A DNA stretch of 64,000 nucleotides, taken from contig NZ_LT608326.1 in assembly GCF_900095705.1 (NCBI RefSeq), forward strand, positions 310,001 through 374,000, written 5' to 3'. The position numbers and the translations under genes were made by a program. The notes beneath the pieces are model-generated. The model was not told the origin of the DNA. It saw only the letters and a list, made by a program, of their open reading frames with translations, and did not search any database. The stretch is from Fusobacterium massiliense (GTDB lineage: Bacteria > Fusobacteriota > Fusobacteriia > Fusobacteriales > Fusobacteriaceae). Of this stretch, positions 1-64,000 are shown one piece after another; the stretch's first letter is position 1; every line of letters starts with the position of its first letter.

Positions 1-1260
1 TTTCATCTCTTCTTTTAATCTTCCAGGCAATACAGCTAGTCCCATAACTTCAATAAGACCAATATTTTCCTTTTTAATACTATGGTGTTCACTGTGTGGG
101 TGGAATATTCCTAAAGGATTAGCTTCATCAGTTCTATTATTTCTAAAAACAAGGTCAAGCTCAAATTTTTCTCCTCTTCTTCTAGCAATAGGAGTTATTG
201 TATTATGTGGAACTTTATCTGTGAATGCAAAAATTCCTACTTCTTCATCTGAATAAGCTCTCCAAGATTTTAAAATACTATCTGCTAATTCAATCAATTC
301 ATCTTTATTAAGGCTTGTCAATCTTAAAACTGACATAGGCCATTTTACAATTCCTGCTTCAATATTTGGATATTTTTCAAAAACTACCTTGTTTTCAATA
401 GGTGCTTTCGCCATAGGAAATTCATGATTTCCACCTTGATAATGGTCATGACTTAGTATAGAACCTCCAACTATAGGTAAATCTGCATTTGAACCTATAA
501 AATAATGAGGGAACTGATTTACAAAGTCAAGTGTTCTTGAAAAAGTATCTCTATTAATTTTCATTTCTCTGTGTTCAGAACAAAAAACTATTGTATGTTC
601 ATTGTAGTAAACATAAGGAGAATATTGAAAGTACCATCTTTCTCCTTGAAGTTCTAAAGGTAAAACTCTATGATTTTGTCTAGCTGGGTGACTTAAAGTA
701 CCAGCAAATCCAACATTTTCATAGCATAACAAACATTTTGGGTAGTTTGTTTGAGGCATATTTTTTTGTCTTTCAATCTCTTTTGGATCTTTTTCAGGTT
801 TAGATAAGTTTACAGTAATTTCTAAATCTCCATATTCTGTTGGACTTTTCCAATATAGATTTTTTGCAATTCTTTCTGTTCTTATGTAGTTAGTTTTTTG
901 AGAGAAGTTGTAGAAAACATCAGTTGCCTTTTTTTTATCTTTTGCATAATTTTCTTTAAATTCTTTTATAACTTCTCTAGGAAAAGGAGTTAATTTTCCC
1001 ATAATATCAGTATCAAATATATCTCTGTCAGTTGTACCATTTTCTATGATATTTTTTTCAATAGCATAATCACAAATTTTATCTAAAATTTCTTGAGGAT
1101 AGTCTGGTATATCGTAGTTACTATTTTCAGGCTCTATCCAATCTTTTAATTGTAGTAAGTTCATCAACTCATTTCTAACAAACATAGTGTCTTCTTCAGT
1201 AATCAATGAATTTTTTTTACCATATTCTATTAATTGTTCAATTAAAGTGTAGATACTCAT
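1..1260 (-). CDS. galT: galactose-1-phosphate uridylyltransferase, class II (3' end outside window)
   Basis: The minus strand reads open from an ATG at 1258-1260 to the left edge, about 420 codons without a stop; the C-terminus lies outside the window. The protein begins MSIYTLIEQLIEYGKKNSL and carries SHDHYQGGNHEFPM near residue 270 and an IFHPHSEHHS segment further on, features of the class II (Firmicutes-type) GalT family, which is normally near 490-500 residues. The enzyme exchanges galactose-1-phosphate and UDP-glucose in the cytoplasmic Leloir pathway. It lies 42 bases downstream of galK on the same strand with a GGACTGAC-type ribosome site, so the two are probably co-transcribed. The assignment is firm; only the missing end is unknown. 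Confidence 0.93.
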   Translation of the reverse strand, partial: MSIYTLIEQLIEYGKKNSLITEEDTMFVRNELMNLLQLKDWIEPENSNYDIPDYPQEILDKICDYAIEKNIIENGTTDRDIFDTDIMGKLTPFPREVIKEFKENYAKDKKKATDVFYNFSQKTNYIRTERIAKNLYWKSPTEYGDLEITVNLSKPEKDPKEIERQKNMPQTNYPKCLLCYENVGFAGTLSHPARQNHRVLPLELQGERWYFQYSPYVYYNEHTIVFCSEHREMKINRDTFSRTLDFVNQFPHYFIGSNADLPIVGGSILSHDHYQGGNHEFPMAKAPIENKVVFEKYPNIEAGIVKWPMSVLRLTSLNKDELIELADSILKSWRAYSDEEVGIFAFTDKVPHNTITPIARRRGEKFELDLVFRNNRTDEANPLGIFHPHSEHHSIKKENIGLIEVMGLAVLPGRLKEEMK

Positions 1261-1302
1261 AGTCAGTCCTTTCAAATTTTATTTTTGTATAACTTGTGTA
1301 AA

Positions 1303-2469
1303 TTAAAGTTTTCTAGCTCCATCACCAATATTTGCAATGTAGAAACTTGCTTCTAATCCAGTTTTTTCTTTATACTTTTTACCAACATTTTTTATAAAAT
1401 TATCAACTTCAGAATTTTTTACTATACTTACTGTACAACCTCCAAAACCAGCTCCAGTCATACGAGCACCAACAGTTCCAACTTCTTCCCATGCTGCTTC
1501 AACAAGAGAATCTAGTTCTAAACCTGTAACTTCATAGTCATCTCTTAAAGAAATATGAGATTTATTCATAAGTTCTCCAAATGTTTTTATATCATCTTTT
1601 TTTAAGAACTCAACAGCAACTTTAGCCCTTTCATTTTCTGTTACAGCATGAGTTGCTCTTTTCAATTGTTCTTCATCTTTAATGAAATGTTTAACTTTAT
1701 TAAATTCTTCAACAGTTAATTCACCTAAGTATTTAATATTAACTCCATTTTTATTTAAAACAGCAACAGCTTCTTCACAAGAGCTTCTTCTCTCATTATA
1801 TTTAGAATCAGCTAAACCTCTTTTTTTGTTAGTGTTTGCAATAACAATAGACATATCTTTTAATTTTACAGGTACATAAGTAAAGTTCAATGTGTTGCAA
1901 TCAAGCAAGATAGCATTATCTTTTTTCCCCATTCCAACGGCAAATTGATCCATAATTCCAGAGTTAACTCCAATGAATTTATTTTCTGCAATTTGGCAAT
2001 ATTTAACCATTTCTACCATATCTATATCTAAATTAAATAGAGATTTTAAGATAACAGCAGTTAAAACTTCGATTGAAGCTGAAGATGAAAGTCCTGCTCC
2101 ATTAGGTATATTTCCAAAGAATAGTACATCAAAACCATTTGGAACTTTAAATCCTTTATCTAAGAAAGTTTTTATAACACCTTTTGGATAGTTAGCCCAA
2201 TCGTCTTTTTTATCATAAACTAAATTATCTAAATTAAATTCGATAATTCCTAAATCTTCAAAATTTTCAGAGTACATTCTAAAATTTTTATCTTCTCTTT
2301 GTCTAACGATGGCATAAGTACCAAAATCTAAGGCACAAGGGAAAACAAAACCACCATTGTAATCTGTATGTTCTCCAATTAGGTTTACTCTACCTGGAGA
2401 GAAAAAACTTTCAATATTGTCATCTTGTTTAAAAATCTCTTTAAAGTGTTCTGTTAATTTTATTATCAT
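1303..2469 (-). CDS. galK: galactokinase
   Basis: This 388-residue GHMP-family kinase phosphorylates galactose at C1, the first committed Leloir step. The galactokinase signature GRVNLIGEHTDYNGG is at residues 26-40, the phosphate-binding GLSSSAS motif near 125-131, and the third GHMP motif GARMTGAGFGG at 334-344. Length is typical for bacterial GalK. A GGGAGG ribosome site precedes the ATG. It leads a galK-galT pair. A TATAAT-like -10 lies on the minus strand at 2504-2509, but no good -35 is visible. A palindromic repeat (2577-2650) lies just upstream. Confidence 0.97.
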   Translation of the reverse strand: MIIKLTEHFKEIFKQDDNIESFFSPGRVNLIGEHTDYNGGFVFPCALDFGTYAIVRQREDKNFRMYSENFEDLGIIEFNLDNLVYDKKDDWANYPKGVIKTFLDKGFKVPNGFDVLFFGNIPNGAGLSSSASIEVLTAVILKSLFNLDIDMVEMVKYCQIAENKFIGVNSGIMDQFAVGMGKKDNAILLDCNTLNFTYVPVKLKDMSIVIANTNKKRGLADSKYNERRSSCEEAVAVLNKNGVNIKYLGELTVEEFNKVKHFIKDEEQLKRATHAVTENERAKVAVEFLKKDDIKTFGELMNKSHISLRDDYEVTGLELDSLVEAAWEEVGTVGARMTGAGFGGCTVSIVKNSEVDNFIKNVGKKYKEKTGLEASFYIANIGDGARKL

Positions 2470-2576
2470 TCGGAAAAACCTCCCATAAGTTTTTATTTCC
2501 TTAATTATATAATATTTTTAAATATAAATAAATCATTTTTTATTCTATAGGAAAGTATAAATTTAAATGCTTATTA

Positions 2577-2650
2577 GTCTCTGACGTCCGTATTAGTTCG
2601 AAGAGCCTGTGTTTATTGAGCTCGTAGAACTCATACGGCTGTCAAGAGAC
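2577..2650 (+). repeat. dispersed palindromic repeat, copy 1
   Basis: This is the reference form of the family: an outer stem GTCTCT/AGAGAC, then CCGTAT/ATACGG and AGTTC/GAACT stems closing on GAGC...GAGCTC. It is preceded by the conserved left flank with CTATAGGAAAGTATAAA (about 2545-2561) and followed by a T-rich right flank. It lies between the stop of the minus-strand lipoprotein gene and the start of galK. Confidence 0.9.
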
Positions 2651-2681
2651 TTTTTTTATTTATTTTCTAAATGGATAAAAA

Positions 2682-3551
2682 TCAAAACTTCTCTTTTATA
2701 GTGTGATTTTTATCTCGTATTGTTTCACTTATTAAATTTGAATTTTCATCATAAAATTTTACTGTAATAAGTCCATTTTTTATTTCTGAAACTTCAGATA
2801 GATTACCATTTTCATAGTAAACTTTCATATCAACACTGGCATCTAGGCTTATGCTTGTATGCAACATCTCTTTTCCGTTCTCATAATAAACAACAATATT
2901 TAAACCTTGTATATCAATTGCTTTATTCCCATTTTTATAATAAGATTGAACTCCCTCCATACCTAAAGATAAAAGAACTGCTTTAGAAATTTTATCTTTA
3001 GAGCCAAACAATTGTAAAAATGATGTTCTTTCAGGCTGTCCCTTATATTTTATTCCTTTTGGAGAAACAGAAACTACTTCCTCTCCATTCTCATTATAAA
3101 CTCCAATAAAAGTTTTTTCTAAAATAAGCATTTTGTTACCATTTTTATAGAATATGCTTATATCTTTTCCTTTTGATTCGGCTTGAAGAATTCCATCTTT
3201 ATAGAATCTTTTTCCAGATAGTATTTTCCCATCTGCATAGATAGTTTGAGATAAAATTTTTCGATTATTATAATATAGTATATCTTTTCCATCTAGCTTG
3301 TTGCTCTTTATAGAATATTCTCTTAAAAGAACGTTTTTAACTAATCTTTCTTGTTTTCCATCGGGTAATCCATTTTGATAGTTTCCTCTTATTTGAACAT
3401 CATTCTCTGTGTATTCATATTCCCCATTTGCTGGGACATCATTCACATATAGCATGTTATCAACTTTCTTAAATGTATTGTTCTTTGTTTGTTCTACATT
3501 TTTACAAGCTACTAAAAAAAGCATAAAAAATAGTATAAATATTTTTTTCAT
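2682..3551 (-). CDS. lipoprotein with YwqK/MORN-like repeats
   Basis: This is a 289-residue predicted lipoprotein. A short basic N-terminus, a hydrophobic stretch and the lipobox LVAC (Cys16) give a typical lipoprotein signal. The mature part is built of repeated units of the type YYENGK, FYKDGI, YYNNRK and YKNGNK, a MORN-variant repeat seen in proteins annotated as YwqK-family antitoxins. In this setting that name describes the fold rather than a toxin partner; no toxin gene is adjacent. It is flanked on both sides by palindromic repeat copies and looks monocistronic. Function is unknown; surface or periplasmic location is inferred from the lipobox. Confidence 0.8.
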   Translation of the reverse strand: MKKIFILFFMLFLVACKNVEQTKNNTFKKVDNMLYVNDVPANGEYEYTENDVQIRGNYQNGLPDGKQERLVKNVLLREYSIKSNKLDGKDILYYNNRKILSQTIYADGKILSGKRFYKDGILQAESKGKDISIFYKNGNKMLILEKTFIGVYNENGEEVVSVSPKGIKYKGQPERTSFLQLFGSKDKISKAVLLSLGMEGVQSYYKNGNKAIDIQGLNIVVYYENGKEMLHTSISLDASVDMKVYYENGNLSEVSEIKNGLITVKFYDENSNLISETIRDKNHTIKEKF

Positions 3552-3615
3552 TTTGATTTAATCCTTTCATAATTTTTTATTCTATAGAAAAGTATAAAAA
3601 TAAATAGCAAAATTG

Positions 3616-3689
3616 GTCTCTGAGGTCCGTATTAGTTCGAAGAGCCTGTGTTCATTGAGCTCGTAGAACTCATACGGTTGTCAAGAGAC
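3616..3689 (+). repeat. dispersed palindromic repeat, copy 2
   Basis: A nearly complete copy with left flank CTATAGAAAAGTATAAA and right end GAGACTTTATTTATT. It carries GAGG instead of GACG after the outer stem and ACGGTTGTC on the other arm. It lies 64 bases upstream of the minus-strand lipoprotein gene. Confidence 0.88.
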
Positions 3690-3768
3690 TTTATTTATTA
3701 TAGCATATTTTTAATTAAAGTCTCTTGTTAAATCTATAGGAAAGTATAAAATTAAATAACGAAAATTA

Positions 3769-3839
3769 GTCTCCGACGTCCGTATTACTCTGGAGAGCAT
3801 TTTGGTGAGCTCGGAAGAGTCATACAGCTGTCAGGAGAC
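3769..3839 (+). repeat. dispersed palindromic repeat, copy 3 (covariant subtype)
   Basis: The outer stem here is GTCTCC/GGAGAC, not GTCTCT/AGAGAC, and the middle stem is ACTCT/AGAGT, not AGTTC/GAACT. Both strands of each stem have changed together so pairing is kept. The loop is shorter (ATTTTG). The copy at 9455-9525 is the same subtype in reverse orientation. Left flank CTATAGGAAAGTATAAA is present. Confidence 0.88.
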
Positions 3840-3913
3840 TTTATTTTATATTTTTTATTCATTACTGAAATAATAAACAATAAAAATATATATTACTTAT
3901 ATTATTAAAATAA

Positions 3914-3942
3914 TTGACTTTATTTGATTTAAAAGGTAAAAT
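3914..3942 (+). promoter_or_regulatory. predicted sigma-70 promoter for the fatty acid transporter gene
   Basis: TTGACT at 3914-3919 and TAAAAT at 3937-3942 are separated by 17 bases. The only gene downstream on this strand is the transporter at 4100, so the predicted transcript would start near 3949 and carry repeat copy 4 in its 5' untranslated region. Confidence 0.6.
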
Positions 3943-4003
3943 ATTCGGGCAATTATATATTTTTTTATTCTATAAGAAAGTATAAATTTAAATATCAAAA
4001 TAA

Positions 4004-4077
4004 GTCTCTGACATCCGTATTAGTTTGAAGAGCCTGTGTTTATTGAGCTCGTAGAACTCATACGGATGTCAAGAGGC
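4004..4077 (+). repeat. dispersed palindromic repeat, copy 4, in a 5' leader
   Basis: A full-length copy with left flank CTATAAGAAAGTATAAA. The outer stem is GTCTCT/AGAGGC (one wobble) and the middle AGTTT/GAACT (one wobble). It ends 22 bases before the ATG of the fatty acid transporter, right next to its AAAGGGG ribosome site, so it should fold in that mRNA leader. Confidence 0.88.
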
Positions 4078-4099
4078 TTTATTTAGAAAAGGGGTTAAA

Positions 4100-5479
4100 A
4101 TGGAAAATATTAAAGAAAAAAAAGGAATTTTTAAGAAATTCACATCTATGTGTGTGGGTATAATGGAAAAGTATTTACCTGATCCATTTATATTTTGTGC
4201 ATTATTAACATTCGTAGTGTTTTTAGGAGCTTGGTTTTTAACAAGTTCATCATTCCTTGATGTTATAAAATATTGGGTAGATGGATTTTGGTCATTATTA
4301 AGTTTTTCAATGCAAATGGCGTTAGTTTTGGTAACTGGACATGCTCTTGCTAGTTCAAATTTATTCAAAAAAATGTTATCAACATTTGCATCTGGAATTA
4401 AAGGACCTAAACAAGCTATTTGGGTAATATCAATAGTGTCTGCTATAGCTTGTATTTTAAACTGGGGATTTGGACTTGTTATCGGAGCTTTATTTGCAAA
4501 AGAAATTGCTAAGAAAGTTAAAGGAGTAGATTACAGACTTCTTATAGCATCAGCTTATACAGGATTCTTAGTATGGCACGGAGGACTTTCTGGTTCAATT
4601 CCATTACAACTTGCAAGTGGAAACGGAGAAAGTTTAGCACAACAAACTGCTGGTGCAGTTACTGCAGCTATTCCTACAAGTGAAACAATGTTTTCACCAA
4701 TGAATATATATATAGTTGTTGGACTTTTAATTATAGTTCCTCTATTAAATGTTGCAATGTTTCCTTCTAAAGATGAAGTTGTTGAAGTTGACCAAAGACT
4801 TTTAGCAGAACCTGTTGAAGAAGTTTTAGACAAATCTAAAATGACTCCTGCTGAAAAATTAGAAAATAGTAGAATAGTTTCTATACTTTTAGCTATTATG
4901 GGATTCACTTATATTATTCAATATTTAATAACTAAAGGTTTTGCTTTAAACTTAAATCTAGTAAACTTTATATTCTTATTTTTAGGAATACTTTTACATG
5001 GTACTCCAAAAAGATACTTGAATGCACTAGCTGAAGCTGTTAAGGGTGCTGCTGGAATATTACTTCAATTCCCATTTTATGCAGGTATTATGGGAATAAT
5101 GGTTGGAGCAGATGCAAACGGAATTTCTCTTGCAAGACTAATGTCAGATTTCTTCGTAAACATTTCAACTGAAAGAACTTTCCCAGTATTCTCATTTATT
5201 AGTGCTGGTGTAGTTAATTTCTTTGTTCCATCTGGTGGAGGACAATGGGCAGTTCAAGCTCCTATCGTTATGCCTGCTGGTCAAGCAATCGGAGTTTCTG
5301 CAGCTAAATCTGCAATGGCTATTGCTTGGGGAGATGCTTGGACAAATATGATACAACCGTTCTGGGCTTTACCTGCTTTAGGTATTGCTGGACTAGGTGC
5401 TAAAGATATTATGGGATATTGCTTAATTGTAACAGTAGTTTCTGGTATCTTTATTTGTACTGGTTTCTTATTATTTTAA
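4100..5479 (+). CDS. atoE: short-chain fatty acid transporter, AtoE family
   Basis: This 459-residue integral membrane protein has around 11-12 hydrophobic segments and the family-typical stretches DPFIFCALLTFVVFLGAW near residue 23 and PSGGGQWAVQAP near residue 377. It belongs to the AtoE/short-chain fatty acid transporter family, expected to move acetoacetate, butyrate or similar acids across the inner membrane. Placement just before CoA-transferase subunits fits import or export coupled to butyrate/acetoacetate metabolism. It has its own promoter and a strong terminator at 5495-5553, so it is transcribed separately from the CoA-transferase genes. Substrate is inferred from family and neighbours. 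Confidence 0.9.
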   Translation: MENIKEKKGIFKKFTSMCVGIMEKYLPDPFIFCALLTFVVFLGAWFLTSSSFLDVIKYWVDGFWSLLSFSMQMALVLVTGHALASSNLFKKMLSTFASGIKGPKQAIWVISIVSAIACILNWGFGLVIGALFAKEIAKKVKGVDYRLLIASAYTGFLVWHGGLSGSIPLQLASGNGESLAQQTAGAVTAAIPTSETMFSPMNIYIVVGLLIIVPLLNVAMFPSKDEVVEVDQRLLAEPVEEVLDKSKMTPAEKLENSRIVSILLAIMGFTYIIQYLITKGFALNLNLVNFIFLFLGILLHGTPKRYLNALAEAVKGAAGILLQFPFYAGIMGIMVGADANGISLARLMSDFFVNISTERTFPVFSFISAGVVNFFVPSGGGQWAVQAPIVMPAGQAIGVSAAKSAMAIAWGDAWTNMIQPFWALPALGIAGLGAKDIMGYCLIVTVVSGIFICTGFLLF

Positions 5480-5494
5480 AATTTGAAAAAATAT

Positions 5495-5553
5495 AAAAAG
5501 CAAGTTTGTCTGTCATTGTTATACGTAAATGCTCTCATAACTTGCTTTTTTTT
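5495..5553 (+). terminator. intrinsic terminator after the fatty acid transporter
   Basis: A perfect 12-bp stem AAAAAGCAAGTT/AACTTGCTTTTT encloses a 32-base loop and runs into eight T residues. Confidence 0.8.
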
Positions 5554-5564
5554 AAAAAATATGC

Positions 5565-5591
5565 TTGATTTTTAAAGAAATATGATATAAT
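5565..5591 (+). promoter_or_regulatory. predicted promoter for the CoA-transferase operon
   Basis: TTGATT at 5565-5570 and an extended -10 (TGATATAAT, TATAAT at 5586-5591), 15 bases apart; the extended -10 may compensate for the short spacer. It lies 35 bases before the first gene. Confidence 0.6.
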
Positions 5592-5625
5592 AGAAACAAT
5601 AATTATTATCAAGGAGGATAAATTT

Positions 5626-6279
5626 ATGAAGCAAAAATTAGTTTCAATGGAAGAAGCAATATCTCATATTAAAGATGGAATGACTATTCATGTTGGTGGT
5701 TTCTTAGCTTGTGGAACTCCTGAATCAATTATAACAGCTCTTATTGAAAAAGGTGTTAAAGATTTAACAATAGTTTGTAACGATACAGCTTTTGTTGATA
5801 GAGGAATTGGAAGACTTGTTGTAAATAACCAAGTTAAAAAAGTTATAGCTAGTCATATAGGTACTAACCCTGAAACAGGGGAAAAAATGCATGATGGAAC
5901 AATGGAAGTTGAACTTGTGCCTCAAGGAACTCTTGCAGAAAGAGTTAGAGCTGCAGGTTGTGGACTAGGTGGAGTTTTAACTCCAACAGGTCTTGGAACT
6001 GTTGTTCAAGAAGGAAAAGAAATTATTGAAGTTGATGGAAGAAAATTCTTATTAGAAAAACCTATAAAGGCTGATGTTGCTATTATATTCGGAACAACAG
6101 TTGATGAACTAGGAAATGTTATCTGTGCTAAGACAACTAAAAACTTTAATCCATTAATGGCAACTGCTGCTGATGTAGTTATAGTTGAAGCTGCTGAATT
6201 AGTTCCTGGTGGTTCATTAGATCCTGATCATTTAGATATATCAAGAATATTCGTAGACTATATAGTAAAAAGTAATTAA
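5626..6279 (+). CDS. atoD: CoA-transferase subunit alpha (acetate/acetoacetate/butyrate type)
   Basis: This 217-residue protein is the alpha subunit of a family I CoA-transferase. The glycine-rich GGFLACGTPESIITAL segment at residues 24-39 and GCGLGGVLTPTGLGT near 112 are characteristic. With the beta subunit it moves CoA between acetate and acetoacetate or butyrate in the cytoplasm, a step of amino-acid-derived butyrate fermentation. A strong AAGGAGG site precedes the ATG. The beta subunit follows at once. The exact acyl preference cannot be read from sequence. Confidence 0.93.
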   Translation: MKQKLVSMEEAISHIKDGMTIHVGGFLACGTPESIITALIEKGVKDLTIVCNDTAFVDRGIGRLVVNNQVKKVIASHIGTNPETGEKMHDGTMEVELVPQGTLAERVRAAGCGLGGVLTPTGLGTVVQEGKEIIEVDGRKFLLEKPIKADVAIIFGTTVDELGNVICAKTTKNFNPLMATAADVVIVEAAELVPGGSLDPDHLDISRIFVDYIVKSN

Positions 6280-6293
6280 TGGAGGTTGTAAAC

Positions 6294-6947
6294 ATGGAAA
6301 TGGATAAAAATTTAGTTAGAGAAGTTATTGCAAAAAGAGTTGCTCAAGAATTTCATGATGGATATGTTGTAAACTTAGGAATAGGACTACCTACATTAGT
6401 TGCTAACTATGTTGGTGATATGGATGTTATTTTTCAAAGTGAAAATGGTTGTATAGGTGCTGGGCCTGCTCCAGAAAAAGGTAAGGAAGACAAATATCTA
6501 ACAAATGCTGGAGGTGGATTTATTACAGCTGCTAAAGGAGCTATGTTCTTTGATTCTGCTTATTCATTTGGAATAATAAGAGGAGGGCATGTTGATGCTA
6601 CTGTACTTGGAGCATTAGAAGTTGATGAAAAAGGAAACATTGCTAACTGGATGATACCTGGTAAAAAAGTTCCAGGAATGGGTGGAGCAATGGATCTAGT
6701 TGTAGGAGCTAAACATGTTATAGTTGCTATGGAACATACATCAAATGGTGCTGTAAAAATATTAAAAGAATGTAAATTACCTCTAACAGCTGTTGGTGTT
6801 GTAAATATGATAATTACTGAAAAAGCTGTGTTTGAAGTAACTGACAAAGGTTTAGTTTTAACTGAAATTTCAGAATATTCATCTTTAGAAGATATCAAAG
6901 CTTCTACTGAAGCTGACTTTATTGTTGCAGAAAATTTAAAAAAATAA
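6294..6947 (+). CDS. atoA: CoA-transferase subunit beta (acetate/acetoacetate/butyrate type)
   Basis: This is the 217-residue beta subunit of the family I CoA-transferase. The catalytic glutamate motif SENG is present with Glu50, followed by GAGPAP. The ATG at 6294 is preferred over one at 6279 because GGAGGT at 6282-6287 is correctly spaced for 6294 and would lie inside the longer reading frame. It begins 14 bases after the alpha subunit stop, and the glycosylase gene begins three bases after its stop, so the three genes form one transcript. Confidence 0.93.
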   Translation: MEMDKNLVREVIAKRVAQEFHDGYVVNLGIGLPTLVANYVGDMDVIFQSENGCIGAGPAPEKGKEDKYLTNAGGGFITAAKGAMFFDSAYSFGIIRGGHVDATVLGALEVDEKGNIANWMIPGKKVPGMGGAMDLVVGAKHVIVAMEHTSNGAVKILKECKLPLTAVGVVNMIITEKAVFEVTDKGLVLTEISEYSSLEDIKASTEADFIVAENLKK

Positions 6948-6950
6948 GCT

Positions 6951-7604
6951 ATGAAAAAAAATGAATACTTTAAAGAAATAGAAAAAATTTATAAAGAAAA
7001 AAAATCTGATTTTAAAAAAAGACTTCAAGAATTTAGAGATACTTGGAATAAGGGAACAAATAAAGATATACATTTAGAACTATCTTTCTGTATACTTACC
7101 CCTCAATCTAAGGCTCTAAATGCTTGGCAAGCCATAACTAATTTGAAAGAAAATAACTTGATTTTCACTGGTTCAGCTGAAGAAATGGTTGAGTATTTGA
7201 ATATAGTCAGATTTAAAAATAATAAATCAAAATTTTTAGTTGCTTTAAGAGAGCAAATGACTAAAAATGGAGAGATTGTAACAAAAGATTTCTTTTCATC
7301 TATTCCAACAACATTTGAAAAAAGGGAATGGATAGTTAAAAATATCAAAGGCATGTCATATAAAGAAGCTGGACACTTCTTAAGAAATGTTGGTTTTGGA
7401 AGTGAAGTAGCTATTTTAGATAGACATATTCTAAGAAATCTTGTGAAACTTGAAGTTATTGATGAAATTCCAAAAACTTTAAGTCCTAAAATTTATCTTG
7501 AAATTGAAAAGAAGATGAAAGAATATTGTGATTTTGTTAAAATTCCAATGGACGAGATGGACTTATTACTTTGGTATAAAGAAGCTGGAGTTATTTTTAA
7601 ATAG
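6951..7604 (+). CDS. 8-oxoguanine DNA glycosylase/AP lyase, Ogg2 type
   Basis: This 217-residue protein matches the Ogg2-type N-glycosylase/DNA lyase family known from archaea and some bacteria. The helix-hairpin-helix segment KGMSYKEAGHFLRNVG (residues 133-148) holds the catalytic lysine at 138, and LDRHILRNL follows with the catalytic aspartate at 157. It removes oxidised guanine and nicks the abasic site. It starts three bases after the CoA-transferase beta stop, so it is probably translationally coupled. The pairing with fermentation genes has no obvious metabolic reason. No terminator is seen other than repeat copy 5 and the hairpin at 7716-7750. Confidence 0.88.
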   Translation: MKKNEYFKEIEKIYKEKKSDFKKRLQEFRDTWNKGTNKDIHLELSFCILTPQSKALNAWQAITNLKENNLIFTGSAEEMVEYLNIVRFKNNKSKFLVALREQMTKNGEIVTKDFFSSIPTTFEKREWIVKNIKGMSYKEAGHFLRNVGFGSEVAILDRHILRNLVKLEVIDEIPKTLSPKIYLEIEKKMKEYCDFVKIPMDEMDLLLWYKEAGVIFK

Positions 7605-7616
7605 TATATAAATAAA

Positions 7617-7690
7617 GTCTCTTGACAGCCGTATGAGTTCTACGAGCTCAATAAACACAGGCTCTTCGAACTAATACGGACGTCAGAGAC
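7617..7690 (-). repeat. dispersed palindromic repeat, copy 5
   Basis: A full-length copy in reverse orientation, with AAATAAAGTCTC on the left and the reverse of the conserved flank (TAATTTTATACTTTTCTTATA) on the right. It begins 13 bases after the glycosylase stop. Confidence 0.9.
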
Positions 7691-7715
7691 TAATTTTATA
7701 CTTTTCTTATAAATT

Positions 7716-7750
7716 AAAAAATCCCTGATATCTACATCAGGGATTTTATT
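7716..7750. terminator. bidirectional intrinsic terminator
   Basis: An AAAAATCCCTGAT...ATCAGGGATTTT hairpin with A-run and T-run on either side sits between two convergent genes, the plus-strand glycosylase and the minus-strand PTS gene. Confidence 0.85.
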
Positions 7751-7763
7751 TATAGATTTTCTT

Positions 7764-9227
7764 TTACACTAAATTTTTTAATTCAGTTGCAACAAACTCA
7801 ACTTGTGGTCCAACAATTACTTGAACAGCTTCCTTAGAAGGTTTTAAAACTCCAGGAACAAGTTTTTTAATTTCTTTTTCATTAATAATAGCACTGTCTT
7901 TAACTTTTAATCTAAGTCTAGTTGTACAGTTATCCACTTCAACGATATTTTCTTTTCCACCTAAAAGAGGTAAAAGAGCAGCAGCTAATTCAACATTAGT
8001 ACCTTTAATAGTTTCAGCTTCTTTAACTTCTTCATCACTATCTTCTCTACCAGGAGTTTTTAGGTTGAAGATACGAATTGTGAATAAGAATACGAAATAG
8101 TACACTACGAAAAGCACAATTCCTAGTATTATCAACATGAAAGGACTATTTGCATTTGGATTCTTTAATGACAAGAAGAAGTCAATAAATCCTCCAGAGA
8201 AACTAAATCCTGCAATCCAGTTGAAAGAAGCTGCTAAGAATAGAGAAACTCCTGTTAAAACAGCATGTAATAAGTATAATATAGGAGCAACGAACATGAA
8301 AGCAAATTCGATAGGTTCTGTTACACCAGTAAAGAAACTTGTGAAACCAGCTGCAAGCATGATAGATAAAATTTTTGCTCTATTTTTAGGTTTAGAAGTT
8401 TGAACAAAAGCAACACAAGCTCCAAGTAAACCAAACATCATAACAGGGAAGAAACCAGCTTGATACATTCCTACGTGGTAAGTTCCTTGTAAAAGTTCAG
8501 GTAAATCAGTGTAAGCCATGTTAGGATCTCCCCAGAATCTACCAATATCATTTATACCTGCAACATTGAACCAGAATACAGAGTTCAAAGCATGGTGTAG
8601 ACCTACAGGAATTAAAAGTCTATTGAAGAAACCATAAATTCCAGCTCCAACAGGACCTAATTTTGCAACTGCTGTTCCAAAACTTACTAGAGCAGAGAAA
8701 ACTACTGGCCAAATATAAGTTAGTATGAAAGATACAACTATCATAACAACTGATGTAATGATAGGTACAGCTCTTTTTCCACTAAAGAAAGCTAAGAAAT
8801 TAGGTAGTTGTATTTGATAGAATCTGTTATAAATTTCTCCAGAAACAACACCACAAAGAATACCGATAAATTGGTTATTTATCTTTCCAAAAGCTGCTGG
8901 AACTTCTTCTATTGGAGTACCTGTGATTTGAGCAATAGCACCAGTTGATAAAAGAGTAGTTACCACTTCAAAAGCAACAAGTCCAGTAAGAGCAGCTGCT
9001 CCATGTTTGTCTTTAGAAAGACCAAAAGCAACACCAACTGCAAATAGAATAGGCATATTGTCTATAATAGCTGCTCCAGCTTTAATTAAGAAAGCTGCAA
9101 GTTGGCTGTTAGCCCCCCAACCAGTTGGATCTATCCAATAACCAATACCAAGCATAATAGCCGCAGCAGGCAATACAGCAACTGGAACCATTAATGCTTT
9201 ACCAATTTTTTGTAAATAATTGAACAT
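7764..9227 (-). CDS. nagE: PTS permease EIICB, N-acetylglucosamine/glucose type
   Basis: This 487-residue sugar phosphotransferase permease has an N-terminal EIIC membrane domain (about residues 1-380) and a C-terminal EIIB domain with the phosphorylated cysteine in DNCTTRLRLKV (Cys434). The EIIC segment GMYQAGFFPVMMFGL near residue 255 resembles NagE more than PtsG, so N-acetylglucosamine is the likeliest substrate; glucose is possible. No EIIA domain is fused, so a separate EIIA must supply phosphate. It is monocistronic, with an AGGAGG ribosome site and an extended -10 at 9281-9289. Confidence 0.88.
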   Translation of the reverse strand: MFNYLQKIGKALMVPVAVLPAAAIMLGIGYWIDPTGWGANSQLAAFLIKAGAAIIDNMPILFAVGVAFGLSKDKHGAAALTGLVAFEVVTTLLSTGAIAQITGTPIEEVPAAFGKINNQFIGILCGVVSGEIYNRFYQIQLPNFLAFFSGKRAVPIITSVVMIVVSFILTYIWPVVFSALVSFGTAVAKLGPVGAGIYGFFNRLLIPVGLHHALNSVFWFNVAGINDIGRFWGDPNMAYTDLPELLQGTYHVGMYQAGFFPVMMFGLLGACVAFVQTSKPKNRAKILSIMLAAGFTSFFTGVTEPIEFAFMFVAPILYLLHAVLTGVSLFLAASFNWIAGFSFSGGFIDFFLSLKNPNANSPFMLIILGIVLFVVYYFVFLFTIRIFNLKTPGREDSDEEVKEAETIKGTNVELAAALLPLLGGKENIVEVDNCTTRLRLKVKDSAIINEKEIKKLVPGVLKPSKEAVQVIVGPQVEFVATELKNLV

Positions 9228-9280
9228 AAAAAGAACCTCCTAAATTAAAATTCTGTCAATTTCCTTAAATATTTTATCCA

Positions 9281-9289
9281 ATTATACCA
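9281..9289 (-). promoter_or_regulatory. extended -10 element for the PTS gene
   Basis: The minus strand reads TGGTATAAT 54 bases upstream of the PTS start. No convincing -35 is visible, as is common for extended -10 promoters. Confidence 0.5.
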
Positions 9290-9411
9290 TATATTGTATG
9301 AATAATATATAAAAATTTAAATATAATTTACTTTTACTTATTTATCCAAAATTTCCAAATAAATTTCTATTTTTATTTTTTAAAAAGTATAAAAATAAAC
9401 AACTAAAATTA

Positions 9412-9595
9412 GTCTCTTGACAGCCGTATGAATTCTACTAGTTCAATAAATAAAGTCTCCTGACAGCCGTATGACTCTTCCGAGCTCACCAAAATACTCT
9501 CCAGAGTAATACGGACGTCGGAGACTAGTTTTCATATTAAATTTATACTTTCCTTATAAATAAAGTCTCTTCAAACTAATATGGACGTCAGAGAC
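9412..9595. repeat. dispersed palindromic repeat, copy 6 (split by copy 7)
   Basis: The outer flanks are those of a forward copy (AAAAGTATAAAAATAAA before 9412, GAGACTTTATTTAA at the end), but the core between them is in reverse orientation. The left half of the core (9412-9450) stops at CAATAAA in the loop, and the right half resumes near 9565 as TCTCTTCAAACTAATATGG. Copy 7 with its own flanks occupies the gap. Confidence 0.75.
9455..9525 (-). repeat. dispersed palindromic repeat, copy 7 (covariant subtype)
   Basis: The reverse-oriented GTCTCC/GGAGAC plus ACTCT/AGAGT subtype, matching copy 3. It is followed by its reversed flank up to about 9560. A 14-bp direct repeat, ATAAATAAAGTCTC, stands at 9446-9459 and 9556-9569 on either side. 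Confidence 0.88.
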
Positions 9596-9666
9596 TTTAT
9601 TTAATATTAATATAATTTTGTGATATTATAATATAGTAAACTATAAAGTATTATGGAGTGATTTTT

Positions 9667-10614
9667 ATGGAAAATTTTTTACTTGCTCTTAATGTTGTTT
9701 TTCCAATGTTTTTTTTGATGATGTTGGGAGTGATTTTGAAAAGGATTAAAATGGTAGATGAAAGAAGCTTGACTGTTATGAACTCTTTGATTTTTAGAGT
9801 TTTTATGTCAACCTTACTTTTTTTAAGTGTCTATAATATTGCAGATTTAAGTGCATTTTCAGCAAAAAACTTAAAACTTATGCTCTATGCTTTTGTAAGT
9901 ATACTATTAGTGTTAGTTTTAGCTTGGTTAATTTTTGTAAGGCTTATAGCTGATAAAAAAAGACTGGCTGTTATGATTCAAGGAGTTTACAGAGGAAATT
10001 TCATATTGTTTGGACTAGCTATTGCTGGTAGCTTATATGGAGATGCCGGACTTGGTATTGTATCAATTCTGACAGTAGTTACTATTCCAACATTCAATAT
10101 TTTAGCAGTTATAATTCTGGAATACTATTCTGGAAAAGAAATAAGCAGAAAAAAACTTATTAAACAAGTTTCAAAAAATCCTTTAGTTATTGCAACCGTA
10201 ATAGGTATTTTATTTCTTGCAAGTGGAATAAAATTGCCAAAGCCTATTTACAAGAGCTTAAATGATATTGCCAAAATTGCAACCCCTCTTGCTTTTATTG
10301 TTTTGGGGGCAGAATTAAAGTTTGGCAATATGTTAAAAAATATGAAATATTTAATTTTTGTAGATTTTTTAAAATTAGTTATTAATCCTTTAATAAGTAT
10401 AAGTATTGGGAAAATGTTGGGTTTTCAAGGGGCAGAAATTGTGGCACTACTTGCTATGACAGCTTGTCCGACAGCTGTTTCATCGTTTACAATGGCAAAA
10501 GAAATGAATGTTGATGGAGATTTAGCCGGAGAGATTGTTGCAACAACTAGTTTAGTTTCTATTGCCACTATTTTCTGTTGGATTTTGATCTTGAAAAGTT
10601 TAGTTTGGATATAA
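9667..10614 (+). CDS. AEC-family (auxin efflux carrier-like) transporter
   Basis: This 315-residue membrane protein has about ten hydrophobic segments in the two five-helix halves typical of AEC carriers. Early LNVVFPMFFLMMLGVILKR and the late ACPTAVSSFTMAKEM segment are family features. Bacterial members move malate, malonate or other small organic acids; the substrate here cannot be told. The ATG at 9667 is chosen because GGAG at 9655 is well spaced for it; a GTG at 9658 in the same frame would bury that site. It looks monocistronic, with repeat copies before and after. Confidence 0.85.
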   Translation: MENFLLALNVVFPMFFLMMLGVILKRIKMVDERSLTVMNSLIFRVFMSTLLFLSVYNIADLSAFSAKNLKLMLYAFVSILLVLVLAWLIFVRLIADKKRLAVMIQGVYRGNFILFGLAIAGSLYGDAGLGIVSILTVVTIPTFNILAVIILEYYSGKEISRKKLIKQVSKNPLVIATVIGILFLASGIKLPKPIYKSLNDIAKIATPLAFIVLGAELKFGNMLKNMKYLIFVDFLKLVINPLISISIGKMLGFQGAEIVALLAMTACPTAVSSFTMAKEMNVDGDLAGEIVATTSLVSIATIFCWILILKSLVWI

Positions 10615-10659
10615 TAAAATCTAAATGAAGGAAAGTACAAGTTTAAATAATAAAAATTA

Positions 10660-10733
10660 GTTTCTTATATCCGTATTAGCTCGAAGAACTTGTTCTCATT
10701 GAGTTTGTAGAACTTATACGGCTGTCAAGAAAC
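10660..10733 (+). repeat. dispersed palindromic repeat, copy 8
   Basis: A diverged copy whose outer stem is GTTTCT/AGAAAC, a compensated change from GTCTCT/AGAGAC. The inner AGCTC/GAACT stem has one mismatch. Left flank GGAAAGTACAAGTTTAAATA is kept. It follows the AEC carrier stop by 45 bases and ends in TTTTTTTATTTT, so it could serve as that gene's terminator. Confidence 0.85.
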
Positions 10734-10813
10734 TTTTTTTATTTTATGAGAGCCTTCTTTTTTGCAGCATAAAATTATTTGCATAATTATTATGAAAAAG
10801 TGGAGGTAAGAAT

Positions 10814-11317
10814 ATGAATACAATAAGAAGTACTTTTCTAAAAGATTATATATTAAAATTGGCAGGAGAATATGCAAGTGCAAGCAAAATACACACAATT
10901 TTAAACATAAGTCTTAGTTACACTTACATAATAGCAAAAAATAATAAAATAAGAAGTAGAACAAAATATGGCAGAACAGAATATAATATGGAAGATTTTG
11001 TCAGAGCTTTGGAATTGGGACAAAATAATAATATTATTAGTCCAGCTTTTACAAAAGAAGATTTTGACATTAATAACTATCATAATTGGGAAGCACAAAA
11101 TGATATAGAGAAGTTTTTACAAAATTATTTATTAGATGAACTTGGAGAATTTACAACAATAAGGGATTTGGTAGAGCTTTTTAAAGTTAGTAAGACAATA
11201 TGGTATGAAGCTCTAGAAGAGGGAAAAATAATATATTTCAAAATAAGCACTAGGAAAATAATATTAACTAGAGCTTTACTACCATTCTTAAGAGAAGCAA
11301 TGGCAACAGAAATTTAG
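10814..11317 (+). CDS. small putative helix-turn-helix DNA-binding protein
   Basis: I do not recognise a named family. The 167-residue protein seems to hold two copies of a winged-helix or excisionase-like unit: ASASKIHTILNISLSYTYII (residues 17-36) followed by KIRSRTKYGRTEYNMEDFVRAL, and again TTIRDLVELFKVSKTIWYEAL near 115 followed by KIIYFKISTRKIILTRALLPFL. That layout suggests binding to two half-sites. It has a GGAGG ribosome site and lies directly upstream of the adhesin gene on the same strand, so it may regulate it; that is inference from position only. Confidence 0.6.
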   Translation: MNTIRSTFLKDYILKLAGEYASASKIHTILNISLSYTYIIAKNNKIRSRTKYGRTEYNMEDFVRALELGQNNNIISPAFTKEDFDINNYHNWEAQNDIEKFLQNYLLDELGEFTTIRDLVELFKVSKTIWYEALEEGKIIYFKISTRKIILTRALLPFLREAMATEI

Positions 11318-11503
11318 TATTTTGGCAAGTTTAAATATAAATGATGTAAATAAAGTGAGTAGTGAAAAAGAAGGTTTTATTTTAAAGAGAATTAAAAAAG
11401 TAAAGTATATAAATTTTATATGATTACTTATAGTTTTTTTTAAAATATTAATTTTTGATTAAAAATTAAGAAAAAAATAAAAAAATAGCACTGGCTAAAA
11501 AAC

Positions 11504-11525
11504 GAACATTTTTTTATTTTTGTTC
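11504..11525. promoter_or_regulatory. inverted repeat in the adhesin upstream region
   Basis: GAACA (11504-11508) and TGTTC (11521-11525) flank a 12-base A/T core. This is operator-like spacing. It lies 187 bases after the helix-turn-helix gene and 70 bases before the G-run. Confidence 0.35.
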
Positions 11526-11594
11526 ATTTTAAAAACAAAAATAAAGAATATCAGTTAAAAAAACAACACAAAGAAATATTTTTTTAAAAAATTA

Positions 11595-11606
11595 GGGGGG
11601 GGGGGG
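11595..11606. repeat. poly-G tract of 12 bases
   Basis: Twelve consecutive G in DNA that is otherwise overwhelmingly A/T. It lies 105 bases upstream of the adhesin promoter -35 and 260 bases upstream of the adhesin ATG, outside any gene. Runs of this length are prone to slipped-strand length change. Confidence 0.95.
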
Positions 11607-11676
11607 TTAAAATATAGAAAAAAAGGGAGTTCAGAACAAAAAATAAATAGAAAAGAATATATATCAGATATATTAT

Positions 11677-11700
11677 AGTCTTGAAATTAAAGACTTTTTT
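11677..11700 (+). terminator. small terminator-like hairpin between the G-run and the adhesin promoter
   Basis: AGTCTT (11677-11682) pairs with AAGACT (11690-11695) around a seven-base loop and is followed by T residues. It would insulate the adhesin promoter from upstream transcription. A 6-bp stem is weak. Confidence 0.45.
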
Positions 11701-11711
11701 GATAAAAAACC

Positions 11712-11740
11712 TTTACAAATTATACATGGTATGGTATACT
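11712..11740 (+). promoter_or_regulatory. predicted sigma-70 promoter for the adhesin gene
   Basis: TTTACA at 11712-11717 and TATACT at 11735-11740 with exactly 17 bases between. It leaves an untranslated leader of about 120 bases before the adhesin ATG. Confidence 0.65.
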
Positions 11741-11866
11741 AAATTATCATAAAATAAAAAATTCTTAATTAAATTTTAAATCAAACAAACTCAATTAAGA
11801 GCTGATAAATTAAGTTAAAAAAAGTAATTAGATGCTCTTGGTTGAAAGATTAAAAAAGGAGAGAAA

Positions 11867-13921
11867 ATGAATAAAAAAATTAAAGAAATGGAAAAATGTT
11901 TAAAAGGAGTTTTAAAGAGAAAAATTGCAGTAACAGAGAGCTTTTTAGTGGCTTTTATGATTGCTGGATTTTTTGGATTAAGTCTGGATTCTAAAGCCGT
12001 TCAAGAAGGAACTGCATTAGCTACTAATTCAATAGCAATTGGAAATGAATCAAAAACTGAAAAAACTTCAGCAAATAGTGTTGTTATAGGAAATAAAGCA
12101 AGAGCGATAAAAGGGCCTTTAGATGCTGTAAATTCCGTAGCAATAGGGAACGATTCAGAAGTAAATTCAAGATATGCTGTTTCTATAGGTAATGAATCAA
12201 GAGCAAATGCAGAATATACTGTTGTTATGGGTAATAAAGCATCAGCACAATCTGGATTTTCTATGGCAATAGGAAATGAGGCAGAAACAAAAGCACAATA
12301 TGCTATTTCTATAGGTAATGCATCAAAAGCAAGTGCATTAAATAGTATTGTTATAGGTAGAAATTCAAAAGCAATAAAAACAGGAGCTTACACTCCTGAA
12401 AATTCTATAGCAATGGGATATAGTTCAGAAGTAAATTCAAAATATGCTATTTCTATAGGTAATGAAACAAAAGCAAATTCAGAAAGTAGTATCGCTATGG
12501 GAAGTCGTGCAGAAGCATCAGGTGTAAATTCTATAGCAATAGGTTCTAAAAGAGAAAACTTAGAAAGAGAAACAGACACTGCTACTATAGCAAATGGAAC
12601 AAATGCAATAGCATTAGGTGGAGGAGCAGAAGCTGTTAACTGGTCTTTAGCAGCCGGTTCAAACGCAAAATCTACTGGAGGAACTTCAGTCGCAATTGGT
12701 GACAGAGCAAATGCGACAGCTAAATATACTACGGCAATAGCAGCCGGTTCAAACGCAACAAGCGAAAATTCTATTGCAGTAGGTTATGGTACACAGTCAA
12801 CAGCTAAAAATTCTATAGCAATAGGGTATTCAGCAAAAGCAAATTTAGAAAATTCTGTAGCTTTAGGTGCAAGAACAACAACAACTAAATCTGAAGGAAA
12901 ATCATATTTAACTGAAAGAGAATTTGCTAATACTGGATCAGTAGTTTCAGTAGGAAACAGAAGAATTAATCAACTTGAAGATGGAGCTAAAGATGATGAT
13001 GCAGTAACTGTAAGACAACTAAAAGCAGCTAAGTCAAAACTAGAAACTGCAGCCGATAGTGGAATTACTGTTAAGGAAGGTGAATTAACTAAAGATGGAA
13101 CAACATACACTGTTGGATTAGACAAAGATAAAGTTAAGGATATAGCTGGAGAAGGGGTAAAAGTCCAAGCTGGGAAAAATATAGTAGTATCTGCAGAGAC
13201 TAAAGAGCATACAACGACATATACAGTAAGTCTAGATGATGCAATTGAAAGCAAACTTAATAATAGGTTAGATGGGACTGTAAGCTTAATAGGTGAAGGA
13301 GCTGTTAAAGAGACAGCGGCAAATAATATTAAAGTTGAGAAAGAAAAAAATGGTGGATTAGTTGTAAAACTTTCTGATAAATTAACTGGAATGACAAGCT
13401 TTGAAACTAAAAATGATCCAGCTGGAAAAGTTAAGATTGATAAAGATGGAATCTCACTATCAAAAGATAATAAACCTACTGTAAAAATAGGGACAGATGG
13501 AACTATAACAGGACTTAAAGCTCCTGAAATTGATGAAACAACAGGAAAACCTAAAGATCCAACAGCAGCAGCAACAGCTGGATATGTTGATCAAAGAATA
13601 GCAGATGTTAAAGGCGATGTAAAAACTGCAATTGATCAAATAAACAGAAACTCTCAAAGAGTTGAAGAAGTTAACAAACAAGCAAAAGAAGGTATAGCAG
13701 CAGTAGCAGCTATGGCAACTTTAGACTTCAATGATGCCCCTGTAGGAAGAGTTGGAGTTGGAGCAGCAATTGGTGGATACAGAGGAACTCAAGCAGTAGC
13801 AGTCGGAGCAGTTTATGGAATAAATGAAAGCTTCAAAGTTAATGCTAAAATGGGAATACCAACTTCAAGAGCAAAAGGAGCAACTTATGGTGTAAGTGCA
13901 ACTTATTACTTTGATAGATAA
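11867..13921 (+). CDS. trimeric autotransporter adhesin (YadA/CbpF-like)
   Basis: This 684-residue surface protein has the full trimeric autotransporter plan. A long signal sequence (residues 1-45, basic then hydrophobic SFLVAFMIAGFFGLSL) is followed by a head of about twenty 14-residue units with the motif NSIAIGN (about 50-340). A neck with GNRRINQLEDGAKDDDAVTV (about 363-382) leads to a coiled stalk with repeated linker motifs, and the C-terminal YadA anchor (about 610-684) ends in YYFDR with a terminal aromatic-containing strand. Fusobacterium CbpF, a CEACAM-binding adhesin, has this architecture; equivalence is not shown here. It is preceded by a 17-spaced promoter, a G12 run and GGAGA ribosome site, and followed by a terminator. 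Confidence 0.92.
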   Translation: MNKKIKEMEKCLKGVLKRKIAVTESFLVAFMIAGFFGLSLDSKAVQEGTALATNSIAIGNESKTEKTSANSVVIGNKARAIKGPLDAVNSVAIGNDSEVNSRYAVSIGNESRANAEYTVVMGNKASAQSGFSMAIGNEAETKAQYAISIGNASKASALNSIVIGRNSKAIKTGAYTPENSIAMGYSSEVNSKYAISIGNETKANSESSIAMGSRAEASGVNSIAIGSKRENLERETDTATIANGTNAIALGGGAEAVNWSLAAGSNAKSTGGTSVAIGDRANATAKYTTAIAAGSNATSENSIAVGYGTQSTAKNSIAIGYSAKANLENSVALGARTTTTKSEGKSYLTEREFANTGSVVSVGNRRINQLEDGAKDDDAVTVRQLKAAKSKLETAADSGITVKEGELTKDGTTYTVGLDKDKVKDIAGEGVKVQAGKNIVVSAETKEHTTTYTVSLDDAIESKLNNRLDGTVSLIGEGAVKETAANNIKVEKEKNGGLVVKLSDKLTGMTSFETKNDPAGKVKIDKDGISLSKDNKPTVKIGTDGTITGLKAPEIDETTGKPKDPTAAATAGYVDQRIADVKGDVKTAIDQINRNSQRVEEVNKQAKEGIAAVAAMATLDFNDAPVGRVGVGAAIGGYRGTQAVAVGAVYGINESFKVNAKMGIPTSRAKGATYGVSATYYFDR

Positions 13922-13931
13922 AATTAATTAG

Positions 13932-13960
13932 CAAGTATTGTAGAATTTCTGCAATACTTG
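13932..13960 (+). other. hairpin after the adhesin stop
   Basis: CAAGTATTG and CAATACTTG form a perfect 9-bp stem around an 11-base loop, starting ten bases after the stop codon. No T-run follows, so it is more likely an mRNA 3' end stabiliser than a terminator. Confidence 0.5.
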
Positions 13961-14001
13961 ACTAAGAGATTAGTCTACAGTTGTATTTAGCTAAAAAAAT
14001 G

Positions 14002-14037
14002 AAAAGGATTTCATATCAAATATGAAATCCTTTTTTA
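14002..14037 (+). terminator. intrinsic terminator of the adhesin gene
   Basis: AAAAGGATTTCATAT pairs with ATATGAAATCCTTTT around a four-base loop and continues into a T-run. Confidence 0.88.
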
Positions 14038-14074
14038 TTTATAAGGGAAGTATAAAAATAAATAGTGAAAATTA

Positions 14075-14148
14075 GTCTCTGACGTCCGTATTAGTTTGAA
14101 GAGCCTGTGTTCATTGAGCTCGTAAAACTCATACGGCTGTCAAGAGAC
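14075..14148 (+). repeat. dispersed palindromic repeat, copy 9
   Basis: Full-length, with middle stem AGTTT/AAACT, a compensated change from AGTTC/GAACT. Left flank GGGAAGTATAAAAATAAA and right end GAGACTTTATTTAA are present. Confidence 0.9.
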
Positions 14149-14187
14149 TTTATTTAAATTTATCAGTGTGAATGTAAAAATGATTTC

Positions 14188-14216
14188 TTGACTATAAATA
14201 TTAAAAGCCTTATAAT
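14188..14216 (+). promoter_or_regulatory. predicted strong sigma-70 promoter for the ClC-Ktr operon
   Basis: TTGACT at 14188-14193, a 17-base spacer and a perfect TATAAT at 14211-14216. The predicted transcript carries the miniature repeat at 14267-14289 in its leader. Confidence 0.72.
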
Positions 14217-14266
14217 GAAATTGATTTTTATTATGTAGAAAAGTATAATTTTAAATAGAAAAAGAT

Positions 14267-14289
14267 ATCTCTGACGGCTGTCAAGAGAT
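14267..14289 (+). repeat. dispersed palindromic repeat, copy 10 (internally deleted miniature)
   Basis: Only the tips remain: ATCTCTGAC joined to GGCTGTCAAGAGAT, with about 50 bases of the core missing. The flank GTAGAAAAGTATAATTTTAAATA is intact. The end pair changed from G-C to A-T on both arms (ATCTCT/AGAGAT). Confidence 0.8.
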
Positions 14290-14326
14290 TTTATTTGTTA
14301 TAAAATAAATTTTCGGGGAGAAATAT

Positions 14327-15901
14327 ATGGAAAAACAGAGTAATACAAAGGATACTGTTGAAAAGTTACAGAGTGGAAATGCCAGTCTTTATTTTGCTTG
14401 TTTGTTGGTTGGAATATTAACAGGAGTTATAGTTTCATTGTATAGATGGAGCTTAGAAAAAATAGGAGTAATAAGAAAGGCATATTTTTCTGATATCACA
14501 TTAGAACATCCTATATCTTTATTAAAAATATGGCTTGTATTTATTGTAGTTGGATTAGTAGTAAATTATTTATTTAAAAAATTTCCTAAAACATCTGGAA
14601 GTGGTATTCCTCAAGTAAAAGGATTAATTTTAGGTAGAATAGATTATCAAAATTGGTGGAAAGAACTTTTTTCAAAATTTACAGCAGGGGTACTAGGAAT
14701 AGGAGCAGGGTTATCTCTAGGAAGAGAAGGGCCATCTGTTCAACTGGGTTCTTATGTTGCTTACGGACTTGCAAAAATTCTAAAAAAAGATACAACTGAA
14801 AGAAATTACATGATAACAAGTGGGTCAAGTGCAGGACTTGCAGGAGCCTTTGGTGCACCACTTGCAGGAGTTATGTTTAGCATAGAAGAAATACACAAGT
14901 ACTTAACTGGAAAACTTTTAATTTGTGTTTTCACAGCAAGTATAGTTTCTGATTTTATTGGAAGAAGATTTTTTGGTGTACAAACATCTTTTGATATTGC
15001 AATAAAATATCCCTTAGGAATAAATCCATATTTTCAATTTTTCTTGTATGTTATATTTGGAGTAATTATTGCATTTTTTGGAAAGCTATTTACTGTATCT
15101 TTGATAAAAAGTCAAGATTTATTTGTAGGAATAAAACTTCCTAGGGAAATAAAAGTATCTTTTATTATGACATTGTCATTTGTACTTTGTTTTGTTTTAC
15201 CAGAAGTTACAGGTGGAGGACATAGTCTAGTAGAAAGTCTTATACATAGTAAGACTGCAATTTATACATTAATTATTATTTTTATATTAAAATTATTTTT
15301 TACGACATTTTGTTATTCAACAGGTTTTGCCGGAGGAATATTTTTACCAATGCTTGTATTGGGAGCTTTAATAGGTAAAATATTCGGAGAAGTTGTGGAT
15401 ATGATATCTCAAACAGGACCGGATTTTGTAGTTCATTGTATAGTCTTAGGAATGGCGGCATACTTTGTAGCTGTTGTAAGAGCGCCTATAACAGGAGCTA
15501 TACTTATACTGGAAATGACAGGTAGTTTTCATCTGTTGTTAGCAATAGCAACTGTTGCAATAGTTTCATTTTTTGTAACAGAATTTTTAGAACAAGATCC
15601 AGTTTACGATATTTTATATGATAGAATGAAAAAAGATGATAATATTAAAGATGAAGAAAATCATAAGAAAATAACTATTGAAGTGCCAATAATGGTGGAG
15701 TCTTTAATAGATGGAAAAATGGTATCGGAAGTAATATGGCCTGAAGATGTTTTGGTGATTTCTATTGTTAGAAATGGTATAGAAAAAATACCTAAGGGTA
15801 GAACAGTTATGATGGCAGGAGATATTTTGATATTATTATTGCCTGAAAATAGAGTGTCGGAAGTTAAAGAAAAATTAATGAAACAGACATTGGTAGATTA
15901 A
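14327..15901 (+). CDS. ClC-family chloride channel/antiporter with C-terminal RCK_C domain
   Basis: This 524-residue inner-membrane protein is a ClC transporter. GSGIPQVKGLILG (about 92-104), GREGPSVQLG (about 131-140, with the gating glutamate), FSIEEIHK (with the acidic residue used for proton movement in antiporters) and AGGIFLPMLVLGA are all visible, which argues for Cl-/H+ exchange rather than a channel. Residues 450-524 form a TrkA_C (RCK_C) ligand-binding domain. It begins the operon that continues with ktrB 23 bases later, linking anion and potassium transport. GGGGAG precedes the ATG. Confidence 0.92.
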   Translation: MEKQSNTKDTVEKLQSGNASLYFACLLVGILTGVIVSLYRWSLEKIGVIRKAYFSDITLEHPISLLKIWLVFIVVGLVVNYLFKKFPKTSGSGIPQVKGLILGRIDYQNWWKELFSKFTAGVLGIGAGLSLGREGPSVQLGSYVAYGLAKILKKDTTERNYMITSGSSAGLAGAFGAPLAGVMFSIEEIHKYLTGKLLICVFTASIVSDFIGRRFFGVQTSFDIAIKYPLGINPYFQFFLYVIFGVIIAFFGKLFTVSLIKSQDLFVGIKLPREIKVSFIMTLSFVLCFVLPEVTGGGHSLVESLIHSKTAIYTLIIIFILKLFFTTFCYSTGFAGGIFLPMLVLGALIGKIFGEVVDMISQTGPDFVVHCIVLGMAAYFVAVVRAPITGAILILEMTGSFHLLLAIATVAIVSFFVTEFLEQDPVYDILYDRMKKDDNIKDEENHKKITIEVPIMVESLIDGKMVSEVIWPEDVLVISIVRNGIEKIPKGRTVMMAGDILILLLPENRVSEVKEKLMKQTLVD

Positions 15902-15924
15902 TTTTATTTTGAAAGAGAGGGAAA

Positions 15925-17271
15925 ATGAGAAAGTTAGGTTTAATAAAAAAATGGGAACTTTTATCACCTTATAGGAAATTGATAGTAGGCTTTTTAATAG
16001 CAATCTTTATTGGAACTACACTTTTAAAATTACCTTTCTCATTAAAAGAAAATCAGAATATTAGTATGTTAGATTCTTTGTTTACAATAGTTTCAGCTAT
16101 TTGTGTAACAGGTTTATCTGTTGTTGATGTAAGTCAAGTATTTAGTCCGGTAGGGCAATTAATAGTTCTATTTTTTATACAATTGGGTGGACTTGGAGTT
16201 ATGACAGTTTCAATAATAGTATTTCTATTAGTTGGAAAAAAGATGAGCTTTGAAACAAGGGAACTTCTAAAAGAGGAAAGAAATTCTAATAGTAATGGTG
16301 GAATTACAAACTTTATTAAACAACTATTATTGACAGTATTTGTAATTGAAATGTCAGGAGCTTTAATTCTAACTTATGGTTTTTCAAAATATTATTCTTT
16401 AAAAAGAGCATTGTTTTATGGCTTATTCCATTCAGTATCAGCATTTTGTAATGCTGGATTTTCACTATTTACCAATAATTTAGAAATTTTTAAATATGAT
16501 AGATTAATAAATTTGACCATTTCATTTTTGATTATTTTAGGTGGAATAGGTTTTGTAACAATAAATTCACTTGTTATTATAAAAAAGAAAAAATTACAGA
16601 ATTTAAGTATAACTTCAAAATTTACTTTACTTATTACATTTTTTCTTTTAAGCATTGGAACAATATTATTTTTAGTATTTGAATACAATAATTTAACTAC
16701 CTTGAAGAATATGAATTTTATAGATAAACTTATAAATTCATTTTTTCAAAGTGTAACATTAAGAACAGCAGGCTTTAATACTGTACCCTTGACAAATATA
16801 AGACCAGCAACAGTTTTTATTTCATATATACTTATGTTTATAGGAGCTTCACCTGGTTCAACAGGAGGTGGAATAAAAACAACAACTTTTGGAGTTTTAA
16901 TACTCTATGCACTTGGAGTTTTAAAAAGAAAAGAATATGTTGAAGTTTTTAAAAGAAGGATAGACTGGGAATTGATTAATAAAGCATTAGCCATAGTTAT
17001 AATATCATTATTTTATATAATTGTTATTACAACAATTATATTGTCAATAGAAAGTTTTCCAACAGATAAGGTAATATATGAAGTGCTATCAGCATTTTCT
17101 ACAACAGGTTTAAGTATGGGAATAACAGCAGGTTTAGGAATAATATCAAAACTTATACTTGTAGTAACAATGTTTATAGGGAGATTAGGACCTATGACAG
17201 TTGCATTAGCTTTTACAAGTAATAAGACAAGTTCAATAAAATATCCAAAAGAAGATATATTAATAGGATAG
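15925..17271 (+). CDS. ktrB: Ktr/Trk potassium uptake membrane subunit
   Basis: This 448-residue TrkH/KtrB-type protein has four membrane-pore-membrane units; filter-like segments include SAICVTGLSVVDV near 57, AFCNAGFSLF near 174, RTAGFNTVPL near 281 and STTGLSMGITAGLG near 395. The size and absence of long periplasmic additions favour KtrB over proteobacterial TrkH. It works with the cytoplasmic gating ring encoded nine bases downstream. Sodium dependence is known for many Ktr systems and is not visible from sequence. Confidence 0.92.
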   Translation: MRKLGLIKKWELLSPYRKLIVGFLIAIFIGTTLLKLPFSLKENQNISMLDSLFTIVSAICVTGLSVVDVSQVFSPVGQLIVLFFIQLGGLGVMTVSIIVFLLVGKKMSFETRELLKEERNSNSNGGITNFIKQLLLTVFVIEMSGALILTYGFSKYYSLKRALFYGLFHSVSAFCNAGFSLFTNNLEIFKYDRLINLTISFLIILGGIGFVTINSLVIIKKKKLQNLSITSKFTLLITFFLLSIGTILFLVFEYNNLTTLKNMNFIDKLINSFFQSVTLRTAGFNTVPLTNIRPATVFISYILMFIGASPGSTGGGIKTTTFGVLILYALGVLKRKEYVEVFKRRIDWELINKALAIVIISLFYIIVITTIILSIESFPTDKVIYEVLSAFSTTGLSMGITAGLGIISKLILVVTMFIGRLGPMTVALAFTSNKTSSIKYPKEDILIG

Positions 17272-17280
17272 GAGAAGAGT

Positions 17281-17937
17281 ATGAAACAATATTTAGTAAT
17301 AGGTTTAGGAAGATTTGGAACAAGTGTTGCAAAAACTTTATATGAGGCAGAAAAAAATGTTTTAGCTATAGATGTAGATGAGGATAATGTTCAAGATAAA
17401 ATTGACACAAATATAATAAAAAATGCTGTAATTGGTGATCCAAGTGATGAAAAAGTCCTTAAAGATATTGGAGCAGAAAATTTTGATGTTGCCTTCATTT
17501 GCATGGGAGATATAGAAGCAAGTGTTATGATAGCACTTAACTTAAAAGAGTTGGGAATAAAAACAATTATAGCAAAAGCTATAAATAAAAAACATGGAAA
17601 AATTCTTGCAAAAGTTGGAGCTACTGAGATAGTTTATCCAGAAGAACATATGGGAAAAAGAATAGCAGAACTTACAATAGATACAGATATAAAAGAACGT
17701 TTAAAATTTTCAGACAATTTTGTTTTAGTTGAAGTAAAAGCACCTAGTATATTTTGGAATAACAGCCTTATAAAATTAGATATTAGAAATAAATATAACA
17801 TAAATATAGTTGGAATAAAAAAAGATAAAGGAGAATTTTTATCTAATCCAACTGCAAACGTTGTAATAGAAGAAGGAGATATATTAGTGATTATAACTGA
17901 TAAAAAAACAGTTGAGTCATTTAATAAATTGATTTAG
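17281..17937 (+). CDS. ktrA: Ktr/Trk potassium uptake regulatory subunit
   Basis: This 218-residue cytoplasmic RCK protein has an N-terminal Rossmann fold with [14 protein letters not shown] (residues 6-19) for nucleotide binding and a C-terminal RCK_C domain (about 140-218). It forms the ring that gates KtrB according to ATP/ADP or NAD(H). It lies between ktrB and mnmG with gaps of nine and eight bases, so potassium uptake and tRNA modification genes share a transcript. Confidence 0.93.
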
Positions 17938-17945
17938 GGGGAAAG

Positions 17946-19847
17946 ATGCAAGAATTTGATGTTATAGTAGTTGGAGCAGGACATGCTGGTTGTGAAGCTG
18001 CATTAGCTTCAGCAAGAATGGGAATGAAAACAGCAATATTTACAATATCATTAGACAATATTGGAGTAATGTCTTGTAACCCATCATTAGGTGGTCCAGC
18101 AAAATCACATCTAGCAAGAGAAATAGATGCTCTTGGTGGAGAGATGGGAAGAAATATAGATAAAACTTTTATTCAAATAAGAGTCTTGAACACAAAAAAA
18201 GGTCCGGCAGTAAGATCTTTAAGAGCTCAAGCAGATAAAGTTTCTTATGCTAATGAAATGAAAAAAACTCTTGAACATACAAAAAACTTATCTGTTATTC
18301 AAGGAATGGTAAGTGAGCTTGTTGTTGAAGAAGAAAATGGAAGAAAGATAATAAAAGGAATAAAGATAAGAGAAGGTCTCGAATATAGAGCGAAAGCAGT
18401 CGTTGTGGCAACAGGAACTTTTTTAAGAGGCCTTATTCACATGGGGGAAACAAATTTTAAAGCTGGAAGAATGGGAGAACTTTCTTCGGAAGATTTACCT
18501 GTTTCTATGGAAAAACTAGGATTAAAATTAGGAAGATTTAAGACAGGGACACCGGCAAGAATTGATGCAAGAACTATAGATTTTTCTGTTTTAGAAGAAC
18601 AACCTGGACAAAAAGATCAAGTTTTAAAATTTTCAAATAGAACAAAAGATGAAGATGCACTTAGCAGAAGACAAATTTCTTGTTATATAGCTCATACAAA
18701 TGAGAAAGTGCATGAAATAATAAAAAGCAATAGAGATAGATCACCACTATTTAATGGAAAGATTCAAGGTCTAGGTCCTAGATATTGTCCATCAATAGAA
18801 GATAAAGTGTATAGATACCCAGATAAAATGCAACATCATTTATTTCTAGAAAGAGAAGGATATGAAACTAATGAAATTTATTTAGGTGGTATGTCATCAT
18901 CTCTTCCTGTTGATGTTCAAGAAGAAATGATAAAAAATGTTGAAGGTTTTGAAAATGCAAAAATTATGAGATATGCCTATGCTATTGAATATGATTATGT
19001 TCCACCAGAAGAAATAAAGTATAGTTTGGAAACAAGAACAATAGAAAATTTGTTTTTAGCTGGACAAATTAATGGAACATCTGGTTATGAGGAAGCAGGG
19101 GCTCAAGGTCTGATGGCAGGGATAAATGCTGTTAAAAAAATAAGGGGTGAAGAAGCTCTTATTTTAGATAGATCAGATTCATATATAGGGACACTTATAG
19201 ATGACCTTGTATCTAAAGGAACGAATGAACCTTACAGAATGTTTACAGCAAGAAGTGAATATAGACTTTATTTGAGAGAGGATAATGCTGATTTAAGACT
19301 TAGTAAAATTGGCTATGAATTAGGTTTAATTCCAGAAGAAGAATACCAAAGAGTTGAACAAAAAAGAAAAGATGTGGAAGAAATAACTCAAATATTAACA
19401 AGAACAAATATAGGACCTAGCAATCCAAGAGTAAATGAAGTCTTAGAAAAAAGAGGAGAAACTCCTATAAAAGATGGAAGTACACTGCTTGAAATTTTAA
19501 GAAGACCGGAAGTAACTTTTGAAGATATAAAGTATATTGCTGAAGAGATGCCAATTGACTTGGAAAAATATAGCTACGATACAGGTTATCAAGCAGAAAT
19601 TTCTATAAAATATGAGGGATACATAGGTAGAGCTTTGAAGATGATAGAAAAACATAAGGCTATGGAAAACAGAAAAATTCCTGTTGGCATAGACTACGAT
19701 GATTTAAAGACTATACCTAAAGAAGCTAAAGACAAGCTAAAAAGAATAAGACCTATAAATATAGGACAAGCAAGTAGAATTTCTGGAGTATCTCCAGCTG
19801 ATATACAGGCTATTTTAATCTATTTAAAGATGAAGGGAAAAGAATGA
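17946..19847 (+). CDS. mnmG: tRNA uridine-5-carboxymethylaminomethyl(34) synthesis protein MnmG
   Basis: This 633-residue FAD protein has the dinucleotide fold [19 protein letters not shown] at residues 8-26, the [13 protein letters not shown] segment with a conserved cysteine near 47, and [14 protein letters not shown] near 377. With MnmE it installs the cmnm5 group on wobble uridine of certain tRNAs. A GGGGGAAAG ribosome site lies next to the ATG. The last four bases overlap rsmG, a pairing conserved in many bacteria (gidA-gidB). Confidence 0.97.
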
Positions 19848-20542
19848 GAGAATATTTTATAGAAGGTTTAAATAAGATAAATGTTAGCTATACAGATAAA
19901 AAAATAAATAAGGCTTTAAGATATTTAGAGTTAATAGTGGATTATAATAGTCATACAAATATCACTGCTATTAGAGAAGAAAAAGCTATCATAGAAAAAC
20001 ATTTTCTAGATTCTTTACTACTTCAACAATTCTTGAAAGAAGAAGATAAAAAATTAATAGATATAGGAACAGGAGCAGGATTTCCTGGAATGATACTGGC
20101 TATATTTAATGAAGATAAGAATTTTACTTTGCTAGATTCTGTTAGGAAAAAAACAGATTTTTTAAATATAGTAAAAGAAGATTTAAAACTTTCAAATGTT
20201 GAAGTTATTAATGGAAGAGCAGAAGAAGTTATAAAAGATAGAAGAGAAACTTATGATGTTGGACTATGCAGAGGAGTTTCAAATTTAGCAGTTATACTGG
20301 AATATGAAATCCCATTTATAAGAGTAAATGGAAGATTTTTACCACAAAAAATGGTTGGAACTGAAGAAATAAAAACTTCAGCTAACGCTTTGAAGATACT
20401 AAGTTCAAAAATATTGAAAGAATATAATTTTAAATTACCTTTTTCAGAAGAAGATAGATTAATAATAGAAATACTAAAAGAAAAAAAGACGGATAAGAAA
20501 TATCCTAGAAATACGGGTATTCCTTTGAAGAAACCTTTGTAA
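19844..20542 (+). CDS. rsmG: 16S rRNA guanine-527 N7-methyltransferase
   Basis: This 232-residue methyltransferase has the S-adenosylmethionine site [11 protein letters not shown] at about residues 67-77 and the RsmG-typical [17 protein letters not shown] stretch. It methylates G527 of 16S rRNA. It overlaps mnmG by ATGA, which implies translational coupling. The C-terminus [11 protein letters not shown] is the usual family ending. Confidence 0.95.
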
Positions 20543-20543
20543 A

Positions 20544-21344
20544 ATGAAGTTAAAATTGAAAAAAGTAGTATTTTATTTTTTGTCACTTATTGTAGTAATT
20601 ATTTTTATTTTAGAATTAGTTAAAATATTTTTTTTGAATCATGATTATAAAATTACAAAGTATAATGAAGATAAAATTGAAAAAGGAATTGTTATAACAT
20701 TTCATGGTATTTATGGGACAGAAAAGCAACTTAGATACGTCAATGAAAATTTGACTAATAAAGGATACACAGTTATCAATATTCAGTATCCTACACTCGA
20801 AGAAAATATAGTTGGAATAACTGAAGAATATATAAAGCCTGTTATTGATACAGAAATAGGAAAACTAAAAGTAATTAACAAAGAAAGAGCAAAAAAAGGT
20901 TTAGAAAAACTAAAAATAAATATAGTTGCTCATTCTATGGGAACTGTAATAACTAGATATTATCTAAAAAATAATAAAATAGAAGATTTAGGAGAAGTAA
21001 TATTAATTTCTCCCCCTAGTCATGGAAGTGATTTGTCAGATATTTTTATATCGAATTTATTGAAGAATTTTTTAGGGGTAGCAGTTCTTGATATGAAAAC
21101 TGATGAAAGTAGTTTTGTAAATGATTTAGGAGAGCCTAGTTACAGTTGTCATGTATTAATTGGAAATAAAACTAATAATTTTCTTTACTCTCTTTTGATA
21201 AAAGGAGAAGATGATGGTATGGTTCCAGTGTCAACTGCAAAATTAGATAAAGCAAGTTTTAAAATTATAAATAATACAACCCACGCAAGTATTTTAAAAT
21301 CTTCAGAAACAATAAAAGAAATTTCAAATATTTTAGAAAAGTAA
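20544..21344 (+). CDS. membrane-anchored alpha/beta hydrolase, lipase-like
   Basis: This 266-residue protein has one N-terminal membrane segment (about residues 8-27) and an alpha/beta hydrolase fold. VAHSMGTVITRYYL (about 128-141) contains the nucleophile elbow AHSMG, and FHGIYG near 53 fits the oxyanion-hole HG motif. A late THASIL segment supplies the likely catalytic histidine. It resembles triacylglycerol lipase/PGAP1-like proteins. It starts one base after the rsmG stop and has no visible ribosome site, so it is likely translated by coupling. Substrate is unknown; location is probably the outer face of the inner membrane. Confidence 0.78.
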   Translation: MKLKLKKVVFYFLSLIVVIIFILELVKIFFLNHDYKITKYNEDKIEKGIVITFHGIYGTEKQLRYVNENLTNKGYTVINIQYPTLEENIVGITEEYIKPVIDTEIGKLKVINKERAKKGLEKLKINIVAHSMGTVITRYYLKNNKIEDLGEVILISPPSHGSDLSDIFISNLLKNFLGVAVLDMKTDESSFVNDLGEPSYSCHVLIGNKTNNFLYSLLIKGEDDGMVPVSTAKLDKASFKIINNTTHASILKSSETIKEISNILEK

Positions 21345-21391
21345 AAAGATATTTTAGTATCATAGGAAAGTATAAAATTAAATGTTTATTA

Positions 21392-21465
21392 GTCACTGAC
21401 GTCCGTATTAGTTCGAAGAACCTTTGTTCATTGAGCTCGTAGAACTCATACGGCTGTCAAGAGAC
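21392..21465 (+). repeat. dispersed palindromic repeat, copy 11
   Basis: Full-length, with the outer stem carrying an uncompensated change (GTCACT/AGAGAC). Flanks ATAGGAAAGTATAAA and GAGACTTTATTTATT are present. It lies between two convergent genes and is the only hairpin there, so it may terminate both. Confidence 0.88.
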
Positions 21466-21478
21466 TTTATTTATTTTG

Positions 21479-21928
21479 TTATTTTACTGCTGGGTTTGTT
21501 ACAGTTGTAGAATTTGTATAAGCAGCAGCACCTGGGATAGAATCCATAGTTTTGATTATATTTTCTATAATTCCACTTTTAGTAGCTACTTTAAATTTGT
21601 AAACAGCTATTCTTTTACCAGTTCTTAAATCTGAGAATTTAATAACTCCTTGATGAGTTCCGAAGTAATCAGGATATAGTAATTCACAAGTAATTACAAA
21701 ATTTGATTTTAAAGATGGTGAAGAAGTGTCTTTATTTGAAACTACAGAAACTTTCCAAAAATTATTTTCTAAAGTCTTTTCTAAGTCAATTTCAAAGTCA
21801 GTTGGAAAATATTGAATAAGCACAGTTCTTTCATCCTTTGTAATAGGCTTAGCATCATGAATAAATTGTGTATTAGAACAAGCGACGAAAGCAAATAACA
21901 TTAATACAAATAAAAAAATCTTTTTCAT
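21479..21928 (-). CDS. small predicted lipoprotein
   Basis: This 149-residue protein has a lipoprotein signal with lipobox FVAC (Cys17) and no domain I recognise. The mature part looks like a compact beta-rich domain (FEIDLEKTLENNFWKVSVVS, FVITCELLYPDYF, GVIKFSDLRTGKRIAVYKF), somewhat like small periplasmic or outer-membrane lipoproteins. A GGAGG site precedes the ATG, and a promoter is visible at 21967-21995. It is transcribed away from the ribosomal operon. Confidence 0.75.
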   Translation of the reverse strand: MKKIFLFVLMLFAFVACSNTQFIHDAKPITKDERTVLIQYFPTDFEIDLEKTLENNFWKVSVVSNKDTSSPSLKSNFVITCELLYPDYFGTHQGVIKFSDLRTGKRIAVYKFKVATKSGIIENIIKTMDSIPGAAAYTNSTTVTNPAVK

Positions 21929-21966
21929 AAAAATACCTCCAAAAATATGTGAAAAAATAATAAATT

Positions 21967-21995
21967 ACTATCATAATGATACAATATATTAACAA
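21967..21995 (-). promoter_or_regulatory. predicted promoter for the lipoprotein gene
   Basis: On the minus strand, TTGTTA (21990-21995) and GATAGT (21967-21972) are 17 bases apart, with a TG just before the -10 (extended type). Confidence 0.5.
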
Positions 21996-22060
21996 AAAAA
22001 TCAATCTAAATCTTAAATTTAAATAAAATAAAAAAAGAATAAATATTTTAAAAAAAATCT

Positions 22061-22088
22061 TTGATTTTTTAAAAAGTTGTGATATACT
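22061..22088 (+). promoter_or_regulatory. predicted promoter of the S10-spc ribosomal operon
   Basis: TTGATT at 22061-22066, a 16-base spacer ending in TGTGA, and TATACT at 22083-22088 (extended -10). It leaves a leader of about 50 bases before rpsJ. Confidence 0.65.
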
Positions 22089-22098
22089 TGTTAAAGTG

Positions 22099-22116
22099 CA
22101 TAAGAATTATCTTATG
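22099..22116 (+). other. short hairpin in the rpsJ leader
   Basis: CATAAG and CTTATG form a perfect 6-bp stem around six bases, ending 31 bases before the rpsJ start codon. Too small to call a known ribosomal leader. Confidence 0.4.
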
Positions 22117-22146
22117 TAGTTAATTTAAAGGAGGTGCAATAATATA

Positions 22147-22458
22147 ATGGCTTCTAACAAATTAAGAATCTATTTAAGAGCATACGATCACACTTTATTA
22201 GATGAGTCAGCAAAAAGAGTTGTTGAATCAGCAAAGAAAAGTGGAGCAGAAGTAGTAGGGCCTATGCCTTTACCTACAAAAATTAGAAAATATACTGTTT
22301 TAAGATCAGTTCACGTTAACAAAGATTCAAGAGAGCAATTCGAAATGAGAGTGCACAGAAGAATGATAGAATTAGTAAATTCTACAGAAAAGGCAATTAG
22401 TTCGTTAACATCAGTTCACTTACCAGCTGGTGTGGGAATAGAAATTAAACAAGTTTAA
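22147..22458 (+). CDS. rpsJ: 30S ribosomal protein S10
   Basis: This 103-residue protein has the S10 core, including LRIYLRAYDHTLLDES and the VGPMPLPTKIRKYTVLRS loop that reaches into the 30S head. S10 also joins the NusB antitermination complex. It is the first gene of the cluster, with AAAGGAGG eight bases from the ATG. It is followed by an unusually long 146-base spacer before rplC. Confidence 0.98.
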   Translation: MASNKLRIYLRAYDHTLLDESAKRVVESAKKSGAEVVGPMPLPTKIRKYTVLRSVHVNKDSREQFEMRVHRRMIELVNSTEKAISSLTSVHLPAGVGIEIKQV

Positions 22459-22486
22459 TTCTATTTTCGGTATTTATTTATGGGAG

Positions 22487-22577
22487 ATGATGTGAAAACA
22501 TCATACTTACAGAATAGTACAAGTTGATATTTATTCCTTGAAGGCTGAATAGAACCACAAGGGTAAGTTGTATCAAC
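22487..22577 (+). ncRNA. structured spacer RNA between rpsJ and rplC (candidate r-protein regulatory element)
   Basis: Two hairpins are visible. The first is ATGATGT/ACATCAT closed by a GAAA tetraloop (22487-22504). The second (22523-22577) has an outer stem GTTGATA/TATCAAC and an inner stem with CCTTG/CAAGG plus TTA/TAA, closing on a 17-base loop. In that loop, AATAGAA (22548-22554) is complementary to TTCTATT (22459-22465) just after the rpsJ stop, a possible pseudoknot. The rplC ribosome site lies 15 bases downstream. Structure is read by eye; a regulatory role is inference. Confidence 0.55.
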
Positions 22578-22604
22578 CGATATATTATTTGATGGAGGTT
22601 AAAA

Positions 22605-23240
22605 ATGTCTGGAATTTTAGGAAAGAAAATTGGAATGACACAAATTTTCGAAGATGGGAAATTTGTTCCAGTAACAGTTGTAGAAGCTGGTCCTAACTTC
22701 GTTCTTCAAAAGAAAACTGAAGAAAAAGATGGATATGTAGCTTTACAATTAGGATTTGATGAGAAAAAAGAAAAAAACACTACAAAACCTTTAATGGGAA
22801 TATTTAACAAAGCAGGAGTTAAACCTCAAAGATTTGTTAAAGAATTAGAAGTTGCGTGTGTTGATGGTTATGAATTAGGACAAGAAATCAAAGTTGATGT
22901 TCTAGCTGAAGTTGCTTATGTAGATATTACGGGTACTTCAAAAGGTAAAGGAACATCTGGTGTTATGAAAAGACACGGATTTGGTGGAAATAGAGCTACA
23001 CATGGGGTTTCAAGAAACCACAGACTAGGAGGTTCAATAGGAATGTCGAGCTGGCCTGGTAAAGTTCTAAAAGGTAAAAGAATGGCTGGGCAACATGGAA
23101 ATGCAACAGTAACAGTTCAAAACTTAAAAGTAGTAAAAGTTGATGCAGAACACAACTTACTTTTAATAAAAGGAGCAGTTCCTGGAGCAAAAAATAGCTA
23201 TTTAGTAATAAAACCAGCTGTAAAGAAAGTAATAGGATAG
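22605..23240 (+). CDS. rplC: 50S ribosomal protein L3
   Basis: This 211-residue early-assembly 50S protein begins [15 protein letters not shown] and has the conserved [17 protein letters not shown] stretch near 109 and the basic loop that approaches the peptidyl transferase centre. GGAGG precedes the ATG. The preceding 146-base spacer holds the predicted structured RNA. Confidence 0.98.
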
Positions 23241-23259
23241 TAGAGGGAGGAGGAAAATA

Positions 23260-23892
23260 ATGGCAGTTTTAAACGTATATAACTTAGCAGGAGATCAAAC
23301 TGGTACTGTTGAAGTTAATGATGCAGTGTTTGGGATTGAGCCTAATAAAGTAGTTCTTCATGAAGTACTTACTGCTGAATTAGCAGCTGCTAGACAAGGT
23401 ACAGCTTCTACTAAGACTAGAGCAATGGTTAGAGGTGGAGGAAGAAAACCTTTCAAACAAAAAGGTACTGGTAGAGCAAGACAAGGTTCAATAAGAGCAC
23501 CACATATGGTAGGTGGAGGAGTTACATTCGGTCCTCATCCAAGATCATATGAAAAGAAAGTAAATAAGAAAGTTAGAAATCTAGCACTAAGATCAGCTTT
23601 ATCTGCAAAGGTAGCAGCTGGAAATGTATTAGTTTTAGATGGAACAATCGAAACACCTAAAACAAAAGTGATAGTAAATTTAGTAAATAAAGTTGATGCA
23701 AAACAAAAACAATTATTTGTAGTAAACGATTTAGCAACTATGAATGATTTTAACTTATACTTATCTGTAAGAAACTTAGAAAATGCAGTAGTATTACAAC
23801 CAAATGAAATTGGTGTTTACTGGCTATTAAAACAAGAAAAAGTAATTCTTACTAAAGAAGCATTAGCTACTGTAGAGGAGGTACTAGGATAA
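23260..23892 (+). CDS. rplD: 50S ribosomal protein L4
   Basis: This 210-residue protein has the tunnel-lining loop with [19 protein letters not shown] near residues 59-77, the site where macrolide resistance changes occur in other bacteria; it appears wild type. L4 is an autoregulator of the S10 operon in enterobacteria. It overlaps rplW by one base. Confidence 0.98.
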
Positions 23893-24179
23893 TGACTGTT
23901 TATGAAATAATTAAAAAACCTGTTGTTACAGAAAAAACAGAACTTTTAAGAAGAGAATACAACAAATATACTTTTGAAGTACATCCGAAAGCTAATAAAA
24001 TAGAAATAAAGAAAGCTGTAGAAGCAATATTTAATGTAAAAGTTGAAGATGTAGCTACAATAAACAAAAAACCAATCACAAAAAGACATGGTATGAGATT
24101 TTATAAAACTCAAGCTAAGAAAAAAGCTATTGTTAAATTAGCTAAAGAAAACACAATAACTTACTTTAAAGAAGTTTAA
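23892..24179 (+). CDS. rplW: 50S ribosomal protein L23
   Basis: This 95-residue protein has the L23 start TVYEIIKKPVVTEKTE. It lies at the tunnel exit and docks trigger factor and SRP. Its ATG shares a base with the rplD stop, so translation is probably coupled. Confidence 0.97.
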   Translation: MTVYEIIKKPVVTEKTELLRREYNKYTFEVHPKANKIEIKKAVEAIFNVKVEDVATINKKPITKRHGMRFYKTQAKKKAIVKLAKENTITYFKEV

Positions 24180-24218
24180 TAAGATTAAAGATATATATAG
24201 GTCAATGGAGGAAATTAA

Positions 24219-25049
24219 ATGGCTATTAGAAAAATGAAACCAATTACTAATGGTACTAGACATATGTCTAGATTAGTAAATGATGAATTAGATAAAGTAA
24301 GACCTGAAAAATCTTTAACTGTACCTCTAAAATCAGCGTATGGTAGAGATAATTATGGTCATAGAACTTGTAGAGACAGACAAAAAGGACACAAAAGATT
24401 ATACAGAATTATAGATTTCAAAAGAAACAAATTGGATGTTCCTGCAAGAGTTGCAACAATAGAATACGATCCAAACAGATCAGCAAACATTGCTTTATTA
24501 TTCTATGTTGATGGAGAAAAAAGATATATACTAGCACCTAAAGGGCTTAAAAAAGGAGATGTAATTTCTGCTGGAAGTAAAGCTGATATTAAACCTGGAA
24601 ACGCTCTTAAATTAAAAGATATGCCAGTTGGGGTTCAAATCCACAATATCGAACTTCAAAGAGGAAAAGGTGGACAATTAGTAAGATCTGCTGGAACTGC
24701 TGCAAGACTTGTAGCTAAAGAAGGAACTTACTGCCACGTTGAATTACCATCAGGAGAATTAAGATTAATACATGGTGAATGTATGGCAACTGTTGGTGAA
24801 GTTGGAAATTCTGAGCATAACTTAGTAAACATAGGTAAAGCTGGAAGAAATAGACATATGGGAAAAAGACCTCATGTAAGAGGATCTGTAATGAACCCAG
24901 TAGATCACCCACATGGTGGAGGGGAAGGAAAGAACCCAGTTGGAAGAAAATCACCTTTAACTCCTTGGGGAAAACCAGCACTTGGTGTTAAAACTAGAGG
25001 AAGAAAGACTTCTGACAAATTTATCGTAAGAAGAAGAAACGAAAAATAA
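24219..25049 (+). CDS. rplB: 50S ribosomal protein L2
   Basis: This 276-residue primary 23S-binding protein has the C-terminal [17 protein letters not shown] stretch with the histidine near the peptidyl transferase centre. It follows rplW by 39 bases, with TGGAGG before the ATG. Confidence 0.98.
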
Positions 25050-25073
25050 TTTGCGAGAGGAGGCTAATTAATA

Positions 25074-25349
25074 ATGGCAAGATCATTAAAAAAAGGACCT
25101 TTTTGTGACCATCATTTAATGGCTAAAGTTGAAGAAGCAGTTGCTTCAGGAAACAATAAAGCTGTTATAAAAACTTGGTCAAGAAGATCTACAATATTCC
25201 CAAATTTTATAGGAATAACATTTGGAGTATATAACGGAAAAAAACATATACCAGTTCATGTTACTGAACAAATGGTAGGACATAAATTAGGAGAATTTGC
25301 ACCAACTAGAACATATCATGGACATGGTGTAGATAAAAAGAAAAAATAA
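25074..25349 (+). CDS. rpsS: 30S ribosomal protein S19
   Basis: This 91-residue protein begins [15 protein letters not shown] and includes [19 protein letters not shown]. It pairs with S13 in the 30S head near the A-site tRNA. It is preceded by GAGGAGG. Confidence 0.98.
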
Positions 25350-25382
25350 TAACTTAGTATTGAGAAAAAGGAGGATGGACTA

Positions 25383-25715
25383 GTGGAAGCTAAAGCAATA
25401 ACTAGATTCGTAAGACTATCTCCTAGAAAAGCTAGATTAGTAGCTGACTTAGTGAGAGGTAAATCAGCACTAGAAGCATTAGATATTCTAGAGTTTACAA
25501 ATAAAAAAGCCGCTAGAGTTATAAAGAAAACTTTGTCGTCTGCAATAGCAAATGCGACAAACAATTTCAAAATGGATGAAGATAAATTAGTAGTGTCAAC
25601 TATAATGATAAATCAAGGGCCAGTTTTAAAAAGAGTTATGCCAAGAGCAATGGGTAGAGCGGATATCATAAGAAAGCCAACAGCTCATATTACAGTGGCA
25701 GTAACTGAAGAATAA
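25383..25715 (+). CDS. rplV: 50S ribosomal protein L22
   Basis: This 110-residue protein uses a GTG start after AGGAGG. It has RLSPRKARLVADLVRG at residues 10-25 and the tunnel hairpin RAMGRADIIRKPTAHI near the C-terminus, which is of ordinary length. Confidence 0.97.
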   Translation: MEAKAITRFVRLSPRKARLVADLVRGKSALEALDILEFTNKKAARVIKKTLSSAIANATNNFKMDEDKLVVSTIMINQGPVLKRVMPRAMGRADIIRKPTAHITVAVTEE

Positions 25716-25733
25716 GATTAAGGAGGTAAAACT

Positions 25734-26393
25734 GTGGGACAAAAAGTAGACCCTAGAGGACTTAGAGTTGGAATAACAAGAACTTGGGACTCTAATTGGT
25801 ATGCAGATAAAAAAGAGTATGTAAAATACTTCCATGAAGATGTGCAAATAAAAGAATTTATAAAGAAAAACTACTTCCATACAGGAATTTCGAAGGTAAG
25901 AATTGAAAGAACATCTCCTTCACAAGTAGTTGTTTATATACATACTGGAAAAGCAGGATTAATAATTGGAAGAAAAGGTGCTGAAATTGATGCATTAAGA
26001 GTTAAATTAGAAAAATTAACAGCTAAGAAAGTAACTGTAAAAGTTCAAGAAATAAAAGACTTAAACAGTGATGCAGTATTAGTTGCTGAATCAATAGCAG
26101 CTCAAATAGAAAAAAGAATTGCTTACAAAAAAGCAATGACTCAAGCTATTTCAAGAACAATGAAATCAGCAGATGTTAAAGGAATAAAAGTAATGATTTC
26201 AGGAAGATTAAATGGTGCTGAAATTGCTAGATCTGAATGGGCAGTTGAAGGAAAAGTTCCTTTACATACATTAAGAGCAGATATAGATTATGCAGTAGCA
26301 ACAGCTCATACAACTTATGGAGCTTTAGGAATTAAAGTATGGATATTCCATGGGGAAGTTCTTCCTAGTAAGAAGGAAGGAGGGGAAGCTTAA
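25734..26393 (+). CDS. rpsC: 30S ribosomal protein S3
   Basis: This 219-residue protein starts at GTG after AGGAGGT. It has the N-terminal [15 protein letters not shown] segment and the KH domain with [12 protein letters not shown] near 78. It lines the mRNA entry channel. Confidence 0.98.
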
Positions 26394-26395
26394 TT

Positions 26396-26821
26396 ATGTT
26401 AATGCCAAAAAGAACAAAACACAGAAAAATGTTCAGAGGTAGAATGAAAGGTGAAGCTCATAAAGGTAATTATGTTGCTTTTGGAGATTGGGGATTACAA
26501 GCCTTAGAACCATCTTGGATAACAAATAGACAAATAGAATCTTGTCGGGTTGCTATCAACAGAACATTCAAAAGAGAAGGGAAAACATATATAAGAATAT
26601 TCCCTGATAAACCTATTACAGCAAGACCTGCTGGAGTGAGAATGGGTAAAGGTAAAGGTAACGTTGAAGGTTGGGTATCAGTAGTAAAACCTGGAAGAAT
26701 CTTATTCGAAGTTTCTGGTGTAACTGATGAAAAAGCAGCAGCAGCTTTAAGAAAGGCAGCTATGAAATTACCAATTAGATGTAAAATTGTTAAAAAAGAA
26801 GAAAATGGTGGTGAAAACTAA
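26396..26821 (+). CDS. rplP: 50S ribosomal protein L16
   Basis: This 141-residue protein has the canonical [19 protein letters not shown] start, two bases after the rpsC stop; the ribosome site lies within the end of rpsC. It positions the A-site tRNA elbow. It overlaps rpmC by one base. Confidence 0.98.
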
Positions 26822-27003
26822 TGAGAGCTAAAGAAATAAGAGAAATGACTAGTGAAGACCTAGTTGTTAAGTGTAAAGAGCTAAAAGAAGAATTATTCAA
26901 CTTGAAGTTCCAACTTTCATTAGGTCAACTAACAAATACAGCAAAAATAAGAGAAGTTAGAAGAGAGATCGCAAGAATTAACACAATCTTAAATGAAAGA
27001 TAA
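26821..27003 (+). CDS. rpmC: 50S ribosomal protein L29
   Basis: This 60-residue helical protein begins [19 protein letters not shown] and is of ordinary length. Its ATG shares a base with the rplP stop. It sits near the tunnel exit beside L23. Confidence 0.95.
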
Positions 27004-27058
27004 TTGTGTTATGCCTAGATAATTGATTCTTTAAAATAGTAAAGAGGAGGTTAATATC

Positions 27059-27310
27059 TTGAGAAACGAAAGAAAAGTAAGAGAAGGAATAGTTGTTTCT
27101 GATAAAATGCAAAAAACTATAGTTGTTGCAATTGAAACAATGATACTTCATCCTATATACAAAAAAAGAGTAAAAAGAACTACTAAGTTCAAAGCTCATG
27201 ATGAAGAAAATGTAGCTCAAATAGGAGATAAAGTAAGAATTATGGAAACTAGACCTTTATCTAAGGATAAAAATTGGAGACTAGTAGAAATCATAGAAAA
27301 AGCGAAATAA
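27059..27310 (+). CDS. rpsQ: 30S ribosomal protein S17
   Basis: This 83-residue OB-fold protein uses a TTG start after GAGGAGG. It shows [20 protein letters not shown] and [20 protein letters not shown] 55-base gap from rpmC is the second longest in the cluster and holds nothing evident. Confidence 0.97.
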
Positions 27311-27338
27311 TCACATATAGTGAGAGGAGGATATTTTA

Positions 27339-27707
27339 ATGGTACAACAACAAACTATCCTTAATGTTGCTGATAACTCAGGGGCTAAAAAACTTATGGT
27401 AATAAGAGTTTTAGGCGGATCAAAAAAGAGATTCGGTAGAATTGGTGACATTGTTGTGGCATCAGTTAAAGAAGCTATCCCTGGTGGTAACGTTAAAAAG
27501 GGAGATGTAGTAAAAGCTGTTATAGTAAGAACAAAAAAAGAAACTAGAAGAGAAGATGGTTCATATATAAAATTTGATGACAATGCAGGAGTTGTAATCA
27601 ACAATAACAACGAACCAAAAGCAACAAGAATATTTGGACCTGTTGCAAGAGAATTAAGAGCAAGAAACTTCATGAAAATCTTATCTCTAGCAATAGAAGT
27701 TATATAA
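27339..27707 (+). CDS. rplN: 50S ribosomal protein L14
   Basis: This 122-residue protein has the L14 start [18 protein letters not shown] and [20 protein letters not shown]. It forms intersubunit bridge B8 and binds RsfS. AGAGGAGG precedes the ATG. Confidence 0.98.
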
Positions 27708-27731
27708 TGAGAGAGGAGGCTTATAAGAACA

Positions 27732-28073
27732 ATGGCTAAACCTAAAATTAAGTTTGTACCTGATTCATTACATGTAAAATCTGGAGATACAGTTTATGTA
27801 ATATCAGGAAAAGATAAAGGTAAAACAGGTAAAGTTATAAAAGTTTTCCCTAAAAAAGGAAAAGTAGTAGTAGAAGGAATAAATATAGTAACTAAACATT
27901 TAAAGCCATCTCAAGTAAACCCACAAGGTGGAGTTGTGCAAAGAGAAGCTGCAATCTTCTCATCAAAAGTGATGTTGTTTGATGCAAAAGCTGGAAAACC
28001 AACAAGAGTTAGACACGAAGTTAGAGATGGAAAAAAAGTAAGAGTTTCAGTTAAATCTGGAGAAATATTATAA
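27732..28073 (+). CDS. rplX: 50S ribosomal protein L24
   Basis: This 113-residue protein contains the KOW motif [20 protein letters not shown] (about 16-35). It is one of the two assembly initiators of the 50S subunit. GAGAGGAGG is the ribosome site. Confidence 0.97.
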
Positions 28074-28091
28074 GAAAGGAGGAAAACATAA

Positions 28092-28643
28092 GTGACTAAA
28101 TATGTTTCTAGATACCACAAATTTTATGATGAAGTAGTGGTTCCTAAATTAATGAAAGAATTAGAAATAAAAAATATTATGGATTGTCCTAAATTAGAGA
28201 AGATAATCGTTAATATGGGAGTTGGAGAAGCAACTCAAAACTCTAAGTTAATGGATGCAGCTATGGCTGATTTAACTATAATAACTGGACAAAAACCATT
28301 ATTAAGAAAAGCTAAAAAGTCTGAAGCTGGTTTCAAATTAAGAGAAGGAATGCCTATTGGAGCAAAAGTAACATTAAGAAAAGAAAGAATGTATGATTTC
28401 TTAGACAGACTAGTAAATGTTGTACTTCCAAGAGTAAGAGACTTTGAAGGAGTTCCTAGCAACTCATTCGATGGAAGAGGAAACTATTCACTAGGATTAA
28501 GAGACCAATTAGTATTTCCTGAAATAGATTTCGATAAAGTAGAAAAACTTTTAGGAATGTCTATCACTATGGTTTCTTCTGCAAAAACAGATGAAGAAGG
28601 AAGAGCATTACTTAAGGCTTTTGGAATGCCTTTCAAAAAGTAA
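28092..28643 (+). CDS. rplE: 50S ribosomal protein L5
   Basis: This 183-residue 5S-rRNA-binding protein uses a GTG start after AAAGGAGG. It has [19 protein letters not shown] and the [17 protein letters not shown] region. Confidence 0.98.
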
Positions 28644-28663
28644 TTGTAGGGAGGTTAGAGTAG

Positions 28664-28951
28664 ATGGCGAAAAAGTCAATGATCGCAAGAGATGTTAAAA
28701 GAGCAGAACTTGTTGACAAATATGCTGAAAAAAGAGCTGAATTAAAGAAAAGAGTAGCTGCTGGAGATATGGAAGCTATGTATGAATTAAATAAACTTCC
28801 AAAAGATTCTTCTGCTGTTAGAAAAAGAAATAGATGTCAATTAGATGGAAGACCAAGAGGATATATGAGAGAATTCGGAATATCAAGAGTTAAGTTTAGA
28901 CAACTTGCAGGTGCTGGAGAAATCCCTGGTGTAAAAAAATCATCTTGGTAA
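28664..28951 (+). CDS. rpsN: 30S ribosomal protein S14, zinc-free long form
   Basis: This 95-residue protein is longer than the roughly 61-residue zinc-binding form. It has a single cysteine in [18 protein letters not shown] and no CxxC pairs, so it is the C-minus type, independent of zinc. It begins [13 protein letters not shown]. Confidence 0.97.
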
Positions 28952-28980
28952 TTAAATCAAAGGAAGGAGGACTTAAATAG

Positions 28981-29379
28981 ATGTATTTAACAGATCCAAT
29001 TGCTGATATGTTAACAAGAGTTAGAAATGCTAATGCAGTTATGCATGAAAAAGTAGATGTACCTCACTCAAAGATGAAAGAAAGAATAGCTGAAATCTTA
29101 AAGGAACAAGGTTACATTTCTAATTATAAAATTGTTACTGAAGAAGGAAATAAAAAGAATATAAGAGTATATTTAAAATATGCTGGTAAAGAAAGAGTTA
29201 TAAAAGGATTAAAAAGAATATCTAAACCTGGAAGAAGAGTTTATTCTTCTGTAGAAGATATGCCTAGAGTTTTATCTGGTCTAGGAATAGCAATAGTTTC
29301 AACTTCTAAAGGAATTGTAACTGATAAAGTTGCTAGAGCAGAAAAAGTAGGTGGAGAAATCCTTGCATTTGTATGGTAA
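28981..29379 (+). CDS. rpsH: 30S ribosomal protein S8
   Basis: This 132-residue protein begins [17 protein letters not shown] and ends with the [20 protein letters not shown] segment. It binds the central domain of 16S rRNA; in E. coli it represses the spc operon by binding near rplE, but no such site was identified here. Confidence 0.98.
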
Positions 29380-29403
29380 TAAAAACTTAGGAGGTGTCCA
29401 TTA

Positions 29404-29937
29404 ATGTCAAGAGTAGGTAAAAAACCTATCGTTGTGCCTTCTGGAGTTGAATTTACAGTAAAAGAAAATGTAGTTACTGTAAAAGGACCTAAAGGTACAT
29501 TAACAAAAGAATTTAACAAAGATTTAACTATAAAATTAGAAGATGGTCATGTAGTTGTTGAAAGACCAAATGATGAACCATTTGTTAGAGCAATACATGG
29601 AACTACTAGAGCTTTAATCAATAATATGGTTAAAGGAGTTTCTGAAGGATACAGAAAAACTCTTACTCTAGTTGGGGTTGGATATAGAGCAGCAGCTAAA
29701 GGAAAAGGATTAGAAATATCTTTAGGATATTCTCATCCAGTTATAATCGACGAAATTCCTGGAATTACTTTTACAGTTGAAAAAAATACAACAATATATG
29801 TAGATGGAATTGAAAAAGAATTAGTTGGTCAAGTTGCAGCAAATATAAGAGCTAAGAGACCACCTGAACCATATAAAGGTAAAGGGGTTAAATATGCTGA
29901 AGAACATATCAGAAGAAAAGAAGGTAAAAAGTCTTAA
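29404..29937 (+). CDS. rplF: 50S ribosomal protein L6
   Basis: This 177-residue protein begins MSRVGKKPIVVPSGVE and has the C-terminal RAKRPPEPYKGKGVKY motif. It lies near the sarcin-ricin loop. Preceded by AGGAGGTG. Confidence 0.98.
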   Translation: MSRVGKKPIVVPSGVEFTVKENVVTVKGPKGTLTKEFNKDLTIKLEDGHVVVERPNDEPFVRAIHGTTRALINNMVKGVSEGYRKTLTLVGVGYRAAAKGKGLEISLGYSHPVIIDEIPGITFTVEKNTTIYVDGIEKELVGQVAANIRAKRPPEPYKGKGVKYAEEHIRRKEGKKS

Positions 29938-29963
29938 AATAGCTTAAAAAGGAGGTAAGACAG

Positions 29964-30332
29964 TTGTTTAAAAAAGTTGATAGAAAAGCATCAAGACAAA
30001 AAAAGCAAATGTCAATAAGAAATAAAATTTCTGGAACTCCAGAAAGACCAAGACTTTCAGTTTTTAGATCAAATACTAACATTTTTGCTCAATTAATAGA
30101 TGATGTAAATGGAGTAACTCTTGTATCAGCATCAACAATTGATAAAGCATTAAGAGGAAGTATTGCTAACGGTGGAAATGTAGAAGCAGCAAAAGCCGTT
30201 GGAAAAGCAATAGCTGAAAGAGCTAAAGAAAAAGGAATAGGAGCTATCGTATTTGATAGATCAGGATACAAATATACAGGAAGAGTAGCGGCTCTTGCAG
30301 AAGCGGCTAGAGAAGCTGGATTAAGCTTCTAA
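29964..30332 (+). CDS. rplR: 50S ribosomal protein L18
   Basis: This 122-residue 5S-binding protein uses a TTG start after AAGGAGG. It has [20 protein letters not shown] and the C-terminal [14 protein letters not shown]. Confidence 0.97.
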
Positions 30333-30355
30333 TTTTTAAGAGAGGAGGATTTCAC

Positions 30356-30850
30356 TTGTTAAACAGAGAAGAAAATCAATATCAAGAAAAATTATTGAAG
30401 ATATCTAGAGTTTCTAAAACAACTAAAGGAGGAAGAACAATATCTTTCTCAGTGTTAGCTGCTGTTGGAGATGGAGAAGGTAAAATAGGATTAGGATTAG
30501 GAAAAGCAAATGGTGTTCCTGATGCTATAAGAAAAGCTATTGCAGCTGCAAAGAAAAATGTAGTAAAAGTTTCTTTGAAAAATAATACAGTTCCTCATGA
30601 AATAACTGGAAAATGGGGAGCAACTACTCTATGGATGGCACCAGCATATGAAGGGACTGGAGTAATAGCTGGTTCTGCTTCAAGAGAAATTTTAGAATTG
30701 GTTGGAGTTCATGACATTTTAACTAAAATTAAAGGGTCAAGAAATAAACATAACGTAGCAAGAGCTACTGTGGAAGCATTGAAAAATCTTAGAACTGCTG
30801 AAGAAATAGCAGCTTTAAGAGGAAAAGAAGTTAAGGATATCTTAAGCTAG
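30356..30850 (+). CDS. rpsE: 30S ribosomal protein S5
   Basis: This 164-residue protein uses a TTG start after GAGAGGAGG. It has [20 protein letters not shown], the site of spectinomycin-resistance changes in other species, without a visible deletion. Confidence 0.97.
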
Positions 30851-30863
30851 GAGGAAGATGAAG

Positions 30864-31049
30864 ATGGCAAGACTTAGAATAGAGCTTGTAAAAAGCATAA
30901 TCGGAAGAAAGCCTAATCACATAGCAACTGTAAAGTCGCTAGGGCTTAAGAAGATGCATGATGTAGTAGAACATAATGAAACACCTGAATTAAAAGGGAA
31001 ACTAGCTCAAGTTTCTTATTTGTTAAAAGTTGAGGAGGTGCAAGCATAG
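30864..31049 (+). CDS. rpmD: 50S ribosomal protein L30
   Basis: This 61-residue protein begins [18 protein letters not shown]. The ATG at 30864 is preferred to 30858 because AGGAGG at 30849-30854 leaves nine bases to 30864 but only three to 30858. It overlaps rplO by one base. Confidence 0.95.
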
Positions 31050-31528
31050 TGAAATTAAATGAATTATCACCTTCAGTTCCTAGAAAGGAAAGAAAAAGAG
31101 TAGGTAGAGGTAACTCATCTGGTTGGGGAAAAACAGCTGGAAAAGGTAGCAATGGTCAAAATTCAAGAGCAGGTGGAGGAGTAAAACCTTATTTTGAAGG
31201 TGGACAAATGCCAATATATAGAAGAGTTCCAAAAAGAGGATTCTCAAATGCTATATTTAAAAAAGAATACACTCTATTATCACTAGATTTCTTAAATAGT
31301 CATTTTGAAGATGGAGAAACTGTAAGTATAGAAACTCTATGCAACAAATTCTTATTAAAGAAATGCAATGATGGAATAAAAGTTTTAGGAAATGGAGAAT
31401 TAACTAAAAAATTAACTGTTGTTGCTCATAAAGTTTCAAAATCAGCAAAAGCTGCTATTGAAGCAAAAGGTGGATCAGTAGAAATCGTTGAAGAAAAAGG
31501 TTTTGAAAGAGCAGAAAATAATAAATAG
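31049..31528 (+). CDS. rplO: 50S ribosomal protein L15
   Basis: This 159-residue protein uses a GTG start with GAGGAGGTG just inside rpmD. It has [17 protein letters not shown] near residue 19 and ends with the usual G-S-V-E-I-V-E segment. It is a late-assembly 50S protein. Confidence 0.97.
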
Positions 31529-31552
31529 TATTAATCTAAGGTAGGTGAATAC

Positions 31553-32833
31553 ATGACTTTAATAGAGAAGTTTAATTCTAAATTAAGTAGTATAGTAAAA
31601 ATTCCTGAACTTAGAGAGAGAATACTTTTCACATTACTAATGTTTTTAGTAGCCAGAGTAGGGACTTTAATTCCTGCTCCTGGTGTTGATGTGGATAGAT
31701 TGTCAGCAATGGCTTCAAATAATAATGTACTTAGTTATATAAATATGTTTTCTGGAGGAGCTTTCACAAGAATATCTATATTTTCATTGGGAATAATTCC
31801 ATATATCAACTCATCAATAGTAGTAAGTTTACTTACATCTATTGTCCCTCAACTTGAAGAAATTCAAAAAGAAGGAGAATCTGGAAGAAATAAAATCACT
31901 CAATGGACAAGATATTTGACAATAGCACTTGCAATAATTCAAGGAGCTGGAGTTTGTTTGTGGTTACAATCTGTAGGGCTTATTTATAATCCTGGAATAG
32001 GATTCTTTGTGAGAACTATAACAACATTAACAGCTGGAACAGTATTTTTAATGTGGGTTGGAGAACAAATTTCTATAAAAGGAATAGGAAATGGAGTATC
32101 ACTTATTATTTTCTTGAATGTAATTTCAAGAGCACCATCAAGTGTTATTCAAACTATTCAAACTATGCAAGGGAATAAGTTTTTAATACCTTTATTGGTA
32201 TTAGTTGCTTTCCTTGGAACAGTAACAATAGCTGGAATAGTTTTATTTCAACTAGGGCAAAGAAAAATTCCTATTCATTACGTAGGAAAAGGATTTAATA
32301 CTAGAGGTGGAATGGGTCAAAACTCATATATTCCTTTAAGATTAAATACTGCAGGGGTAATGCCTGTAATATTTGCCTCAGTATTTATGTTGATTCCTGG
32401 TGTGGTAGTTAATGCATTACCTTCTACATTATCTATTAAAACAACTTTATCAATAATATTTGGACAAAATCATCCAGTATATATGATATTGTATGCATTA
32501 GTAATAATGTTTTTCTCTTTCTTCTACACAGCTTTAGTTTTCGATCCTGAAAAGGTTGCTGAAAATTTAAAACAAGGTGGAGGAACAATTCCTGGAATAA
32601 GACCTGGGGAAGAAACTGTAGAATATCTTGAAGGTGTTGTAAGTAGAATAACTTGGGGTGGAGGAATATTTTTAGCTTTAATTTCAATACTACCTTATGT
32701 TATATTTACATCTATGGGACTTCCAGTTTATTTTGGAGGAACAGGAATAATAATCGTTGTCGGTGTTGCTTTGGATACTGTGCAACAAATTGATGCTCAT
32801 TTAGTTATGAGAGAATACAAAGGATTTATTTAA
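31553..32833 (+). CDS. secY: Sec translocon subunit SecY
   Basis: This 426-residue protein has ten membrane helices, with the plug and pore sequences IPAPGVDVDRL and YINSSIVVSLLTSIVPQLE. The C-terminal LMREYKGFI tail is typical. It forms the protein-conducting channel with SecE and SecG. It closes the cluster: adk, map, infA, rpmJ, rpsM, rpsK, rpsD, rpoA and rplQ do not follow here. A terminator lies 20 bases downstream. Confidence 0.98.
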   Translation: MTLIEKFNSKLSSIVKIPELRERILFTLLMFLVARVGTLIPAPGVDVDRLSAMASNNNVLSYINMFSGGAFTRISIFSLGIIPYINSSIVVSLLTSIVPQLEEIQKEGESGRNKITQWTRYLTIALAIIQGAGVCLWLQSVGLIYNPGIGFFVRTITTLTAGTVFLMWVGEQISIKGIGNGVSLIIFLNVISRAPSSVIQTIQTMQGNKFLIPLLVLVAFLGTVTIAGIVLFQLGQRKIPIHYVGKGFNTRGGMGQNSYIPLRLNTAGVMPVIFASVFMLIPGVVVNALPSTLSIKTTLSIIFGQNHPVYMILYALVIMFFSFFYTALVFDPEKVAENLKQGGGTIPGIRPGEETVEYLEGVVSRITWGGGIFLALISILPYVIFTSMGLPVYFGGTGIIIVVGVALDTVQQIDAHLVMREYKGFI

Positions 32834-32853
32834 TAATTATTGAATAAAATAGT

Positions 32854-32890
32854 AAAAGGAGTTTTCATTGAGAACTCCTTTTTATTTTTT
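32854..32890 (+). terminator. intrinsic terminator of the ribosomal operon
   Basis: AAAAGGAGTT pairs with AACTCCTTTT around a nine-base loop and runs into a T-rich tail. Confidence 0.88.
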
Positions 32891-32914
32891 ATAAGGAAAG
32901 CATAAAAGTAAATA

Positions 32915-32998
32915 GTGAAAATTAGTCTCTGACGTTCGTATTAGTTTGAAGAGTCTATATTCATTGAGCTCGTATAACTCATACGGTTATCAAGAGAA
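32915..32998 (+). repeat. dispersed palindromic repeat, copy 12
   Basis: A diverged copy with left flank AAGGAAAGCATAAAAGTAAA. Outer stem GTCTCT/AGAGAA and middle stem AGTTT/TAACT each carry a mismatch, so this copy has lost some pairing. Confidence 0.82.
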
Positions 32999-33034
32999 TT
33001 TATTTATTATATAAATAAAACAAAGAAATTGTGA

Positions 33035-33040
33035 TATAAT
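33035..33040 (+). promoter_or_regulatory. extended -10 element for the subtilase operon
   Basis: TGTGATATAAT, with TATAAT at 33035-33040, lies 31 bases before the ATG at 33072. No clear -35 is visible. Confidence 0.45.
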
Positions 33041-33071
33041 TTAAGAAAAACATAAAATAATGGAGAAAAAA

Positions 33072-34562
33072 ATGAGAGTAAAATTAGTAAGAGATGATAA
33101 AAATTCAAATTATAAAGTTAGTTTGAAAAATATAAAAAAAGAAAAAGAATTTGTAAAATTATTAGATGACTACAATATAGAGTATAAAAAAACAGAATAT
33201 TTCAAAGATTTTTTTATTTATAATTTAAAAAATATTAATAGTAAGTTTATAATGCTACTTCAAGAAAAAGCTTCAAATTATATTGCATACATAGAGCCTA
33301 TGTCAGTGTATTCATTACCTATAAAAATAGATAATATAGATGGAGAAGTGCAAGTTCTATATCCAGAAGAAAACAAGAAGTACATAACATTGGGAGTAGT
33401 TGACAATGGTATAGGTCATATAAAATATTTAAAACCTTGGATTAAAAAAGTACATTCAAGATATTTAAAAGAAGATGTAAGTGCAACTCATGGAACTTTT
33501 GTATCTGGACTTGCTCTCTATGGGGATATTTTGGCTGGGAGAGATATAGTAAAGAATGAAGGTTTTTATTTGCTAGATGCAACGGTTTTATCAGCAACCA
33601 GTATAGAGGAAGATGAGCTTTTAAAGAATATTGTGTTAGCAATTGAAGAAAACTATAAAAAAGTTAAAATTTGGAATTTATCCTTGAGTGTAAAATTAGA
33701 AATAGAGGAAGATATTTTCTCAGATTTTGGAGTTGTCTTAGATTATATACAACAAAAATATGGAGTTTTAATTTTTAAATCAGGTGGAAATGGTGGAAAC
33801 TTTATGAAGAAAAAGCCTAAAGGTAAACTGTATCATGGTTCAGACTCTTTGATGTCTATTGTTGTCGGCTCAGTTACAGATGAGGGCTATGCTTCAAATT
33901 ATAGCAGAGTAGGTTTAGGCCCACAAAATACAATAAAACCAGATATTGCAAGTTATGGAGGGGATTTATCTTTGGGAGAAGATGGAGAAATGATAATGAC
34001 AGGAGTTAAATCATTTTCTGTGAATGGAAATATAGCTTCTTCATCTGGGACAAGTTTTGCTACTGCAAGAATGTCTTCACTTGCAACTATAATATATCAA
34101 AATATATGTAAAGATTTTGATAATTTTTCAGATTTTGATGCTACATTGATAAAAGCATTAATAATACATTCATCTAAGAATACCGATAAAAATTTAAAAG
34201 TAGAAGAAATAGGTTTTGGAGTTCCAGCAGATTCTCAGGAAATACTTTCATATTTTAATAATGAAAATATAAAAATTATTAGTGGAACTATGAAAGATAA
34301 AAAAGTTATTGATATAGATAAAATATTTAGTGGATACAAAAGAAATATGAGAATAAAAGTTACACTTGCCTATGAAACAGAACTAGATTTTTATCAAAAT
34401 GAAGAATATATAAAATCAGATATAAAAATTAGAAGTTTTTCAGAAAAGGGGAAAAATTTAATAAGAAAATTTGAGGCTGATATAGAAAGGGGAGAAAAAT
34501 TGGAGTTATACTCTAATAGCAATGTTGAAAAGAAATATACATTGATAATTGAAAAAATATAA
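33072..34562 (+). CDS. S8 family serine peptidase (subtilisin-like), apparently cytoplasmic
   Basis: With the start at 33072 (GGAG at 33062-33065, six-base spacing; an earlier ATG at 33060 overlaps that site) this is a 496-residue protein. The catalytic triad is visible: Asp111 in GVVDNGIG, His140 in ATHGTFVSG and Ser328 in SGTSFATARM, with the oxyanion Asn near 240 in SGGNGGN. There is no signal peptide or membrane segment, and the 100-residue N-terminal part does not look like a standard I9 propeptide. The C-terminal 100 residues form a separate beta-rich region. It heads a three-gene run with an EamA exporter and an ABC-F protein. Natural substrates are unknown. Confidence 0.85.
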   Translation: MRVKLVRDDKNSNYKVSLKNIKKEKEFVKLLDDYNIEYKKTEYFKDFFIYNLKNINSKFIMLLQEKASNYIAYIEPMSVYSLPIKIDNIDGEVQVLYPEENKKYITLGVVDNGIGHIKYLKPWIKKVHSRYLKEDVSATHGTFVSGLALYGDILAGRDIVKNEGFYLLDATVLSATSIEEDELLKNIVLAIEENYKKVKIWNLSLSVKLEIEEDIFSDFGVVLDYIQQKYGVLIFKSGGNGGNFMKKKPKGKLYHGSDSLMSIVVGSVTDEGYASNYSRVGLGPQNTIKPDIASYGGDLSLGEDGEMIMTGVKSFSVNGNIASSSGTSFATARMSSLATIIYQNICKDFDNFSDFDATLIKALIIHSSKNTDKNLKVEEIGFGVPADSQEILSYFNNENIKIISGTMKDKKVIDIDKIFSGYKRNMRIKVTLAYETELDFYQNEEYIKSDIKIRSFSEKGKNLIRKFEADIERGEKLELYSNSNVEKKYTLIIEKI

Positions 34563-34571
34563 GGTGATTTC

Positions 34572-35486
34572 ATGAATAAAACAGAAAGAATAGGAATAAT
34601 AAATACTTTTGTTGGAGGAACACTTTGGGGAATAAATGGTGTTATGGGGAGCTATTTATTTTTAAATAAGGCTGTTACAACAAATTGGTTAGTTCCGTAT
34701 AGATTATTAATAGCTGGGTTGATATTGCTAAGCTATTTATATTATAAAAATGGGAAAAAGGTTTTTGACATTTTAAAAAATGGAAAAGATTTATTAAGTA
34801 TAGTAATATTTGGTATATTTGGAATGATGGGAACTCAATATACATATTTTACAGCTATTGAATACTCTAATGCAGCAATAGCAACAGTCCTAACTTATTT
34901 TGGACCAACCTTAGTACTTGTGTATGTCTGTATGAGAGAGGCTAGAAGACCATTAAAATATGAAATATTTTCTATAGTTTTATCAATGTTTGGAGTATTT
35001 TTATTGGCAACTCATGGTAATTTTTCAGGACTACAAATCTCATTTAAAGCATTATTTTGGGGAATGTTGTCAGCTATGACTTTAGTTGTTTATACTATTC
35101 AGCCAGAAAAGATATTAAAAAAATATGGTACAACAGCAGTAGTTGCTTGGGGAATGTTTATAGGTGGTATAATTTCAATATTTATGTTTAATCCTTGGAA
35201 AGTAGATGTAATTTTTGACTTTACAACGTTTATATTTTTTATAATTATAATATTTTCAGGGACAATAGCAGCCTTTGTATTATATTTGACAGGGGTTACT
35301 ATGATAGGACCTACTAAAGCAAGTATAATAGCCTGTGTTGAACCTGTGTCAGCAACAATATTTTCAATAATTTTTATGGGAGTAACATTTGGATTTTTAG
35401 ATATAATAGGTTTTATATGTGTAATTTCTACCATATTTATAGTTGCAATTTTTGATAAAAAAGAAGTAAAGAAGAAAGTAAAATAA
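34572..35486 (+). CDS. EamA/DMT-family metabolite exporter
   Basis: This 304-residue inner-membrane protein has ten hydrophobic segments in two EamA repeats (about residues 8-140 and 155-295), with GTLWGINGVMGSYLF at the start of the first and a PVSATIFSII segment in the second. Family members export amino acids or other small metabolites. It starts nine bases after the peptidase stop and is followed twelve bases later by an ABC-F gene. Substrate cannot be assigned. Confidence 0.87.
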   Translation: MNKTERIGIINTFVGGTLWGINGVMGSYLFLNKAVTTNWLVPYRLLIAGLILLSYLYYKNGKKVFDILKNGKDLLSIVIFGIFGMMGTQYTYFTAIEYSNAAIATVLTYFGPTLVLVYVCMREARRPLKYEIFSIVLSMFGVFLLATHGNFSGLQISFKALFWGMLSAMTLVVYTIQPEKILKKYGTTAVVAWGMFIGGIISIFMFNPWKVDVIFDFTTFIFFIIIIFSGTIAAFVLYLTGVTMIGPTKASIIACVEPVSATIFSIIFMGVTFGFLDIIGFICVISTIFIVAIFDKKEVKKKVK

Positions 35487-35498
35487 AGAGGTGTAGAT

Positions 35499-37400
35499 TT
35501 GGCAATAATACAAGCAAATGATATCTATATGGCTTTTTCTGGAGAAACTTTATTTAAGGAAATAAATTTCTCAGTTGATGAAAAAGATAAAATTGGGATA
35601 ATTGGAGTTAATGGAGCAGGTAAAACAACTTTAATAAAACTTTTATTAGGTAAGGAAAATTCAGAAGTTAATCCTGAAACGAATGAAAGAGGGACTATAT
35701 CAAAAAAAAGTAATTTAAAAATTGGATACTTAGCTCAAAACACAGTTTTAAATAAAGAGAATACAATATTTGAAGAATTGATGACAGTTTTTAATAATTT
35801 ATCAGATGATTACAATAGAATGCAGGAAATAAACTTTTTACTTACTGTTGACCAAGATAATTTTGATAAACTTATGGAAGAGCTTGGAGAAATAAGTGAA
35901 AGATATGAGAGAAATGATGGATATTCAATAGAGTATAAAATAAAACAAATTTTAAATGGTTTGAATATTCCAGAAAATTTATGGTCTATGAAAATTGAAA
36001 AATTATCTGGAGGACAAAATTCAAGAGTTGCACTAGCTAAAATTTTGTTAGAAGAACCAGACTTGTTAATACTAGATGAGCCGACTAACCACTTAGATTT
36101 GACTTCTATTGAATGGCTTGAAAAAATATTGAAAGATTATAATAAAGCTATACTTTTGATATCTCACGATGTATATTTTTTAGATAATGTAGTCAATAGA
36201 ATTTTTGAAATTGAAGGGAAAAGGTTAAAAGACTATAAAGGAAATTATACAGATTTTTTAATTCAAAAAGAGGCTTATTTGAGTGGAGAAGTAAAAGCTT
36301 ACGAAAAAGAACAAGAAAAAATTAAAAAAATGGAAGAATTTATAAGAAGGTATAAGGCAGGAGTAAAATCGAAACAAGCTAGAGGAAGAGAAAAAATATT
36401 AAATAGAATGGAGAAAATGGAAAATCCTGTTGTTACAACCAAGAAAATAAAACTTGAATTTGATATAAAAGCTCAGAGTGTTGATTTAGTTTTGGATATT
36501 AAAAATTTATCAAAAACTTTTGAAAATAAGTTGCTATTTAAAGATTTAAATTTAAAAATTTATCGTGGAGAAAGAATAGGGTTAATAGGGAAAAATGGTA
36601 CGGGAAAATCAACTCTTTTAAAAATTATAAATGGTTTAGAAAAAGCTAGTATCGGAGAATTTAAAATCGGAGAAAGAGTTTCTATTGGCTACTATGACCA
36701 AAATCATCAAGGTTTGGGATTAAATAACAACATAATAGAGGAACTTATGTATTATTTTACTTTGTCAGAGGAAGAAGCAAGAAATATTTGTGGAGCCTTT
36801 TTATTTAGAGAAGATGATATTTATAAAAAAATAAGTTCATTAAGTGGTGGAGAAAAAGCAAGAGTTGCTTTTATGAAGTTGATGCTTGAAAAACCGAATT
36901 TTTTAATACTAGATGAGCCAACAAATCACTTGGATATATATTCAAGAGAAATATTAATGAATTCTTTAGAAAATTATCCTGGAACAGTTTTGGTAGTCTC
37001 TCACGATAGAAATTTCTTAGACACTGTTGTAAATAAAATTTATGAATTAAAAACTGATGGTGTGGAAACTTTTAATGGAGACTATGAAACTTACAAAAAA
37101 GAAAAAGAAAATGTAAAAGTAAAAAATGAAGAAGCAGTAAAATCTTATGAGGAACAGAAAAAAAATAAAAATAGAATAGCTTCTTTAGAAAAAAAGCTTA
37201 TAAAGTTTGAAGAAGAAATAGGGAAATTGGAAGAGCAAAAAGAAGACATAAACAAGAAGTATCTACTTGCTGGAGAAAAAAATAATGTAGATGAATTAAT
37301 GTCGTTACAAGAAGACTTAGACAATATTGATATGAAAATTTTAGAAAAATATCAAGAATGGGAAGAAAGTGAAGCAGAACTTAACGAGTTGAAGGAATAA
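35499..37400 (+). CDS. ABC-F family ATPase (Uup-like, ribosome-associated)
   Basis: This 633-residue protein starts at TTG after AGAGGTG. It has two ABC ATPase domains and no membrane segments: first Walker A GVNGAGKTT (36-44) with LSGGQNSRVAL and DEPTNHLDL, then a charged linker, then Walker A GKNGTGKST with LSGGEKARVAF and DEPTNHLDI. Residues 525-633 are a coiled coil, as in the Uup C-terminal domain. ABC-F proteins act on the ribosomal E site, in translation rescue or antibiotic protection. The coiled-coil tail favours a housekeeping Uup-like role over resistance. Confidence 0.88.
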   Translation: MAIIQANDIYMAFSGETLFKEINFSVDEKDKIGIIGVNGAGKTTLIKLLLGKENSEVNPETNERGTISKKSNLKIGYLAQNTVLNKENTIFEELMTVFNNLSDDYNRMQEINFLLTVDQDNFDKLMEELGEISERYERNDGYSIEYKIKQILNGLNIPENLWSMKIEKLSGGQNSRVALAKILLEEPDLLILDEPTNHLDLTSIEWLEKILKDYNKAILLISHDVYFLDNVVNRIFEIEGKRLKDYKGNYTDFLIQKEAYLSGEVKAYEKEQEKIKKMEEFIRRYKAGVKSKQARGREKILNRMEKMENPVVTTKKIKLEFDIKAQSVDLVLDIKNLSKTFENKLLFKDLNLKIYRGERIGLIGKNGTGKSTLLKIINGLEKASIGEFKIGERVSIGYYDQNHQGLGLNNNIIEELMYYFTLSEEEARNICGAFLFREDDIYKKISSLSGGEKARVAFMKLMLEKPNFLILDEPTNHLDIYSREILMNSLENYPGTVLVVSHDRNFLDTVVNKIYELKTDGVETFNGDYETYKKEKENVKVKNEEAVKSYEEQKKNKNRIASLEKKLIKFEEEIGKLEEQKEDINKKYLLAGEKNNVDELMSLQEDLDNIDMKILEKYQEWEESEAELNELKE

Positions 37401-37405
37401 AAGAG

Positions 37406-37447
37406 AAAAATGAATGTAGTTTAATCAAACACTATATTCATTTTTTT
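37406..37447 (+). terminator. intrinsic terminator after the ABC-F gene
   Basis: ATGAATGTAGT pairs with ACTATATTCAT (one G-T wobble) and is followed by seven T residues. Confidence 0.8.
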
Positions 37448-37474
37448 AATGTAACTATTAATTTTATTAATAAT

Positions 37475-37502
37475 TTGATTGAAAAAAATTTGATTATATA
37501 GT
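37475..37502 (+). promoter_or_regulatory. predicted promoter of the tricarboxylate transporter operon
   Basis: TTGATT at 37475-37480 and TATAGT at 37497-37502 with a 16-base spacer, 40 bases before tctC. Confidence 0.6.
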
Positions 37503-37541
37503 AAAATCTTAGATGATTGAATTAAAATAGGAGGAAGTATA

Positions 37542-38516
37542 ATGAAAAAAAGAATTTTATTAGTATTCACAGTACTATTATCTTTATTATTAGTAGCTTG
37601 TGGAGGAGAAAAGAAAGAAGCAAATCCAGAAGCTTACCCAGAAAAGCCAGTTAATGTTATTATAGCTTATAAAGCAGGAGGAGGAACAGATGTTGGAGCT
37701 CGTATTTTAATGGCAGAAGCTCAAAAGAATTTCCCTCAAACATTTGTTATAGTTAACAAACCAGGTGCTGACGGAGAAATAGGGTATACAGAACTTGCTA
37801 AAGCAAATCCAGATGGATATACAATTGGATTTATCAATTTACCAACTTTTGTAAGTTTACCACATGAAAGAAAAACAAAATACAACATTGATGATGTAGA
37901 ACCTATTATGAACCATGTTTATGATCCAGGTGTATTAGTTGTAAGAGCTGATAGCAAATTTAATACTGTTGCTGATTTTGTTGAATATGCAAAAGCTCAT
38001 CCAGAAGAATTAACAATTTCTAACAACGGAACAGGAGCTTCTAACCACATAGGAGCTGCTCACTTTGCTAAAGAAGCTGGAATACAAGTAACTCATGTGC
38101 CATTTGGTGGAAGTACAGATATGATTTCTGCTCTTCGTGGAGACCATGTTAATGCAACAGTTGCTAAAATTAGTGAAGTTGCAAGTTTAGTAAAATCAGG
38201 AGAATTAAAAATATTAGCTTCATTTACTGATAAAAGATTAGAAGGATTTGAAGATGTTCCAACTTTAACTGAAAGTGGATATCCAGTATTATTTGGGTCA
38301 GCTCGTGCTATAGTTGCACCAAAAGGAACACCAAAAGAAATTATCCAAAAATTACATGATGTATTTAAACAAGCATTAGAATCAGCAGATAATGTTGAAA
38401 AATCAAAAAATGCTAACTTACCTTTATTATATATGTCACCTGAAGAATTAGGACAATATATTAAAGATCAAGAAAAATATATTATTGAAACTGTTCCAAC
38501 ATTAGGAATAAACTAA
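37542..38516 (+). CDS. tctC: tripartite tricarboxylate transporter substrate-binding lipoprotein
   Basis: This 324-residue protein has a lipoprotein signal with lipobox LVAC (Cys20) and a Bug/TctC fold. AGGGTDVGARILMAEAQ near 48, NKPGADGEIGYTELAKA near 73 and GTGASNHIGAAHFA near 163 are typical ligand-binding segments. It captures citrate or another carboxylate outside the inner membrane for the TctAB transporter encoded downstream. AGGAGG precedes the ATG. A 100-base hairpin lies between it and tctB, which would allow more binding protein than membrane subunits to be made. Confidence 0.92.
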   Translation: MKKRILLVFTVLLSLLLVACGGEKKEANPEAYPEKPVNVIIAYKAGGGTDVGARILMAEAQKNFPQTFVIVNKPGADGEIGYTELAKANPDGYTIGFINLPTFVSLPHERKTKYNIDDVEPIMNHVYDPGVLVVRADSKFNTVADFVEYAKAHPEELTISNNGTGASNHIGAAHFAKEAGIQVTHVPFGGSTDMISALRGDHVNATVAKISEVASLVKSGELKILASFTDKRLEGFEDVPTLTESGYPVLFGSARAIVAPKGTPKEIIQKLHDVFKQALESADNVEKSKNANLPLLYMSPEELGQYIKDQEKYIIETVPTLGIN

Positions 38517-38596
38517 TAATAAATAGTAGTAAAATAACTTGTTTATGATTTATTTATTTTACTAAAATTAGACTTTAATGTTTGAAATATTAAATG

Positions 38597-38697
38597 AAAA
38601 GGTTGTTGCAATATAGCTTTAACAAGTTTATATTATCAGATTGATTAATTGACCAACCAGATGTTATAAATTGTTAGAGTAGTTGTGACAACCTTAT
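38597..38697 (+). other. long imperfect hairpin between tctC and tctB
   Basis: AAGGTTGT at the left end pairs with ACAACCTT at the right, and the pairing continues inward through TAACAA/TTGTTA to TTTATA/TTATAA, with a central loop of about 33 bases. The right arm is followed by ATTTTTTATA. This could be an attenuator or mRNA processing site. Confidence 0.6.
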
Positions 38698-38734
38698 TTT
38701 TTATATAAAAGTATAAAATAAATAGTGAGAATTA

Positions 38735-38805
38735 GTCTCTTATGTCCGCATTAGTTGAAGAGCCTGTATTCGTTGAGCTCGTAAACTATACGGCTGTCGA
38801 GAGAC
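38735..38805 (+). repeat. dispersed palindromic repeat, copy 13
   Basis: A diverged copy with a few single-base losses (TTAGTTGAAG, GTAAACTATACGG). Left flank AAAAGTATAAAATAAATAG is present. It lies within the tct operon, 40 bases before tctB. Confidence 0.83.
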
Positions 38806-38845
38806 GTTATTTTTATAATTATATTTAAGTAGAAAGGTAAAAAAT

Positions 38846-39280
38846 ATGAGAAAATATGATAGATTTCTAACAATCGGTTTATTTGTTTTGGAGGCATTTT
38901 ATTTCTTTTTAATAAAACAATTACCTCCTAAAGCGGCAAGATATCCAGAATTTGTATTATCTTTAATGTTATTTTTAACAATTTTATTAGCTATAAATAC
39001 ATTTATTATTAAACCTAAAAATGTTGAAGAAGAGGATAAATTCAAAGGTAATTTATTTAAACAATTCTTTTTTGTTATTGCAATATCAGTGGTTTATGTT
39101 ATATTAATTGATATAATTGGATTCTTTGTATCTACTGCAATTTATCTATTTGTGACTATGGTAGCTTTAAAAAGTAATGTTAAATGGAGTATTGTTGTGA
39201 GTATTTTATTCCCAATATTCTTATATCTAGTGTTTGTATCATTCTTAAAAGTACCAGTCCCAAGAGGATTTTTAATATAG
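38846..39280 (+). CDS. tctB: tripartite tricarboxylate transporter small membrane subunit
   Basis: This 144-residue protein has four hydrophobic segments and matches the TctB subunit in size and position. The PKAARYPEFVLSLMLFLTI stretch near residue 27 and the ending KVPVPRGFLI are usual for the family. It pairs with TctA in the inner membrane. It is 17 bases before tctA. Confidence 0.88.
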   Translation: MRKYDRFLTIGLFVLEAFYFFLIKQLPPKAARYPEFVLSLMLFLTILLAINTFIIKPKNVEEEDKFKGNLFKQFFFVIAISVVYVILIDIIGFFVSTAIYLFVTMVALKSNVKWSIVVSILFPIFLYLVFVSFLKVPVPRGFLI

Positions 39281-39297
39281 GTTAGGAGGAATAAATT

Positions 39298-40782
39298 ATG
39301 TCAGATGTTTTATATGGATACATGGCGGCAATGACTCCAATAAATTTACTTGCTGGAGTTATTAGTGTGGCTATCGGAATAACAATAGGAGCTTTACCAG
39401 GGCTTTCTGCAGCAATGGGGGTTGCTCTATTAATACCAATCACATTTGGAATGGATCCTTCTACAGGTTTAATAACTTTAGCGGGAGTATATTGTGGAGC
39501 AATATTTGGTGGTTCAATTTCTGCAATACTAATTCGTACACCAGGAACACCAGCAGCAGCAGCAACAGCTATTGATGGATATGAATTAACAAAACAAGGA
39601 AAAGCAGGTACAGCTTTAGGAACTGCAATTACAGCTTCATTTATAGGAGGAATATTAAGTGCTATTCCACTTTATTTATTCGCTCCAAGACTAGCAAAAC
39701 TTGCTTTACTTTTTGGACCGGCAGAATATTTTTGGCTATCTATTTTTGGGCTAACTATAATAGCAGGAGCAAGTACAAAATCAATAGTAAAAGGTCTGAT
39801 TTCAGGAGCTTTAGGATTAATGCTATCAACAGTGGGAATGGATCCAATGCTTGGAAATCCTCGTTTTACATTTGGAATACCAGCTTTACTTTCAGGGATA
39901 CCTTTTACAGCAGCACTTATTGGACTATTCTCAATGTCACAAGTTTTAATGCTTGCTGAAAAGAAGATAAAAGAAGCTGGGAATATGGTTGAATTTGATA
40001 ATAAAGTTCTTTTATCAAAAAGCCAAATTTTAGAAATATTACCAACTTCATTAAGATCTACTGTTATAGGAAGTATTATAGGAATATTACCGGGAGCAGG
40101 AGCAAGTATAGCTGCATTTTTAGGTTATAATGAAGCAAAAAGATTTTCTAAAAAGAAAGAATTATTTGGACATGGAAGTATTGAAGGTATAGCAGGAGCA
40201 GAGGCTGCAAATAATGCAGTTACAGGAGGATCATTAATTCCAACATTTACACTTGGAATACCAGGAGAAAGTGTTACTGCTGTATTACTAGGAGGTCTTA
40301 TGATACAAGGACTTCAACCTGGGCCAGATTTGTTTACAGTACATGGAAAAATAACTTATACATTCTTTGCTGGTTTTGTAATTGTTAATATATTTATGTT
40401 AATATTAGGATTATTTGGTTCAAAATTATTTGCAAAAGTATCAAGAGTATCAGATAGCTACTTAATACCTTTGATTTTTTCATTGAGTGTAATTGGTTCT
40501 TATGCTATTAATAACCAATTAACAGATGTTTGGGTAATGTTTGTCTTTGGTATAATTGGATACTTTGTTCAAAAATTTGAATTGAACTCAGCATCAATAG
40601 TTCTAGCTTTAATCTTAGGACCAATTGGTGAATCTGGACTTAGAAGATCTTTAATATTGAATCATCAAAGTTATTCAATATTATTCCAAAGTACAGTTTC
40701 AAAAGTTTTATTACTTTTAACTCTTTTCTCATTGTTATCTCCAATAATAATGGCTAAGTTTCAAAAAAAGAAAGAAAAATAG
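39298..40782 (+). CDS. tctA: tripartite tricarboxylate transporter large membrane subunit
   Basis: This 494-residue protein has about twelve membrane segments. The two conserved inverted TctA motifs are visible as GALPGLSAAMGVALLIPITF near residue 32 and GILPGAGASIAAFLGY near 263, and GIYCG-like AGVYCGAIFGGSISAIL near 61. It is the carboxylate-conducting subunit. An AGGAGG ribosome site lies before the ATG and a strong terminator follows. Confidence 0.94.
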   Translation: MSDVLYGYMAAMTPINLLAGVISVAIGITIGALPGLSAAMGVALLIPITFGMDPSTGLITLAGVYCGAIFGGSISAILIRTPGTPAAAATAIDGYELTKQGKAGTALGTAITASFIGGILSAIPLYLFAPRLAKLALLFGPAEYFWLSIFGLTIIAGASTKSIVKGLISGALGLMLSTVGMDPMLGNPRFTFGIPALLSGIPFTAALIGLFSMSQVLMLAEKKIKEAGNMVEFDNKVLLSKSQILEILPTSLRSTVIGSIIGILPGAGASIAAFLGYNEAKRFSKKKELFGHGSIEGIAGAEAANNAVTGGSLIPTFTLGIPGESVTAVLLGGLMIQGLQPGPDLFTVHGKITYTFFAGFVIVNIFMLILGLFGSKLFAKVSRVSDSYLIPLIFSLSVIGSYAINNQLTDVWVMFVFGIIGYFVQKFELNSASIVLALILGPIGESGLRRSLILNHQSYSILFQSTVSKVLLLLTLFSLLSPIIMAKFQKKKEK

Positions 40783-40784
40783 AT

Positions 40785-40830
40785 AAAAAAGAAGCTGTTG
40801 CATTTTAATTTTGCAACAGCTTTTCTTATT
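40785..40830 (+). terminator. intrinsic terminator of the tct operon
   Basis: GAAGCTGTTGCA pairs with TGCAACAGCTTTTC around TTTTAATT-type loop sequence, with an A-run before and T-rich tail after. Confidence 0.88.
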
Positions 40831-40854
40831 TATAAGGATAAATAACAAAAATTA

Positions 40855-40928
40855 GTTCCTGATGTCCGTATTAGTTCGAAGAGCCTGTGTTCATTGAGCT
40901 CGTAGAACTCATACGGCTGTCAAGAGAT
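40855..40928 (+). repeat. dispersed palindromic repeat, copy 14
   Basis: A complete core with intact CCGTAT and AGTTC stems but a partly mismatched outer stem (GTTCCT/AGAGAT). The left flank is shortened. It lies just beyond the ilvC stop, between two convergent operons. Confidence 0.85.
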
Positions 40929-40941
40929 TTTGTTTCAATTG

Positions 40942-41961
<1,020 letters not shown>

Positions 41962-42007
41962 CTAAATTTTATGTTTAAAATACAATTTATATAAAAATAT
42001 AAAATTA

Positions 42008-42081
42008 GTCTCTGATATCTGTATTAGTTCGAAGAGCCTGTGTTTATTGAGCTCGTAGAACTCATACGGCTATCAAGAGGC
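42008..42081 (+). repeat. dispersed palindromic repeat, copy 15, inside the ilv/leu gene order
   Basis: A full-length core with outer stem GTCTCT/AGAGGC. It sits in the 142-base gap between the ABC ATPase stop and ilvC, pointing against the operon. Its hairpin could terminate or process the transcript before ilvC. Confidence 0.88.
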
Positions 42082-42091
42082 TTTTTTTATA

Positions 42092-42877
42092 TCATTTCAC
42101 AATTAACCAGGGTCTATTATTAGACCATTCAATTTTTACATCTATTTCATAAAGCTTTGATAAATTTTCATCAGTTAAAACTTCATATTTATTTCCTTGA
42201 GCTACAATTTTCCCATTATCAAGTATAGCTACATGACTAATAGAAGCTATAATTTCTTCTATTTGATGTGTTACATAAATAAATGGTATAGCATTTATAT
42301 TTTTAGAATTTTTTTCTAGACTTTTTAATAACATTTCTCTTGCTCTTATATCTAAGCCAGAACAAGGCTCATCTAAAATCAAAAGAGATGGTTCATTCAT
42401 AAAGGCTCTTGCAAGTAAAGTTTTTCTTTGTTCACCTTGTGATAAAGTGTTAAATTTATTTAATTTTAAATGAGATAGTTTAAAATCTTTTATAATACTA
42501 TTTGCTTTTTCTCTATCTTTTTGAGTTATCTCTTGATAAATACCTATTGAGTTATATTTTCCTGATAAAACAATATCCATTAAAGATTGAGTGTTTAGCC
42601 TATCTGAAAAATTATTTAAAGTAGAACTAACAAAACCAACTTTTTCTTTAATCTCTGCCCAAATACAAGTCCCAAATTTTTTATCAAAAACAGAAACTTC
42701 TCCTTTTGTTGCAAAAGTATATGCAGGTATCATAGATAAAAGTGTTGATTTTCCTGAACCATTTAATCCAATTAAAGCCCAGTTTTCTCCTTTTTTTATT
42801 TCCCAATTTATGTTTTTTAAAATCTCTCTACCATCTCTTTTAAAAGAAACATTTTTATAAGATAAAATTTTTTCCAT
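42092..42877 (-). CDS. orphan ABC transporter ATP-binding protein
   Basis: This 261-residue ATPase has Walker A GLNGSGKST (37-45), signature LSQGEQRKTLLARAF and Walker B LLILDEPCSGLD. The signature LSQGE and overall form resemble ModF/YlmA-type stand-alone ATPases. No permease or binding protein is adjacent. It begins eight bases after the leuB stop and so is part of the leucine operon. Its role is unknown; one possibility is branched-chain amino acid or iron-sulfur related transport with a permease elsewhere, but nothing in the sequence shows this. Confidence 0.85.
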   Translation of the reverse strand: MEKILSYKNVSFKRDGREILKNINWEIKKGENWALIGLNGSGKSTLLSMIPAYTFATKGEVSVFDKKFGTCIWAEIKEKVGFVSSTLNNFSDRLNTQSLMDIVLSGKYNSIGIYQEITQKDREKANSIIKDFKLSHLKLNKFNTLSQGEQRKTLLARAFMNEPSLLILDEPCSGLDIRAREMLLKSLEKNSKNINAIPFIYVTHQIEEIIASISHVAILDNGKIVAQGNKYEVLTDENLSKLYEIDVKIEWSNNRPWLIVK

Positions 42878-42885
42878 ATCTATCC

Positions 42886-43944
42886 TTATATTTTATTGAT
42901 TATTTCATTTCCCATTTCAATAGTTCCAACTTTCTTATATCCGTCAGTATAAATATCAGAAGTTCTATATCCATCTTTTAAAACATTTTTTATAGCTTCT
43001 TCTATAACATCAGCCTCTTTATTTAAGTTAAAAGAATATCTTAACATCATAACAACTGATAATATTGTTGCTATTGGGTTAGCAATATTTTTTCCAGCAA
43101 TATCAGGTGCAGAACCGTGACAAGGTTCATAGATACCAACTTTTCCATCTCCTAAACTAGCAGAAGCCAGCATTCCAATAGAACCTGTAAGCATAGAAGC
43201 TTCATCTGACAGAATATCCCCAAAAGTATTTTCTGTTAAAATTACATCAAATTGTCTTGGATTTATAACAAGTTGCATAGCTGCATTATCTACGTACATA
43301 TGTTCAACTTGAACTTCTGGATAATTTTCAGAAATTTCATTTACAATTTTTCTCCAAAGCTTTGAGCTATCTAAAACATTTTGTTTATCTACACTTGTTA
43401 TCTTTTTATTTCTTAATTTAGCTATTTCAAAAGCCTTTTTAGTTATTCTCTCAATCTCACTTCTTTTGTATACAAGAGTATCTGAGGCCTCTTCATCACT
43501 ATATTTTTTAGGTCCAAAATATAGTCCACCTGTTAATTCTCTAACAACCATTATATCTAAGCCATCTCCAATTATTTCTTCTTTTAATGGACTAGCATTT
43601 TTTAATTCATTAAAAAGAATAGCTGGTCTTAGATTTGTAAAAACTTCTAATTCTTTTCTTATTTTTAAAAGTCCTTTTTCTGGTCTTAGTTCAGGCTCAA
43701 TCTTATCCCATTTAGTTCCGCCAACTGCTCCTAAAAGAACAGCATCACTATCTTTACATATTTTTATAGTTTCATCAGATAAAGGTACTCCATATTTATC
43801 AATAGATTCTCCACCTAAATATCCTCTTGTAAAGATAAATTTATGATTAAATTTTTCTCCAATTTTTTCTAAAACTTTTGTTGCTACATCAACAATTTCT
43901 GGTCCTATTCCATCTCCTTTAAGAACTGCAATTTTATATTCCAT
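42886..43944 (-). CDS. leuB: 3-isopropylmalate dehydrogenase
   Basis: This 352-residue enzyme has KGDGIGPEIV at residues 9-18, NLRPAILF near 103 and the NTFGDILSDEASMLTGSIGM signature near 239. It oxidatively decarboxylates 3-isopropylmalate with NAD in leucine synthesis. A GGAGG site precedes the ATG. It is separated from leuD by a 200-base gap that is almost filled by a large palindrome. Confidence 0.97.
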   Translation of the reverse strand: MEYKIAVLKGDGIGPEIVDVATKVLEKIGEKFNHKFIFTRGYLGGESIDKYGVPLSDETIKICKDSDAVLLGAVGGTKWDKIEPELRPEKGLLKIRKELEVFTNLRPAILFNELKNASPLKEEIIGDGLDIMVVRELTGGLYFGPKKYSDEEASDTLVYKRSEIERITKKAFEIAKLRNKKITSVDKQNVLDSSKLWRKIVNEISENYPEVQVEHMYVDNAAMQLVINPRQFDVILTENTFGDILSDEASMLTGSIGMLASASLGDGKVGIYEPCHGSAPDIAGKNIANPIATILSVVMMLRYSFNLNKEADVIEEAIKNVLKDGYRTSDIYTDGYKKVGTIEMGNEIINKI

Positions 43945-43976
43945 ATTACCTCCAAAATATAAAATTTATGAAAAAC

Positions 43977-44127
43977 AGTTCGTTACTAGCCAGATTTCTT
44001 CACGGATAAAAATTAAGAATTCGCTGCAAATTCGGTAAACTTGCTGACAAGTCAGCTTCAAACATACCGAGATTTGCTCGGCTCATTCTGTTTAATTTTT
44101 TTCCTAAAATCTGGAATGTAACTCACT
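43977..44127. repeat. 150-bp palindromic element of a second family between leuD and leuB
   Basis: The whole segment is an imperfect inverted repeat. Outer arms are AGTTCGTTAC...CCAGATTT (43977-43997) and AAATCTGG...GTAAC (44107-44122). Next inside are GGATAAAAATTAA and TTAATTTTTTTCC, then CAAATTCGGTA and TACCGAGATTTG. The tip is the hairpin GCTGAC-AA-GTCAGC (44043-44056). The sequence is unlike the 115-bp family and occurs once here. It is more GC-rich than its surroundings. Confidence 0.75.
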
Positions 44128-44143
44128 AATTTTTCTATAAATA

Positions 44144-44719
44144 TTAATAGTTTTTATTTTCAAATTCTTTAATTTTATTTTCATATTGAAGAGTTAAACC
44201 AATAGAGTCTAAACCTTTTAATAATCTTTCTTTCCAAGTTTCTTCAAGGTTAAAGAAATAATCTTTTCCATTGGCACTAAGTTTATTATTTTCTAAGTCA
44301 ACAGTGACGATAACATCACCAGAAAGTTTAGAAAGTTCATCTCTATCTTCTTTTGGTAAAGTTATTGGAAGGTGCCCGTTATTTAGCCAGTTCATATAGA
44401 AGATTCCAGAATATCCTCCTGCTACAATAACATGAAAACCATAGTCTTGTAATGCCCAAGCAGCATGTTCTCTTGAAGAACCACAACCAAAATTATCCCC
44501 TGTGATTAAAATAGTTCCTTTTTTATATTCAGCTTTGTTAAGATTAAAGTTTAAATTATCACTTCCATCTTCATTGTATCTCCACTCATCGAAAAGATAT
44601 TTTCCAAAGCCAGTTTTCTCAGTACTTTTTAAATATTGTTTAGGAATTAATTGGTCGGTGTCAATATTATCATTCATTATAGGGACAATAGTTCCTTGAA
44701 ATTTTGTAAAAGCTTTCAT
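44144..44719 (-). CDS. leuD: 3-isopropylmalate dehydratase small subunit
   Basis: This 191-residue swivel-domain subunit begins [20 protein letters not shown] and has the GDNFGCGSSREHAAWAL motif near 73. With LeuC it isomerises 2- to 3-isopropylmalate. The start shares a base with the leuC stop, so translation is coupled. Length fits the bacterial LeuD of about 200. Confidence 0.97.
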   Translation of the reverse strand: MKAFTKFQGTIVPIMNDNIDTDQLIPKQYLKSTEKTGFGKYLFDEWRYNEDGSDNLNFNLNKAEYKKGTILITGDNFGCGSSREHAAWALQDYGFHVIVAGGYSGIFYMNWLNNGHLPITLPKEDRDELSKLSGDVIVTVDLENNKLSANGKDYFFNLEETWKERLLKGLDSIGLTLQYENKIKEFENKNY

Positions 44720-46110
44720 TATTCTTGCACCTCCTTTAATTCTCTAACATCAATAAAATGTCCATAGATTGCAGCCGCCGCCGCCATAGCAGGACTCACA
44801 AGATGAGTTCTTGCACCTTTTCCCTGTCTACCTTCAAAATTTCTATTAGATGTTGAGGCACAATGTTCTTCACTTGGGATTAAATCAGGGTTCATCCCTA
44901 AACAAGTTGAACAACCTGCTTCTCTCCATTCAAAACCAGCCTCTAAGAATATTTTAGCAAAACCTTTTTCTTCTGCTTGTTTTTTGACCATTTGAGAACC
45001 TGGAACTATAACAGCTTTTATATTAGGATGAACTTTTTTTCCTTTAATAATTTTAGCTACAACCTCTAAGTCACTCAATCTCCCATTAGTACAAGAACCA
45101 ATGAAAACATGTTTCAAATTTATATTTTTAGGGGAATCTCCAGGAGTTAAGTCCATATATTTATATGCTTTTTCATAGTTTAAGTCTTTTACTTCTGGGA
45201 AGTTATCAGTTATATTTATTCCCATTTCAGGGTTTGTTCCCCAAGTAACTTGTGGAACAAGATTTGAAACATCTAATTTAATATATTTATCAAAAGCAGA
45301 TACATCATCAGTATATAACTCTTTCCATTCATTTATTTTCTTTTCTAAGTCTTTATCCTTAGGAGAAAATTCTCTATTTTTAATATATTCAAAAGTGATT
45401 TCATCAGGAGCAATAATTCCAGATTTACCTCCAGCTTCAATAGCCATATTACAAATAGTCATTCTTTCTTCCATAGATAAATTTTTTATAGTATCTCCAA
45501 AAAATTCGAAAGCATAACCATTTCCCAAACCGATTCCATAAGTCTTTATTAAATGTAAGATTATGTCTTTAGCATAAACACCTTTTTGTAATTTTCCTGT
45601 AATTTCAATTCCCATAGTCTTAGGTTTCTTTTGCCATAATGTTTGAGTTGCTAAAACATGTTCCACTTCACTTGTACCTATTCCAAAAGCTATTGCTCCA
45701 AAAGCTCCATGAGTTGCAGTATGGCTATCTCCGCATACAACAGTTTTTCCTGGAAGAGTAAGTCCTAGCTCTGGTCCTACCATATGTACTATTCCATTTC
45801 TTTCATTGAACATGTCAGCAAGTTCAATTCCAAATTCTTCACAATTCTTTTTTAAAGCATCAAGTTGTGCTTTTGAAGTCTCATCAACAATGTTATATCT
45901 ATCTTCCATAATAGTAGGAGTATTATGATCCATAGTTCCAAAAGTTAAGTCAGGTCTTCTAACTTTACGCTCTGCAATTCTCAGTCCAGAAAAAGCTTGT
46001 GGAGAAGTAACTTCATGGATTAAATGTAAATCTATATATAGAAGTTGTGCCTCACCTTCATTTCCTGTAATAACATGCTTTTCCCATACTTTGTCAAATA
46101 AAGTTTTCAT
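44719..46110 (-). CDS. leuC: 3-isopropylmalate dehydratase large subunit
   Basis: This 463-residue aconitase-family subunit begins [14 protein letters not shown]. That ATG at 46110 follows AAGGAG and is the family-standard start; an ATG 39 bases upstream lies inside leuA. Cluster cysteines are in [12 protein letters not shown] and [11 protein letters not shown], as needed for the 4Fe-4S centre. It lies ten bases after leuA. Confidence 0.97.
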
Positions 46111-46120
46111 ACAAGTCTCC

Positions 46121-47629
46121 TTAATCTTGATAAAGTCTATTAAGTGCATTTATATAGGCTTTTATACTAGCTTCAACTATATCTGTACTTTGTGCTCTAC
46201 CAATGTATCTTTTCCCATTCTTTTCAATTATAACAACAACCTGTGCCTGTGCATCAGTGTCACCTGTTATTGATTCAAGTTTATATTCTTCTAAAACAAA
46301 ATTATCATTTAAAATTCTATTGATTGCCTTATAAGAGGCATCAACTGGTCCACTACCATAAGAAGCTGAAACTTCTTTTTCTCCATCTAGTAGAATATTT
46401 ATTTCTGCCTTAGTTTTAGAATCTTTTCTGCTTATTTCAAATTGTTCAAGAGAAAGTCTACCTTTTACAATTTCTGCTGCATCTCCACTTACTAAGGAAA
46501 TAATATCATCATCTAAGACATATTTTTTTCTATCAGCTAAATTTTTAAATTCTGCAAAAAGTTGTTCTATCTTTTTATCATCAAAACCACTTAAACCAAG
46601 ATTATTTAATTTATCAATAAAAGCGTGTTTTCCTGACAATTTTCCAAGTACAAGGCTATCAACATTTCTACCCACTGTTTCAGGTTTCATAATTTCATAA
46701 GTTTCTGGATTAGCCAGTACTCCATGTTGATGTATACCAGATTCATGAGAAAAGGCATTAGCTCCAACAATAGCCTTATTTGGTTGAGTTGTAACCCCTG
46801 TTAATAGACTAACTAATTTACTTGCTGGATAGATTTGTTTTGTATCTATATTTGTTGTATATTCCTCAAATAAGTCTTTTCTAGTTTTCAAAATCATAAC
46901 AACTTCTTCAAGAGAAGTATTTCCAGCTCTTTCTCCTATTCCATTGATAGTACATTCTATTTGAGTTGCTCCGGCCTCAATAGCTGCTATTGAGTTTGCA
47001 ACTGCAAGTCCTAAGTCATTGTGACAATGTACAGAAATATCAATATTTTCAATACCTTTAATATTATCTTTTAAATATTTAATAGTTTCAAACATTTCAT
47101 TAGGAGTTCTATATCCAACAGTATCTGGAATATTTATAGTTGTAGCTCCTGCTTTTATCGCGGTTTCATATACTTCCACAAGATATTCTTTTTCTGTTCT
47201 CATTGCATCTTCTGCTGAAAACTCTATATCTTCTACAAAAGATTTTGCATATCTGACCATTTCATCAACTGATTTTAAAATTTCTTCTTTAGACATCTTT
47301 AACTTAAATTCTCTATGTACAGGAGAAGTAGCTATAAATGTATGTATTCTAGGTTTAGCAGCTTTTTTAATAGCTTCAGCTGCAACTTCAATATCACTTT
47401 TAACTGCCCTTGCTAAACTGGTAACAGTTGAATTTTTAATATTTTCTGCTATTAATTGAATAGCACTAAAATCTCCAGGTGAGGCAGCAGCAAAACCTGC
47501 TTCTATAATGTCAACTCCTAAGGATTCTAATTGTTTTGCAATTCTCAATTTTTCTTTGGCATTAAGATTAACTCTAGGTGTTTGTTCACCATCTCTTAAT
47601 GTAGTATCAAAAATTTTTATATGTTTCAT
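46121..47629 (-). CDS. leuA: 2-isopropylmalate synthase
   Basis: This 502-residue enzyme has the catalytic barrel start [16 protein letters not shown] (residues 7-22), [13 protein letters not shown] near 201 and the C-terminal regulatory domain (about 390-502), where leucine normally gives feedback inhibition. It condenses acetyl-CoA with 2-oxoisovalerate. It follows ilvN by 19 bases. Confidence 0.96.
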
Positions 47630-47648
47630 AACCTCACCTCAATAATCC

Positions 47649-48137
47649 TTACATTTTTTCTCCACGGCTCATAGCAAGGATACCTGTCTTTGCCATTTCT
47701 AAAACGCCATAATTTTCCATCATATTAACAAAACCTCTTAACTTTTCTATATCTCCTGTCAGTTCTATAACAACTGACTTTGGAGAAACATCAAGGATGT
47801 TCCCACGATATATATTAGCAATTTGTACAATTTGAGATCTTGTTTTTTCATCAGCTTTTACTTTTAAAAGCATAAGTTCTCTCTTTATAACATCTTTTTC
47901 AGGGAATATCTTAACTTTAACAACATCTATAATCTTATAAACTTGTTTTTGAATTTGATCCAGAGATTCTTTATCCCCATCAACTGTAAGAGTAAGTCTT
48001 GCATACCCCTCTTTATTTGTAACACCAGCAGACATCTTTTTAACAAAATATCCTCTTCTGTTGAAAAGAGACATTATTCTTGCAACAATTCCATTGGTAT
48101 TTTTAGTAATTATTAAAATATGATGTTCTTTATTCAT
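47649..48137 (-). CDS. ilvN: acetolactate synthase small (regulatory) subunit
   Basis: This 162-residue protein has an N-terminal ACT domain (about residues 4-78, with NTNGIVARIMSLFNRRGY) and the C-terminal half of the IlvH family. It confers valine feedback on IlvB. It overlaps the end of ilvB by eight bases, which supports coupled synthesis of the two subunits. Confidence 0.95.
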   Translation of the reverse strand: MNKEHHILIITKNTNGIVARIMSLFNRRGYFVKKMSAGVTNKEGYARLTLTVDGDKESLDQIQKQVYKIIDVVKVKIFPEKDVIKRELMLLKVKADEKTRSQIVQIANIYRGNILDVSPKSVVIELTGDIEKLRGFVNMMENYGVLEMAKTGILAMSRGEKM

Positions 48138-49848
48138 TTTCTAAAACACCTCTTTTTCCAACTATTTGAGTGACATCTTTTCCAGCAGGTATCATTGGAT
48201 AAACATTCTCTTCTTTTTCAATAATGCATTCAACTAAAACTGGTTCATTAGATTCTAAAATTTTCTTTAAATTCTTTTTTAAATCTTTGCTATTTTTAAG
48301 TTGAACAGATTTTATTCCATAAGCTTCTCCAATTTTTATAAAATCTGGGTTATAACTCAAATCTACTGACGAATATCTTCTGCTATGGAATAATTCTTGC
48401 CACTGTCTAACCATACCAAGATAAGAATTATTAAAAATGAATACTTTTACTGGTAAATTATATTGTTTCATTAACATTAACTCTTGGAAAGTCATTTGGA
48501 AACCACCATCTCCAATAATAGAGATAACTTTTTTATCTGGGTTAGCTACTTGAGCACCGATAGCAGCTGGTAGACCAAAGCCCATTGTCCCAGCTCCACC
48601 AGATGTAATTATTGAATGTGGATTTTCATAAGTTAAATATTGAGCTGACCACATTTGATGTTGACCAACATCAGTTGAAATTATAGCATTTCCTTTTGTA
48701 ATTTTATCAATTTCAGATAGAACTTCTTGAGCTAGAAGAATATCTTCATTCTTTTTCTTAAAAATTAAAGAGTATTCTTTTTTCCACTCTTTAATTTGAT
48801 TTATCCATTCTGTATGATTTAATTTTGGGACTTGGACTAATAAGTCATTTAAAACATTTTTAAGATCTCCAACTATTGGAACATCTATTAATTTATTTTT
48901 TCCTATTTCAGCTGGATCTATATCTATGTGTATAATTTTTGCATTTGGAATAAACTTTTCAGGATTTCCAGTAACTCTATCATCAAATCTCATTCCAGCT
49001 GCAATTATTAAATCAGCTTCAGCTGCACTGTAGTTAGCATAAGTTGTTCCATGCATTCCTATCATACCTAAAGATAAATCATGACTACCAGGTAAAGAGC
49101 CTAAACCTAAAAGTGTCATAGCAACTGGAATATTTGTTTTTTCAATAAACTCTTTTAATTCCTCTGTTGCATTAGCTTTTATAATTCCAGCTCCAGCAAT
49201 AATTAAAGGTCTTTTTGCTTCTTTTATCATTTTAGTAGCTGTTTTTATTTGTCCTTTATGACCTTCGTAGACAGGATTATATCCTTCAAGATGAAAAGCC
49301 TTATCATATAATTTTTTAAAATCCTCATAAGGAATCTCTTGTAGTTGTATATCTCTAGGAATATCTACAAGAACTGGTCCAGGTCTACCTGTTGTAGCAA
49401 TGTAGTATGCTTCTTTTAGTATTCTAGGTAAATCCTTAATGTCTTGAACTAAATAATTTGTTTTAGTTATAGGAACTGTAATACCAACTATATCTGACTC
49501 CTGAAATGCATCTTTTCCAAGAAGAGTACTACTAACTTGTCCTGTTATAGCAAGTAAGGGAATAGAGTCCATATGGGCTGTCATAATTCCTGTGACTAAA
49601 TTTGTAGCTCCTGGTCCAGAAGTAGCTAGACATACTCCTATTTTTCCAGATGAACGGGCATATCCGTCAGCCTCATGAACTGCTCCTTGTTCATGCCTTG
49701 CAAAATAATGGTTAATATCTTTAAAGCTATATAGTTCATCATATATAGGAATAACTGCTCCACCTGGATAGCCAAATATATCTTTTATTCCAAGCTTTGC
49801 TAGACATTCTAATAAAATTCTAGCACCTTTTATCATTTTATCAGCCAT
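48130..49848 (-). CDS. ilvB: acetolactate synthase large (catalytic) subunit
   Basis: This 572-residue thiamine diphosphate enzyme has the N-terminal GYPGGAVIPIYDEL and ARHEQGAVHEADGYAR segment with the catalytic glutamate, and the ThDP-binding GDGGFQMTFQELMLMKQYN segment near 445. The start at 49848 (MADKMIKGARIL) is chosen because AAGGAG lies just before it. It makes acetolactate or acetohydroxybutyrate. Confidence 0.97.
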   Translation of the reverse strand: MADKMIKGARILLECLAKLGIKDIFGYPGGAVIPIYDELYSFKDINHYFARHEQGAVHEADGYARSSGKIGVCLATSGPGATNLVTGIMTAHMDSIPLLAITGQVSSTLLGKDAFQESDIVGITVPITKTNYLVQDIKDLPRILKEAYYIATTGRPGPVLVDIPRDIQLQEIPYEDFKKLYDKAFHLEGYNPVYEGHKGQIKTATKMIKEAKRPLIIAGAGIIKANATEELKEFIEKTNIPVAMTLLGLGSLPGSHDLSLGMIGMHGTTYANYSAAEADLIIAAGMRFDDRVTGNPEKFIPNAKIIHIDIDPAEIGKNKLIDVPIVGDLKNVLNDLLVQVPKLNHTEWINQIKEWKKEYSLIFKKKNEDILLAQEVLSEIDKITKGNAIISTDVGQHQMWSAQYLTYENPHSIITSGGAGTMGFGLPAAIGAQVANPDKKVISIIGDGGFQMTFQELMLMKQYNLPVKVFIFNNSYLGMVRQWQELFHSRRYSSVDLSYNPDFIKIGEAYGIKSVQLKNSKDLKKNLKKILESNEPVLVECIIEKEENVYPMIPAGKDVTQIVGKRGVLENE

Positions 49849-49868
49849 AACAAACTCCTTCATTTTTT

Positions 49869-51080
49869 TTAATATTCAGAATTTAATCTCACAATTTCAT
49901 AGCCGTTGCTTTTAAATTCTTCAGTAATTTTCTTAATATGTTCTTCTCCATTTGTTTCAACAGTAACTTGTAATTCAACATCTTTAAATCTTGTTAAGTT
50001 TTTAAATTGGTTATGTTCAAGTTTGATAACATTAGCATTTTGTTTTGCTAAAAGTTCAGAAACTTTTAAAAGTTCTCCAGGTTTATCGTTTAGTTGAACA
50101 GAGAAAGTAAAGATTCTTCCTCTCATAACAAGACCTTTATTTATCATAGAAGAGATAGTTAAAACATCTATGTTCCCTCCACTTAGAACAGAAACAATCT
50201 TTTTATTAGTAACATCTAATTTCTTAACAGCTGCAACGGATAAAATTCCAGAGTTTTCAGCTATAATTTTATGTTTTTCAACTAATAGTAGAAATGCTTC
50301 CATTAATTCATAATCAGAAACTGTAACGATTTCATCAACATATTTTTTTATATATTCAAAATTTATATTTCCTATTTTTTTAACAGCTGTACCATCGGCT
50401 ATTGTATTTGCTTCTGCAAGTTCAATAACTTCTCCTTTTTTAATAGCTGCCAATGCACTTGCAGCACCTTCTGGCTCAACACCTATAACTTTGATTGATG
50501 GATTTTTTAACTTCGCAGCACAAGCTATTCCTGAGACTAATCCTCCACCACCAAGAGGTACAAGAATAATATCAGTATCTGGTAATTCGTCTAAAATTTC
50601 AAGAGCAATAGTTCCTTGACCTTCTAAGACATCTTCATCATCAAAAGGATGTACAAAAACATAACCTTCTTTTTCTTGAAGTTCTTTTGCATATTTAAAG
50701 GCATCGTCATAAACTTCCCCATGCAATATAACTTCTGCTCCATATTGTCTAGTTGCTTCAACTTTTATTAGTGGAGTATGCTTTGGCATAACTATAACAG
50801 CTTTTATACCTAATTTTTTGGCAGCATAGGCAACTCCTTGAGCATGATTTCCTGCAGATGAAGCTATAACTCCTTTACTTTTTTCTTCTTCAGATAACTT
50901 AGAAATTTTATTATATGCTCCTCTTATCTTAAAAGAACCAGTTTTTTGTAAATTTTCAGGCTTTATGTATATTTGATTTCCAGATTCTGTTGAAAATACT
51001 GGACTTTGAATTAGTTTCGTAGGAACGGTAACCGTTGATAATCTTTCTCTTGCTTCTATAAAATTATATAACTTGTGCAT
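49869..51080 (-). CDS. ilvA: threonine ammonia-lyase with ACT domain
   Basis: This 403-residue PLP enzyme has the lysine motif GSFKIRGAYNK (residues 47-57), SSAGNHAQGVAYAA near 84 and the phosphate-binding GGGGLVSGIA near 187. An ACT domain occupies about residues 328-403. It makes 2-oxobutyrate for isoleucine. Operon position favours a biosynthetic role, although the length matches the single-ACT form found in both biosynthetic and catabolic enzymes. The start has no ribosome site at normal spacing; GGAGG is 37 bases upstream behind a hairpin. Confidence 0.94.
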   Translation of the reverse strand: MHKLYNFIEARERLSTVTVPTKLIQSPVFSTESGNQIYIKPENLQKTGSFKIRGAYNKISKLSEEEKSKGVIASSAGNHAQGVAYAAKKLGIKAVIVMPKHTPLIKVEATRQYGAEVILHGEVYDDAFKYAKELQEKEGYVFVHPFDDEDVLEGQGTIALEILDELPDTDIILVPLGGGGLVSGIACAAKLKNPSIKVIGVEPEGAASALAAIKKGEVIELAEANTIADGTAVKKIGNINFEYIKKYVDEIVTVSDYELMEAFLLLVEKHKIIAENSGILSVAAVKKLDVTNKKIVSVLSGGNIDVLTISSMINKGLVMRGRIFTFSVQLNDKPGELLKVSELLAKQNANVIKLEHNQFKNLTRFKDVELQVTVETNGEEHIKKITEEFKSNGYEIVRLNSEY

Positions 51081-51092
51081 TTTTTATTTTTA

Positions 51093-51122
51093 GAAATTTT
51101 TATTTAAAAATTTCTTTCCTCC
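51093..51122 (-). promoter_or_regulatory. hairpin between ribosome site and ilvA start codon
   Basis: GGAGG (51118-51122) lies 37 bases from the ilvA ATG. Between them GAAATTTTT and AAAAATTTC (51093-51114) form a perfect 9-bp A/T stem with a four-base loop. If folded, the site-to-start distance would be about 15 bases. An in-frame stop just before the ATG rules out an upstream start. Confidence 0.55.
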
Positions 51123-51156
51123 TCTCAATATTAATAAGTCAATAGTAGTTAAAATT

Positions 51157-52818
51157 TTATTCTTCGTAAATTGCTCCAGCGGCAGCAGATGAAACATGAG
51201 CTGCATATCTTTTTAAATATCCTTTTGCTCCAGATTCATAAGGTTTTAAATTAGCTTTTCTTCTAGAGATTTCTTCATCAGAAAGTTTTACATTTAATTT
51301 TCTATTAGGGATATCTATCTCAATGATATCTCCATCTTGAACTATAGCAATAGTTCCACCGGCAGCAGCTTCAGGAGACACATGCCCTATTGAAGCACCC
51401 CTAGTTGCTCCAGAAAATCTACCATCTGTGATAAGAGCAACATCTTTTCCAAGACCCATTCCAGCAATAGTTGCTGTTGGAGCAAGCATTTCTCTCATAC
51501 CAGGTCCACCCTTAGGCCCTTCATATCTGATTACAACAACATCTCCGGCAACAATTTTTCCTTCTCTGATTGCTTTAATACTATCTTCTTCACAATTAAA
51601 TACTTTTGCTGGACCAGAGTGAACTAACATTTCTTTGTCAACAGCTCCTTCTTTAACAACACAACCATCTTCTGCAAGATTTCCTTTTAAAACAGCAATT
51701 CCTCCTGTTGAATAAGCTGGTTTATCCCAAGGTTTTATAACATCATCATCGTTTATATAAGCATCTTTAACAAGTTCTTCTTGTGTTCTTAGTGCAACAG
51801 TCTTTTGTTCACCATGAAGTCTACCGTTTTCATAAAGTCTTTTCATAACTCCAGTAACTCCACCAGCTCTATATAAATCTTCTATGAAATATTCTCCAGA
51901 TGGAGATAATTTACAAAGTTGAGGAGTTTTCTTTGCAATATCATTGAAGTCATCTAATGTTAAATTAATTCCTGCTTCGTGAGCAATAGCTGGTAAATGT
52001 AGAGCTGTATTTGATGACCCCCCTAGAGCCATATCCACAGCAACAGCATTTTCAAAAGCTTCTTTAGTTAAAATATCACTTGGTCTTAACTCAGCTTTTA
52101 AAATTTCAAGTATTTGCATACCAGCTTTTTTAGCAAGTCTTAATCTTTCTGAGAAAACAGCAGGTACAGTTCCATTTCCAGGAAGTCCCATACCAAGAGC
52201 TTCAGTTAAGCAGTTCATAGTATTGGCTGTATACATACCAGCACAAGAACCACAAGTAGGACAAGCTAAATCTTCCACACTATTCAATTCTTTTCTAGTT
52301 ATAATTCCTGCTTCATATTGTCCAACAGCTTCAAAAACATTACTTAATCCAACTTTTTTACCTTTATAAACACCGGCAAGCATAGCTCCACCACTTATAA
52401 AGATAGATGGGATATTAAGTCTTGCAGCAGCCATAAGCATACCTGGAACAACTTTATCACAGTTAGGAATAAATACCATAGCATCAAACGGAGTTGCCAT
52501 TGCAACGGCTTCAACAGAGTCTGATATTAATTGTCTAGTTACTAAAGAATATTTCATACCAGTGTGATTCATAGCAAGACCATCACAAATTCCTATTGTG
52601 TTAAATTCCATAGGAACTCCACCAGCATTCCTAATACCATCTTTTACAGCTTGTACAAGTGTTTGTAGATGAACATGCCCTGGAATAACTTCATTAAATG
52701 AATTAGCAATTCCTATTATAGGTCTATTCATTTCTTCAGCTACAAATCCTAAGCCTTTTAATAACGAACGATGAGGGGCTCTTGCAGCTCCATCAGTTAA
52801 ATTACCACTTCTTGACAT
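51157..52818 (-). CDS. ilvD: dihydroxy-acid dehydratase
   Basis: This 553-residue iron-sulfur enzyme has [15 protein letters not shown] near 119 and [18 protein letters not shown] near 190, the expected cluster cysteines, plus the C-terminal [20 protein letters not shown] motif near 465. It forms the 2-oxo acids of valine and isoleucine. It is first in the operon. Its leader contains a decayed repeat (52875-52941) and no recognisable T-box. Confidence 0.97.
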
Positions 52819-52874
52819 AATTACACTCTCCTTAATATAGTTAAATTTTTAGATTAAATTATAGATATTACATC

Positions 52875-52941
52875 TGATAGTTATATAAGTTTTAGAAATT
52901 CAATAAACATAAATTTTTAAACTAATATGAACGTCAGAGAC
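52875..52941 (-). repeat. dispersed palindromic repeat, copy 16 (decayed)
   Basis: Aligned with copy 5, this stretch has one single-base deletion and about 18 substitutions, 17 of them C to T or G to A and one transversion. The GTCAGAGAC end and flank TTTTGCTATTTAATTTTATAC are intact. It lies in the ilvD leader. Confidence 0.8.
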
Positions 52942-52976
52942 TATTTTTTGCTATTTAATTTTATACTTTTTTATAT

Positions 52977-53010
52977 AAAAAAGGCGATTAATTTATTAAT
53001 CGCCTTATTA
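52977..53010 (-). terminator. intrinsic terminator of the small membrane peptide gene
   Basis: AAGGCGATTAAT and ATTAATCGCCTT form a perfect 12-bp stem with a two-base loop. On the minus strand it runs into six T residues. Confidence 0.85.
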
Positions 53011-53065
53011 ATTAAATATTATTAATTTTATATTTAAAAAAGTTTTATTTATCTTGAAAATATTA

Positions 53066-53182
53066 TTATGCTGTTACATTTAAGTCAAATTTTCTTAAAA
53101 CTTCTAAGGCTAATTGTTGATTATTTTTTTGTAAGTTAGAAATTATAATAATTATGACTAAAAATAACACGAATAATAACAT
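53066..53182 (-). CDS. 38-residue predicted membrane peptide
   Basis: The peptide starts MLLFVLFLVIIIIISNLQK, one membrane helix, followed by a polar tail ending LEVLRKFDLNVTA. The ATG at 53182 has AAAGGAG eight bases upstream, and the dedicated terminator at 52977-53010 closes the unit. A longer frame reaching 53332 runs into repeat copy 17 and is unlikely to be real. I do not recognise a family. One helix with a short polar tail fits regulatory small membrane proteins and type I toxin peptides equally well. Confidence 0.62.
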   Translation of the reverse strand: MLLFVLFLVIIIIISNLQKNNQQLALEVLRKFDLNVTA

Positions 53183-53256
53183 CAAGCAAACTCCTTTAAA
53201 AATTATTTGATATAGTATATAAAAAAAAATAAAAAAAATAAAATATATATTATATA

Positions 53257-53281
53257 TGATAATTATAGTGATAATTATCGT
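53257..53281. promoter_or_regulatory. palindromic operator-like site upstream of the small peptide
   Basis: GATAATTAT (53258-53266) and GATAATTATC (53270-53279) are spaced by three bases and together read much the same on both strands. GATAAT hexamers at this spacing recall Fur-type boxes. No functional evidence beyond the sequence. Confidence 0.35.
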
Positions 53282-53290
53282 CATATATAA

Positions 53291-53364
53291 GTTTTTTGAC
53301 AGCCGTATGAGTTCTACGAGCTCAATGAACACAGGCTCTTCGAACTAATACGGACGTCAGAGAC
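53291..53364 (-). repeat. dispersed palindromic repeat, copy 17
   Basis: A full-length reverse copy with outer stem weakened to GTTTTT opposite AGAGAC (G-T wobbles). The reversed flank with TATACTTTCC is intact. It lies between the NUDIX gene stop and the small peptide gene. Confidence 0.88.
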
Positions 53365-53428
53365 TAATTTTCATTATTTGATTTTATACTTTCCTACAGA
53401 ATAAAAAAGATATATTTTTAAAATTTAT

Positions 53429-54187
53429 CTAAAACATATTAATTACAGGTACTTCATAAGGGTGATTTTTCTTTATAATATAGTATGCTAAGTCAGTAAA
53501 ATCTTTTTTTACTCTGAATTTCATTAGTTTTTCTTTTTCAACACTTTCTTTTCCTACTTCCCCATTAAATGGTTTAGCACCATCAAGAGTAGTCCAGTGT
53601 CCTTCAACATCAATAAGAGCATAGACATCAGAGTAATTTCCTTCTTTCAATAAATCATATCTTGATAAAGCTTTGACAATGTCTTTTACATAATTTTCTG
53701 GGATAAAAACTTCAAAGTTAATAAAATCATTTTCTTTAAATTCCAGTTTAGATGAAATTAGGTTATCATTTTCATAATCAAGAGTTAAATAAAAAAATGA
53801 TCTATCTTTATTTAATAAATCCAAGAATATTTTATCTCCTTCCCAAAGATTAAGATTAAATATTTGAGATTTCTCTATCCACTTTAAATCTCCCTCAGAA
53901 CATTCTTGGATTTCTCCAATGAAATTTTTGGAAGTGTAAAGATACATATATAAAGGCTCATCTTGATTATAGTTAAAAATTACTATACCCCTATGATTAT
54001 AATCTATCAAGTCTAAACCTGTTTCTTCTTTTACTTCTCTAAGTAAACATTGTTCAGGAGTTTCATTTTTTTCTAATTTTCCTCCTACTCCTAGCCATTT
54101 GTTTTTGTTTATATCATTTTCTTTTTTTGTTCTATGTAACATAAGATATTTATTATTTTTTTCTAAATAACATAAAGTTGTAATCAT
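53429..54187 (-). CDS. NUDIX hydrolase fused to a YqfO/NIF3-like C-terminal domain
   Basis: This 252-residue protein has an N-terminal NUDIX domain (about 1-140) with the box GGKLEKNETPEQCLLREV plus KEETG at residues 35-57, all key glutamates present. The N-terminal form resembles 8-oxo-dGTP diphosphatases. Residues 150-252 form a second domain with FEVFIPENYVKDIVKAL, GNYSDV, LDGAKPFNGEVG and a NHPYEVPVI ending, which matches the roughly 100-residue CutA-like insert domain of YqfO/NIF3 proteins. Fusion of the two is unusual. It is monocistronic. Confidence 0.82.
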   Translation of the reverse strand: MITTLCYLEKNNKYLMLHRTKKENDINKNKWLGVGGKLEKNETPEQCLLREVKEETGLDLIDYNHRGIVIFNYNQDEPLYMYLYTSKNFIGEIQECSEGDLKWIEKSQIFNLNLWEGDKIFLDLLNKDRSFFYLTLDYENDNLISSKLEFKENDFINFEVFIPENYVKDIVKALSRYDLLKEGNYSDVYALIDVEGHWTTLDGAKPFNGEVGKESVEKEKLMKFRVKKDFTDLAYYIIKKNHPYEVPVINMF

Positions 54188-54352
54188 TGTTTTTACCTCA
54201 TTCGATTTAAAATTTTATAATAGACATAGTATTATATCATAAATTACAGTTGGAATTTAAAATTTTAAGAAATAGATGAAAATAAAATAATAATTTAAAA
54301 GTTAATTTTTTTGTGTTAAAATTAAAGAGAATAACATGAGGAGGTCATTAAT

Positions 54353-55249
54353 TTGAAAAAAGAATTACAATTTTATCTCTCAGTTATGAAAAATGGAAGT
54401 AATAAAGGAGAGATAAATACTTTAAAAAAGAAAATAAAATATGTTTTTAGAAATTTAGTATATTACAAATATACTAAAAAATTAGCTAACTTTATTATGA
54501 ATGATAAATTTTTAAATGAAAACATATATAAATATCCTGTTCTTTGTTCAAAAATACATAGGCCATACATTACAAATTCAATAAAACAACAGGAAAAAGT
54601 AAATATTATTACATCTTCCTATAATTTTATAAATAATTTTTTTAAAGAAGATTTTTTAAATGAGTTGTACAAAAATGGAAGTTGTAAAATTTGTGAGATA
54701 GAGGGAAAAAACGAAGAAAAATTATTTTTTTATTTTAAAATATACACAGATTTTGAAAAAGAAGGAGAATTTAATATAATTTGCAACAATAGAGAGGGAG
54801 TTCAAATATCTAAATTAACTTTTTCATTTAATGAAAATAAATTGATTATTGGTGGGCTTCAGGGAATGCAAAAAGATGGAAATACAGAGGAAATAAAAAA
54901 AATAACTAAAAATTTTTATGGTGAATTTCCTAAGAAGATGACAATAGAAGTTCTATACTCTCTTTTTCCAGAACTTGAAAAAATTGCTGTAGGAAATGAT
55001 GGACATATCTATTCATCATTAAGATATAAATATAAAAGTAGTAGGAAAATTAGTGCAGATTATGATGAATTTTGGGAAAGTTTAGGTTCGAAGAAAGTGG
55101 ATAGTATTTTTTGGCTATTACCAAAAGAGCTAGTTAGAAAAAAAATAGAAGATATTCCTAGCAAGAAAAGATCACAATATACTAATAGATATAAAGTTTT
55201 AGATACTTTAGAAGAAAATATTAAAATTTTTTTAGCAAATACTAGATAG
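54353..55249 (+). CDS. VirK/YbjX (DUF535) family protein
   Basis: This 298-residue protein starts at TTG after GAGGAGG. SKIHRPYITNS near 62, the IGGLQGMQKDG segment near 165 and LRYKYKSSRKISADYDEFW near 224 are DUF535 features. Members in enterobacteria affect LPS-linked traits and peptide resistance, but the molecular activity is unknown. It has no signal peptide. Position just before the LPS genes is in keeping with an envelope role. Confidence 0.8.
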   Translation: MKKELQFYLSVMKNGSNKGEINTLKKKIKYVFRNLVYYKYTKKLANFIMNDKFLNENIYKYPVLCSKIHRPYITNSIKQQEKVNIITSSYNFINNFFKEDFLNELYKNGSCKICEIEGKNEEKLFFYFKIYTDFEKEGEFNIICNNREGVQISKLTFSFNENKLIIGGLQGMQKDGNTEEIKKITKNFYGEFPKKMTIEVLYSLFPELEKIAVGNDGHIYSSLRYKYKSSRKISADYDEFWESLGSKKVDSIFWLLPKELVRKKIEDIPSKKRSQYTNRYKVLDTLEENIKIFLANTR

Positions 55250-55270
55250 TATAGAACTGTTATAAAAAAA

Positions 55271-55343
55271 GTCTCTTAACAGCTGTATGAGTTCTGCGAA
55301 CTCAATAAAGACAGCTCTTCGAACTAATACGGACATCAGAGAC
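55271..55343 (-). repeat. dispersed palindromic repeat, copy 18
   Basis: A nearly complete reverse copy with small changes in the arms (TAACAGCTGTATG, GGACATCAGAGAC). The reversed flank with ATACTTTACTATAGAATAA follows. Confidence 0.87.
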
Positions 55344-55383
55344 TAATTTTGCTATTTAATTTTATACTTTACTATAGAATAAG

Positions 55384-55421
55384 AAAATGTACTTTTATAA
55401 GATATTAAGGTACATTTTTTT
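55384..55421 (+). terminator. terminator-like hairpin before the LPS cluster
   Basis: AAAATGTAC (55384-55392) and GTACATTTT (55410-55418) form a 9-bp stem with a 17-base loop followed by T residues. It would end transcription of the DUF535 gene. Confidence 0.6.
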
Positions 55422-55444
55422 ATGCAAATAAAGTTATAATTTGG

Positions 55445-55450
55445 TATAAT
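55445..55450 (+). promoter_or_regulatory. extended -10 element of the LPS gene cluster
   Basis: TTGGTATAAT with TATAAT at 55445-55450 lies 29 bases before the first LPS gene. No good -35 is visible. Confidence 0.5.
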
Positions 55451-55479
55451 AATAAATAAAATATTAAAGGAGATTTTTA

Positions 55480-56388
55480 ATGGGATTAAAAATTTTAAAA
55501 AACTTTAAAAAGAATATTTATTGGAGAATAAACAAGTATTCACTTTCACATTCAGAAGAATTAAGATATATTATAAAATCAAGAATAGAAACTATGGATA
55601 AATTATTGGGAGGCTATTCAATTAGTAGATATGGTGATGGAGAACTTTCATTAATCTACAAAAAGAAAAAGAATGGAATAAATTATCAGGAAGATAATCT
55701 TGAAATGCGTAAAAGATTAGCAGAAATATTGTTATCAAATTTAAAAAATCATATAGTTGGGATACCAGGACCTTTAATTAAAGTTGATGATTTAATTAGA
55801 GGTGAAGCATATTTTTGGAGTAAATACTACTATACCAATAAGAAAAATTTGAATAAACATTTGTCAAAAACAAAGATCTACTATGATCAAATGATAAGTA
55901 GATTTTATTTGCCTTATACCGATAAAAGTGATTGTGAACTTATTGTTGAAAAATTAAAACAATTATTTCAGGATAGAGAAGTTTTAATTGTTGAAGGTGA
56001 AAATACAAGATTTGGTTTAGGAAATGAGTTATTATCTTTAGCAAAAAAAGTAAATAGAATATTATGTCCACCTAAAAATGCTTATAGAATATATAGTAAA
56101 ATTTTAGAAAGAATAAAAAAAGAAGATAGGAAACAATTGATATTAATAGCATTAGGACCAACTGCAACAATACTGGCTTACGATTTAGCAAAAGAAGGAT
56201 ACCAAGCTGTAGATATAGGTCATATGGATATTGAATATGAGTGGTATCTAAGAAAAGCAGATAGAAAAATCGATATAGAAAATAAAGCAGTTAACGAAGT
56301 TAGTGGAGTTGTAGATAAAGAGATAAAAAATGAAGAATTAAAGAAGATGTATGAATCTCAGATTATCGATAAAATTAGTCTTGATTAA
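55480..56388 (+). CDS. GT-D fold glycosyltransferase (DUF1792/SP_1767 type)
   Basis: This 302-residue protein matches the GT-D glycosyltransferase family first described in streptococcal serine-rich adhesin glycosylation. SISRYGDGELSLI near residue 47 is the acidic metal/sugar-nucleotide site, and LGPTATILAYDLAKEGYQAV with DIGHMDIEYEWY near 230-260 is the C-terminal signature. It transfers glucose in the characterised enzyme. Here it heads an LPS-type cluster, so it probably acts on a core or O-chain sugar. AAAGGAG precedes the ATG. Confidence 0.85.
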   Translation: MGLKILKNFKKNIYWRINKYSLSHSEELRYIIKSRIETMDKLLGGYSISRYGDGELSLIYKKKKNGINYQEDNLEMRKRLAEILLSNLKNHIVGIPGPLIKVDDLIRGEAYFWSKYYYTNKKNLNKHLSKTKIYYDQMISRFYLPYTDKSDCELIVEKLKQLFQDREVLIVEGENTRFGLGNELLSLAKKVNRILCPPKNAYRIYSKILERIKKEDRKQLILIALGPTATILAYDLAKEGYQAVDIGHMDIEYEWYLRKADRKIDIENKAVNEVSGVVDKEIKNEELKKMYESQIIDKISLD

Positions 56389-56400
56389 GGAGTAAAATTA

Positions 56401-57495
56401 ATGATAAGAAAAATAAATAGAATTTTTCAAGATTATATGAGGGACAAAAGATTAAAAATAGGTAAAGCTATTTGGGATAGAAAAGAAAAATCTAAAATAA
56501 TAGAAGGAAATAATTTTTTAGAGCTTAATAATATAAAATCTATACTTTTTTTAAGATATGATGGGAAAATTGGAGATATGATAGTAAATTCTTTAATGTT
56601 TCGTGAAATAAAAAAAGTGTATCCAAATATAAAAATTGGAGTTGTAGCTAGAGGTTCTGCAATAGATATAATAAAAGATAATCCTAATGTTGATAAGATT
56701 TATGAATATCATAAAGATAGAAAAAAAATTAAAGAGCTAGCTTTAAAAATAAAAAAAGAGGAGTACGATTTATTGATTGATTTTTCAGAAATGTTAAGAG
56801 TTAATCAAATGATGCTTATAAATTTGTGTAAATCTAGAATAAATATTGGAATAGAAAAAGGAAACTGGAATCTATTTGACATTTCATTAAATGTTAGAGA
56901 TTTTAATCAACATATTTCTAAGTTATATATAAAAATATTAAAATTTTTAGGAATAGAAAATATAGATTCATCTTATGATATTTTTTCTAGTGATTATTTA
57001 TTGCAAAAATTAGGCTTAGAAAATAAGAATTACTGTCTATTTAATCCTTATGCAGCTAGTAAACATAGGAGTTTTTCTAGTGAAAATATTCATAAAATAT
57101 CTAAAATAATATTAGAAAATGATTATGAATATTTGATTTTAATTGGAAATGAAGAAAAAATAAAAGAATTAAAAAAAATAGATATTGATAAAGAAAATAG
57201 AGTAAAAGTAATTGAAACAAAAGGTATGTTGGAAGTAGCAGAACTTATAAAAGGAGCAAATTTAGTTGTAAGTCCAGATACTTCAATTGTTCATTTAGCA
57301 AGAGCTTTTGATAAAAAAATTATTTGTATTTATAGAAAAGAACTAGGAAAAGAAGATAAAAATTCTATACTTTGGGGGCCTAATTCAGAAAATGCAAGAG
57401 TTATATTTGTAGAAAAAATAGTTAAAGATGGTGAAGAAATAGATATAAATGAGATAAATTTAGATAATTTGAAGAAAGAGATGGAGAAAATATGA
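56401..57495 (+). CDS. glycosyltransferase family 9 (heptosyltransferase-like)
   Basis: This 364-residue GT-B enzyme has LRYDGKIGDMIVNS near 50, resembling the LxxxGDxI start of heptosyltransferases, and SPDTSIVHLARAFDKKIICIY near 294 for nucleotide-sugar binding. GT9 members add heptose to LPS inner core. The acceptor cannot be told. It begins 12 bases after the GT-D gene, and its last four bases overlap the next gene. Confidence 0.87.
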   Translation: MIRKINRIFQDYMRDKRLKIGKAIWDRKEKSKIIEGNNFLELNNIKSILFLRYDGKIGDMIVNSLMFREIKKVYPNIKIGVVARGSAIDIIKDNPNVDKIYEYHKDRKKIKELALKIKKEEYDLLIDFSEMLRVNQMMLINLCKSRINIGIEKGNWNLFDISLNVRDFNQHISKLYIKILKFLGIENIDSSYDIFSSDYLLQKLGLENKNYCLFNPYAASKHRSFSSENIHKISKIILENDYEYLILIGNEEKIKELKKIDIDKENRVKVIETKGMLEVAELIKGANLVVSPDTSIVHLARAFDKKIICIYRKELGKEDKNSILWGPNSENARVIFVEKIVKDGEEIDINEINLDNLKKEMEKI

Positions 57496-58349
57496 AAATA
57501 TCAGTAATAGTTCCTATATATAATAGGCTAGAACATTTAAGAGCTTTGTTTTTATGCTTGTTAAAGCAAAAAAAACAACCTGATGAGCTTATAATAACAG
57601 ATGATGGTTCATCACAAAAAGTCTTAGATTTTATAGGGGATTTAATTCCTAAAGCACAATTTAAAGTAAAACATATTTATCAAGAAGATAAAGGTTTTAG
57701 AAAAACAAGAGCTTTAAATAATGGAGTTAGAAATTCTATTGGAGATTTATTAATTTTTTGTGATCAAGATTTAATTTTTGGTGAGGAATATATTGAAACA
57801 ATAGCTAAAAATATAAAAAATGATATATTTTTAATGGGAAGAGCACATCATATAACAGAAGCAGAAAAAAGTATTATTTTATCCGATATCAATAAGATAG
57901 CTACTTACAATGAAATCGTTCAAAAAATTCCAAGTAAGTATATAGAAACCATTAAAAAAATATTAAAAGAAGACAGGAAAAGAAGATTATTAAAAACTTT
58001 TAAATTAGCGAAAAGAGGAATAAGACTTGTTGGGATGTCTTATGCATTGATGAAAGATAGCTATATAAAAGTAAATGGTTATGATGAAAACTATATTGGT
58101 TGGGGGCAAGAAGATGATGATTTTGGAAATAGATTAACTGTTGCTGGAATAAACGGAAAAGAATTAGTGACTAAAAATATTCAGTTACATCTTTGGCATT
58201 ACTCAGATCCAACAAAAGTACATTCTTCTAATGAGGAATATTATTACAAGAGAAAAGAAGAAATTTTTTCAAAAAAAGATTTCTATTGTAAAAATGGATA
58301 TGAAGATAGTAAAAATAGAGATGATGTTACAATAAAAGAATTAAATTAA
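57492..58349 (+). CDS. glycosyltransferase family 2
   Basis: This 285-residue GT-A enzyme starts MKISVIVPIYNRLEHLRAL, has ITDDGSSQKVLDF and the CDQDLIFGEEY DxD-type metal site near 93, and the GWGQEDDDFGNRL segment near 201 found in chondroitin-synthase-like and galactosyltransferase-type GT2 enzymes. It overlaps the GT9 gene by ATGA. Donor sugar unknown. Confidence 0.88.
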   Translation: MKISVIVPIYNRLEHLRALFLCLLKQKKQPDELIITDDGSSQKVLDFIGDLIPKAQFKVKHIYQEDKGFRKTRALNNGVRNSIGDLLIFCDQDLIFGEEYIETIAKNIKNDIFLMGRAHHITEAEKSIILSDINKIATYNEIVQKIPSKYIETIKKILKEDRKRRLLKTFKLAKRGIRLVGMSYALMKDSYIKVNGYDENYIGWGQEDDDFGNRLTVAGINGKELVTKNIQLHLWHYSDPTKVHSSNEEYYYKRKEEIFSKKDFYCKNGYEDSKNRDDVTIKELN

Positions 58350-58359
58350 AGGGAAGATT

Positions 58360-59076
58360 ATGCTATTAGAAGAGAAATATAAGGAATATTCACTATTTGC
58401 TTATGATAAAATTTTTATAGAAATTGGTAAAAATATTATAGATAAAAAATATAAAGAACTTAATATTTTAAAGAATACTAAAAGAAATTATGTTTCTGAA
58501 ATTCAGATAGATAATACTAGCTATATATTTAAAGAGCCTAGAAACGAATATATAATTCCTCAAAGAAAAATATTTACACTATTTAAAAAGGGAGAAGCTT
58601 TAACAACTTTGATAAATGTCTATAAAGCAATTATCAATGATAACTTGCTCGAGTATGCAAAACCACTTTTAGCAATAGTAAAAAGAAAAAATGGAATGAT
58701 TTGTTATTCTGCTTTGATTCAAGAAAAAATTAATATTAATGATAGTAGAGAGCTTAATAAAATGGTTGAAGCTACAAAAAAAATTCATAGCAAAGGTTAT
58801 TATCATGGGGACTGTAATCCCAGCAACTTTATGACTTCAAAGAATGAAGTAAAAATTTTAGATACTCAAGCAAAAAAAATGAGTTTTGGAAATTATAGAG
58901 CTCATTATGATATGCTAACGATGAAAATGGATTCATATCAAGAAATGGAGTATCCATATAAAAAGAATATATTTTATTATTTTGCTATTTTTATGAAAAA
59001 AATAAAGAAACTTAAATTTATTGGAAAAATAAAAGAAAAAAAGAAAAAATTAAGAGAAAAAGGTTGGAAAATATAA
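58360..59076 (+). CDS. LPS core heptose kinase-like protein (RfaY/WaaY type)
   Basis: This 238-residue protein has the kinase catalytic segment YHGDCNPSNFM near 147-157 and LDTQAKKMSF near 170 in place of the DFG-like metal site, as in RfaY/WaaY and related small kinases. WaaY phosphorylates heptose II of the LPS core. The lysine-rich C-terminus suggests membrane association. It lies between GT2 and acyltransferase genes. Confidence 0.75.
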   Translation: MLLEEKYKEYSLFAYDKIFIEIGKNIIDKKYKELNILKNTKRNYVSEIQIDNTSYIFKEPRNEYIIPQRKIFTLFKKGEALTTLINVYKAIINDNLLEYAKPLLAIVKRKNGMICYSALIQEKININDSRELNKMVEATKKIHSKGYYHGDCNPSNFMTSKNEVKILDTQAKKMSFGNYRAHYDMLTMKMDSYQEMEYPYKKNIFYYFAIFMKKIKKLKFIGKIKEKKKKLREKGWKI

Positions 59077-59745
59077 ATGTATAGTATTCATTTTAAATAT
59101 TTTACAGGACTTAATTTTATAAAAACCAAGTATAAAAAAATAAAAAATAAATTAGAAATATTTGGGAAATTAAGGAAAAATAAGATAAAAATTTCTGGGA
59201 ATAATAACATTATATATGTTGGTAAGAATTCTATACTTAGAGATTGTAATATTTTTATAAAAGGAAATAATAATATTCTTTATATAGGAGATGATTGTGT
59301 AGTTAATAAAACATCAATCATTTTAGATAATGAAGGAGCAGAAATTAGAATTGGAAATCAAACTTCAATTGCAAAAGCACAAATTGTTTCTCTAGAACCA
59401 TATAAAATTGAAATAGGAGATGATTGTATGTTATCTTATGATATTGAGATAAGAAATACTGATTCTCATAAAATATATGATAAAAATACAAATCAAAGGA
59501 TTAATGAGGGAAATAGTGTTAATATTGGAAATCATGTATGGTTAGGTATGAGAGTTATTATTTTAAAAGGTGTAACTATAGAAGATAATTCAATTGTTGC
59601 TGGGGGAAGTATAGTAACTAAAGATGTCAAGTCTAACACTATTGTATCTGGAAGTCCAGCAAAACAGATAAAAGAAAATATATACTGGACTAGAGAAGAA
59701 GTGATGCAATATAAAATTGAGGAGGATGCATCTTTAAATGCTTAA
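59077..59745 (+). CDS. hexapeptide-repeat acyltransferase (first of a tandem pair)
   Basis: This 222-residue protein has a left-handed beta-helix from about residue 40 with isoleucine-led hexapeptides, and the C-terminal acyltransferase block [15 protein letters not shown] near 150, [13 protein letters not shown] and GSPAKQI. It probably acetylates a sugar of the surface glycan. It starts at the base after the kinase stop and overlaps the next gene by eight bases. It is a clear paralogue of the following protein. Confidence 0.85.
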
Positions 59746-60496
59746 ATTTTGTTTACATTTATTATTAGGCTTTAATCTAATAAAAAATAAGTATAAAAAA
59801 ATAAAAAATAAAATAAAAATCTTAGCTAAACTTAATAAAACTAAAATGATAATTTTAGGTGACAACAATATCTTTAGTGCTAATAAAGATAGTTTTTTTA
59901 AAAAAACTTCATTTTTTATAAAGAATAACAATAATATACTTTTTTTTAAAAAGAAATCTATACTTAAAAATTGTCAAATAATAGTTGAGGGCTTTAATAA
60001 TGTCCTTTACATAGATAAAAGCACATTACTTAGAGATAGTTATATAAAAATAGAAGGAAATAATAATAAAATATTTATAGGAAGTAACTGTTCTTTAAAA
60101 AATTTAACAATTGATATGAAAAATGTAAATTCAGTAATTAAAATAGGTGATAAAATTTCAATAGAAGAAGCAAGAATCACATCTTTTGAACCATATAAAA
60201 TAGAGATAGGTAAAGATTGTATGTTTTCTTCTGATATTATAATAATGAATACTGATGTATATAAAATTTATGATGTAGATACAAAGTTTAAAACAAATGA
60301 AGGAAAAGAGATATCTATTGGAAATCATGTATGGTTAGGTATGAGGACGATTGTTTTAAAGGGAGTAAATATAGGAGATGATTCTATTGTTGCAGCTGGA
60401 AGTATAGTTACCAGAGATGTTAAATCAAATACAATTGTATCTGGAATTCCAGCAAAGCAAGTAAAAATAAATAAAAATTGGTCAAGAGATTTATAA
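59738..60496 (+). CDS. hexapeptide-repeat acyltransferase (second of a tandem pair)
   Basis: This 252-residue paralogue of the preceding protein shares the N-terminal [12 protein letters not shown] stretch, [15 protein letters not shown] and the C-terminal [16 protein letters not shown] and VSGIPAKQV blocks. It has about 33 extra residues of beta-helix near residues 45-80. The ribosome site GGAGGA lies inside the previous gene, 12 bases from the ATG. The acetyl acceptor is unknown. Confidence 0.85.
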
Positions 60497-60520
60497 TAAA
60501 TTTTAATTAGAGGTAAAAAA

Positions 60521-61711
60521 ATGAAAAAAACATTTTTACATATATCAGAAGAATTTGAGTATACATGGCTTGGAAAAGACAATGGAATGATCCCTATTTA
60601 TATGTCTGAAAAGTTAGGCTATAATAGTAAAATTTTAACTGTTAATCTAAAAAATGATTTACCTGATAATGAAAGAGGAGTAGAGTTTATAAAAGTAAAA
60701 AGGAAATTTTCTTTTCTTTCAAATTTTGCATACTGGACTAAGTTGGTAAAAAGATACAATATTTTTAAATATCTTATTAAAAATGCTAAAAATATAGATG
60801 TTTTAATGTTGTTTCATGTTTCAAGATGTAGCTATTGGTATGCTTATTTTTATAAAAAATTAAATCCTAATGGCTTTGTATACGTTAAAGCAGACTTTAA
60901 TTTAGCAGTTTATCAAAAAGAATGGAATATAGTTAATTCTAAACCTGAATCTTTTAGAGAGTTTTTCAGAAAAAGAAGAGAAAGTGCAGAATATAATAAA
61001 AGAAAAAAATTAATCCCTTTGACTGATTTAATTAGTTATGAGAGCCTTGAGGCTTATGAATTTATGAAAGATAGTTACGCTGGGATCGATACAAAAGGTA
61101 AAACCATTTATTTGCCTAATGGTTATGATAATGAAATAATTGATAAAATAAAAGTAAAAACTTTAGAAGAAAAAGAGAATATTATATTAACAGTTGGAAG
61201 ATTGGGGACAGAACCTAAAAATACAGAGTTACTATTAGAAACTTTAAAAGAGATCGATTTAAAAAATTGGAAGGTATATCTTGTAGGTTCAATTGATAAA
61301 AAAATTATAAATTATAAAGAAAACTTTTTTAGAGAAAATCCTCAACTGATTGATAAAATAATATTTACAGGGGAAATCAAAGATAGAGAAGAACTATATA
61401 GTTATTATAATAGGGCTAAAGTGTTTGTACTACCATCAAAATGGGAAAGTTTTGGAATTGTAATGGTTGAAGCAATGGCTTTTGGAAATTATGTAATTAC
61501 ATCTAACACTTGCGCAGCTAAAGATATTACAAGTAATAACGAAATAGGAAAAATTGTAGAAATTGGTTCTAAAAAAGAGTTACAAGAAGAAATAAGAAAA
61601 GTGATATCTGGTGAAATAAAATTAAAAGAAAAATATGAAAAAACTTTAAATTATGTTCTAAATTTTAAATATTCATATCTAATAGAAAAATTGGTTGAAA
61701 GGATAAAATAG
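60521..61711 (+). CDS. glycosyltransferase family 4
   Basis: This 396-residue GT-B enzyme has ILTVGRLGTEPKNTELLLE near 221, where the donor domain begins, and PSKWESFGIVMVEAMAFGN near 304, the EX7E-type motif of GT4 retaining enzymes. The N-terminal acceptor domain starts KKTFLHISEEFEYTWLGKDNG. The donor is probably a nucleotide hexose. AGAGGTAAA precedes the ATG. Confidence 0.88.
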   Translation: MKKTFLHISEEFEYTWLGKDNGMIPIYMSEKLGYNSKILTVNLKNDLPDNERGVEFIKVKRKFSFLSNFAYWTKLVKRYNIFKYLIKNAKNIDVLMLFHVSRCSYWYAYFYKKLNPNGFVYVKADFNLAVYQKEWNIVNSKPESFREFFRKRRESAEYNKRKKLIPLTDLISYESLEAYEFMKDSYAGIDTKGKTIYLPNGYDNEIIDKIKVKTLEEKENIILTVGRLGTEPKNTELLLETLKEIDLKNWKVYLVGSIDKKIINYKENFFRENPQLIDKIIFTGEIKDREELYSYYNRAKVFVLPSKWESFGIVMVEAMAFGNYVITSNTCAAKDITSNNEIGKIVEIGSKKELQEEIRKVISGEIKLKEKYEKTLNYVLNFKYSYLIEKLVERIK

Positions 61712-61712
61712 T

Positions 61713-62783
61713 ATGAAAAAAATAGGCTTTTGTATTGATTCATTAGAAATGGGAGGAGCAGAAAAATTACTTGTTGACATTGTTAATACACTCTATGAAA
61801 CTAATGATTATGAAATTCATATTTTAACAAAAATGAAAAGTAATTCATATTTTTATAACTTGATAAAAAATAAAGTAAAATATAACTTTTTATTAGAAAA
61901 AAAAGTTAAAGGTTTATTTTCTAAAACAAGGGAATCTATTCTAAAAAAAATAAATTTTAAAAAGTTTTCTGACAAAGTAGATATAATTATAGATTTTTTA
62001 GATGGAGATTTTTTTTTCTATATAAAAAAAATAAAAAATAAAGAAAAAATTATTTGGTTGCATTTGAGTTATGAGACCTTGAAAGTGAGAAAACATATAG
62101 ATAAAAAATTATCTGCTTATAATAAAATAATTGTAATAGCAGACGATATGCAAAAAGAATTATTAGAAACAAGAAAAGATTTAAAAAATATCTATAAAAT
62201 CGATAATTTTGTAGATTATCAAGAGATAGATAAAAAATTAAATGAAGATTTAAAGATAAATTTTGATTTTAAACAAAAATATTTTTTAACAGTTTGCAGA
62301 TTAAATGAAGAACAAAAGGATGTGAAAACTTTAATAGAAGCATTTTCTTTATATAAAGGAGAAGAAAAACTTGTAATAGTTGGAGATGGACCAGATAGAA
62401 AAATTTTAGAAGACTTATCTGTTGAAAAAAAATTAAAAGATAAAGTTTTTTTTCTAGGAATGCTTGATAATCCATTTCCTTTTATGAAAAATGCAGAAGC
62501 TTTTATTTTATCATCAAAAGTAGAGGGCTTTGGTTTAGTCTTAGTTGAAGCTTTATATTGTGGAGCAAAGATTATTTCATCTAATTGTCCAACAGGACCA
62601 AGCCAAATTTTATTAAATGGAGAGGCTGGAGAATTATTTGAGATTTCTAATGTTAAAGAATTATTAAATAAATTAGAGATTATTGGTGATAAAGAATATA
62701 AAAAAGATAAAATAGAAGAAACATTAACTAGATATACAAGAGAAAATTTCAAAAAGAATTTTAGGAAGGTAATAGAATGTTAA
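61713..62783 (+). CDS. glycosyltransferase family 4
   Basis: This 356-residue GT-B enzyme begins MKKIGFCIDSLEMGGAEKLL, the glycine-rich start common to GT4 enzymes such as WaaG-like and N-acetylgalactosaminyl transferases. SSKVEGFGLVLVEALYCGAK near 267 is the donor motif. It starts one base after the preceding stop and overlaps the ligase gene by seven bases. Confidence 0.9.
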   Translation: MKKIGFCIDSLEMGGAEKLLVDIVNTLYETNDYEIHILTKMKSNSYFYNLIKNKVKYNFLLEKKVKGLFSKTRESILKKINFKKFSDKVDIIIDFLDGDFFFYIKKIKNKEKIIWLHLSYETLKVRKHIDKKLSAYNKIIVIADDMQKELLETRKDLKNIYKIDNFVDYQEIDKKLNEDLKINFDFKQKYFLTVCRLNEEQKDVKTLIEAFSLYKGEEKLVIVGDGPDRKILEDLSVEKKLKDKVFFLGMLDNPFPFMKNAEAFILSSKVEGFGLVLVEALYCGAKIISSNCPTGPSQILLNGEAGELFEISNVKELLNKLEIIGDKEYKKDKIEETLTRYTRENFKKNFRKVIEC

Positions 62784-63967
62784 AAGAAAAAAATAGCTTT
62801 TATGAGCAATTGGTTGCTTTTTTAATGTTAGTTTATTTACTCCTTTTATCTCGTAGAGGTGGAGATAGTAAAGATGTGGTTGCTTTATTGATAATGGGAA
62901 TAGTTATTATTTATTCGTATAAAAATGGGATAAAAAAATATTTAGAATATAAAAAAGAACTTATTATAGGTATAGCTTATTTGAGTTTGGTTGGAATTTC
63001 ATATTATATAACTCCAGATAAAAATTCAGATAAGTTTTATACTTTTACACATATGACTATTTTTAGTGTAGCTTTCTTTTTGGTACTCTTGAATTATAGG
63101 ATACAAGAAAAATATATAAAATATATTCTTCCTATATTTTTATTGCTTTCTATTCAACCTTTAGTAAAGGGTATTTTAGATATGTATAATCATTTAAATG
63201 AAATAGGTTCTTATAGAATATCAGGAGACTCATATACAACAAAATATGCAGCAGAGCTGGGAATATATTTTATTTTAGGAATCTTTTGTATTATTTTATA
63301 TAAGCCAATATACATAAAGCTACTTGGGATTATTTATAGCCTTATTCCACTTATTCTTATATTTGGAACTCAATCAAGAAATACGTTTTTAGCATTACCA
63401 ATAGTAATAATATTTTCTTTAATATTAATAAATTGGAAAAGAGGAATTATTATATCAATTATACTTGTTTTATTTTTATCGCTTTCATTTAAATATGCTC
63501 ATAATATAAAAAATATTGATAGAATAAGTAGTTCAATAAGTACAATCGATAAAATTAGGACAGATGCTAGATATATAATTTTTAAAGATGGAATAGCTGA
63601 AGCTAAAAACTATCCTATTTTAGGAAAAGGATTTTATTATTATAAAAATGGGAAGTTACAATCAGCTAATGAAAATCTAGATCACTATCATAATAATTTT
63701 ATAGAAACAGCAGTAACACAAGGAATATTAACTTTAATAGTTTATTTGTTATTTCTGGTAACTCTATTTATAAGAATGCTAAAAAATTATTTTAAAGAAA
63801 ATGATAGATTGAAGAAGTATATAAAATTATTTGGTATAGCTGTATTTATTTTTTCAAATTTATATGGATTATTTGAACCAATATTCTATTTTGAAAAAAT
63901 ATATCAATTAATTTTTACAATAATTGCTTTTACTTTTATAATAGATGATTTAAAAAAAGAAAATTAA
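62777..63967 (+). CDS. O-antigen ligase/polymerase family membrane protein
   Basis: This 396-residue protein has ten or more membrane segments and one long external loop (about 235-320) with the Wzy_C/WaaL features: FGTQSRNTFLALPIV before it and GKGFYYYKNGKLQ with DHYHNNFIETAVTQGIL inside, where the conserved histidine lies. It joins O-chain to lipid A-core or polymerises repeat units in the periplasmic face of the inner membrane. WaaL is favoured by the neighbouring core genes; Wzy cannot be excluded. It is the last gene visible. Confidence 0.83.
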   Translation: MLKEKNSFYEQLVAFLMLVYLLLLSRRGGDSKDVVALLIMGIVIIYSYKNGIKKYLEYKKELIIGIAYLSLVGISYYITPDKNSDKFYTFTHMTIFSVAFFLVLLNYRIQEKYIKYILPIFLLLSIQPLVKGILDMYNHLNEIGSYRISGDSYTTKYAAELGIYFILGIFCIILYKPIYIKLLGIIYSLIPLILIFGTQSRNTFLALPIVIIFSLILINWKRGIIISIILVLFLSLSFKYAHNIKNIDRISSSISTIDKIRTDARYIIFKDGIAEAKNYPILGKGFYYYKNGKLQSANENLDHYHNNFIETAVTQGILTLIVYLLFLVTLFIRMLKNYFKENDRLKKYIKLFGIAVFIFSNLYGLFEPIFYFEKIYQLIFTIIAFTFIIDDLKKEN

Positions 63968-63973
63968 AAAATA

Positions 63974-64000
63974 ACCCCTGACATCAGTATCAGTAAAGAG
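63974..64000 (+). repeat. dispersed palindromic repeat, copy 19 (cut by window edge)
   Basis: CCCTGACATCAGTATCAG followed by TAAAGAG aligns with the left arm of the family (CTCTGACGTCCGTATTAG). The right arm lies outside the window, so this is a tentative call. Confidence 0.5.

What the first reader, a model, noticed from the sequence alone, without database searches (positions are those of the whole stretch)
11318..11866. Twelve-G run upstream of the trimeric autotransporter: candidate phase-variation switch
Twelve consecutive G residues lie in very AT-rich DNA, 105 bases upstream of a clear TTTACA-17-TATACT promoter. Surface adhesins in Neisseria and Helicobacter are commonly varied by runs like this. 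In Neisseria nadA, a repeat tract upstream of the promoter changes expression by altering the spacing of regulator sites. An inverted repeat (GAACA...TGTTC, 11504-11525), a terminator-like hairpin (11677-11700) and a helix-turn-helix gene just upstream make a regulatory arrangement plausible.
Basis: partly seen in the sequence, partly recalled or inferred. Interest (0 to 1): 0.8.

Follow-up and report, generated by a model that had tools for sequence, protein, structure and literature searches.

The report
Poly-G tract upstream of adhesin promoter
A run of twelve Gs before a surface-adhesin gene in a Fusobacterium-type bacterium is almost certainly not chance: the genome has only four such runs, two of them before its two trimeric adhesins, and relatives show the same pattern with differing lengths, so it is probably a slipping on/off or dimmer switch, although switching itself could not be observed here.

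Summary
In detail: G12 at 11595-11606, 105 nt upstream of TTTACA-17-TATACT (extended -10), ahead of a YadA-type trimeric autotransporter (TAA, 684 aa). The whole 1.81-Mb genome contains only four G/C runs of 7 or more. They are 11, 11, 12 and 14 long, with nothing in between. Two lie upstream of the two TAAs found, one lies exactly between a perfect TTGACA and TATAAT, and one lies in a small ORF. In three well-assembled Fusobacteriaceae genomes, 8 of 11 runs of 9 or more lie within 300 nt upstream of a Pfam-confirmed TAA, G on the coding strand. In one relative, TAA paralogues with near-identical leaders carry G7, G9, G10 and G12 at the same place. Other family tracts sit in TonB receptors and a DNA methylase, apparently switching frame. 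The helix-turn-helix gene is TAA-linked across the genus. This strongly supports a slippage-type contingency locus. The molecular effect is less certain: distal spacing (nadA-like) is favoured over a second promoter with the tract as spacer. The GAACA/TGTTC repeat is not distinguishable from chance. No strain or read data were available, so length variation at this locus and any expression effect remain untested. New member of a known kind.

The parts
11595..11606 (+). G12 homopolymer, putative slippage tract, 260 nt before the TAA start codon, G on the coding strand
11712..11740 (+). Putative TAA promoter TTTACA-17-TATACT with extended -10 (TG)
   Evidence: same style as TTGACA-17-TATACT upstream of a TAA in L120
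11867..13921 (+). Trimeric autotransporter adhesin, 684 aa; YadA head repeats, stalk, membrane anchor; weak match to the fusobacterial autotransporter N-terminal domain NF033175
10814..11317 (+). HTH protein, 167 aa, probably two tandem winged-helix (HTH_17/Xis/MerR-like) domains; TAA-linked across the genus; candidate regulator
11584..11613 (+). Weak promoter-like TTAAAA-18-TAAAAT spanning the tract (alternative: the tract as spacer of a second promoter)
   Evidence: 1.7% of random insertions reach 9/12; p 0.06
11677..11700 (+). Weak terminator-like hairpin AGTCTT/AAGACT plus T-run between tract and promoter
11504..11525 (.). Inverted repeat GAACA-12-TGTTC; present but not above chance

Best explanation
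The G12 tract is a slippage-prone contingency element of the adhesin promoter. Replication slippage adds or removes single Gs, and each change shifts and rotates the AT-rich upstream DNA, with whatever binds there (RNA polymerase alpha-subunit, a bending protein, possibly the neighbouring tandem winged-helix protein), relative to the core promoter at 11712-11740. Adhesin transcription therefore takes graded high/low levels among sister cells. Shown here: the tract, its improbability, its association with TAA genes in this genome and relatives, unequal lengths in paralogous copies, the TAA linkage of the HTH gene, and the absence of a reading frame joining the tract to the adhesin. Inferred: that this tract slips, that length alters transcription, and that the effect acts by distal spacing rather than within a promoter.
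For: Only four G/C runs of 7 or more in the genome, all 11-14, where about 14 of 7 or more and 0.02 of 11 or more are expected. Two of the four are upstream of the two TAAs found (chance about 2e-7). In G000, G001 and G036, 8 of 11 runs lie within 300 nt upstream of a TAA start (chance below 1e-22). G036 TAA paralogues have G7/G9/G10/G12 in otherwise near-identical leaders. Tracts 38 and 42 nt upstream of TTGACA promoters occur before the other TAA of this genome and a TAA of G001, giving the same distal arrangement. The TAA frame opens only 7 codons above its start (open frame 691 versus 684 aa) and no ORF of 20 aa or more crosses the tract, so a translational frameshift switch is excluded. 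HTH orthologues adjoin TAAs in G000, G001 and G002.
Against: No second isolate or reads, so slippage at this locus is unseen and the assembled length of 12 may itself be imprecise. The HTH-TAA pair of G001 has no tract, so the tract is not a fixed part of the module. Distances from tract to start vary among TAAs (21, 122, 127, 198, 260 nt), so no single mechanism is implied. No operator pair flanking the tract was found.
Confidence: 0.6

Rival explanations
1. The tract is the spacer of its own upstream promoter (TTAAAA-18-TAAAAT); slippage retunes the -35/-10 distance (G11 would give 17), as in porA/opc/fetA, and the resulting transcript either reads into the adhesin or ends at the hairpin at 11677-11700.
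For: A 9/12 spanning promoter is present; only 1.7% of random insertions in the same region reach this (6% with a looser null). The same genome has a G11 exactly between a perfect TTGACA and TATAAT (L027), and G035 has G10 likewise (L138). Across 23 upstream or noncoding tracts examined, spanning promoters exceed chance (P 0.0006).
Against: Both hexamers are weak here; a better promoter lies 105 nt downstream; the hairpin would tend to stop the upstream transcript; the other TAA tracts of this genus have no strong spanning promoter.
Confidence: 0.2
2. The tract is real and mutable, but silent at this site: variation does not change adhesin expression.
For: The tract is 105 nt upstream of the better promoter; an orthologous HTH-TAA pair lacks it.
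Against: The genome otherwise contains no G/C runs of 7-10 at all, so long runs appear to be kept only at particular sites, and those sites favour surface-protein promoters.
Confidence: 0.12
3. Assembly or sequencing artefact, or chance homopolymer.
For: Some G-runs in other draft genomes sit at contig ends (for example G031:C23, G050:C99).
Against: This one is internal to a 421-kb contig; chance expectation is about 0.003; the TAA association repeats in independently assembled genomes.
Confidence: 0.03
4. The tract acts as a DNA structure element (for example a G-quadruplex or stiff poly-G segment) that blocks or insulates transcription from upstream, with length tuning the effect.
For: G on the coding strand at the TAA tracts; variable distance to the promoter would be tolerated.
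Against: No direct evidence; not tested here.
Confidence: 0.05

Closest known systems
Moraxella catarrhalis uspA1 poly-G tract
   Same: G homopolymer upstream of a trimeric autotransporter adhesin gene, similar lengths (6-12 G), level-type transcriptional control (PMC7302503)
   Different: The uspA1 tract is about 29 bp before the start codon; here it is 260 bp before it and 105 bp before the putative -35. Length variation and expression change are demonstrated there, not here
Neisseria meningitidis nadA TAAA tract (NadR/IHF)
   Same: Repeat tract distal to the promoter of a trimeric autotransporter, AT-rich flanks, a regulator implicated (PMC2791445)
   Different: Tetranucleotide rather than G; NadR operators flanking the tract are demonstrated there, none is detectable here; the HTH protein here is Xis/MerR-like and is encoded next to the adhesin
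porA/opc/fetA promoter-spacer homopolymers of Neisseria
   Same: Homopolymer that can retune a promoter; L027 in the same genome has this exact architecture
   Different: At the window locus the spanning promoter is weak and a better one lies downstream

Membership tests
SSR contingency locus (phase variation by slipped-strand mispairing) | Homopolymer or short tandem repeat far longer than chance, near a surface-structure gene | tested here: met
SSR contingency locus (phase variation by slipped-strand mispairing) | Tract length differs between isolates or cells at the same locus | not testable with these tools
   No second strain or reads; only indirect support from G036 paralogues with G7/G9/G10/G12
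SSR contingency locus (phase variation by slipped-strand mispairing) | Length changes expression | not testable with these tools
   needs colonies and transcripts
nadA-like distal-spacing switch | Tract lies upstream of the core promoter | tested here: met
   105 nt upstream of the -35; the promoter itself is a prediction
nadA-like distal-spacing switch | Regulator operators on both sides of the tract | tested here: inconclusive
   No repeated motif above chance, but the binding motif of the HTH protein is unknown
porA/opc-like spacer switch | Tract between good -35 and -10 hexamers | tested here: inconclusive
   Weak 9/12 spanning pair at the window tract (p 0.02-0.06); met perfectly at L027 in the same genome
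Translational (frame) phase variation | Tract inside, or in frame with, the coding sequence | tested here: not met
   TAA frame opens only 7 codons upstream of its start; no ORF across the tract
Trimeric autotransporter adhesin | YadA-type head, stalk and C-terminal membrane anchor | tested here: met
   the stalk match is just below the curated cut-off, head and anchor above

The most novel reading that the evidence does not exclude
Fusobacteriaceae use poly-G tracts as a repeatedly acquired switch kit for trimeric autotransporters (upstream, promoter, leader and 5'-coding positions), and in this genus the tract works together with a TAA-linked tandem winged-helix regulator that reads tract length through DNA phasing, a dedicated adhesin-regulator module not described in the literature searched here.
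Probability: 0.2. Interest if true: 0.75.

Novelty: new member of a known kind. Interest (0 to 1): 0.55.

Why it matters
Fusobacterial adhesins matter in oral biofilm and disease, and the CbpF paper states that no study has demonstrated phase variation in F. nucleatum TAAs (PMC6346709). This locus and its relatives give concrete tracts to genotype. If real, strain-to-strain absence of adhesin binding could reflect switching rather than gene loss, and single-genome surveys of adhesin content would misjudge expression.

Tried and rejected
The 42-nt match of the hairpin region to nine genome sites lies, where read, in the 5' part of a repeated transposase gene and is probably an AT-rich chance match. 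Rfam: no match. Operator search across the tract: nothing above chance. A frameshift switch for this gene: excluded. PDB fold search with the HTH model: no match below E 0.001; short Xis/BldC/Par-type DNA-binding domains are the most sensible partial matches.

Full report
Observation. The adhesin (684 aa) carries YadA head repeats and a membrane anchor above Pfam cut-offs and a YadA stalk match slightly below, and weakly matches NCBI's fusobacterial autotransporter N-terminal domain.

Is the run more than chance? In the window, G runs go from at most 5 straight to 12. From dinucleotide content one expects about 0.003 runs of at least G12 in a 1.81-Mb genome. The whole genome was then scanned: only four G/C runs of 7 or more exist, of 11, 11, 12 and 14 Gs, although about 14 of at least 7 would be expected. 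That bimodal distribution is what maintained mutable tracts look like, not a tail of random runs.

Where the four runs sit. (a) The window tract. (b) G11 upstream of a 3294-aa second TAA (Trp-ring, stalk and anchor domains), 38 nt before TTGACA-17-TAAAAT. (c) G11 exactly between TTGACA and TATAAT (spacer 19) upstream of a small lipoprotein-like gene followed by MORN_2-repeat genes. (d) G14 inside a 126-aa ORF between large-exoprotein-like fragments. A TAA search of the genome found only the two TAAs; both have a tract. The genome also has a 2502-aa autotransporter-type gene at C6:18255 without one.

Relatives. A scan of 61 Fusobacteriaceae genomes for runs of 9 or more, followed by reading most of the loci, showed: both runs of G001 (same genus) are just upstream of TAAs; four of five runs of G036 are upstream of TAAs and the fifth is in the 5' coding part of a TonB-dependent receptor. 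Over these three genomes 8 of 11 runs are within 300 nt upstream of a TAA start, chance below 1e-22 (the three genomes were chosen because they have TAAs and few contigs, so the figure is descriptive). In G036, four TAA paralogues with near-identical 5' leaders have G7, G9, G10 and G12 at the same point. This is the closest available stand-in for strain variation. Elsewhere in the family, tracts lie near the 5' end of TonB receptors (one paralogue's signal peptide in frame, L128; one apparently out of frame, L130) and at a frame break just before a DNA methylase (L131 G12, L145 G9), the usual layout of frame-switch loci. Runs in more distant genera are often inside housekeeping genes or at contig ends and were not counted as support.

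The HTH gene. Its full-length orthologues (45-49% identity) were found only in this genus: one in G001 directly upstream of a TAA, and five full-length plus two truncated in G002, most directly downstream of TAA or autotransporter genes where the contig reaches far enough (one, L222, could not be decided). The model (mean pLDDT 61; first domain 74-92 by block) suggests two tandem winged-helix domains; partial fold matches include phage Xis, BldC and pSK1 Par DNA-binding domains, none with a significant E-value. A DNA-binding role is likely; regulation of the adhesin is inferred from linkage.

Mechanism. The adhesin frame opens only seven codons above its start and no ORF crosses the tract, so frame switching is excluded. 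That leaves transcription. The better promoter is the TTTACA/TATACT pair (10/12 with extended -10; 1.3% of shuffles), which puts the tract in a distal upstream position as in nadA (PMC2791445); the second TAA of this genome and one TAA of G001 have tracts 38 and 42 nt above their -35. The alternative is that the tract is the spacer of TTAAAA-18-TAAAAT (9/12; p 0.02-0.06). Two other family tracts lie in perfect 12/12 promoters, so spacer switching probably exists in the family. I favour distal spacing but not strongly. The GAACA/TGTTC repeat is within chance (31% of shuffles) and the hairpin at 11677-11695 is modest; no motif repeated across the tract was found.

Comparison with the known. The closest precedent by gene type and repeat is uspA1 of Moraxella catarrhalis, a trimeric autotransporter tuned by an upstream G tract (PMC7302503); by position it is nadA. 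In fusobacteria, possible phase variation of other autotransporters has been suggested, but the CbpF paper says none had been demonstrated for F. nucleatum TAAs (PMC6346709); my searches found no later demonstration, with the caveat that most subscription papers are not held. The finding is therefore a new member of a known kind, in a group where the question is open.

Limits. No second isolate of this species and no reads were available; the tract length is as assembled; expression is untested. Species identity is unresolved beyond Fusobacteriaceae.

Noticed in passing
window 10657-10738, also about 2573-2661, 7608-7695, 21388-21477, 40850-40935: A dispersed ~90-bp hairpin-forming intergenic repeat (fold z -3.95 for the 10655-10750 copy), at least 42 places in the genome (only 40 of 253 first-look candidates scored), most 82-88% alike; in the window the copies lie at or next to gene ends, so perhaps a REP-like element or terminator family; no Rfam match for the copy at 10657.
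   Followed up: partly
L027:4054-4084 (G000:C5:402067-402077): G11 exactly between TTGACA and TATAAT (spacer 19) upstream of a small lipoprotein-like gene and MORN_2-repeat genes: a textbook porA/opc-type arrangement in the same genome.
   Followed up: partly
L025:5171-5551 (G000:C4:151184-151197): G14 inside a 126-aa ORF without Pfam match, in a region of large-exoprotein-like fragments; possible frame-switched small gene.
   Followed up: no
L131 (G021), L145 (G017): Poly-G (G12, G9) at a frame break between a ~157-aa upstream ORF and a DNA methylase ORF (PF01555 in L131): candidate phase-variable methyltransferases in Fusobacteriaceae.
   Followed up: partly
L126, L128, L129, L130 (G036, G037): TonB-dependent-receptor-like genes with poly-G near the 5' coding end, lengths 10-12, one copy (L130) apparently out of frame with its signal peptide.
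   Followed up: partly
L220, L221, L223, L224, L226 (G002): TAA followed directly by a tandem winged-helix HTH gene, repeated several times in one genome: an uncharacterised adhesin-HTH gene pair.
   Followed up: partly
L026:5167-6453, L027:1355-2641: A transposase-like 428-aa gene, identical in these two copies and with the same end sequence at other places in the genome; the L026 copy ends about 37 bp before the G11 tract of the giant TAA.
   Followed up: partly
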